Origin: Deltaproteobacteria bacterium
GTDB taxonomy: Bacteria > SAR324 > NAC60-12
DNA: 39,959 nt
NCBI GenBank assembly: GCA_002683655.1
Contig: NYTS01000048.1
Span: forward strand, 2,385 to 42,343
Reading direction: 5' to 3'
Made by a program: the position numbers and the translations under genes. Shown in pieces: positions 1-39,959 of this stretch; within the stretch, counting starts at the first letter, position 1, and the number at the start of each line of letters is the position of its first letter. The notes beneath the pieces were generated by a model that saw nothing but the letters and a program-made list of their open reading frames with translations, ran no database searches and had not been told where the DNA came from.

Positions 1-17
1 CTTAGTGAGTTGCGCAG

Positions 18-152
18 ATGAAGCGAACCTACCAACCCAACAACCGTCGGCGCAAAATGAAGCATGGCTTCCGCGCACGGATGGCGACTAAAAATGGTCA
101 AGCCATCATCAAGCGACGACGAGCCAAGGGACGCAAGCGACTGTCTGCTTAG
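18..152 (+). CDS. rpmH: 50S ribosomal protein L34
   Basis: Direct translation [44 protein letters not shown] matches the bL34 family; not in the ORF track because of its length; followed directly by rnpA. Confidence 0.97.
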
Positions 153-514
153 TGACTTCAAGGCGTTATCCGAAGCGGGTGCGCCTTTGTGGTCGGAGTG
201 AGGTGGCCCGAATCTTTCTGCATGGGAACTACCGAGGATTAGGACTGATCAGCATCAAGTACCTTGCTAGTTCCGGTTCGGAAAGCCGCTTCCTTGTCAC
301 GGTGAGTAAGCGCGTAGGACACGCACCTTTGCGAAATCGACTGAAACGTTTGCTTCGAGAAGCAATTCGCCAGCACCGATACCAAATTTGCCAGCCTGTT
401 GATGTCTGCTTCATGATCACTAAAAAACCACAACGTCCCGTGGAGCAGACTTACATTGAGAGTGCGGTTCACCAAGCTTTCCAATTTCTTAACGCCCAGA
501 CTGCTGAAGACTAA
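152..514 (+). CDS. rnpA: Ribonuclease P protein component
   Basis: GTG start overlaps the rpmH stop by 1 nt; contains the RNR-type motif ([18 protein letters not shown]) and the conserved rpmH-rnpA-yidD order. Confidence 0.92.
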
Positions 515-519
515 CCAGT

Positions 520-813
520 ATGGACGTTCCCTCTGCATCCTATCCTGAGCCATCATCCTCAAGATTACTGTCCCGAGGACTGATAGCCTGCATCAAGCTT
601 TACCAATATTGTCTGTCTCCGCTTTTACCAAGATCATGCCGCTTCTACCCAAGCTGTTCTAACTATGCACTGGAAGCTCTTCAACAGCATGGTTGTGGCA
701 AAGGTGGGTGGCTGGCGCTTCGAAGAATTCTTTGCTGTCATCCTCTTCATCCTGGGGGATACGACCCTGTTCCTGATAAGCACACCAAATCCACTAAATC
801 TTTAAACCTCTAA
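520..813 (+). CDS. yidD: Membrane protein insertion efficiency factor YidD
   Basis: [38 protein letters not shown]...GYDPVP is the YidD/DUF37 signature. Confidence 0.96.
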
Positions 814-830
814 TCCGGCCTGAAATCACT

Positions 831-2555
831 ATGGAGAAACAAACCCTTCTAGCAATCGCTCTGTCGGCTGCTGTGCTGATTGGCTGGCAGTTCCTCTTTC
901 CGCCACCACCACCACCGCCAACTTCGACGACCGTACCCACAGCCACTGACACGTCTACCACTATAGTGGTAGACGAGAACGAATCAGCTGTTTCTAAAAA
1001 CTCTGCCTCTCCACTGAGTGCTAGCTTACCAAGTGTGGATGAAAGCCAACCCGCCAAACAAGTTGTTGTTGAAACTCCGCATTACCGATTGACCTTCAAT
1101 ACTAGGGGCGCAGTTGCCGAAAGCCTGTTGCTTCAGGAGTATCAGCACAACAAGGGACGGCTGACTCTCAGCACATGGTTTCCCTATCTCACATCGTTTT
1201 TAGGGGCTAGTAACGAAGAAATAGTCACAGAGGACAACAAGGTGAACATGTTCGCCAACGACCTCGACAATGTGCATCAATTTGCTGTCGAGTTGGAAGA
1301 CGATCCCCAGCTTTCTGCCCGACTCCAACGTACTGTTTTCTCTGAATCACAAGGAGATTTGCGACTTGAAGAAGGTACAGCCTCCCTACAATTCGTTTCT
1401 CCTGTTGTTGACGGACTGCAGCTGATCAAGACCTTCGAGTTCTTCGCTGATTCCTTCCAGATAGGCTATCGGGTACAGGTGATTAACCGCTCTCAGGAAG
1501 CAAAGTCCTTGCGGATTCGCCACGTCTTTGGAGAAGGCCGAGTTCAGAACGATGACTATCAACAACAAGGGGCCCACATCGGGCCGGTATACTTTGTTGA
1601 AGATAGTATGGAGACTGAAAGCAACAGCGATGTCCAACAAGAATTTCAAGTGGCAAATGCTGAGTGGTTTGGGGTGGAAGATCAGTTCTTCCTGAATGCA
1701 GTTCGAGCTGAATCACCAATCCGTTTCGCCTACTTCCGTTCTGCTGCCGCTCTAGTGGATCAACGGTCTATGCTGCGCCCGTACTTTGGCGCACGCTTAC
1801 CTTTGGTGAGCCTACAGCCAGAGCGACAGATTGAATCAAATTTTCGCGCCTACTTTGGGCCAAAATTAGAAGATGAAATGCTGAAATTTGGTCACAATCT
1901 GCGTGAATCAAATGCAATGTTCTTGGAAACCCTGGCAGCACCACTACTGACGCTATTGCACTGGATTTTTGGCTACGTTGGAAACTATGGCATCGCCATT
2001 ATCATCCTGACCATCATCGTTCGGTTACTGCTGTTCCCGCTAACCTATAAGGGGATGAAGGGGATGAAGCGGATGCAGCAGCTGGCGCCACGAATGAAAA
2101 AAATCCAGGAGAAGTATAAAGACAATAGAGAGAAATTGAACCAAGAGATGATGGAATTGTACCGCAAAAACAAAGTCAACCCACTGGGGGGCTGCTTGCC
2201 GCTACTTCTGCAAATTCCTGTGTTCATCGCCCTCTACAGTGCTCTCTCTGGTGCTGTTGAACTGCGTCATGCGCCCTTCATGCTCTGGCTCTCGGACATG
2301 TCCGCTCCTGATGGCCTTGGAATCACACCAATTCTGATGGGAGTGAGCCTCTACTTCCAACAAAAACTAACTCCCACAGCTGCCACGATGGACCCCATGC
2401 AAGCGAAGATCATGCAGTACCTCCCACTGGTGTTCACCATTTTTACTTTCACTTTCCCTGCTGGACTGACACTCTACTGGTTGACCAGTAACTTGCTTTC
2501 CATTGCGCAACAGCAACTTCTTAACCGAATCAAAACTCCAGAACTTCAGGACTAG
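831..2555 (+). CDS. yidC: Membrane protein insertase YidC
   Basis: 574 aa; N-terminal TM, periplasmic domain, C-terminal Oxa1 core (FPLTYKGMKGMKRMQQLAPRMKKIQEKYKDNREKLNQEMMELYRKNKVNPLGGCLPLLLQIPVFIALY). Confidence 0.97.
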   Translation: MEKQTLLAIALSAAVLIGWQFLFPPPPPPPTSTTVPTATDTSTTIVVDENESAVSKNSASPLSASLPSVDESQPAKQVVVETPHYRLTFNTRGAVAESLLLQEYQHNKGRLTLSTWFPYLTSFLGASNEEIVTEDNKVNMFANDLDNVHQFAVELEDDPQLSARLQRTVFSESQGDLRLEEGTASLQFVSPVVDGLQLIKTFEFFADSFQIGYRVQVINRSQEAKSLRIRHVFGEGRVQNDDYQQQGAHIGPVYFVEDSMETESNSDVQQEFQVANAEWFGVEDQFFLNAVRAESPIRFAYFRSAAALVDQRSMLRPYFGARLPLVSLQPERQIESNFRAYFGPKLEDEMLKFGHNLRESNAMFLETLAAPLLTLLHWIFGYVGNYGIAIIILTIIVRLLLFPLTYKGMKGMKRMQQLAPRMKKIQEKYKDNREKLNQEMMELYRKNKVNPLGGCLPLLLQIPVFIALYSALSGAVELRHAPFMLWLSDMSAPDGLGITPILMGVSLYFQQKLTPTAATMDPMQAKIMQYLPLVFTIFTFTFPAGLTLYWLTSNLLSIAQQQLLNRIKTPELQD

Positions 2556-2567
2556 CAGGCCTTCGGC

Positions 2568-4283
2568 ATGCTTCAATTCCTCACTCCTTTATGGCTGCTG
2601 GCTCTCCCAGCAGTCATTCTGCCTTGGTTTTGGCCGCAGCTAAAGCCACGGACTCGCCAACCTCAGCCTTTCTCTGCTTTTTTCCTGCTGCCGCCAGAAA
2701 CACTGAGACAGCAGCTTAGATTTTCTCGTGAAGATTTTTGGATCAAACTTCTGCGCAGTCTGTTGGTACTACTTACTGTACTTTTGCTAGCTCGCCCTTA
2801 CTGGCTGGAGGAACCTCCTCCATTGGAACTATGGGTCGTTGATGACAGTGCTAGCCTGACGACCCAGCCTTTGCTACAGTCCAATCTACCGAAGGGAAAA
2901 CAACCGCTTCTGCTTTCAGAATTATTTCCTCCTCCAGCAGAAGCCCCAGTACAAACCAAGTTTCAGGGAAGTTTTTTTGCTGGCACACCTAATCTAGGAG
3001 AGATCGGACAAGCCATCATGCAATCGAGACCAAAAACGGAACGTGATCGTCGACTGATTATCAACTTGGTGTCCGATTTTCAGCGTTCCCAATACTGGCC
3101 TTATACTCCCGTTGCGCTACCCATTGAATGGCGTTTTGAAAGACCACAAGGGCTACAATCCACACCTAATTTGGGATTACGGCAGCTTCGTGTAAAAACA
3201 GAAGGGAAGCTAAGCGCAGTTCTTGAGGTAGAACTCTTTGGGGAACAACCACAATCTACAGAGGTGCGCATCACTGTGGAGCAAAGATCTCAAAAGCTGC
3301 ACGATTCCGTCATCAGTTGGAAAGGTACACCAGAGCCTCAGCGATTAGCACTAAGTCCTGAATACGAGCATCACGCACCTTTACAAATACTGATTGAACC
3401 TCAGCTTCCAGATCCTGACTATGACAATCACTATTACTTTCAATCGTCACGAAGAGATGATCTGCGGGTGGGGTTACTAAGTACTGAGGGAGTTTCTGCA
3501 CTTTATCGGTACGGGCTGCACCCTTTGAAATCAGCACTGAATGCCAACGACTTCTTCTCTTTCCTATTCAGCAATCCAGAAACTCTGAAGGCGGCAAACC
3601 CTGATCTTGTAATTCTATTGGCTGATGATCCAAGAAGATTTGAAGATATCTACCCCGAAACGCCGATCCGTCTGTTCGTACCAACTCGTCCAGCAGACTG
3701 GAGCAACTTGGCAGCAGACAATCATAGCCTGTTACCCAAAGAGCAACTCGCTCTTGACTGGAGCAAAGCTGACCTCGGGCCTGAGTGGTTGATTGAACAA
3801 TCCATACCGGGCCTGCATCAAGCCACCGCTCAACAACTGTGGCTATTGGACACTGGCGTCTCAAATACTTGGGGGCCTCTCTACCAGCAGCAAAGCTTCG
3901 TAGACCAGCTTCGTGACTGGCTGAATTATCTCTGGCAAGAACACCCGAGGCGTCAGTTGGGAAGCTTAAAGGTAGGGCAACAGGTTTCAGGGGTCACATC
4001 CGGATGGCGATGGCCAGGGCACTACGAACTGAAGGACGATAATCTTACACTGGCTTTCGCAGTCAACTTGGCTGAACAAGAGAGTCTGCCAGAGTTGATG
4101 ACCGAAGAGGAACTGGAGCAGATGCAGAGTTTTTTCACTGACCAGGCAGCATTTACAGATCGTCAGCAGGCGGCTAGTGACACTCTACAGGACTGGCTGC
4201 GTTGGTTGCTTTTGCTACTGTTGTTATTGGAAGTGCTTTGGGTATTGAAACGACTCTTGAGACCAGAGGCATCGCCAACCTGA
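2568..4283 (+). CDS. BatA-type / VWA-like membrane protein
   Basis: N-terminal FLTPLWLLALPAVILPWFWP and LLRSLLVLLTVLLLARPYW are typical of BatA N-terminal membrane regions; DDSAS resembles a MIDAS DxSxS; C-terminal TM. Confidence 0.6.
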   Translation: MLQFLTPLWLLALPAVILPWFWPQLKPRTRQPQPFSAFFLLPPETLRQQLRFSREDFWIKLLRSLLVLLTVLLLARPYWLEEPPPLELWVVDDSASLTTQPLLQSNLPKGKQPLLLSELFPPPAEAPVQTKFQGSFFAGTPNLGEIGQAIMQSRPKTERDRRLIINLVSDFQRSQYWPYTPVALPIEWRFERPQGLQSTPNLGLRQLRVKTEGKLSAVLEVELFGEQPQSTEVRITVEQRSQKLHDSVISWKGTPEPQRLALSPEYEHHAPLQILIEPQLPDPDYDNHYYFQSSRRDDLRVGLLSTEGVSALYRYGLHPLKSALNANDFFSFLFSNPETLKAANPDLVILLADDPRRFEDIYPETPIRLFVPTRPADWSNLAADNHSLLPKEQLALDWSKADLGPEWLIEQSIPGLHQATAQQLWLLDTGVSNTWGPLYQQQSFVDQLRDWLNYLWQEHPRRQLGSLKVGQQVSGVTSGWRWPGHYELKDDNLTLAFAVNLAEQESLPELMTEEELEQMQSFFTDQAAFTDRQQAASDTLQDWLRWLLLLLLLLEVLWVLKRLLRPEASPT

Positions 4284-4326
4284 TTGGCCTCCCACTTTTC
4301 ATGTAAGACCGTAGAGACTTTAAATT

Positions 4327-6726
4327 TTACTCGGGGAACACATTACGAATGACATCCTGTTCGCTGGCGGGCAGTAGGAAGATGCTTTCCATATCCTGGA
4401 CCATGTGCTTGGGAACAGCCTGAGAAATATGATAATTCCCTTTTCGCCCGAGTACTACATCCAGAAAACGCGTCATCAGCTCTTTTGGGGGCACAAACAG
4501 ACCATCTGAAAATTGCAAATGACGCTGCTTATCTCTTGGCACAATGAAATCCCCGCGATCTTCACTGTACTCAAGTTCTACTCCACTTGTGTTGAAGAAA
4601 CCATAAGCCAACACTTTTGCTTCAGCAACTCCCTTGAGGAACTCCCAGAGCGTATCCGCATCGTTTAGCAGGGTGTCCATCATCCTGCTTTCTGACGCTG
4701 GTTCCTCCGGATCAAAATCTCGACCAACTCGTTCCACATAGCCACTGAAGGTATGAGCTTTTTCCAAGACTTCTAGGATCATTCTGGCCTGCCTCGAACG
4801 TAAGGTGAGGATATTGCGCTTCAGTATGCCCATCACATCCGACTCATACGGTTCAAATCGGCCACGATTTTCTTCCCGAGACTGTCCAAGCTTGCTGATC
4901 ATCTTCGAAGCACTAGGCTGACTTGGATCCGCTTTTGGTTGGGCCTTTTTCACGGATGTTGGTGCCTCTGTCTCAGTCACAGGTGCTTTGGTTGCCAAGG
5001 TGGCCAGGCGTAATTGAACTGGCTCCATGATTTCCTTCATCTCCCTAGCAAAGATCTGTTGTTGTTGTTGTTGTGGATCCAACAACTGTTCAATCATCCA
5101 TACCAGATCGTTACCGCCACGCCAGCTATCTTGCAGGTAATGCTGAAGACTTGTTGCTCTACCGGCATAGATGCGCTGCATCTCCTTGACTTCTCCTGCT
5201 GCATCACTTCCTGCAGAGCCAAATCCTTTAGGAAAGAAACTTCCTGCTTGTTGTAGGCTGGTCACAATCGACTGGAAGAGTTCGTAGACATTACCCAGAG
5301 AAAAGGCCGCTCCGGAGAGAGCGTCTCGCTCATCGTAGGCCTGATTGAGGATTTGATAGACTTGCAGAGAAGGCATCTCCGGCTCAGCATCCAAACGCTC
5401 AATTGCTTTATTGAGCTGCCGGGCATAGCTACCCATCGTGTCTCGACCATCACGCATCAGGCGCAACGCACTCAGGATGCCCTCCTCGACCTGAAGATGA
5501 AACAACCTTCGGCCTTCCATGGAGGTCTGTAGTTGCCAGGTTACCTTCTCTGTAGAGTGGGCAATCCGGTCTCCTCTTTCTAATAATCCACTGACTGCTT
5601 TCAGGGCCCTAGCGAGAAACAGTGCGGAGACCGTGTGTGGTCGGCAGGAATCGTAGACCTTCCCAAACGCCAAAGAGAGGTTGAAGAGGATGCTCTGTAC
5701 CTGTCGCAATGTCTGCCCAACCGTGTTTAAATTGGTGGAGACAAAGTGGATGAATTTCATGTCAGAGATACATTTTTCTCTGAACTCTTTCAGGAGTTGG
5801 GGACCATTGTCTGGTGATTCCTTGAAGCTCTGCTGAAGTTGTTTGAGGTGCTTGTCCACAAAGCGAAATGGTTCCAGTGGAACGTGGAGATCCTGCAACT
5901 TCAGCGTCAGATCAACACAAATTTGCTCCAGTTCTTCGCGTTGTTCGACAGGGATTTGTTGGACACTGGCATGATATTGATCAATGCGTGTTTGAATATG
6001 TTCGAGGCGCTTATAAACTGTATCAAGGGTGCGCTCTGGCTCCTTGATCTGAGGCTGCTTGAGAAAGGCCCAAAGAATTTGATCCTGAACCGTTAGCAGT
6101 TTCTGAACATGATTGAAAAAGAGATAGATGATCTGTAGTTCAGGGGCCTGCAGACGGTAGTTGAGATCCTTGAATTGTGGGGAGGTGAGAAGTTTCTGTG
6201 CAAGTGGTTCGAAGGATTTGATCTGCTCACGAACAAACTGTTGCTGCTCAGATGACATACGAATTTCTTCTGGCAGCAGGGGCCAACGTTGCTGTTCCGC
6301 AGCTTTCCCCAAAGCCTGCACTCCTTGCCAAGCAATTTGGACGGCATCTGCGATCCGCAATCCCTTGGGTTCTGTCATATAGAAACCGTACTCTAGGCAG
6401 AGATGAACACACTGGCAGAGATGAATGATGCGCTCACTCATACCCATGAATAACGTTGCTTGCCTTTGGAAAATCTCGTTTGAGCGACACTTCTGTGTCA
6501 ACTCGGAATTCAATTGATTAATTTCCTGTAGGGTCGCTACAATATTTTTCTGATCTTCTAGGCGGATGAACCAGAGATTTTCCTTAGTGAAAATCGTTTT
6601 GATGAACTGCTGAATTTCCTGAGTTTCCTGCTGCGAGCGCCGAAGTTGGGGAACACTGCTACTACGCTGGGTTTTCAGGGAAGACTGCTTCTGACGAAGG
6701 CTTGCGGCTACTTGTTCACTAGACAA
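4327..6726 (-). CDS. Large predicted coiled-coil protein of unknown function
   Basis: 799-aa uninterrupted ORF, soluble, helix- and Gln-rich, with a poly-Q run (DPQQQQQQ); family not recognised. Confidence 0.8.
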   Translation of the reverse strand: MSSEQVAASLRQKQSSLKTQRSSSVPQLRRSQQETQEIQQFIKTIFTKENLWFIRLEDQKNIVATLQEINQLNSELTQKCRSNEIFQRQATLFMGMSERIIHLCQCVHLCLEYGFYMTEPKGLRIADAVQIAWQGVQALGKAAEQQRWPLLPEEIRMSSEQQQFVREQIKSFEPLAQKLLTSPQFKDLNYRLQAPELQIIYLFFNHVQKLLTVQDQILWAFLKQPQIKEPERTLDTVYKRLEHIQTRIDQYHASVQQIPVEQREELEQICVDLTLKLQDLHVPLEPFRFVDKHLKQLQQSFKESPDNGPQLLKEFREKCISDMKFIHFVSTNLNTVGQTLRQVQSILFNLSLAFGKVYDSCRPHTVSALFLARALKAVSGLLERGDRIAHSTEKVTWQLQTSMEGRRLFHLQVEEGILSALRLMRDGRDTMGSYARQLNKAIERLDAEPEMPSLQVYQILNQAYDERDALSGAAFSLGNVYELFQSIVTSLQQAGSFFPKGFGSAGSDAAGEVKEMQRIYAGRATSLQHYLQDSWRGGNDLVWMIEQLLDPQQQQQQIFAREMKEIMEPVQLRLATLATKAPVTETEAPTSVKKAQPKADPSQPSASKMISKLGQSREENRGRFEPYESDVMGILKRNILTLRSRQARMILEVLEKAHTFSGYVERVGRDFDPEEPASESRMMDTLLNDADTLWEFLKGVAEAKVLAYGFFNTSGVELEYSEDRGDFIVPRDKQRHLQFSDGLFVPPKELMTRFLDVVLGRKGNYHISQAVPKHMVQDMESIFLLPASEQDVIRNVFPE

Positions 6727-6838
6727 AGCGCACCTGTTTCAACTGGGGGAAACAAATAAGTTCGACCAATCACAGCTCTTTCAACTGGGCTTCTAAGCTC
6801 CACGAACCAAATAAACTGGCAGAGGCAGCGAACGAATC

Positions 6839-8767
6839 ATGCAAAATCGATCTTGGATTCTCGACGCTATCGCAAAACCCCACGACATTCAAACTCTCAG
6901 TACTCAAGAACTAGAGCAACTATCAGAAGACTGTCGGCAACGAATCATTGAGGTCACCAGCCAAAAGGGTGGACACCTAGCCTCTTCTCTTGGGGCTGTG
7001 GAGATTGCCGTAGCACTCTTCAAAGTATTTGATTTTCGTCGGGACCGAGTGGTCTGGGATGTGGGACACCAAGCTTATGCTCACAAGTTGCTCAGTGGAC
7101 GCAATGAACAGTTTGGCACACTGGCTCAATATGGTGGCATCAAGAAATTCTTGAGTCGTGACGAGAGCTCCTACGACCACTTTGGGGCTGGGCATGCCTC
7201 CACATCGATCTCGGCTGCGCTTGGAATGGCGTTCAGTCGAGACTTGCAACAGCAGGCCCACTATGTGATTGCAGTTATTGGGGATGGTGCAATGACCGGA
7301 GGGCTAGCTTTCGAAGCATTGAACCACAATGGCTTCGCCGGCAAGAACATGATCCTGATTGTCAATGACAACGGCATGAGCATTGATCCAAATGTTGGTG
7401 CACTCTCCAAAATGATCACACGAGTCATTTCTTCGCCTTCCTACAATTGGCTTCGTGACGAAACCCGAGAATGGGCCTCAAGGGTTCCTTTCTCCGAACC
7501 ACTCCAGCATGCTCTGCAAAAAATCAACACATCACTCAAGACCTTCCTCTTACCAGGAATGCTCTTTGAGCAATTGGGCTGGCGCTATTTTGGACCAATC
7601 AATGGCCACAGTGTCGGAGAGTTGGTCGAGTTACTCACCCATGTGAAAGATCTGGATGGACCGATTGTCATCCATGCACTGACACAGAAGGGCAAGGGCT
7701 ATTCTTTTGCAGAAGAAGACGCCTTCACCTACCATGGCGTGAGTCCTTTTGAACCAGAAACAGGAAACTTCGTCAAGAAATCAAGTAGTGGAATCAAGCA
7801 AAAAAGCTACTCCAAGGTATTTGCTGAGAAGTTGGGAGATTTGATGGAAGCCGACTCCCAAGTGGTGGCATTGAGTGCGGCAATGATGAGCGGAACCGGC
7901 ATCATTGGCCTTCATGAAAAATACCCAGAGCGAGTACTGGATGTTGGTATTGCGGAAGGGCATGCAGTCACATGTGCCGCAGGCTTAGCCGCAGAAGGCA
8001 GCAAACCTTTCGTGGCTATCTACTCAACGTTTCTGCAAAGAGCCTTGGATCACATCATTCACGACGTAGCGATTCAGAAACTACCTGTTCGCTTTGCCCT
8101 AGACCGTGCAGGACTCGTTGGAGTTGATGGTCCAACTCACCACGGCTGCTTTGATCTCACATACCTCCGAATGATCCCAAACATGGTAGTGATGGTCCCG
8201 GCTGATGGCTCCGAGTTGAGACTCATGACTCAGTTTGCGTACGAACATGAGGGACCGCTAGCCATGCGCTACCCAAGAGGCAACACTGCCATCTGTGATG
8301 AAAACGCCACAGAACCAATTCAGTTGGGCAAAGGGAAGGTCATTCAGGAGGGGTCAGACGTAGCACTCTTTGCAGTGGGTGTCATGGTCGAGACTGCAAT
8401 CGCTGTCGCTGAAATCCTCGAGGAACAGGGACTCAGCGTCGCTGTGATCAACGCTCGCTTTGTCAAACCTCTTGACGAAGAGCTTCTCCAAAAGTTTGCC
8501 CGAAGCCGTCAATTAATCGTCACTCTTGAAGAAAATGTAATTGCTGGAGGATTTGGTAGTGCAGTACTGGAATCCCTGCAACAATCAGGAACTGTCGTTC
8601 CAGTGCAGACAATCGGATTACCAGATCGCTATATTTCCCAAGGCAGTCCAGAGCAACAACGGGAAGAAGCGGGATTGAGTGTGACGAAGATTGTTGGAAG
8701 CATTACGGGGCGTCTGAGGGAAATACAATTAAAATCCAATAAATTCAGAAATGTAAAGGCCTCATAA
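6839..8767 (+). CDS. dxs: 1-deoxy-D-xylulose-5-phosphate synthase
   Basis: 642 aa; VIGDGAMTGGLAFEALNHNG TPP motif, DRAGLVGVDGPTHHGCFDLTYLR, full-length DXS organisation. Confidence 0.97.
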   Translation: MQNRSWILDAIAKPHDIQTLSTQELEQLSEDCRQRIIEVTSQKGGHLASSLGAVEIAVALFKVFDFRRDRVVWDVGHQAYAHKLLSGRNEQFGTLAQYGGIKKFLSRDESSYDHFGAGHASTSISAALGMAFSRDLQQQAHYVIAVIGDGAMTGGLAFEALNHNGFAGKNMILIVNDNGMSIDPNVGALSKMITRVISSPSYNWLRDETREWASRVPFSEPLQHALQKINTSLKTFLLPGMLFEQLGWRYFGPINGHSVGELVELLTHVKDLDGPIVIHALTQKGKGYSFAEEDAFTYHGVSPFEPETGNFVKKSSSGIKQKSYSKVFAEKLGDLMEADSQVVALSAAMMSGTGIIGLHEKYPERVLDVGIAEGHAVTCAAGLAAEGSKPFVAIYSTFLQRALDHIIHDVAIQKLPVRFALDRAGLVGVDGPTHHGCFDLTYLRMIPNMVVMVPADGSELRLMTQFAYEHEGPLAMRYPRGNTAICDENATEPIQLGKGKVIQEGSDVALFAVGVMVETAIAVAEILEEQGLSVAVINARFVKPLDEELLQKFARSRQLIVTLEENVIAGGFGSAVLESLQQSGTVVPVQTIGLPDRYISQGSPEQQREEAGLSVTKIVGSITGRLREIQLKSNKFRNVKAS

Positions 8768-8987
8768 GAAATTTTAAATTTGACTAACGACAACTCGATT
8801 AGAAAAAATATTAGGGATACCAAATTGCATCAAGTGAATCAATTTCTTATCACCTAGTGACGTTAATGGACCTAATAATATCTCTGATCTTTTAACTCCC
8901 ATTCCAGCGAATGATGAATCTGTATCAAACAGTTCAAAAATCGCAAACCCTACCTAGTGGCTTTTTCTGGCCTAATTTCAACGATCA

Positions 8988-10346
8988 ATGAATCCGCTAA
9001 AATTTATTCCTCAATCTCTGCAGGGATATATTGCTCAACATCCTCAGTTTTCCAAAATTCTTGAAAATATTGGATGGCTTTTTTTTGATAAGATTTTGCG
9101 AATGGGTCTTGGCCTACTTATTGGTGTTTGGATCGCCCGCTATCTGGGGCCTGAACAGTTTGGGTCACTAAGTTTTGCCATAGCGTTCACCTGGCTGTTT
9201 GGTGCAATATCTACACTAGGTTTACCTGAAATTGTTGTCCGAGACCTTGTTCGAAAACCAGACACAAAGCTTGAAACTTTAGGGACCGCCGCTGCGCTGC
9301 TCTTCCTCGGAGGAGTCCTGACTTATTGTCTCATTCTAATCACTATTTTTTGGATTAGACCAGAGGATCAGTTAGCCAAAATTCTAGTCGCTATCCTCGG
9401 TTCAACAATGCTGTTCAAAGCTAGTGAAATTGCCGTCTATTGGTTTGAATCACAGGTCATCTCAAAATATACTGTATGGGTGCAGAACGGCAGCTTCCTT
9501 ATTTTTGCAGGAATCAAAGTACTACTCATTCTCAACGGTACACCGTTGATCGCCTTCGCTTGGATGACGCTAGGCGAAGCCTCGATAGCTGCGATAATGC
9601 TTAGCATCATGCTTGGAATACACGGACCAAGACTACGGCAATTGTGCGTATCGTTAGCACGTGCGAAGATTCTTCTGAAGGACAGCTGGCCGCTACTACT
9701 ATCCAGTATAGCTGTAGTGGTATACATGAAGATCGACCAGATCATGCTCGGGCAGATGGTGGGAGACAAAGCCGTGGGCATTTATAGCGCTGCAGTACGA
9801 ATTAGCGAGGTATGGTACTTTATTCCAACAATGATAGTTGCATCCGTTTTCCCTGCAATCCTCAAAGCAAGAAATAGTAGTGAAGAGCAATACTATAAAA
9901 AATTGCAGCATCTCTTCGATCTAATGCTATGGCTCTCGATAGGTATTGCTTTGCCTATGACATTTCTATCTGAATCAGTCATAAAAATTCTGTTTGGTGA
10001 AACATATCTTGATGCCAGCTCCATACTCTCTATACACATTTGGGCATCAATTTTTGTGTTTTTAGGAGTCGCTAGTAGCAAGTGGTTTATCGCAGAAAAC
10101 AGACAGATTTTAAGTTTTCAGCGAACAACAATTGGAGCATTAGCAAATGTTATACTTAACTTTTTATTTATTCCTCAATTCCAAGCAGTTGGAGCAGCAA
10201 CAGCGACCATTATATCTTACGCTATCGCTACTATAATTTCAGATTTATTCCAGGCAGAAACAAGGTTTATTTTTTTTATGAAGATAGAATCCTTCAACCT
10301 ACTAAAAGTAATTTATAGAATAAGAATATTAAAAAATTCCTTATAA
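8988..10346 (+). CDS. Oligosaccharide flippase (Wzx-like, MATE/MVF superfamily)
   Basis: 452 aa, many TM segments, GVWIARYLGPEQFGSLSFAIAFTWLFG at the N-terminus. Confidence 0.9.
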   Translation: MNPLKFIPQSLQGYIAQHPQFSKILENIGWLFFDKILRMGLGLLIGVWIARYLGPEQFGSLSFAIAFTWLFGAISTLGLPEIVVRDLVRKPDTKLETLGTAAALLFLGGVLTYCLILITIFWIRPEDQLAKILVAILGSTMLFKASEIAVYWFESQVISKYTVWVQNGSFLIFAGIKVLLILNGTPLIAFAWMTLGEASIAAIMLSIMLGIHGPRLRQLCVSLARAKILLKDSWPLLLSSIAVVVYMKIDQIMLGQMVGDKAVGIYSAAVRISEVWYFIPTMIVASVFPAILKARNSSEEQYYKKLQHLFDLMLWLSIGIALPMTFLSESVIKILFGETYLDASSILSIHIWASIFVFLGVASSKWFIAENRQILSFQRTTIGALANVILNFLFIPQFQAVGAATATIISYAIATIISDLFQAETRFIFFMKIESFNLLKVIYRIRILKNSL

Positions 10347-10370
10347 ATATAATATATTATCAGCTATATT

Positions 10371-11090
10371 TTGAAAAAATATATTCCACAAATTATCATA
10401 AATTTAATCAAGAGAACTCTTTCCTTTTTTACTTGGGATCCTTGGGCGAATTATTCTTGGTCACAGGAGGGAGAGGATCGAATCTTATACAGAATCTTTG
10501 AGCAACAACCAGTTGGTTTTTATGTTGACGTTGGAGCACATCATCCAAAACGATTTTCTAACACTTACTTTTTCTACAGACGTGGTTGGAGAGGTATCAA
10601 CATAGATGCTATGCCAGGTTCAATGAAAAATTTCGAAAAACTAAGACCAAGAGATATAAATTTAGAGTACGGCATAGGTACTTTTAACGGAAAGCTTGAT
10701 TACTATATTTTTAACGAACCTGCTTTAAATGGTTTTTCTAAGGAATTATCACAAGAACGAAATAATGAGGATTCTTCTTATCAGATAAATGAAATTGTCA
10801 AAGTGGAAATATTACCATTGTCTGTGATTTTAGATCGTCAACTTCCAGAAAAGCAAATTATTGATTTTATGTCAATCGATGTAGAAGGATTAGATTATGA
10901 AGTTTTGATCTCTAATGATTGGTCTAAATATAGGCCAAAATATGTACTTACAGAAATTTTTGATAGTAGCTTACAAGAGATTGAGCAAGGCCAGATTGGG
11001 AAATTCATGAAAAATGTTGGTTATTTTTTATATGCTAAATGTATTCATACAGTGGTTTTTAAAGAATTTATAAAAAACGACACCTACTGA
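10371..11090 (+). CDS. FkbM family methyltransferase
   Basis: SQEGEDRILYRIFEQQPVGFYVDVGAHHPKRFSNTYFFYRRGWRGINIDAMPGS... and DFMSIDVEGLDYEVL; apparent TTG start. Confidence 0.88.
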   Translation: MKKYIPQIIINLIKRTLSFFTWDPWANYSWSQEGEDRILYRIFEQQPVGFYVDVGAHHPKRFSNTYFFYRRGWRGINIDAMPGSMKNFEKLRPRDINLEYGIGTFNGKLDYYIFNEPALNGFSKELSQERNNEDSSYQINEIVKVEILPLSVILDRQLPEKQIIDFMSIDVEGLDYEVLISNDWSKYRPKYVLTEIFDSSLQEIEQGQIGKFMKNVGYFLYAKCIHTVVFKEFIKNDTY

Positions 11091-11219
11091 ATAGTGTAGT
11101 CTTTATATTTTTAATTTAGAATAAGAAAAATTACCTCATAAAATTAATTCAACCATACCAAGTTAATTAAATATTGATTGGTTATTTAGAATACACATAT
11201 TTAACTACGGCCCTAACCA

Positions 11220-12191
11220 ATGAGCTCTGAATGTGAAATACCGCCACCATTACAAACACCAGTACTCTTCCTTGTTTTTAATAGGCCAGACACCACAGAG
11301 AAAGTATTTGATGCAATACGTGCAGCCAAACCTTCAAGGCTATATGTAGCTTCCGATGGTGCCCGTAAAAATCAACATGATGAAGCTGAGATTGTTAATA
11401 AGGTGCGCGAGATCTCTACTTCAGTTGACTGGTCTTGCGAAGTAAAAACGCTGTTTCAAAAAGAAAACTTAGGCTGTAAAAAAGCAGTCAGTAAAGGAAT
11501 TAACTGGTTTTTTGAACAGGAAAAACAGGGAATTATCTTGGAAGATGACTGTTTGCCACATCCTGACTTCTTTGTTTTCTGCGAAAACTTGTTAGAACAT
11601 TATGCTGATAATGAACATGTGTGGGCAATTACGGGAGACAACTTTCAAAACGGGCAAAAGCGTGGTGAGGGTTCTTACTACTTCTCTCGGTACAACCATG
11701 TATGGGGTTGGGCTAGTTGGAGGCGTGCTTGGCAGAAAGCAGACATGGAGATTAGATTCTGGCCTGAATGGAAAAAAAGTTCTGCTTGGCAAATCTTTTG
11801 GGAAGACGTGGTTGCTCGAAGGTATTGGGAGAAAATTTTAAATCGGGTTCATCAGGCTGAGATTGACACCTGGGATTACCCATGGACTGCTAGCGTTTGG
11901 TATTTTGGAGGCTTGACTGCAACACCAAATGTGAATCTCGTTAGCAATATTGGTTTTGGGGAAAATTCAACCCATACAGACTCCCCCAAAAGTCCCTTCG
12001 CAAACATGCCTACTAGAACTATGGGAAGGATAAACCATCCATCTGCTGTCCAAAGAGATCTCGAAGCAGATAGTTATACATTCGATTACCACTACGGAGG
12101 AATAAATCACAGATTCCCTTATTCAATTTTGAATCTACCCCAACGCCTCGTGAACTACACAAATCACTACCTGAAACAGAGAATCAAGTGA
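11220..12191 (+). CDS. Nucleotide-diphospho-sugar transferase / glycosyltransferase family 2-like
   Basis: TPVLFLVFNRPDTTEKVFDAIRAAKPSRLYVASDGAR and GIILEDDCLPHPDFF (GT-A DxD-like). Confidence 0.85.
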   Translation: MSSECEIPPPLQTPVLFLVFNRPDTTEKVFDAIRAAKPSRLYVASDGARKNQHDEAEIVNKVREISTSVDWSCEVKTLFQKENLGCKKAVSKGINWFFEQEKQGIILEDDCLPHPDFFVFCENLLEHYADNEHVWAITGDNFQNGQKRGEGSYYFSRYNHVWGWASWRRAWQKADMEIRFWPEWKKSSAWQIFWEDVVARRYWEKILNRVHQAEIDTWDYPWTASVWYFGGLTATPNVNLVSNIGFGENSTHTDSPKSPFANMPTRTMGRINHPSAVQRDLEADSYTFDYHYGGINHRFPYSILNLPQRLVNYTNHYLKQRIK

Positions 12192-12964
12192 ATTGTCGAC
12201 TTTGCAACTCACTAATTAGTAATCAATTTAGTGAAGCAGAACTGCTAGGACACAAGATCAAATACTTCGAATGTGCTCAATGTGAATATGTTCAGACAGA
12301 AGAGCCATTCTGGTTAGACGAAGCCTATGCGTCATCAATAAATAAAAGTGATACCGGAATCATGGCCCGGAATCTTTCTAATGTTCGTCTCGTTCTAGCC
12401 ACACTCACACTGATTCGAAAACGTACTGAAAAAGTTGTTGATTATGCTGGCGGGCATGGGTTTCTTGTACGTCTTTTGAGAGATAAAGGTATAGAAGCCC
12501 TGTGGTCGGATCGTTACAGCGAAAATTTGGTAGCACGTGGATTTGAATATGAAAAAGAAAATGCATCTGTAGTACTTGTAACAGCATTCGAAGCATTTGA
12601 ACATTTTGTTAACCCAATTGATGAGATGGAAAAACTGCTATCTATCTCATCTAATATCCTATTAACCACAACTCTTGTTCCACACCCAACACCTACCCCA
12701 TCTGACTGGTGGTATTACGGTTTAGATCACGGACAGCACATTGGTTTCTTTCGTTTTAATACTCTAGAACATCTTGCAAAAAAATTTCATTTAAATTTGA
12801 TTTCTGATGGACAATCAACTCATTTTTTTTCAAAAGAACGATACCCAAGGTATATTTGGAAAGGCTTAATCCTAATTTCTAAAATTACACCTTACCTGTT
12901 TTCAGCCGGATTAAAATCAAAAACATGGAATGATAATCTACAATTAAAACAGCAAAATAATTAA
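12188..12964 (+). CDS. Class I SAM-dependent methyltransferase with N-terminal Zn-ribbon
   Basis: MNCRLCNS...FECAQCEYVQTE CxxC pair plus VVDYAGGHGFLVRLLRDKG; 4-nt GTGA overlap with the upstream gene. Confidence 0.82.
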   Translation: MNCRLCNSLISNQFSEAELLGHKIKYFECAQCEYVQTEEPFWLDEAYASSINKSDTGIMARNLSNVRLVLATLTLIRKRTEKVVDYAGGHGFLVRLLRDKGIEALWSDRYSENLVARGFEYEKENASVVLVTAFEAFEHFVNPIDEMEKLLSISSNILLTTTLVPHPTPTPSDWWYYGLDHGQHIGFFRFNTLEHLAKKFHLNLISDGQSTHFFSKERYPRYIWKGLILISKITPYLFSAGLKSKTWNDNLQLKQQNN

Positions 12965-13006
12965 TAAATTTTCTATTTTTAATATTTTAATAAATGAAAT
13001 TTTAAT

Positions 13007-14170
13007 TTGAATTATAAATATTTAATAAAGGAATCAATTCTCTACTTAAGAGATCTATTTCTTTGGATGTTTGATAGCTTTTTCATTTTATTTTACAAGT
13101 TTGAAAACTCTAACTCTGTTATCATTGTTCGAGTTGACAATATTGGTGATTTCATTCTGTGGCTTCCATCTGCAGTAAAATTATGCTCTTACTACCCTAT
13201 TGAGAGAAAACCGATCTTAGTATGCAACAGCTCATGTGCTGATTTGGCAGTTTCTATAGATTATTTTTCTAGAGTCATAGGTATTGATTTAAAAAAATTT
13301 AGCCTGAATCTTTGGTATCGTTGGCATACTCTCCGTGAGATATCAAATCTTGGCCCAAGCACCATAATCCATCCTAGTTACTCAAGAGTTTTTTCAATCG
13401 GAGATTCTATAATTCGTGTGAGTTGCGCAGATGAACGCATTGGTTCAGTTGGTGACCTAAGTAATATTTCCACTGTACGAAGAGCAGTTTCGAATCGTTG
13501 GTACACAAGATTAGTCCCTGCATCTTCATCAAATTTAATGGAACTGGAACGCAACACTGAATTCACTCAAAAATTAGGCATTGTCGATAGCCACACTTCT
13601 ATTCCAAAAATTCCAAAACTTCGTAAGCTTCCACCTTCTAAGCAAATTCATCAAAACTCTTTTGTCATCTTCCCTGGAGCTTCAACCTCTTTTAAATCCT
13701 GGCCTATTGAGGCTTTTGCAAAAGTTGCTGTTAAAATCATTGAAAAATATCAGTGGAAGCCAGTAATTCTGGGTGGGGTTCATGAAATATCTTTAGGACG
13801 CCAATTAGAGGAAAAACTTATTGAATACTCCCCCATCAATCTTATTAATAATACCACATTAACTGAGCTTATTGAGATCATTCGACTAGCTCGTATTCTT
13901 GTTTCTAACGATACTTCAGCCATACACATTGCAGCCGGTGTAAATACTCAATCGGTCTGTATTCTTGGTGGTGGACATTATGGTAGATTTTTACCCTATC
14001 CAGATTCAATTGAAGGAATCAAACCTGCAATTGTTATCAATAAAATGGATTGTTTTGGTTGTAACTGGCATTGCAAATTCAGCAATGACACTTCTCTTCC
14101 ATATCCATGTATATCTGAAATTGAAGTTGATAGAGTCTTTGAAACTATCGAGAATATTATTCAAGATTAA
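13007..14170 (+). CDS. Glycosyltransferase family 9 (heptosyltransferase-like)
   Basis: VIIVRVDNIGDFILWLPSAVKL N-terminus; VIFPGASTSFKSWPIEAFAKVA; LVSNDTSAIHIAAG. TTG start uncertain. Confidence 0.88.
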   Translation: MNYKYLIKESILYLRDLFLWMFDSFFILFYKFENSNSVIIVRVDNIGDFILWLPSAVKLCSYYPIERKPILVCNSSCADLAVSIDYFSRVIGIDLKKFSLNLWYRWHTLREISNLGPSTIIHPSYSRVFSIGDSIIRVSCADERIGSVGDLSNISTVRRAVSNRWYTRLVPASSSNLMELERNTEFTQKLGIVDSHTSIPKIPKLRKLPPSKQIHQNSFVIFPGASTSFKSWPIEAFAKVAVKIIEKYQWKPVILGGVHEISLGRQLEEKLIEYSPINLINNTTLTELIEIIRLARILVSNDTSAIHIAAGVNTQSVCILGGGHYGRFLPYPDSIEGIKPAIVINKMDCFGCNWHCKFSNDTSLPYPCISEIEVDRVFETIENIIQD

Positions 14171-14231
14171 TCTAGTTTGTAATGCGGATCATTTCCAAAT
14201 TTATTTTTTTCATCTCAATACATAATTTAAA

Positions 14232-15653
14232 TTGATCTCTTCATATCCAACTTGCAATAAGCTCTTGACTCGCTCTCTTAATCAAATTCCATCTATTCCA
14301 ATTCAGATTAAAAACATTCTTGAGCTAAGTAAACATGAAGACACACTACTGAGTGATTGGGTTGGTTGTTTTTCTTTGAAAGTATTAGATTTTAGTGATC
14401 AAATTTGGTTCCTAGATGTTCGTTACGCTTTTGGCTCAGAAATTTTTAAGCAACACCTGATAGATTTTCTTGACTTCAATCTCATACATAATCAAGGTAA
14501 TAATTACTCTTTTGCTAAGAAAAAGCAAAAATTAATTTTGTATATATGTGCTGATGATCTTGAATTTCCAAATGCATACACAGGTTTTAACTTTACAAAG
14601 CTGCCCTACTCTAAAGAAAAATTCTTTGCAACAAATATTTGGCATCCTATTCCAGAACACTATCTCCCTGCTTCAAATTATCAAAAGGTATATCGGGGAT
14701 TAGTAGCAATAAAATTCCTTTCAAGCGATCTAGCCAAATTTTTCTACTCTTTCTTAAATACTAACTTAAAGTCAAAATCTGAAAAGTCTTCGAATACCCG
14801 AAGTTCTTTAAACATTTCGAAAGTATCGAATATATGCAATGATAATGATGCTTTCCAATATACTTTACCGAGAAACGCTTATCGTAAAGCTGAAGGTGGG
14901 AGACGGCTTTTACTTAATGATTCCAATCTTACCAAGACAAATCTCACCGTAATTACAGTAGTTTTTAATAATGTAAAATTTATAGAACAGACAATCCAAT
15001 CAGTTATCAATCAACAAAGAAATGGACTTGAATATATTCTTATTGATGGTGGAAGTACTGATGGCACAGTCGAACTTATTCAGAAATACAGTGAACATTT
15101 AACATACTGGGTCAGTGAGCCTGATCGTGGCATCAGTCATGCCTTCAACAAAGCATTGCTACTTTCCAAAAATAGTTGGCTAAATTTTATGAATTCTGGT
15201 GATTATTTTATTCGCTTTGACATTCTGTCTCTTTTGGAGAAGCATTCGGAACAAAATATTCTGACTGGATTTTGTCAATCTGATGGATTTTCTCTTCCAT
15301 CTAAAAATTTAACTAACCAACTGGGAATTGCGAGTAAAGCCAAACTCTCACACCAAGCATCATTTACAAAAAAATATATTTTCACTAAGTATGGTTCTTT
15401 TGATGAATTCTACTATTCTAGGATGGATTATCAATTTTGGATGAGAGTTTTGCCTCACGAAAAATTTTATTTTATAAAACAATATTTGGCTTACTATCAA
15501 AAGATAGGAGAGAGTAATAAAAACTTAGTTCGAATGTACAAGGAAGAACTCATAATTAATTCGAAATTTTTACCAGCTGTTTATTTCTTGAGAAGATTAT
15601 TCATCATAGTTGGGTCCTTTTTCTACAAATTATTAATTAGTCGATACCGATAA
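14232..15653 (+). CDS. Glycosyltransferase family 2 with an extra N-terminal domain
   Basis: C-terminal half LTVITVVFNNVKFIEQTIQSVINQQRNGLEYILIDGGSTDGTVELIQKYSEHLTYWVSEPDRGISHAFNKAL; roughly 230-aa N-terminal region not recognised. Confidence 0.82.
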   Translation: MISSYPTCNKLLTRSLNQIPSIPIQIKNILELSKHEDTLLSDWVGCFSLKVLDFSDQIWFLDVRYAFGSEIFKQHLIDFLDFNLIHNQGNNYSFAKKKQKLILYICADDLEFPNAYTGFNFTKLPYSKEKFFATNIWHPIPEHYLPASNYQKVYRGLVAIKFLSSDLAKFFYSFLNTNLKSKSEKSSNTRSSLNISKVSNICNDNDAFQYTLPRNAYRKAEGGRRLLLNDSNLTKTNLTVITVVFNNVKFIEQTIQSVINQQRNGLEYILIDGGSTDGTVELIQKYSEHLTYWVSEPDRGISHAFNKALLLSKNSWLNFMNSGDYFIRFDILSLLEKHSEQNILTGFCQSDGFSLPSKNLTNQLGIASKAKLSHQASFTKKYIFTKYGSFDEFYYSRMDYQFWMRVLPHEKFYFIKQYLAYYQKIGESNKNLVRMYKEELIINSKFLPAVYFLRRLFIIVGSFFYKLLISRYR

Positions 15654-15856
15654 TCTGAATTCTTAGTCCATTTCCCTAGATATCTTTCCATAATGATTAG
15701 ACTTTCAATTTCGACTCAACTTTTCCTCAGTTAATTACATCCTAACTTAGCTTGTACACTTGTTGCATGCTGTCCCTTTCCGGATCTGCTATGCTTGCAG
15801 TCATCCGCTCACTGTCATGGACCACGACATCCAAACATTTCCATTGAGGACTAGCA

Positions 15857-16210
15857 ATGTCTGACTTACTTTCCCGCCTGGAATCCCGCATTCGTCAAGC
15901 AGTTGAGAAAATTGAAGAATATCAATTAGAAATTGACAACCTCAAAGAACAGAACACAGTTCTTGAAGCAGAGCGTCAAGAAATGCATGATAAACTCGCG
16001 CTGTTAATTGACAGCTTTGAAGAACTCGAAGCTGCTGCTGATGAGAGTGAATCCTCCGCTGAGATCACTAAAGAAATTGAAGAAACTGTTGAAGCCGCTG
16101 AGGAAGAAACTGCTGATATGGAATCCAGCGAAGACAATTCCCAAGATGTTGATGTCAGCCATCACAATTCCCACAACTCTGTCAATTCCTACGCCGCATC
16201 CCCGTGGTAA
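15857..16210 (+). CDS. Small acidic coiled-coil protein (ZapB-like in organisation)
   Basis: RLESRIRQAVEKIEEYQLEIDNLKEQNTVLEAERQEMHDKLALLIDSFEEL heptad pattern followed by an acidic tail; ATG start, translationally overlaps the next gene. Confidence 0.65.
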   Translation: MSDLLSRLESRIRQAVEKIEEYQLEIDNLKEQNTVLEAERQEMHDKLALLIDSFEELEAAADESESSAEITKEIEETVEAAEEETADMESSEDNSQDVDVSHHNSHNSVNSYAASPW

Positions 16211-17850
16211 GACCGCTTGTTCGGTCTTTTGTACTGTGCTGCCTAGGTAGCGCAGTACTGTTGCTCGCCTCCTCCTTAGCGTTTGCTCAGACTCGCCTCC
16301 ACGTAAGTATCCTTCCTGTTCAGAATCTCTACCATATTCAGCAAGATAACTGGTTGCCTCGCCTCCTTCAGGAAGAGCTTACCCGCCAGTTCCAGTTCAA
16401 CGATCAATTTGCTGTGATGGCCCCGGAAACGGGTGAGCTTTGGAAAGAGCGCCTGCCCAATCAAGTTGAACAGACAATGCGTGAAGCTCGATTATCCCAT
16501 TTGCTTCAACTGTCCACCCAACAGGTTCTTCAGCAACTCTCAATTCGCTGGACTCTCTTTTCAATCAATAACAACCAACTTCAGAAGGAAGATTTTCGCA
16601 GTCAGCATTCTTTACAAAGTGTCGATGCTTTGCTCCAAGAACTACTTCAGGTGCTACAGACTAGGAATGCAGTCTTCGCAGACTTGCTCCTCTTTCCTCA
16701 GGATGTTTCCTTTGAAGCACTAGCGGCTTTTTATCGCTGGAAGGATCTCAATCCACAACCTTGGATCGCCAAAACACGTAGCGCACACCTTCAGGCACTA
16801 CGAAATCTCACAGAACAGTATGAAGGCCTAGATAAGCGAGTGCGCTTCCAATCAGTCATCCTACAATTACAAGAAGCCTACACTCAGCAACCAGTTCCAA
16901 CTGAGCTTCTCAATGAGATTCGGCAAGATTTAGATTCTTTACAAGATGACTTTTCTGACCACGCTGAATATCGTGCACTCTCCTCCCTCTGGTTTTATGT
17001 ACAAGGTCAGCGATTCGAAGCAAAGGCTGAAGCCGTGATTGCTAATGCCCGTCATCCCTACCACGGTCCTGCATGGCTTTTGTATGGTTTGACCCTTAAT
17101 GACGATGAGCCCAACCCTCGGGCAATCCAACGTGGTCTGCGCTACTATCCCTTTGTTGAAAGTCCTGAGAACCCCAGTCGGGTTTTCACTGTTTTGCGTC
17201 CAGAGTTACGACCATGGCTACCCCAAAGTGTGCAACCAACTAGCACTTCTGATCTTGCTTATGATACGCAACAATCGGGAAACTCACGTTATGAGGAATT
17301 GTTACAACAAGGGGTGACTCAGTTCGATCAGGAAAATTGGGAAGGTGCCAAAGCAGCGATGGAGGCTGCCCAACAAATAAAGCCTGAAACCGTAGTACCT
17401 GCCCTCTATCTGGCTCGCATAGCTCTTGTGCAAAACCATATGGAGATTGCTCATAACAGCTTGTTAGAGCTCCGAGATCGCTTTCCAAAAAACGATGAAG
17501 TCGCACTTTATCTTGGTTTCAGTTACGAAAAACAGCGCGACTACAATCTCGCAGAATCACTTTACCGAGAATCTTTGCAAATCAATCCAGAGAATCCCAA
17601 AAGTGGTTTACGCTTAGGTACGGTTTTGATCAAGAAGGGGCGCTATGAAGATGCCAAGAGTTTCTTGGAAAGTGTCACAGCCAAGTTTCCAGGATATGCA
17701 GTAGCTTGGTGGAATTTAGGACTGCTCTACCGAGAGCTTGGTGAGATGGACCAGGCCCAGATGGCTCTAAACACGGCGAGCCAGTTGGATCCAAACAACC
17801 TTCAGGTTCAGTCTGTGCTAAGGTCCTTGCCGGTTTCCACTAGTGAATAG
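16204..17850 (+). CDS. TPR-repeat protein with signal peptide
   Basis: Signal sequence SFVLCCLGSAVLLLASSLAFAQ; repeated TPR motifs (NDEVALYLGFSYEKQRDYNLAESLYRESLQINPENPKSGLRLGTVLIKKGRYEDAKSFLE). Confidence 0.85.
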   Translation: MVRPLVRSFVLCCLGSAVLLLASSLAFAQTRLHVSILPVQNLYHIQQDNWLPRLLQEELTRQFQFNDQFAVMAPETGELWKERLPNQVEQTMREARLSHLLQLSTQQVLQQLSIRWTLFSINNNQLQKEDFRSQHSLQSVDALLQELLQVLQTRNAVFADLLLFPQDVSFEALAAFYRWKDLNPQPWIAKTRSAHLQALRNLTEQYEGLDKRVRFQSVILQLQEAYTQQPVPTELLNEIRQDLDSLQDDFSDHAEYRALSSLWFYVQGQRFEAKAEAVIANARHPYHGPAWLLYGLTLNDDEPNPRAIQRGLRYYPFVESPENPSRVFTVLRPELRPWLPQSVQPTSTSDLAYDTQQSGNSRYEELLQQGVTQFDQENWEGAKAAMEAAQQIKPETVVPALYLARIALVQNHMEIAHNSLLELRDRFPKNDEVALYLGFSYEKQRDYNLAESLYRESLQINPENPKSGLRLGTVLIKKGRYEDAKSFLESVTAKFPGYAVAWWNLGLLYRELGEMDQAQMALNTASQLDPNNLQVQSVLRSLPVSTSE

Positions 17851-19145
17851 ATATAGATCTTCGATTGAGGAGAGTCATAGTTAAAACGTTTCTCTGGAGG
17901 AAGGTCTTCTAGTGAACATTCATTGAAGCCACAATTCATGAATACATTGTCCTCACGTGTACTCAATGCGATTGCTTGTTGTGCTCCCTGTCTCTTTGCC
18001 TCTCCAAGAACGACGTTAACGAGTTCTCTCCCAATTCCCTGGTTACGATAAGCTAACGCTACTGACAAGGCCGCAATCTCTACAGTTTGCTGTTCTGGAT
18101 AACTAATCAGTTCACAACAACCCAACACATCCTCATCCTGACAAAACAACCGGTATCGTTCAATGTGTTGTTCAAGATAGGAAGTACTACGCTGGACAAT
18201 ACTAGCATCTCTCATTGGCCCACTCAGCAGTCCCCAAACTTGAGGAATATCACTAGGCCTAGCCACCCGCACCTGTTGGTAAGCTGTGTTGGTGACCATC
18301 AGGCCAATTCCACCAGAAGTGAGCGTCTCCGTTAGCAGGGCTCCTTCCTCAGTTGCATCCAACCAATGACATCTCGTTACACCCCTTTCGCATGCGGTAG
18401 CCATACATTCTAATCGGAGTCGGTTGTTTTCACTTATAGAACTCTGCTGACACATCCATTGGCGTAAAATTGAGGTATTTCTGTCTTTCTCAATCAATGG
18501 AGATGATATATTCTCCAACAATATTAATTTCTTAGCTCTCAACCGAATGGCTAGTTCTGTTGCTAGTTCCCTAGCTTCTAGTATCCAAAGATGGCCTTGC
18601 CGGCCTGTCCCCCAAGGAGCTAGCAACGGGGTGTGTCCTAGTTGTAGAGTCTCCCGAATAGCCACAAGGTCCACCTCCTGCACAACTCCATTGGATGAGT
18701 CCATTTCTAGTGCATTAGAGCGTTCATCAGCACGAGCAGTGACAAAATGACCACTAAGTGGCATAATTCCATGCCCATATAGGCAGAGTTTGGTCAAAAA
18801 TTCCCAGTTGATTGCTGCAATTTGCTGCTGTACCGCCTTAAGATCATGGCGCGAAACTGCTACTGGAAACGAACTTGTGTCCAGGGAGGACTGATTCAAT
18901 AGTTGGCTATCATGAACCAACACCAATTGGACGCCAACGCGATGCAATAGTGCGAGTTCTTCCATGATTTTGGGAGCGGCATCTCGTTGTAATAATTCTC
19001 CACTGACACAAACAACGAAAATTTGATGATTGAACTCTTCCAAATACGGCAACGAACTGCGAAGTGCTCGCACCAGCAACTGTTGGTTCTCTAATACTTC
19101 GTCTCTCCGTGTCAACTTCTCTTCCTCCTGATTTTTTTGTCTCAT
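17808..19145 (-). CDS. argA: Amino-acid N-acetyltransferase (N-acetylglutamate synthase, ArgA type)
   Basis: Amino-acid kinase-like N-terminal domain plus C-terminal GNAT (VRVARPSDIPQVWGLL...ALSVALAYRNQGIGRELVNVVLGEAKRQGAQQAIALSTR). Confidence 0.88.
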   Translation of the reverse strand: MRQKNQEEEKLTRRDEVLENQQLLVRALRSSLPYLEEFNHQIFVVCVSGELLQRDAAPKIMEELALLHRVGVQLVLVHDSQLLNQSSLDTSSFPVAVSRHDLKAVQQQIAAINWEFLTKLCLYGHGIMPLSGHFVTARADERSNALEMDSSNGVVQEVDLVAIRETLQLGHTPLLAPWGTGRQGHLWILEARELATELAIRLRAKKLILLENISSPLIEKDRNTSILRQWMCQQSSISENNRLRLECMATACERGVTRCHWLDATEEGALLTETLTSGGIGLMVTNTAYQQVRVARPSDIPQVWGLLSGPMRDASIVQRSTSYLEQHIERYRLFCQDEDVLGCCELISYPEQQTVEIAALSVALAYRNQGIGRELVNVVLGEAKRQGAQQAIALSTREDNVFMNCGFNECSLEDLPPEKRFNYDSPQSKIYIYSLVETGKDLSTD

Positions 19146-20839
19146 CGCCTGATTCTCTATCAGTTGTAATACCCAGTTACAATAGCAGCAGCTTATTGAA
19201 AAATTGTCTACAAGCTCTGGAACTGCAGACGGCTCCGACGTCTAGTTTTGAAGTCATTGTGGTGAACGATGGCTCAACAGACGATACCACAAAAATGTTG
19301 GAGGAATTTCATCAACAAACCCGTCTCCAACTACGAGTTCTACATCAGCATCGCTCTGGCCCAGGTCGAGCACGCAACGCTGGAGTAGCCTTGGCTAGAT
19401 TCAATTGGATTGGCCTACTCGATGCTGATGTACAAGCCAACTCAGATTGGGTGGCATCAGCATTGACTTGGATTCACGACCAACCAGGCGCAGGAGCTAT
19501 TGAAGGTCAGACTATTGTTGGTAATCGAGAACAAATCACGCCCTTGACGCACCAGACTGAAAACCGTCAGGGCGGTCGATATCCAACATGTAACTTGCTG
19601 GTTCGCAAACAATTTTGCCATTTCCACTCTGGATACAAAATTCCTTTCCGAGAAGACACTGACCTTGCTTTCTCAATTCTCGAAGGAGGCTTCTCCATTC
19701 CCTTCGCCCAAGACCTGATCGTCTACCATCCTCCCTTAGCTCCAAAAGCTTCTCGTCCAACTCAATTGACAAAGCGCTACTTTTTTGATGGCTTACTGAG
19801 TCGACGATTCCCATGGCGCGCCACACAGCAATTGGACATCCATCAAGTATGTGGCCTCCGGGTTCCCAACTTAAAAAAATGGGGCTACAGCCTGATTGCA
19901 CTTGTGCAGATGCTGATCCTGATAAGCCTAATTTTCTTACCAACTACCCGATTACCAGCTTTGCTTTTGCTCTTTATCTATGCTTCAGGAACCCTCTTAA
20001 GCTATCGCCTGCTACTGCAAAGTTGGAATCTGAAGCACTGGGGACTGTCCCAACTCTTCGCCTACTCTCAAAAAATCCACCTACTACCCTGGTCAATGAT
20101 CAAAGCACTGTTGAAGGGCTATTGGCACTTCCGAGGAACTCAGCGCTTCTCTAGAGCCCAATGGTGGGAAGAGGTACACCTAGGACCAACTTCCCAACGG
20201 CCTAGAGATTTGATTGTACTCACAGATCACGAATGGAATCACAGTTCCTCTTTTTACGAGCAACAACTGGCCCAACATCTAACTAGAACTAGCCATCGCG
20301 TTTTATTTGCCACCGTCAACTCCCAAATATCACAAACAAGATTTTCCTGGCAGGAAAAGATGAACCGATGGATCTCTCCAATCCGTCAAACCGAGACAAA
20401 TCTCTACGTCTGGTCTACAAGCAAAATTCCCTTGTTGAGCAAAACCCCCATTCACCATAAATTATTGGGGTGGCTACTTCGACATCGCTTCCAGCAACTT
20501 GGCTGGGAAAACCCACTTGTTTGGTCCTTTCTCACAGATGGGAGTCAAATTACTCAAGCTGCTGGACTCGGTGATCTGATTTACCATCATTTGGAAACAG
20601 AAGACACAGAACAGAAAACTGATACAAAAGCACTTCCAGAAATTTGTGGCAAAGCCCAAATGATCTTGACCAATACAAAGCAGAGTCAGGAATTTTGCCA
20701 AAGTTGGAATCCCAACACTCGCTTTCTGCAGAGTTTTGATGAACTGGGGATTCTGCGCTATTCCAACACCATTCAGGAAACGATATTTCGCTCTTCAGAG
20801 CAGCAACCTGTCTCTCACCTTGCTCTTTCCAGTACTTGA
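19064..20839 (+). CDS. Family 2 glycosyltransferase with C-terminal GT-B-like extension
   Basis: LSVVIPSYNSSSLLKNCLQALELQ...VIVVNDGSTDDTTKML GT2 signature, two TM helices, then a second domain. Start uncertain (GTG 19064 or GTG 19109). Confidence 0.82.
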   Translation: MLAPATVGSLILRLSVSTSLPPDFFVSSPDSLSVVIPSYNSSSLLKNCLQALELQTAPTSSFEVIVVNDGSTDDTTKMLEEFHQQTRLQLRVLHQHRSGPGRARNAGVALARFNWIGLLDADVQANSDWVASALTWIHDQPGAGAIEGQTIVGNREQITPLTHQTENRQGGRYPTCNLLVRKQFCHFHSGYKIPFREDTDLAFSILEGGFSIPFAQDLIVYHPPLAPKASRPTQLTKRYFFDGLLSRRFPWRATQQLDIHQVCGLRVPNLKKWGYSLIALVQMLILISLIFLPTTRLPALLLLFIYASGTLLSYRLLLQSWNLKHWGLSQLFAYSQKIHLLPWSMIKALLKGYWHFRGTQRFSRAQWWEEVHLGPTSQRPRDLIVLTDHEWNHSSSFYEQQLAQHLTRTSHRVLFATVNSQISQTRFSWQEKMNRWISPIRQTETNLYVWSTSKIPLLSKTPIHHKLLGWLLRHRFQQLGWENPLVWSFLTDGSQITQAAGLGDLIYHHLETEDTEQKTDTKALPEICGKAQMILTNTKQSQEFCQSWNPNTRFLQSFDELGILRYSNTIQETIFRSSEQQPVSHLALSST

Positions 20840-20952
20840 ATCCATTAGCTTGTGGAACTCACTTTTGCCTTGCCCTCTCTGCGGGCTTGCCCCAAAGATG
20901 ATCTTTTTGATTTCCTTGATTCTGCCGTGTCCGCTCTCAGTACTGCCACACA

Positions 20953-21807
20953 ATGAACCTATTTCCTCTCATTTCCTACAAATTTTCACAGAAAACCTTT
21001 CGCAAACTGCAACGCAAAGGACTGAGCGAAGAAGTCATCCGTCAACTATCTCACCTTGAGGAAAAGTTCTTCGAAACTCCCGAAGAATTACAAGCAGAGT
21101 TGCCTGAGACAGCCGCGGTTCGTAACAACGAAAAACTCCTCCTTCGAAGTGCCAAGGGGTATTGTCGATTAGACCGTCTGATTCCAAACCGTTCGATCCG
21201 TGAGTGGGTTGAAGCTCTGCTATTTGCGCTGATTGTCGCGACAGTGGTACGCACATACCTGTTCGCACCCTTCAAAATTCCTTCAGGATCGATGATCCCT
21301 ACCATTCAAATTGGTGATCACATCTTCGCGACAATGTATACCTATGGCACAGAAATTCCGATTCTGGGTATACGAGTCTTCGCTGATCCAGTCAAACGAG
21401 GAGATATCGTCATCTTCCCTTATCCAAAAAATCCGTCGGTTGATTATATCAAGAGGACAATTGGACTCCCTGGAGAGACCCTGGAGATTCGCAATGATAA
21501 AGTGTTCATCGATGGGAAAGAATTGGACGAACCCTATGCTTTTTTTGATCGCCCAAAAGGGCAATCTGATCAAAACCAAAGCTTCAGCGATGGACCAGTC
21601 AGCAACTTTGGGCCAGTCCAAATTCCTGAAGGAAAGTTATTCGTGATGGGAGACAACCGTTACAACAGCGCAGACAGTCGCTACTGGGGTTTTGTAGATG
21701 TTGATGAAATCAGTGGCAAAGGGCAAATCATCTACTGGTCGCACGACCCACGTGAAAGCCTGACTTCTGGCTATCAGTTCTCACGTATACTGACCCTGCT
21801 CCGATGA
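20953..21807 (+). CDS. lepB: Signal peptidase I
   Basis: FKIPSGSMIPTIQIGDHIF (catalytic Ser), RGDIVIFPYPKNPSVDYIKRTIGLPGE (catalytic Lys), FVMGDNRYNSADSRYWG. Confidence 0.96.
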   Translation: MNLFPLISYKFSQKTFRKLQRKGLSEEVIRQLSHLEEKFFETPEELQAELPETAAVRNNEKLLLRSAKGYCRLDRLIPNRSIREWVEALLFALIVATVVRTYLFAPFKIPSGSMIPTIQIGDHIFATMYTYGTEIPILGIRVFADPVKRGDIVIFPYPKNPSVDYIKRTIGLPGETLEIRNDKVFIDGKELDEPYAFFDRPKGQSDQNQSFSDGPVSNFGPVQIPEGKLFVMGDNRYNSADSRYWGFVDVDEISGKGQIIYWSHDPRESLTSGYQFSRILTLLR

Positions 21808-21826
21808 GCAGCATCCAAGAGATTCC

Positions 21827-22693
21827 ATGAAAACTTCCCGTAATGATTTGTGCTGGTGTGGCAGTGGCAAAAAATATAAGAAGTGCCACATGCTACGAGA
21901 CAAGATGAGCTCTTTTGGAAGACGAGGAACCCGAGGGGTGATTATCAAGACAGAAGAGCAGATTGAAGGTATTCGGCGTAGTAGCCAGTTGACGCGCAAG
22001 ATTCTAGATATGGTGCAGGAGCGAATAGGTCCAGGTATCACAACTGAACAGATCAATGACTGGGTTCACGAAGAAACCTTGGCCAACAACGCCTACCCTG
22101 CACCACTCAATTATCGTGGCAAATCAGCAGTAGGATTTCCCAAGAGCGTTTGCACTTCGGTCAACAATGTTATCTGTCATGGAATTCCCGGCAATGAAGT
22201 ACTGAAGGAGGGGGACATTGCCAATGTTGATGTCACTAGTATCCTCGATGGATACTATGGTGATGCAAGCCGGATGTTCCTGATTGGAGATGTCTCGGAA
22301 GAAGCAAAAAACTTAGTCGATATTACCCAACAATGCCTGCAGATTGGTATCCAGCAAGTAAAGCCCGGTAAAACTACTGGAGACATTGGCCACGCAATTC
22401 AGACTCACGCAGAAGGTCTGGGCTATTCTGTTGTCAGAGACTTCGCTGGCCATGGAGTCGGTATTGAATTCCACGAAGAGCCTCAAATTCTTCATTATGG
22501 CAAGCCTAATACGGGCGTATTGCTTCAACCCAATATGGTCTTCACCATTGAACCAATGATCAATATTGGTCGTCCAGAATGTAAATTGCTCAGCGATGGA
22601 TGGACGGCTGTCACACAGGACGGATCGCTTTCTGCTCAGTGGGAACACACCATTCGAGTCACTTCTAATGGTTCAGAAATTCTGACTGCCTAA
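21827..22693 (+). CDS. map: Type I methionine aminopeptidase with N-terminal SEC-C zinc motif
   Basis: N-terminal RNDLCWCGSGKKYKKCH SEC-C motif; MetAP motifs NVDVTSILDGYYGDASRMF, GHGVGIEFHEEP, FTIEPMI. Confidence 0.95.
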   Translation: MKTSRNDLCWCGSGKKYKKCHMLRDKMSSFGRRGTRGVIIKTEEQIEGIRRSSQLTRKILDMVQERIGPGITTEQINDWVHEETLANNAYPAPLNYRGKSAVGFPKSVCTSVNNVICHGIPGNEVLKEGDIANVDVTSILDGYYGDASRMFLIGDVSEEAKNLVDITQQCLQIGIQQVKPGKTTGDIGHAIQTHAEGLGYSVVRDFAGHGVGIEFHEEPQILHYGKPNTGVLLQPNMVFTIEPMINIGRPECKLLSDGWTAVTQDGSLSAQWEHTIRVTSNGSEILTA

Positions 22694-22785
22694 ATTGGCA
22701 ACCATCGAATTTCCTTGTATTTTCTGCCCTGCTTTCTAGGCTGTTAATAAAGAGTACCAACGCCCAACATCTATAAACGGACCTC

Positions 22786-23865
22786 ATGGACTCCTGGAAC
22801 AAGCCACCTCGCAAATCACCTTGGGATAAGCGACAACCAACTCCGCCGAATGTCGATGAACTGCTGAATAATCTGCAGAATCGCTTCCGGCACCGTCTGC
22901 CTCAAGGCAACGCAGGCCTAATCTTGATTGTTGTTGCAGCTGCTGTCTGGCTGGCAACCGGATTTTTCATCGTTGATCCTCAAGAACAAGCCGTAGTAAA
23001 GCGCTTCGGAGTTGTTGATCGCGTCGTTGGGCCAGGCCCGCACTACCATTTACCCTCGCCTATCGAGAATATAGACATAGAGAAGGTCACAGAAGTACGC
23101 CGACTTGAAATTGGCTTCCGTACCATTGACCCGGGGCCTCCGGCTCGTTACCGTCAAGTGATGAAGGAATCCCTGATGCTTACTGGTGATGAAAATATCA
23201 TCAACGTACAGTTTACTGTACAGTATAGAATCAATAATCTGGAAGAATACTTGTACAACTTGACTGAGCCAGAATCGACAGTACGTGCAGCTTCTGAATC
23301 TGCCATGCGTGAAGTTATCGGAGATACCAAGGTAATGGACGCACTAACTGTTGGCAAAAGCCTGATCGAAACAAATACGGCTACCTTGCTACAAGAAATC
23401 CTGAAAGACTACGACTCTGGAATCTCCATTGTGAACGTCAAGCTTCAGGATGTGCATCCACCAGATGAGGTTAAAGAAGCCTTCAAGGATGTGGTCAGTG
23501 CTCGTGAAGATCAACAGAAAATGATCAATGAAGCCGAGGGCTACAGGAACAATCTGATTCCTAAAGCCCGGGGGGAAGGCGTGCAAGTAGTGAACGAAGC
23601 ACAGTCCTACGCTGAGCAGACAGTCCTGCTAGCACAGGGGAAGGCAAGCCGCTTCGAGCAGATTTTCGAAGAATACCGTAAAGCCAAAGACATTACCAAG
23701 GCTCGCATCTACATCGAAACAATGGAAGAGGTCTTGCCTAGGGTCAACAAGGTCATTGCTGACGAGAAGTTGGGGCAAAATTTCATGCCATTCCTCCCAA
23801 TCAACCAACTTCGACGCGCAGCTAATACCGATAGTGGAGTCCGTCAGTCCACAACCATGCGCTAA
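22786..23865 (+). CDS. hflK: FtsH protease activity modulator HflK
   Basis: SPFH/band-7: GFFIVDPQEQAVVKRFGVVDRVVGPGPHYHLPSPIENID; proline/basic N-terminus typical of HflK. Confidence 0.92.
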   Translation: MDSWNKPPRKSPWDKRQPTPPNVDELLNNLQNRFRHRLPQGNAGLILIVVAAAVWLATGFFIVDPQEQAVVKRFGVVDRVVGPGPHYHLPSPIENIDIEKVTEVRRLEIGFRTIDPGPPARYRQVMKESLMLTGDENIINVQFTVQYRINNLEEYLYNLTEPESTVRAASESAMREVIGDTKVMDALTVGKSLIETNTATLLQEILKDYDSGISIVNVKLQDVHPPDEVKEAFKDVVSAREDQQKMINEAEGYRNNLIPKARGEGVQVVNEAQSYAEQTVLLAQGKASRFEQIFEEYRKAKDITKARIYIETMEEVLPRVNKVIADEKLGQNFMPFLPINQLRRAANTDSGVRQSTTMR

Positions 23866-23870
23866 TTATT

Positions 23871-23894
23871 AAAGCCTGCCGCGAAGTAGGCTTT
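23871..23894. terminator. Bidirectional hairpin terminator between convergent hflK and ksgA
   Basis: Inverted repeat aaagcct-gccgcgaagt-aggcttt located between the hflK stop and the ksgA stop. Confidence 0.6.
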
Positions 23895-23902
23895 GCCCCC
23901 TC

Positions 23903-24700
23903 CTAATGAAAAGCACGTCCGTGCTCACGAAATTGTTCGTATAGCTTGCGCCAATCCTCAAACTCCAGATTTTCGGGCCGTAACTTCAAATACTGCTCCT
24001 CCAAACTCTCTCCTTCCTGCTGAAACCAATTTGGAAACTGCTGTTTCAGATTACCTATCAACGTCTTTCGCCGTTGTTGGAAGAGGCGCCTCACAAATTC
24101 TAGAAAGTTGTGTTCTTCTTCCTTGCTCCAGCCACTTTTTCTAGGCAACAAATGCATGACAGCAGAGTTCACCTTTGGAGGTGGAGCAAACGCTTCTGGG
24201 GGAACTTCAAAAGCGAGTTTACGTTCAAATCCAAGACTTCCAGCAAGAGAGAGTGTACCGAACGATTTGCCACCTTCTGCAGTAGTACAGATTCGTTGTG
24301 CAACCTCGTACTGAACCATCAAGGACCAAGAATTCCAGTATTCTCTCCAGGGTAGCAGGTGAAAGAAGATTGCTGTTGCCACACTATAAGGCAAGTTGGC
24401 GACAATTCGAGCTGGTTGACTTGAAGGTAGTAGCTCCTCAATTGGCAACTCGAGCGCATCCCCACATAACAATTGAAATTGAGTTGATCCTGCAAATTCC
24501 TGCTGCAGAAAATCTTGTAGGGTTGGATCAATTTCTACTGCTTTCACAAAAGCGCCCATTTCCAGCAGGGCTCTGGTTAGGACTCCTCTGCCAGGCCCGA
24601 TTTCCAACACTTGTTCCCCAGTCTGCACACCAGCTAACTCAATCAGGCGTTGTACATAGCGTTCCCGTACCAGAAAGTGCTGTCCCCATTTCCGTTTCAT
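23903..24700 (-). CDS. rsmA: 16S rRNA (adenine(1518)-N6/adenine(1519)-N6)-dimethyltransferase
   Basis: MKRKWGQHFLVRERYVQRLIELAGVQTGEQVLEIGPGRGVLTRALLE...ANLPYSVATAIFF. ORF track start (24817) is too long; the family N-terminus begins at 24700. Confidence 0.95.
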   Translation of the reverse strand: MKRKWGQHFLVRERYVQRLIELAGVQTGEQVLEIGPGRGVLTRALLEMGAFVKAVEIDPTLQDFLQQEFAGSTQFQLLCGDALELPIEELLPSSQPARIVANLPYSVATAIFFHLLPWREYWNSWSLMVQYEVAQRICTTAEGGKSFGTLSLAGSLGFERKLAFEVPPEAFAPPPKVNSAVMHLLPRKSGWSKEEEHNFLEFVRRLFQQRRKTLIGNLKQQFPNWFQQEGESLEEQYLKLRPENLEFEDWRKLYEQFREHGRAFH

Positions 24701-24772
24701 AATCACACCGAAATTCACTTGTTTTTGCGGAGAAAGTTCGTTGGAATGCACGTTTTTTCTCTCCACTCTCTG

Positions 24773-25072
24773 ATGATGACCAGAAAACAACGACGCGCAC
24801 TTTGTGCCCTTGCACATTCACTCAAACCATTGTTGCAGTTGGGCAAACATGGACTCAGCGATCAGTTCCTGGAGCAATTGAACACTGCTCTTTTACGACA
24901 TGAGTTGATCAAGTTGAAGGTGTTGGAAAATGCTCCCAATACACCACGGGAAAGCGCTAAAATTCTCGAAGAACAGCCGGCATTAGAAGTCATTCAGGTC
25001 ATAGGACGTACCATTATACTTTATCGCCCTCACCCTGAAGATCCACAAATTATCCTGCCCACTTCTGATTGA
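24773..25072 (+). CDS. yhbY: YhbY-family (CRM domain) RNA-binding protein
   Basis: MTRKQRRALCALAHSLKPLLQLGKHGLSDQFLEQLNTALLRHELIKLKVL; start trimmed to ATG 24773/24776, since the longer ORF would overlap divergent ksgA. Confidence 0.92.
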   Translation: MMTRKQRRALCALAHSLKPLLQLGKHGLSDQFLEQLNTALLRHELIKLKVLENAPNTPRESAKILEEQPALEVIQVIGRTIILYRPHPEDPQIILPTSD

Positions 25073-25091
25073 TTCTCAGCCGTAGGAACAC

Positions 25092-26999
25092 ATGAGCCAA
25101 ACTTTCTATTGCACCACGCCGATCTACTACGTCAACAGCAATCCACACATTGGGCACGCTTACACCACCATCGTCAGTGATGCTATCATTCGTTTTCGGC
25201 GGCTGTTCGGAGAAGATGCCTACTTCCTCACAGGTACCGATGAACATGGCCAAAAAATCGCTGAATCTGCGGCCAAAGCGAAGATGGAGCCGCAGGCGTT
25301 TGTTGATATGATGACCCAAAAATTCCGAGAGCTTTGGCCTGAACTACACATCGAACCAGATCAATTCATCTGTACTACCGAAGAACGCCACAAGCAAATC
25401 GTTCAACAGATACTGCAACAAATCTATGACAACGGCGAAATCTTTCTAAGGGAATACGAAGGCCATTATTGCGTGGGTTGTGAAGAATTTCTCAACGAGA
25501 GCGAACTCGTCGAGGGGCAATGTCCAACTCACCAAAAAGCCCCTGAGTTTCGCCAGGAGCGCAATTACTTCTTCCGAATGAGCGCTTACCAGGACTGGCT
25601 TGTCCAAATGCTAAAGGATCAACCTGACTGGATCTATCCGGGACGATATCGCAATGAAGTCTTACGATTTTTGGAAAATCCACTGCAGGACCTATGCATC
25701 TCACGTCCAAAATCACGCCTGACCTGGGGAATCGAACTACCTTTCGACAGCGACTTTGTGACCTATGTCTGGTTTGATGCATTGCTGAACTACGCTTCTG
25801 CCCTCGACTGCCCAGATGGTGAGTTGTTCCAACACTACTGGCCTGTCTGTCACCACATCATTGGCAAAGACATTCTGAAGACTCATGCCGTTTATTGGCC
25901 CTGCATGCTCAAGGCAGCTGGCATGACATCTTTCGCAAGATTGGTCGTGCATGGTCACTGGGTAAGCAGCGGATCCAAGATGAGCAAAACCCTTGGAAAT
26001 GTGGTCGATCCTCTGGCGATGAAAGAAAAGCTAGGTGTGGATGGACTGCGCTACTTCCTTGTACGGGACATGAGCTTTGGTGAAGATGCGAACTTCACTG
26101 AAGAACTAGCAATCACTCGCTACAATGGCGATCTTGCGAACAACTTTGGCAACCTACTTAGCCGAAGTGTCAACCTGAGTCGCCAGAACTTTAGTGAACT
26201 GGTTCCTGAGTGTGGTGCATTGACCGATGCAGAGACAGAACTCCGAGCACAGTTTCAAAAAGGAGTGGAGCAAGTGCAGGAGTTCATCCATCAGTTCTAT
26301 CTGCACAAAGCGCTCGAACATATCGCTTGGATGGCCAGTCAAGTCAATGGATATCTCCAGCAGCAGGCGCCATGGCAGTTAGCCAAGCAACCAGATCAAC
26401 GTGAGCGTCTGGGTACTGTGCTCTACACAGCCCTCGATGCCACACGCATCTTGATTGGCCTACTTGCTCCGGTAATGCCAGAAAAAATGAAGCTTGCCTC
26501 AACAACCCTTGGGTTAGAAGGTCTTCCTCAACTTACAGAGCTTCAGCCAGGATTATTGCAAAGCGACACAGCACTCCCCAAGCCCAAACCCCTCTTCCCT
26601 AAAATTCAGGTACCCAAATCACAACAGGAAGCACCAACCCCCAAAGAAGATTCTGCTCCTGGATCCGAAGCAACTCCATTGAATATCGATGAATTCAATA
26701 AAGTTGAGCTGAAGGTTGGCCTGATTCGAGATTGTGCCCCTGTCGCTGGATCAGATAAGCTACTGCACTCACAAGTTGATCTAGGAGAAGGATGCTTGCG
26801 CTCTATCGTCTCTGGGGTAGCTCCGAAGTTCTCTCCTGCTGACTTGATCGGACAGCGTGTCATCGTGGTCAGCAACTTGCGTCCAACCAAGCTGAGAGGA
26901 GTGCTTTCAGAAGGGATGATTCTTTTTGCCGAATCAGAAAAAGGCTTTGAATTGGTAAAGATTCCTGAAAGTGTTGTGCCTGGCTCAACAGTTCGCTAA
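25092..26999 (+). CDS. metG: Methionyl-tRNA synthetase with C-terminal tRNA-binding (Trbp111-like) domain
   Basis: TTPIYYVNSNPHIGHAYTTI, KMSKTLGNVVDP KMSKS-type motif, C-terminal VELKVGLIRDCAPVAGSDKLLHSQVDLGE. Confidence 0.97.
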   Translation: MSQTFYCTTPIYYVNSNPHIGHAYTTIVSDAIIRFRRLFGEDAYFLTGTDEHGQKIAESAAKAKMEPQAFVDMMTQKFRELWPELHIEPDQFICTTEERHKQIVQQILQQIYDNGEIFLREYEGHYCVGCEEFLNESELVEGQCPTHQKAPEFRQERNYFFRMSAYQDWLVQMLKDQPDWIYPGRYRNEVLRFLENPLQDLCISRPKSRLTWGIELPFDSDFVTYVWFDALLNYASALDCPDGELFQHYWPVCHHIIGKDILKTHAVYWPCMLKAAGMTSFARLVVHGHWVSSGSKMSKTLGNVVDPLAMKEKLGVDGLRYFLVRDMSFGEDANFTEELAITRYNGDLANNFGNLLSRSVNLSRQNFSELVPECGALTDAETELRAQFQKGVEQVQEFIHQFYLHKALEHIAWMASQVNGYLQQQAPWQLAKQPDQRERLGTVLYTALDATRILIGLLAPVMPEKMKLASTTLGLEGLPQLTELQPGLLQSDTALPKPKPLFPKIQVPKSQQEAPTPKEDSAPGSEATPLNIDEFNKVELKVGLIRDCAPVAGSDKLLHSQVDLGEGCLRSIVSGVAPKFSPADLIGQRVIVVSNLRPTKLRGVLSEGMILFAESEKGFELVKIPESVVPGSTVR

Positions 27000-27026
27000 A
27001 GCCCAATTTGAGGCATTTGCTTTGAT

Positions 27027-27055
27027 TTGACAAAGGACAGGTCGGGTGGAATACT
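27027..27055 (+). promoter_or_regulatory. Sigma-70-like promoter upstream of nuoA
   Basis: TTGACA, 17-nt spacer, AATACT, located 25 nt upstream of the nuoA ORF start. Confidence 0.6.
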
Positions 27056-27079
27056 GCCACTAGTTTTGCTTTATTTGTT

Positions 27080-27451
27080 TTGCCTGCTGGAGTTTGCATG
27101 CGCGAGTACCTTCCCATTTTGATCATGATCCTGGTTGGCATCGGGTTAGCCGGAGTCTTCACTGCCATCAGTATCCTGTTTGGGCCCAAGCTGAGCACCG
27201 AGACCAAGCAAACTCCTTTTGAGTCTGGATTCCTAACTCAGGGCACAGAAGGGCAGCGCTATGATGTCAAATTTTTCATGACAGCTCTGGTTTTTCTCGT
27301 GTTTGACGTCGAAGTCGTCTTCCTCTATCCCTGGGCAGTACAAATTCGTGAGTTGCACTGGCCCGGCCTAATCGCAGCGCTATTCTTTATCAGTGTACTT
27401 GTCCTTGGCCTAGTCTACGACTGGAAAAAGGGCGCATTGGAATGGGAATGA
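27080..27451 (+). CDS. nuoA: NADH-quinone oxidoreductase subunit A
   Basis: KQTPFESGFLTQGTEGQRYDVKFFMTALVFLVFDVEVVFLYPWA is the NuoA signature. The first ORF codon is TTG; an ATG at 27098 is also possible. Confidence 0.95.
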   Translation: MPAGVCMREYLPILIMILVGIGLAGVFTAISILFGPKLSTETKQTPFESGFLTQGTEGQRYDVKFFMTALVFLVFDVEVVFLYPWAVQIRELHWPGLIAALFFISVLVLGLVYDWKKGALEWE

Positions 27452-27475
27452 TCCACCACTCAGTTCAAGGAACCT

Positions 27476-28177
27476 ATGGAATCTGCCCACTACGGTGATT
27501 TCCTGACCACCAAGTTTGACAATGCGGTCAACTGGGCACGTAAGTTTTCCCTGTTTCAGTATCCATTCGTCACAGCTTGCTGCGGAATGGAGTACATGTC
27601 TGCCTCCTGTTCCCACTACGATGTCTCACGCTTTGGTGCAGAAATTCCTCGTTTTTCACCACGCCAGTCCGATGTCCTCTGGGTAGTCGGCACCATCACT
27701 CACAAGATGACGCCCATCTTGCGCAACGTCTACGACCAAATGGCTGAACCAAAGTGGGTGATTGCTTTCGGTGCTTGTGCTTCCTCTGGGGGCTTCTACC
27801 AGAACTACTCTGTGCTACAAGGAATTGATCGGGTGATCCCGGTGGACGTTTACATTGCTGGCTGTCCTCCCCGTCCTGAAGCTGTGCTGGATGGGCTTAT
27901 GGAGCTACAGAATCGTATCCAGAATGATGGCCCCAGCGCTCTTCAAGGCAGTATCAATTCCGCTGCGATCAACCATCTGGACCAAAAGAAACTTCAACTC
28001 AGCCGTTTCCTTGAAATTCCTGAAAAAGAAGTGGTTGAAAATGTTCAGAATCCAAAGAGTAATCGTGCAACTAAGTCTGGCTATAGCTACTCCAAAGACT
28101 ACATCAATACCACCGCTTCACTGGGCTACGACACGCCGAAAGGTCGCCGCGACAAGGAAAATCTCAAAACAGGTTGA
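27476..28177 (+). CDS. nuoB: NADH-quinone oxidoreductase subunit B
   Basis: [68 protein letters not shown]. Confidence 0.96.
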
Positions 28178-28767
28178 AGGCTATGCCTGAGGAAAGTTCA
28201 GAAAACACAGAGAGCATTGAGGTCTCAGAACCCGTTGAAACCAGTGTGGTCATCAATCTGGTTCAACAGGAGTATCCTGCAGCGATTTTGAGCACCCATC
28301 GGCATCGTGGCGACGAGACCATCGTATTAAAACGTGAGTTTATCCAACCGGTCTGCCGACTACTACGAAATCATCCAGATTGCCAATTTGAGATGATGGT
28401 TGACTTGACCGCCGTTGACTACTTGCTGTTAGAAACCAATCTACAGCAAACCGCGCGCTTTGAAGTCGTCTACCATCTACGCTCGCTTAGCAAAGACCGC
28501 CGAATTCGCCTGAAGTGTCCTGTACCTGAAGACGATTGCCAGATTCCTTCAATTCACATGCTCTGGGATGCAGTCAACTGGTACGAACGAGAATGCTACG
28601 ACATGTACGGCATTCACTTTGAGGAACACCCCAATCTAACCCGCATCTTGATGTATGAACAGTTCCAGGGACATCCCTTGCGCAAAGACTATCCTATGGA
28701 TAAGCAGCAACCTCTGCTCGAACTCAACGATGTCGAGGAGCGTTACCACTATGGGAGGTTTGAGTGA
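28174..28767 (+). CDS. nuoC: NADH-quinone oxidoreductase subunit C
   Basis: [38 protein letters not shown] is the 30-kDa subunit signature. Confidence 0.95.
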
Positions 28768-30023
28768 ACACCAGTGAGCTAACTACGATTTCTGTAGAAG
28801 AGTTGAAACCGGTTCATCTGCCAGGAGCAATTATTCCAGCTCCACCCGAAGACTCAGACACCTCGATCATGCGCATCGAAATCGGTCCAGCTCACCCAGC
28901 AATGCACGGCATCGTGCGTCTGACTACCTACTTGGATGGTGAGCAGATTGTTGGAATGGTGCCAGAAATCGGCTACCTGCACAGGGGCTTTGAGAAAGAG
29001 TCTGAGAATTCCAAGTGGATTCAGGTCATTCCTTACACAGATCGCCTCAATTATGTTTCACCGGTGCTCAACAACATCGGCTACTCAATGGCTGTTGAGA
29101 AGTTATTCGGTGTTGAAATTCCAAGGAGAGCACAGTTTGCCCGGGTGATCATGGGCGAAATTTCCCGCATCACTGATCATCTCACCTGTCTTGCCGCCTG
29201 CGCGATGGAAGTCGGCGGATTCACCTTCTTCCTCTGGTTCATCAAGGCACGGGAATATCTCTACGAACTGAACGAACAGGTCACTGGTGGGAGAGTTACT
29301 ATCAACTGGACTCGCTTTGGTGGCAATAGCACCGATTTCCCAGATGGCTTTCTAAAGGAAGTGGAAGTCCGGCTCGAAAAAGTTCGAGAGGTGATTGAAG
29401 AGGGAGATCAACTCGTCACTCGCAACAAGATCTTCATCGACCGCATGAAGAACATTGGTGTCCTCTCCAAAGAAAAAGCGATTTCCTACGGCTTCACGGG
29501 CCCGTTGCTGCGCGCCTGCGGAGTACCCTACGACATCCGTCGAGCAGATCCACACCTTGTCTACGATGAACTGGATTTCGAAATTCCTATTGGAGAAGTC
29601 GGTGATTCCTATGACCGCTTCCTGGTCCGGATGGAAGAGATGCGGCAAAGCATATCGATCATCGAACAAGCTATCGACAAGATCCCTTACGGACCGGTGA
29701 TGACACGTGAACGGTACTTGGGCTATCCGGACAAGAAAGAAGTTTATGGTAGCATTGAGGGATTGATCGATCACTTCAAGATGGTGATGGAAGGTCACCA
29801 TCCACCGGCTGGAGAAGTCTACCAACCCATCGAAGGGGGCAATGGAGAACTAGGCTTCTATCTCGTCTCCGATGGTTCTGGTGATCCAGTAAAATGTCGT
29901 GTCCGTCCACCCTGTTTCAACTATGTTCAAGCCATGCCCGAGTTGGCTCTCGGACACTACGTCGCAGATATCGTCGCAATTTTTGGTTCCATCAACATGA
30001 TCGGTGGAGAACTCGACCGCTGA
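28764..30023 (+). CDS. nuoD: NADH-quinone oxidoreductase subunit D
   Basis: IGPAHPAMHGIVRLTTYLDGEQIVGMVPEIGYLHRGFEK and C-terminal YVADIVAIFGSINMIGGELDR. Confidence 0.97.
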   Translation: MNTSELTTISVEELKPVHLPGAIIPAPPEDSDTSIMRIEIGPAHPAMHGIVRLTTYLDGEQIVGMVPEIGYLHRGFEKESENSKWIQVIPYTDRLNYVSPVLNNIGYSMAVEKLFGVEIPRRAQFARVIMGEISRITDHLTCLAACAMEVGGFTFFLWFIKAREYLYELNEQVTGGRVTINWTRFGGNSTDFPDGFLKEVEVRLEKVREVIEEGDQLVTRNKIFIDRMKNIGVLSKEKAISYGFTGPLLRACGVPYDIRRADPHLVYDELDFEIPIGEVGDSYDRFLVRMEEMRQSISIIEQAIDKIPYGPVMTRERYLGYPDKKEVYGSIEGLIDHFKMVMEGHHPPAGEVYQPIEGGNGELGFYLVSDGSGDPVKCRVRPPCFNYVQAMPELALGHYVADIVAIFGSINMIGGELDR

Positions 30024-30038
30024 GTCAACTGGGAAACC

Positions 30039-31109
30039 ATGCAACTTGTTCTAGAATTTCTAGCCCTGCCGTTTGTGCAGGATGTGTTGAAAATCCTCTT
30101 CATCCTGCTGCTCTTTGCGATGCCCTTGGGTACATTCATGACCCTGATGGAACGCAAGTGGAGTGCTGCCGTTCAGGATCGAATCGGCCCCAACCGTGCG
30201 AACATTGGATCGTACCGAGGGCGAGGCCTACTTCATATTGCTGCTGATGCACTGAAGTCAATTTTCAAAGAAGATCTGATTCCTAAGGGTGCTGATAAAT
30301 TTCTCTATACAATCGCGCCCTTCTTCAGCTTCATGTCAGCGGTAGCGGTCTTTGCCATCATCCCGATTGCTGGTCCCATCGGTGATTTCAAATTTCAGGT
30401 CACCGACGTACAGCCTGGACTTCTCTTTATCTTTGCCATCACATCCCTGGGTGTCTACGGTGCTGTGCTGGCAGGAGCATCCTCTAACAGCAAGTTCGCC
30501 CTTTTTGGTGGAACACGGGCTTCAGCCCAAATGATCTCCTACGAGGTCTTTCTGGGGCTTTCGCTGATGGGACTGTTCATGGTCTACGGATCCACACAGG
30601 TCAGTGCAATCGTTGAAGGCCAGGGAGAACACTGGTTCGGTCTGATTCCCAAGTGGGGTGTCTTCACACAACCCCTGGGATTTGTGGTTTTCTTTACGGC
30701 CTTGATTGCAGAAACCAAGCGAGCACCTTTTGATGCCCCAGAGGGAGAATCCGAGATTGTTGCTGGATATTTTGTTGAGTACTCTGGAATGCGCTGGTCG
30801 TCTTTCATGCTTGCGGAATACATTGCCATTGTTGGAGTTGCTGCTCTGATCACGACCCTATTCTTCGGTGGCTACCAGGTGCCTTGGCTCTATCACTGGG
30901 AATCCGCACCACAGTGGCTAGTGACCCTGCTCCAATTTGGCAAGTTCGCCAGTTTCACCTTCATTTTCTGCTGGTTCCAGATTCAAATCCGTTGGACAGT
31001 ACCAAAGTTCCGCTTTGATCAGACAATGGCCCTGGGTTGGAAAAAATTACTCCCGGTTGCCTTGCTAAACACCGTGGTCACGGCAATCATCATCGTGGCC
31101 CTAGCTTGA
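30039..31109 (+). CDS. nuoH: NADH-quinone oxidoreductase subunit H
   Basis: TLMERKWSAAVQDRIGPNRANIGSYRGRGLLHIAADALKSIFKED; FTALIAETKRAPFDAPEGESEIVAGYFVEYSGM. Confidence 0.97.
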   Translation: MQLVLEFLALPFVQDVLKILFILLLFAMPLGTFMTLMERKWSAAVQDRIGPNRANIGSYRGRGLLHIAADALKSIFKEDLIPKGADKFLYTIAPFFSFMSAVAVFAIIPIAGPIGDFKFQVTDVQPGLLFIFAITSLGVYGAVLAGASSNSKFALFGGTRASAQMISYEVFLGLSLMGLFMVYGSTQVSAIVEGQGEHWFGLIPKWGVFTQPLGFVVFFTALIAETKRAPFDAPEGESEIVAGYFVEYSGMRWSSFMLAEYIAIVGVAALITTLFFGGYQVPWLYHWESAPQWLVTLLQFGKFASFTFIFCWFQIQIRWTVPKFRFDQTMALGWKKLLPVALLNTVVTAIIIVALA

Positions 31110-31134
31110 TTTCTTTTCTCCTCGTGAGCCTGAT

Positions 31135-31713
31135 ATGAAGTTTAAGGTCAAGAAAGTAGATCGTAGCGAAGGACTCAGGGAAGCCCTCTACATTCCTGGC
31201 ATTGCTGTTGGACTGAAACACACGATGCGTCACTTCTTCCGCAACATCGTCGGTAAAAAAGACGTTGTGACGATTCAGTATCCAGAAGAAGAGCGACCAG
31301 TTTCTCAACGCTGGCGAGGCCGACACCGGCTTACCCGTCGTGATGATGGCTTCCTCAAGTGTGTTGCTTGCTACATGTGTGAGACAGTTTGTCCAGCAAA
31401 GTGCATCCATATTGAAGCTGGAGAGCACCCAGACTTTTCGGTTGAGAAATATCCGGTTCGTTTTGATATCGATGAGTTGCGCTGCGTCTTCTGTGGCCTA
31501 TGTGTGGAAGCCTGTCCTAAGGAGGCAATCCGGATGGATACGGGTGTAATCGGGATGGCCTATCACTCACGGGAATCATTCAACTTTACGCGTGACTTGC
31601 TCCGTGACACCTACACTCCCAACGAAAAGACTAAATATACCGACGCTGACTTGCCTAAGCCTCTGGATCAACAGAGTGCCCTCCCCAATTCGCGTGGAAT
31701 CCCAGCACCCTAA
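31135..31713 (+). CDS. nuoI: NADH-quinone oxidoreductase subunit I
   Basis: Two 4Fe-4S motifs CVACYMCETVCP and CVFCGLCVEACP in NuoI context. Confidence 0.96.
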   Translation: MKFKVKKVDRSEGLREALYIPGIAVGLKHTMRHFFRNIVGKKDVVTIQYPEEERPVSQRWRGRHRLTRRDDGFLKCVACYMCETVCPAKCIHIEAGEHPDFSVEKYPVRFDIDELRCVFCGLCVEACPKEAIRMDTGVIGMAYHSRESFNFTRDLLRDTYTPNEKTKYTDADLPKPLDQQSALPNSRGIPAP

Positions 31714-31725
31714 TCGCAATCGGTC

Positions 31726-33327
31726 TTGGAAAGCCACGAGTCCTTCAGTCCAGCAGAGCAACTCCAGCTTGCGCCTTACGTAACGAACACCGAACGCCCG
31801 GTGTTCGTGCTGACCAATCTTCCCGAAGTCATCAAGGGAGCACTCTTTTCCCGCTATTCTCGCTCCACACTAGGTCTCCGTACTTTACTGCTGCGAGAAT
31901 TTCTACAAAATGATGAGGCTGGATTTCAAGCTCCTTCCACTTCCCAAGATTCTCGGCTGGCACTGACCAAGGCCCAGTCCTTTTATGATCGCATTCTTGA
32001 CGGCTACGGAGATGACTCCATTGGTGAATTAGGAGGTGCTCACCTGGCACTGGAACAGGTTTCCATTTTAGCAACCAAGGTACTGGAGGACGCAAGGATT
32101 GGTGGTTCGCCATTGGAGAAATCTACCCGCTATGTCAGCTTCGCCCAGCAGGTCAATGGAGACTTCCAATTTTACAAAGACCCACGGGTGCTTGCTTCTA
32201 CTCACGCAGAACTCTATCTGGAAACAAACCGAGAGCTTTTTCGCACCTATGCTGAGCTGATTGAACCGGTTAGAGACTATCTGCGCAAGGTCTTGCCACC
32301 CGAACCTGATCAACCACAAGCTGCCTATGAACGTTCGATTCGGGCACGAGGATTTGACCTGCTGCGTGGCCTGTTACCAGCCTCAACACTGACAAACATG
32401 GGCGTCTTTGGGAATGGACGCTTCTTTGAAGGACTACTGATTCGCCTCCGCTTACAGACCTTGCAGGAACTTCAGGATCTGGCCAGTGCCGCTGAGCTGG
32501 AGCTACAGCAAGTCGTTCCCTCTTTCATTCGGCGGGCAGATCTAACCCATCGACACTTCTGCAGCCAACTGAATTTCCAGCAGCAAAGCCAGAACTTTTT
32601 CAACCGCTGGGTACCACGAACACTAGAGTCATCAACTCCCCAGAGCGCCAGCGTTGAACTGCTGAGCTACGATCCAGAAGCAGAGATCGAGGTGCTGGCA
32701 GCTCTATTCTACGAAAACAGTGCGTTGTCCTTTGCCCAAGCCAGGGAGAATGTGTGCGGGATGTCGGACCAAGCACGAGAGCACCTGTTGCGCCAATGGG
32801 CAGAATTACGCGAGCACCGACGCCACAAGCTAGGTCGTGCCCTGGAGCATGCAAGCTACACCTTCGACATCGTTGGGGATTATGGCTCCTACCGAGATCT
32901 ACACCGACATCGAATATTGACTCAGGAACGGCAGCGACTGACTACCCGACTTGGCTATACAGTCCCAAAATCATTGATTGATGCAGGACTGGAAAGTCCA
33001 GTGAGGAAGGTTCTGGAGAAAGCAGATAGTGCATTTGAAGTGTTGGAGGGAGAATTTCCACAAGAAGCACAATATGTGGTGCCGATGGCGTATCAGCTAC
33101 GCTGGTCGTTGAGGATCAACCTGCGCTCCTTGATGTGGCTGGTGGAGTTACGAACTACTCCGCAGGGGCATGAAAATTATCGTTGGTTGGCTCAACAAAT
33201 GTTCCAGCGAGTACACGAGGTTCAGCCGCGATTAGCCCAACTGATGCGCTTCGTGAATCTGGAAGATTACCCACTGGGTCGTTTGGCAGCAGAGGTGAAA
33301 CAGGAACTACGCAAGCAGTCTTCCTAG
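31726..33327 (+). CDS. Tandem ThyX-like (FAD-dependent thymidylate synthase family) protein
   Basis: 533 aa; DSIGELGGAHLALEQVSILATKVLEDARIGGSPLEKSTRYVSF in the N half and SYRDLHRHRILTQERQRLTTRLGY in the C half. Functional assignment uncertain. Confidence 0.7.
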   Translation: MESHESFSPAEQLQLAPYVTNTERPVFVLTNLPEVIKGALFSRYSRSTLGLRTLLLREFLQNDEAGFQAPSTSQDSRLALTKAQSFYDRILDGYGDDSIGELGGAHLALEQVSILATKVLEDARIGGSPLEKSTRYVSFAQQVNGDFQFYKDPRVLASTHAELYLETNRELFRTYAELIEPVRDYLRKVLPPEPDQPQAAYERSIRARGFDLLRGLLPASTLTNMGVFGNGRFFEGLLIRLRLQTLQELQDLASAAELELQQVVPSFIRRADLTHRHFCSQLNFQQQSQNFFNRWVPRTLESSTPQSASVELLSYDPEAEIEVLAALFYENSALSFAQARENVCGMSDQAREHLLRQWAELREHRRHKLGRALEHASYTFDIVGDYGSYRDLHRHRILTQERQRLTTRLGYTVPKSLIDAGLESPVRKVLEKADSAFEVLEGEFPQEAQYVVPMAYQLRWSLRINLRSLMWLVELRTTPQGHENYRWLAQQMFQRVHEVQPRLAQLMRFVNLEDYPLGRLAAEVKQELRKQSS

Positions 33328-33980
33328 CGCATACCCTCTGCACACTTGAGTACCTGGACCGAGATCAGTGCTGGCTGCACGCCAAGGAGCTTACCAATTT
33401 CCACTGTACAGCGTCCCTCGATTCCCGGATGCCGCACCTTGGGTGATTTTTCAGCTCGGTATTCTTCGACCCACTCCTGCCATAAGGGTACTTCCAGCGT
33501 CATTTTTTCAAGCAAGGCGAAGCGGTCTCGGTTGCTCCCCCAATCCTCGATCTGGACTTCCACATAGTAACGCAGATCCTGGGGAGATTCGAAGCTGATC
33601 TCTTCTTCCTTATCAGGTTCAGGCAAGATCACTGGCACTTCTGGTCGTTGTTCATCAGGCAGATTCCAGCCTAGACGCTCAACCACTTCTCGGTAAGTTT
33701 CCTGCAGCATCAGTGGTTCCAGCAAATCTTCTGTTGCCAATGAAGGCTCTGGATCAGGTTGCAGTTCTTCCTGCAGCAAGGCACTCTGCTGAAAGACATA
33801 TTTCATTTCCGTACAGAGTGCACGGATGTATTCCACGGTCAGTTGATCCAGTTCCTTGAGAGCTTGATGGCGCTCTTGTGGACGTTGCAGGCGGCGCACA
33901 TCGACATGTAGTTCGTCAATTCGGCGCTTCAGTCGAGTGCGGTTCAAATCATCAGACAACGGCATTCCTATCCTCCCCAC
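33324..33980 (-). CDS. Hypothetical protein with coiled-coil segment
   Basis: 218-aa ORF with charged composition and no strong overlapping alternative; 4-nt convergent overlap with the upstream gene. Confidence 0.65.
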   Translation of the reverse strand: MGRIGMPLSDDLNRTRLKRRIDELHVDVRRLQRPQERHQALKELDQLTVEYIRALCTEMKYVFQQSALLQEELQPDPEPSLATEDLLEPLMLQETYREVVERLGWNLPDEQRPEVPVILPEPDKEEEISFESPQDLRYYVEVQIEDWGSNRDRFALLEKMTLEVPLWQEWVEEYRAEKSPKVRHPGIEGRCTVEIGKLLGVQPALISVQVLKCAEGMR

Positions 33981-34011
33981 AAAAAATCACGTTAGCGGAG
34001 CTTTTCAACCG

Positions 34012-35028
34012 ATGCCCCTTTGCAAAAATCATCACGAATTTCTCCAAACAGTTCAACTTCTGTTAGCCCTGATCATCATTGGTTCTCTGCTTAGCTGGAC
34101 TACCCTAGCGGCTGAAGAAAGCAAAAACCCAATCTCAATCGAGGGACAGGTCCAAGTTCCCCAGGGAGTTTCCCTCTCCGAAGGCCTGGATGTAGTACTG
34201 ATCAAATTCGTACTTGATCCTAGCGGCGAAGTCGTACCCGCTGGTCCAGTTGGACGAACCAAGACCGACGATATAGGTCGCTTTCGCTTCGAGGACCCTC
34301 CCCGGGATGACCGAGCCGGATACCGTCTGGGAACTCGATTTGAAGGAAACCTCTATAGCTCCGAGGTTTTCTTCATGCGTCCGGGACAACAACCGATTAC
34401 TGTGGACATCCGTCTACCGTCCACCAGCTTCGTTACCAGCGCACTGGTCTTCAGTGAGTCTTCGTTGTTCTTCGAGTCCAATATTGATCAACTTGTCGTC
34501 ACGGAGGTCATCAGCGTCCAGAATCCGACCGAGGACAATATTCTCAGCACCCAATCTCCCTTGTTGATGGAACTACCGAACGCACATGAGAACTTTCGTG
34601 TTCTCGAAGACGGTCCGGAAACCTATCAACAGGAGGGAAATCAATTGCGCTGGACTCGTGGCTTTCCACCAGGAGACACACAACTGCTCTTCCAATACAC
34701 CATTCCTGTTTTTCTGGGCAGTCACTTGCTCCAGAAGCGCTACGCTCATCCACTGGATCGGGTCAGCGTCTTCACTCCAGTCAAACGTTTGGATGTGAAT
34801 TCTTCCCAATTGACCTTCCAGGGGAATCAAACCTTCGGTGATGTCAACTTTCTGGCGTGGAGGGCACAAGCCAGTGATGCCAGCCTGTTGGAGATCAGGA
34901 TTTCCAATATCCCGGTGGACTCTCACAACTATGCTTTTGTTAGCTTGGCTGTCTTCCTGACGTTGCTGCTGGCGGTTGGTTGGTTCTTCTGGCGTCGAAT
35001 GCCTAGAACCGGGTTGGTTCAAAAATAG
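34012..35028 (+). CDS. Exported protein with C-terminal TM (carboxypeptidase-regulatory-like / Ig-like fold suspected)
   Basis: Signal peptide VQLLLALIIIGSLLSWTTLAAEE, beta-rich body, C-terminal TM NYAFVSLAVFLTLLLAVGWFFWRRM. Start trimmed to ATG 34012. Confidence 0.65.
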   Translation: MPLCKNHHEFLQTVQLLLALIIIGSLLSWTTLAAEESKNPISIEGQVQVPQGVSLSEGLDVVLIKFVLDPSGEVVPAGPVGRTKTDDIGRFRFEDPPRDDRAGYRLGTRFEGNLYSSEVFFMRPGQQPITVDIRLPSTSFVTSALVFSESSLFFESNIDQLVVTEVISVQNPTEDNILSTQSPLLMELPNAHENFRVLEDGPETYQQEGNQLRWTRGFPPGDTQLLFQYTIPVFLGSHLLQKRYAHPLDRVSVFTPVKRLDVNSSQLTFQGNQTFGDVNFLAWRAQASDASLLEIRISNIPVDSHNYAFVSLAVFLTLLLAVGWFFWRRMPRTGLVQK

Positions 35029-35186
35029 TTAAATAAAGCCTGCGTTGGGTGGCAGGAACGATAAATTCGGCGCAATTCCCGAGGATCTGCCGAATTCAGG
35101 GCCTCTTCATAGGGGATCTGGTAGTACCGTTCCACCATCTTTCGAAACCTCAACACGCTATTGTGACTGTCAAAAATAAAACTCAT
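35019..35186 (-). CDS. Small hypothetical protein (55 aa)
   Basis: MSFIFDSHNSVLRFRKMVERYYQIPYEEALNSADPRELRRIYRSCHPTQALFNYF; AGG-rich RBS (ggaggttgtcttATG on the minus strand). Confidence 0.55.
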   Translation of the reverse strand: MSFIFDSHNSVLRFRKMVERYYQIPYEEALNSADPRELRRIYRSCHPTQALFNYF

Positions 35187-35239
35187 AAGACAACCTCCAA
35201 AGAAAAATAAAGCACGTTCTCTTCCACTCCTCAAAAATC

Positions 35240-36847
35240 ATGCCAACTCCTGAACCATCACCCTCTACAAACCATACTCGCGGAAGGTCTATTGTCCTGC
35301 TCTTACTAGTGATTTTCCTGCTCTTGCCATGGCTTGGACTGATCGGACTGGGCTTGCTCTGGCTGGAAGAACGTCAGTGGCTTTGGTACGGCACCGGGGT
35401 GATTGGGGCAACCCTGTTGATTGGTGGAATTGGAGTCCGCTGGTCACTTCGTGGCTGGAAACCCAAATTGGTGACCAAGCTCTTTGCTGCACACTGGCCC
35501 CACGATACCCAGCCTCTCTGGGAGGCCATCCAACAGCGAGCCCGTCAGGCCACCCAGCATCCAGAGTTGCTACAACAGCCAGCTCATCTTCAGGAACAAC
35601 TCCTACAGGAAATTCAACGAGTCGCCTCTCACTTTCACCAGGATTCCTCTAAAGCTCTACTGGAAGTTCCTCTACCTGCACTGCTCCGTATTGTGGAACG
35701 GGCTGCGCTAGATCTCCGACGTGATTTGGAGACTCATCTGCCCGGAGCCCACTTGCTGACGATCCACGATCTATTGCGCACTCGACGACTATATCTGCTG
35801 GGTAGTGACCTCTACGCACTTTACCGGGCTCTCTCCTTCGGATTGGCACCACAGGCGGCAATTTTACGAGAAATCCAGGGCTGGTTCAGCAGTGAACTAT
35901 TGAAGGCTTCCCGGCAGGAAGTATCTGGTTGGTTGCTGGAGGCATTGTTCGAACGCGTCGGTTACTATGCCATTGAATTGTACAGTGGCTCGGTGATGAT
36001 CGAAAAAGCGGATTTACAGCAATATCGTAGCTCCACGAGTACAGCGGACCTGCAACAACAGCAATCCCATACTGAGTCGCTGAATCGAGAACCCTTACGT
36101 ATCCTGATCCTCGGACAGGTCAACTCCGGCAAATCGAGTCTGGTCAATGCGATGTTTGGCAAGTTGCAGGCAGCAACCGATGTGCTTCCGGTGGAGCAAG
36201 GCCTGACTCCCTACCTGCTGGAACAAGATGAACTCCCCCAGGCGCTTGTGCTAGACTCTGCTGGCTTTGGTCTACATGCAGATGAAAAACTACCCAAGGC
36301 CTGGTGGAAAGCGGCTCGCAGTTCCGATGTGCTACTCTGGGTCTGTGCAGCCAATCAGGCCGCTCGGCAGGCTGATAAACGATTACTCGACCAACTCCGT
36401 GAAGAATTCCGCCAAGCCAACCTACCCTCTCCCGTTCTGTTCGTGGTTCTGAGCAAAATCGACCTGCTCCGTCCCCTTCGTGAATGGGAACCACCCTACG
36501 ACATCGAACAAGCCCTGCGTCCCAAGGCCCATTTGATTCGTCAAGCCCTAGAAGCCGTCGCCCAGGACCTGGAAGCACCGACAGAGAGCGTGATTCCAGT
36601 CTGTCTGGAGCACAGGAAAGTCTACAACGTTCAGGAAGCGCTGATTCCCAGTATCCTTGGAAGCCTGGAGGAATCACTGCGGCACAAGTACCTGCGTTGT
36701 CTGCCAGACCTACAGTCTCGTCAAAATTGGGAGCAAAGCTGGGAACAGGCACAAGAGGCTGGACGCCTAGTTGCCAAGGGAGGATTACGACTGGTGCGTC
36801 GTGCTGCCCACAAGGTCAGCGAGTGGGAAGAGCGCATCAGTCGCTAG
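35240..36847 (+). CDS. Membrane-anchored Era/dynamin-like GTPase
   Basis: Two N-terminal TM helices; ILILGQVNSGKSSLVNAMFG (G1), ALVLDSAGFG (G3), FVVLSKIDLL (G4). Confidence 0.82.
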   Translation: MPTPEPSPSTNHTRGRSIVLLLLVIFLLLPWLGLIGLGLLWLEERQWLWYGTGVIGATLLIGGIGVRWSLRGWKPKLVTKLFAAHWPHDTQPLWEAIQQRARQATQHPELLQQPAHLQEQLLQEIQRVASHFHQDSSKALLEVPLPALLRIVERAALDLRRDLETHLPGAHLLTIHDLLRTRRLYLLGSDLYALYRALSFGLAPQAAILREIQGWFSSELLKASRQEVSGWLLEALFERVGYYAIELYSGSVMIEKADLQQYRSSTSTADLQQQQSHTESLNREPLRILILGQVNSGKSSLVNAMFGKLQAATDVLPVEQGLTPYLLEQDELPQALVLDSAGFGLHADEKLPKAWWKAARSSDVLLWVCAANQAARQADKRLLDQLREEFRQANLPSPVLFVVLSKIDLLRPLREWEPPYDIEQALRPKAHLIRQALEAVAQDLEAPTESVIPVCLEHRKVYNVQEALIPSILGSLEESLRHKYLRCLPDLQSRQNWEQSWEQAQEAGRLVAKGGLRLVRRAAHKVSEWEERISR

Positions 36848-36856
36848 TGATTCAAC

Positions 36857-37042
36857 TCAGAGGGTCTCACAGTTGCGGTGGGAACCATCACAGAACGGTT
36901 TCTTGTTGGAGAGTCCACAGCGACAGAGAGCCACTGTGCCTTCTTTTTCAATTTCGTTTCCTTCGGAATCCACCACAATGACTTTGTAGCCCTTGATCAT
37001 GTAAGGGCCCTTGGCTGACATCTGAATGCGTATTTCTTCCAT
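36857..37042 (-). CDS. CDGSH iron-sulfur domain protein
   Basis: VALCRCGLSNKKPFCDGSH matches the CxCx2(S/T)x3PxCDGxH motif. Confidence 0.92.
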   Translation of the reverse strand: MEEIRIQMSAKGPYMIKGYKVIVVDSEGNEIEKEGTVALCRCGLSNKKPFCDGSHRNCETL

Positions 37043-37204
37043 TATTCCTCTGAGGATGGGTTGTTTGTGTCCAGCGGCAACTGGATACCGCTTCTTCCAG
37101 TTTGACCAAATTGGATAAAATTCCTAGTCCAGAAATATTCTTCACGAAAATCTTGCATTCTCAAACAGAATATTGAATTGTGATCAGCCTTCGCTCAAAT
37201 CGTT

Positions 37205-37270
37205 GTTATCACGACTAAAAACGTTACTGATAACATCAGGTTGGGGAGAAGTTGGTTCTCCAATCTGATG
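37205..37270 (+). promoter_or_regulatory. Two abutting hairpins in the leader of the polyamine cluster
   Basis: HP1: GTTATCA (37205-37211) / TGATAAC (37228-37234). HP2: CATCAGGTTGGGGAGAA (37234-37250), GTTGG loop, TTCTCCAATCTGATG (37256-37270), a 15-bp stem with one G-U pair and a 2-nt GG bulge. Confidence 0.6.
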
Positions 37271-37292
37271 ATTCACCCATGCTGGAGCAGTT

Positions 37293-37577
37293 ATGGATCC
37301 CGAAAAACAGTGCCAGAGCAATGCGGAAAGGCAACGCACCTACCGGCTCAAGCTGCGAAAGAAGGGATTAGAGAGAGTGGAAATCAAACTATCGAAGGAG
37401 AGCAAGCAACTCCTCAAGAAGCTTTGTCGTGATTTTGACATGAATCGGCACCAGCTCGTTCAGCGTTTGCTGGTTCGTGCGGCGGTTGCCGAGCGCAGCG
37501 CCCCGGAGTGGCTCCGTAGTGAGAAGAAACTCCCAGCCGGCCTGCACGCCTCTGAAATACCACCACCCGCTACCTAG
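37293..37577 (+). CDS. Small basic protein, possible ribbon-helix-helix regulator
   Basis: AERQRTYRLKLRKKGLERVEIKLSKESKQLLKKLCRDFDMNRHQLVQRLLVRA: short strand followed by two helices, basic. Confidence 0.55.
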   Translation: MDPEKQCQSNAERQRTYRLKLRKKGLERVEIKLSKESKQLLKKLCRDFDMNRHQLVQRLLVRAAVAERSAPEWLRSEKKLPAGLHASEIPPPAT

Positions 37578-37631
37578 CCGTAGCGGAATGTGGAGAAAAT
37601 ATTCCGAACCCCCTGACTGAAAGGAGTTTCC

Positions 37632-38054
37632 ATGCTACTGGAACACAAGCACTTGATCGTCCGTGCCGAAATTCACCATCCCCCCTGCAACCCAAGCGCA
37701 ATGGACGACTGGATGCGCCAACTGGTTCAAGACATCCGTATGAAAGTGCTGATGGGGCCCTTCTCAGTCTACTCGGACATGCCTGGCAACCAAGGCCTGA
37801 CCAGTGTCACCATCATCGAAACCTCGCACATCGCTGTTCACGTTTGGGATGAAGTCTCCCCTGCCCTGATGCAGATGGATGTTTATTCCTGCGCTGAGTT
37901 TGATCCCCAACTGATTTTTGATCGTCTCCAGAGCGACTTTGGCCTCGCCAAGCTGGAGTGGAAATTTATCGACCGCGAGCACGGACTGGATGAGATCCCT
38001 CTCAGCCGACCCATGCCTTTCCCGATGCCCGGTCTGCTCGAAGCAGTTGCCTGA
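37632..38054 (+). CDS. Divergent SpeD-like pyruvoyl-dependent decarboxylase
   Basis: IIETSHIAVHVWDEVSPALMQMDVYSC retains the Ser-His...His...Cys core of AdoMetDC; strong RBS aaggagtttcc. Confidence 0.75.
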   Translation: MLLEHKHLIVRAEIHHPPCNPSAMDDWMRQLVQDIRMKVLMGPFSVYSDMPGNQGLTSVTIIETSHIAVHVWDEVSPALMQMDVYSCAEFDPQLIFDRLQSDFGLAKLEWKFIDREHGLDEIPLSRPMPFPMPGLLEAVA

Positions 38055-38082
38055 ACGGTTCACACTCAATAAGGAGTTTCTG

Positions 38083-38538
38083 ATGGAACAAAATCTTTCT
38101 ACCCTCAACAACTGGCCGGCCTACCATAACCCGGATGACGAGCAGGATGCTCAGGACCACTTCATTGTCCGTGACGGCGTCTCCTGCGCAGGCGCTCACC
38201 TGATTGTCGATGTCTGGGGCGCAGATCAGCTGGACGATCTGGAACTGATGGAACACGCGATACGAGAGGCAGTCGAGGCTGCCAAGGCCACCCTACTCCA
38301 CATTCACCTGCACCACTTCACTCCCAACGGTGGCATTTCCGGAGTGGCTGTGCTGGCTGAATCACACATCAACGTGCATACCTGGCCGGAGCGTCAATTT
38401 GCGGCTTTCGACATCTTCATGTGCGGTGATGCCAAACCAGAGCTGGCGGTCGAGGTGCTACGAACTCATTTTCAGCCCGGTCAATTCCAGGTGCAGGAGC
38501 TGTTGCGGGGACATACAGGGAGCTATGGAGACATTTAG
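38083..38538 (+). CDS. speD: S-adenosylmethionine decarboxylase proenzyme
   Basis: LAESHINVHTWPERQFAAFDIFMCGDAKPE canonical motif; start trimmed to ATG 38083 with RBS aaggagtttc. Confidence 0.93.
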   Translation: MEQNLSTLNNWPAYHNPDDEQDAQDHFIVRDGVSCAGAHLIVDVWGADQLDDLELMEHAIREAVEAAKATLLHIHLHHFTPNGGISGVAVLAESHINVHTWPERQFAAFDIFMCGDAKPELAVEVLRTHFQPGQFQVQELLRGHTGSYGDI

Positions 38539-39382
38539 CGAGAAGCTCTACAAGGGCTACAGCCAACACCTAGAGATCACCGAGGTGCTCTTTGAACAAC
38601 GCACAGAGCACCAGCATCTGATCATCTTTCAAAACCCCTGCTTCGGTCGAGTGATGGCTCTGGACGGTGTGGTCCAGACAACTGAGGCTGACGAATTCAT
38701 CTATCACGAGATGATGGCCCATGTGCCACTGTTGGCGCACGGTCAAGCCACGGAGGTGCTGATCATCGGAGGGGGGGATGGTGGCATGTTGCGAGAAGTG
38801 GTGCGACATCCGAACGTCAAGCGAGTAGTGCAGGTAGAAATCGACCAGGCCGTGATCGAGATGTCGGAGCGTTTCCTGCCACAGCATTCCCAGGGGGCCT
38901 TTCAGGATCCACGGGTAGAGATCGTGATTGCCGATGGCCTGCAGTTTGTCCAGGAGACCTCACTTCGTTTTGACGTGATCATCTCTGATTCCACCGATCC
39001 CGTGGGCCCAGGAGAAGCCTTGTTCACCAAGGGCTTCTATGCCAACTGCCATCGCTGCCTCAAGCCGGGAGGAATCCTGGCAACCCAGAACGGCGTCTGC
39101 TACATGCAGCTCCAGGAGGTGCGTGACACCTACCAGCGCCTGCGGCCCATCTTTGCTGATGCCACCTTCTATGGCGCAGCGGTACCGACCTATGTTGGGG
39201 GCATCATGACCTTTGCCTGGGGCAGTAACAACCCGGCATATCGTCAAGTGTCCCTGACCACGTTGGCAGAGCGCTTCCAAGCTGCAAAGCTGCAGACTCG
39301 CTACTACAATCCCGCGATTCACCAGGGAGCTTTCGCCCTGCCCCAGTACATCGTGCAGGCGCTGCAGGAGGTGGTCTCCTAG
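38525..39382 (+). CDS. speE: Spermidine synthase (polyamine aminopropyltransferase)
   Basis: METFSEKLYKGYSQHLEITEVLFEQRTEHQHLIIFQNPCFGRVMALDGVVQTTEADEFIYHEMM...VLIIGGGDGGMLREV; ATG 38525 overlaps the speD end by 14 nt. Confidence 0.96.
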   Translation: METFSEKLYKGYSQHLEITEVLFEQRTEHQHLIIFQNPCFGRVMALDGVVQTTEADEFIYHEMMAHVPLLAHGQATEVLIIGGGDGGMLREVVRHPNVKRVVQVEIDQAVIEMSERFLPQHSQGAFQDPRVEIVIADGLQFVQETSLRFDVIISDSTDPVGPGEALFTKGFYANCHRCLKPGGILATQNGVCYMQLQEVRDTYQRLRPIFADATFYGAAVPTYVGGIMTFAWGSNNPAYRQVSLTTLAERFQAAKLQTRYYNPAIHQGAFALPQYIVQALQEVVS

Positions 39383-39575
39383 CCAAGATTGCTACAAAAG
39401 TCATGGTTCTCTGCTGGGAACACCGAGGCCCAAAAGGGTGTGGGTGACTTGCACAACACCACTCGAGCCCAAGCTCACTCTAGCGCTGACCAAGAAACAA
39501 GGACGGTTCCCTTCTTGAGCTGGGCGATTTCAGTGGCACAAATCCACAAAGCTGCTAGTTTAAAAGACCTGTTGT

Positions 39576-39946
39576 GGGGGTGTCCCGGTATTCGACTGGG
39601 TGTGGAACTCACTGAGAGCAAGCCGTGGGTGATGAACGTCCACGTAAATACGGTCATCAAAATTATAGCTGCAAACAACAGCGACTACGCTCCGGCTCAC
39701 GCAGCAATAGCTGCCTGAGTAGGCGTCTCGTGGAGGTAGGCCCGAGGGCCTCCGTTGAGGTGTAACCCTTTACTTGGGCTGGTCTGGCTGGGCTTCTGAC
39801 AGTCAGATGAGATCAACTGGAAGTGTACAGACGTGAGGCGGTCGATTGCCGACACCGACTGTGAAAACGAAAAGTTTCGACTAAGCTTGTAGCGCTTCGT
39901 GGGAAAGCATTTCAGGACGCGAGTTCGACTCTCGCCACCTCCACCA
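39576..39946 (+). ncRNA. ssrA: Transfer-messenger RNA (one-piece tmRNA)
   Basis: 5' GGGGGTGTCCCGGTATTCGACTGGG pairs with 3' CACCTCC-ACCA (7 bp, one G-U); TTCGACTCTCG T-arm; tag reading frame GCA AAC AAC AGC GAC TAC GCT CCG GCT CAC GCA GCA ATA GCT GCC TGA at 39671-39718. Confidence 0.97.
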
Positions 39947-39959
39947 TTTCACAACTTTA

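Follow-up and report, generated by a model that had tools for sequence, protein, structure and literature searches.

Why would an operon that ends in a spermidine synthase gene carry two speD-like genes in front of it? The initial annotation of the window (the whole 39,959-nucleotide stretch analyzed, from a 42 kb contig of a 3.15 Mb draft genome that is 81% complete) proposed that the first SpeD paralog is a pyruvoyl-dependent ornithine or arginine decarboxylase (ODC or ADC). The general idea is already published: Li et al. 2023 reported ornithine (SpeDC) and arginine (SpeDA) decarboxylases among the SpeD homologs of many bacteria and archaea, and several of the genes are clustered with speE and a true speD, Vampirovibrio, Anaerolinea, and Atribacteria being examples (PMC10407285); phage enzymes of this kind have been assayed as well (PMC9992855). 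As both studies demonstrated such enzymes, the proposal was established in kind, and the addition of the present work concerns which decarboxylase the first paralog, SpeD1, would be: a phage-type SpeDA rather than a SpeDC.

Layout of the spe locus

The tandem SpeD-fold genes and the overlapping speE described at 37632–39382 were confirmed. All three genes lie on the + strand: speD1 (37632–38054, 140 aa), speD2 (38083–38538, 151 aa), and speE (38525–39382, 285 aa), the last two overlapping by 14 nt. The ribosome-binding sites of speD1 (37621..37630) and speD2 (38071..38080), previously described as near-identical, are the same 10-mer, AAGGAGTTTC, and the + strand of the window holds only these two copies. 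Region 36900–39950 aligns with four related assemblies at 86–95% identity. An apparent 335-bp insertion in the speD2 of one locus (L005) proved to be a run of N.

SpeD2, which carries the ESHINVHTWPE motif, matches PF02675 (E = 1.2e-35) and passes the S-adenosylmethionine decarboxylase (AdoMetDC) equivalog TIGR03330 (130.4 bits, cutoff 75.65), while SpeE passes the spermidine synthase equivalogs TIGR00417 (350 bits, cutoff 249.55) and PRK00811 (393.6 bits, cutoff 260). By these models, the two are an ordinary class 1b AdoMetDC and an ordinary spermidine synthase (polyamine aminopropyltransferase).

Several neighboring features were also recorded. Immediately 5′ of speD1, a 94-aa ORF (37293–37577) is kept in relatives (dN/dS 0.07–0.18); it has a weak ribbon-helix-helix match (RHH_9) and may encode an operon regulator. 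A gene for a 61-aa CDGSH iron-sulfur protein (36857–37042, − strand) is divergent from the spe operon, and a tmRNA gene (39576–39946) with the tag ANNSDYAPAHAAIAA lies directly 3′ of speE. Further upstream, a 533-aa protein (31726–33327) matches Thy1 (ThyX) in two stretches and is apparently a duplicated or extended ThyX.

Residues and relatives of SpeD1

SpeD1 belongs to the SpeD-fold (AdoMet_dc) superfamily, matching PF02675 (E = 1.7e-14, 54.5 bits, cutoff 25), but fails TIGR03330 (44.6 bits against the cutoff of 75.65). Its AlphaFold (AF2) model (mean pLDDT 88) finds 1vr7/1tlu, the AdoMetDC of T. maritima, as the best solved-structure matches in Foldseek (probability 1.00), which points to the same fold. 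The residues noted in the initial annotation were all recovered, with T64 before S65, then H66, H70 (+5), and C87 (+22), and the superfamily's pyruvoyl Ser, His at +5, and catalytic Cys are thus all present. The predicted pyruvoyl-forming Ser65 (codon 37824..37826) aligns with S63 of T. maritima, and the predicted processing/catalytic His70 (37839..37841) with H68; the predicted catalytic Cys87 (37890..37892) corresponds to C83 but is displaced by a two-residue insertion. The pyruvoyl Ser is present throughout the alignment, with the single exception of L006, where it is a Phe.

The displaced Cys is no accident, since it is common to the whole clade of SpeD1: 21 residues separate Ser and Cys in 36 of 36 clade proteins, a spacing absent from the other groups compared. 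Of the 15 SpeD rows, 12 have 19 residues there and the other three, which are SpeD-SpeE fusions, have 24; 35 of the 37 SpeDC rows also have 19, so that the insertion is, among these groups, confined to the SpeD1 clade. SpeD1 also lacks the marks of a bona fide AdoMetDC. Thr64 replaces the Glu before the Ser, and Asp73 replaces the conserved Pro of HTWPE, as Asp does in all 36 clade members; this Pro is fully conserved in true AdoMetDCs and lost in SpeDAs (PMC10407285).

The hallmark of SpeDC is a set of four residues, Gln, Thr, Phe, and Tyr (PMC10407285), whose columns we placed by inference from the residue order stated in that paper and from the conservation in our alignment. The Gln was initially placed at Ser−2 (the IQTS of L148), and a larger alignment moved it to Ser−5. 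At the four columns (S−5, S−1, S+6, and the position aligned with Q81), SpeDC proteins read Q/T/F/Y, whereas SpeD1 has T60, T64, V71, and Q81, the Thr being its sole match. The rest of its clade reads mostly T/T/V or S/Q, with Q at S−5 in three pelagiphages. With one of four diagnostic residues, SpeD1 is not, on sequence grounds, a canonical SpeDC.

A superfamily tree, the check suggested in the initial annotation, was built from 90 sequences including SpeD, SpeDC, pelagiphage, and IMG/VR phage proteins. SpeD1 grouped with 26 IMG/VR phage proteins (support 96/97), and together with the pelagiphage proteins, including HTVC201P AXH71538, these formed a clade (99/95), the position expected of a SpeDA. 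It fell outside the 35-row SpeDC clade (100/99) and apart from all SpeD (100/86), with the SpeDC and phage-type clades as neighbors (97/78).

The HTVC201P enzyme decarboxylates arginine but not ornithine or lysine (PMC9992855). SpeD1 shares with it the core ETSHIA-H-WDE-PA-Q-DVY-C and the insertion before the catalytic Cys; however, the phage gene adjoins a ribonucleotide reductase gene, outside any speD-speE operon, and the two proteins are only 42% identical (40–50% for pelagiphage homologs in general), with this assayed relative lying outside SpeD1's own sub-branch, which tempers an arginine reading. Outside the genus, the nearest known sequences are the IMG/VR phage homologs (L050–L129; ≤64% identity), whose genes lie next to phage genes for replication, recombination, nucleotide reductase, or structural proteins, on contigs that, where examined, show T4-like hallmarks (DNA polymerase, UvsX, DnaB-like helicase, ribonucleotide reductase, and baseplate lysozyme). 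We found no published assay of these homologs in the literature. When genome contigs were scanned with long peptide patterns, SpeD1-type matches were found only in the same genus.

A separate set of phage proteins, with the pattern Q..TS....HF...Y, was found with a SpeDC query from a relative of the same class (L148). The best matches of the SpeDC-type query were Sinorhizobium phages, while the SpeD1-type query L051 retrieved pelagiphage-type records only. The ORFs of the SpeDC-type phage set are mostly 117–126 aa, which fits the assayed phage ODCs (117–122 aa), whereas most of the SpeD1-type IMG/VR ORFs are 126–134 aa. In published work, the ODCs of several freshwater phages form a clade separate from HTVC201P, a clade that also holds a Sinorhizobium phage AdoMetDC (PMC9992855).

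Other variants of the fold were encountered. Two IMG/VR phage homologs (L249 and L250; TTSHIAFHSWNTGE--IQLDVFSC) diverge basally in the SpeD1/pelagiphage clade and take an intermediate position with respect to SpeDC and phage SpeDA. A different family of this class has SpeD and SpeE fused in one ORF of 432–465 aa (L148/L151 in G043, L140/L150 in G042, L147/L152 in G041, and L149 in G045), with a canonical SpeDC gene 3′ of the fusion in G042 and G043. Two divergent homologs (L156 in G032 and L157 in G031) carry the motif LTST-I--HT---YVNIFSC, with the Thr and Tyr of SpeDC but without its Gln or Phe, and are possibly a further substrate variant; both genomes also encode a canonical SpeD elsewhere.

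Agmatine enzymes and constraint on the cassette

We then analyzed the distribution of polyamine genes in six genomes of the genus. The gene for AguB was found above the TIGR03381 equivalog cutoff in all six, including the window's own genome (G000:C57:236-1072), and aguA (PF04371) in four; the best NCBIfam matches of the AguA proteins are agmatine deiminase models, below their strict cutoffs (TIGR03380, 314–325 against 381.8). None of the six genomes yielded an agmatinase, an AAT-fold PLP ODC/ADC (OKR_DC_1, PF01276), a PvlArgDC (PF01862), or a SpeA-type (PLP) arginine decarboxylase. The sole PLP AR-fold (PF02784) protein of the genus, one in each of five genomes, is the diaminopimelate decarboxylase LysA; one copy was tested and passed TIGR01048. 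Neither aguA nor lysA was found in the genome of the window itself (81% complete), which we read as incompleteness. The searches are able to detect the missing enzymes, as other family members carry an agmatinase and some carry 638–659-aa PF02784 proteins of SpeA size. At the genus level, there is hence an agmatine-to-putrescine route and no detected PLP ADC, the gene content expected around a SpeDA. As agmatine-using enzymes are present, no other agmatine producer was found, and SpeD1 is of the phage ADC type, SpeD1 is the candidate arginine decarboxylase. The earlier suggestion that the pathway uses only SpeD-fold decarboxylases was likewise upheld.

Compared with three close species, SpeD1 of the window has a dN/dS of 0.05–0.11, similar to that of neighboring genes. 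A different picture was obtained with UBA9254 (L006/G004), where dN/dS is 0.39 for SpeD1, 0.10 for SpeD2, and 0.065 for SpeE, and where nonsynonymous and synonymous differences number 34/22 for SpeD1 against 18/39 for SpeD2 (Fisher p = 0.0025; p = 7.8e-6 against SpeE). The UBA9254 ortholog (L006:4001-4420), which adjoins constrained speD2 and speE genes, is the one whose pyruvoyl Ser has become Phe (TCG to TTT); a single read error is unlikely because the change needs two substitutions. By these substitution patterns, SpeD1 is functional in four species and is being lost in a fifth. As SpeD2 and SpeE stay constrained there, speD1 is not indispensable. One genome of the genus (G003, 99% complete) lacks speD1, speD2, and speE while keeping aguA and aguB, so that the whole cassette is dispensable within the genus and aguAB can exist without SpeD1. 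No SpeD of any type was found in the other family genomes searched.

Function and origin of SpeD1

From the layout, family, residues, clade, selection, and gene content observed, we infer processing, substrate, and flux as follows: with a probability of about 0.74, SpeD1 processes itself and is a pyruvoyl-dependent L-arginine decarboxylase of the phage SpeDA type that would start the AguA/AguB route to spermidine. Ser65 would cleave the SpeD1 chain to form the pyruvoyl group, assisted by His70 and Cys87, and the enzyme would convert arginine to agmatine. The agmatine deiminase AguA would then produce N-carbamoylputrescine and the N-carbamoylputrescine amidohydrolase AguB putrescine, both being encoded elsewhere in the genomes of the genus, and SpeE would join putrescine with the decarboxylated SAM supplied by SpeD2. 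The initial proposal of a substrate-switched decarboxylase feeding SpeD/SpeE is therefore well supported and its choice between ornithine and arginine turns toward arginine, but its direct diamine supply does not stand: if the substrate is arginine, SpeE would be fed only through AguA and AguB.

It is unlikely that SpeD1 is a pyruvoyl ODC whose putrescine goes straight to SpeE, or an enzyme for both ornithine and arginine. An ODC is encoded in several of the published speD-speD-speE clusters (PMC10407285), the phage enzyme UCP01 acts on both arginine and ornithine (PMC9992855), the SpeDC clade is the neighbor of that of SpeD1 and shares Thr64, and no PLP ODC was found in the genus. However, SpeD1 lies outside the SpeDC clade and lacks three of its four diagnostic residues, the assayed member of its clade uses arginine only, and the genus keeps aguA and aguB, which would be superfluous to a direct ODC. 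That SpeD1 is a second AdoMetDC is the least probable reading: it has the Pfam family, the fold, and the best structural match for it, but also the failed TIGR03330, the lost Glu and invariant Pro, a canonical SpeD next door, and assayed clade relatives without AdoMetDC activity (PMC9992855).

SpeD1 is also quite improbable as a non-catalytic SpeD2 partner, comparable to the trypanosome prozyme, or as a decaying duplicate. The Phe and raised dN/dS of UBA9254 would fit such a role, yet strong purifying selection has kept Ser, His, and Cys in the window and in the three close species, and the UBA9254 copy is decaying rather than conserved in a dead form. Moreover, pelagiphages encode the SpeD1-type protein next to genes for replication or nucleotide metabolism, and the stretches shown contain no speE, so that such a protein works without SpeD2. 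Two findings that the initial annotation named as speaking against its proposal were not made: the genus yielded no PLP ODC/ADC, and SpeD1 is not placed among dead partners.

Published bacterial clusters come close to the locus. The speD1-speD2-speE-speB cluster of Vampirovibrio chlorellavorus likewise combines a true SpeD, a SpeD-derived ADC, and SpeE (PMC10407285), but its SpeDA stems, by the published tree, from another emergence of SpeDA and is paired with the agmatinase SpeB, whereas AguA and AguB are the candidates here. The SpeDC genes of Anaerolinea thermophila and Ca. Atribacteria share the operon with speD and speE and the Thr before the pyruvoyl Ser; unlike SpeD1 (Thr/Val/Gln), they encode Gln/Phe/Tyr and lack the insertion.

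In both trees, SpeD1 is nested inside phage sequences, with cellular sampling limited to this genus. An AU test did not reject the monophyly of the phage sequences alone (p = 0.165), and a phage-to-bacterium transfer is therefore not claimed. We only tentatively consider that a bacterial lineage took the ADC gene of a pelagiphage or T4-like phage into a chromosomal speD-speE operon, supplying the absent initial step of spermidine synthesis. Among the characterized enzymes in the 2023 tree, phages were the sole representatives of the HTVC201P-type ADC, and unknown bacterial hosts were argued to be the source of the gene; if our scenario is true, the gene flow would be opposite to this published expectation of capture from bacteria.

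In the SpeD1 locus, an enzyme type already known, with phage members as the only ones assayed to date, would thus have a further, bacterial home; the locus would not be a new kind of system. SpeD1 is a tractable protein of 140 aa for which assays are published, and the intact and decayed orthologs of sister species provide a natural comparison. The chromosomal copy beside speD and speE, in a genus with agmatine enzymes, gives this phage gene a cellular context.
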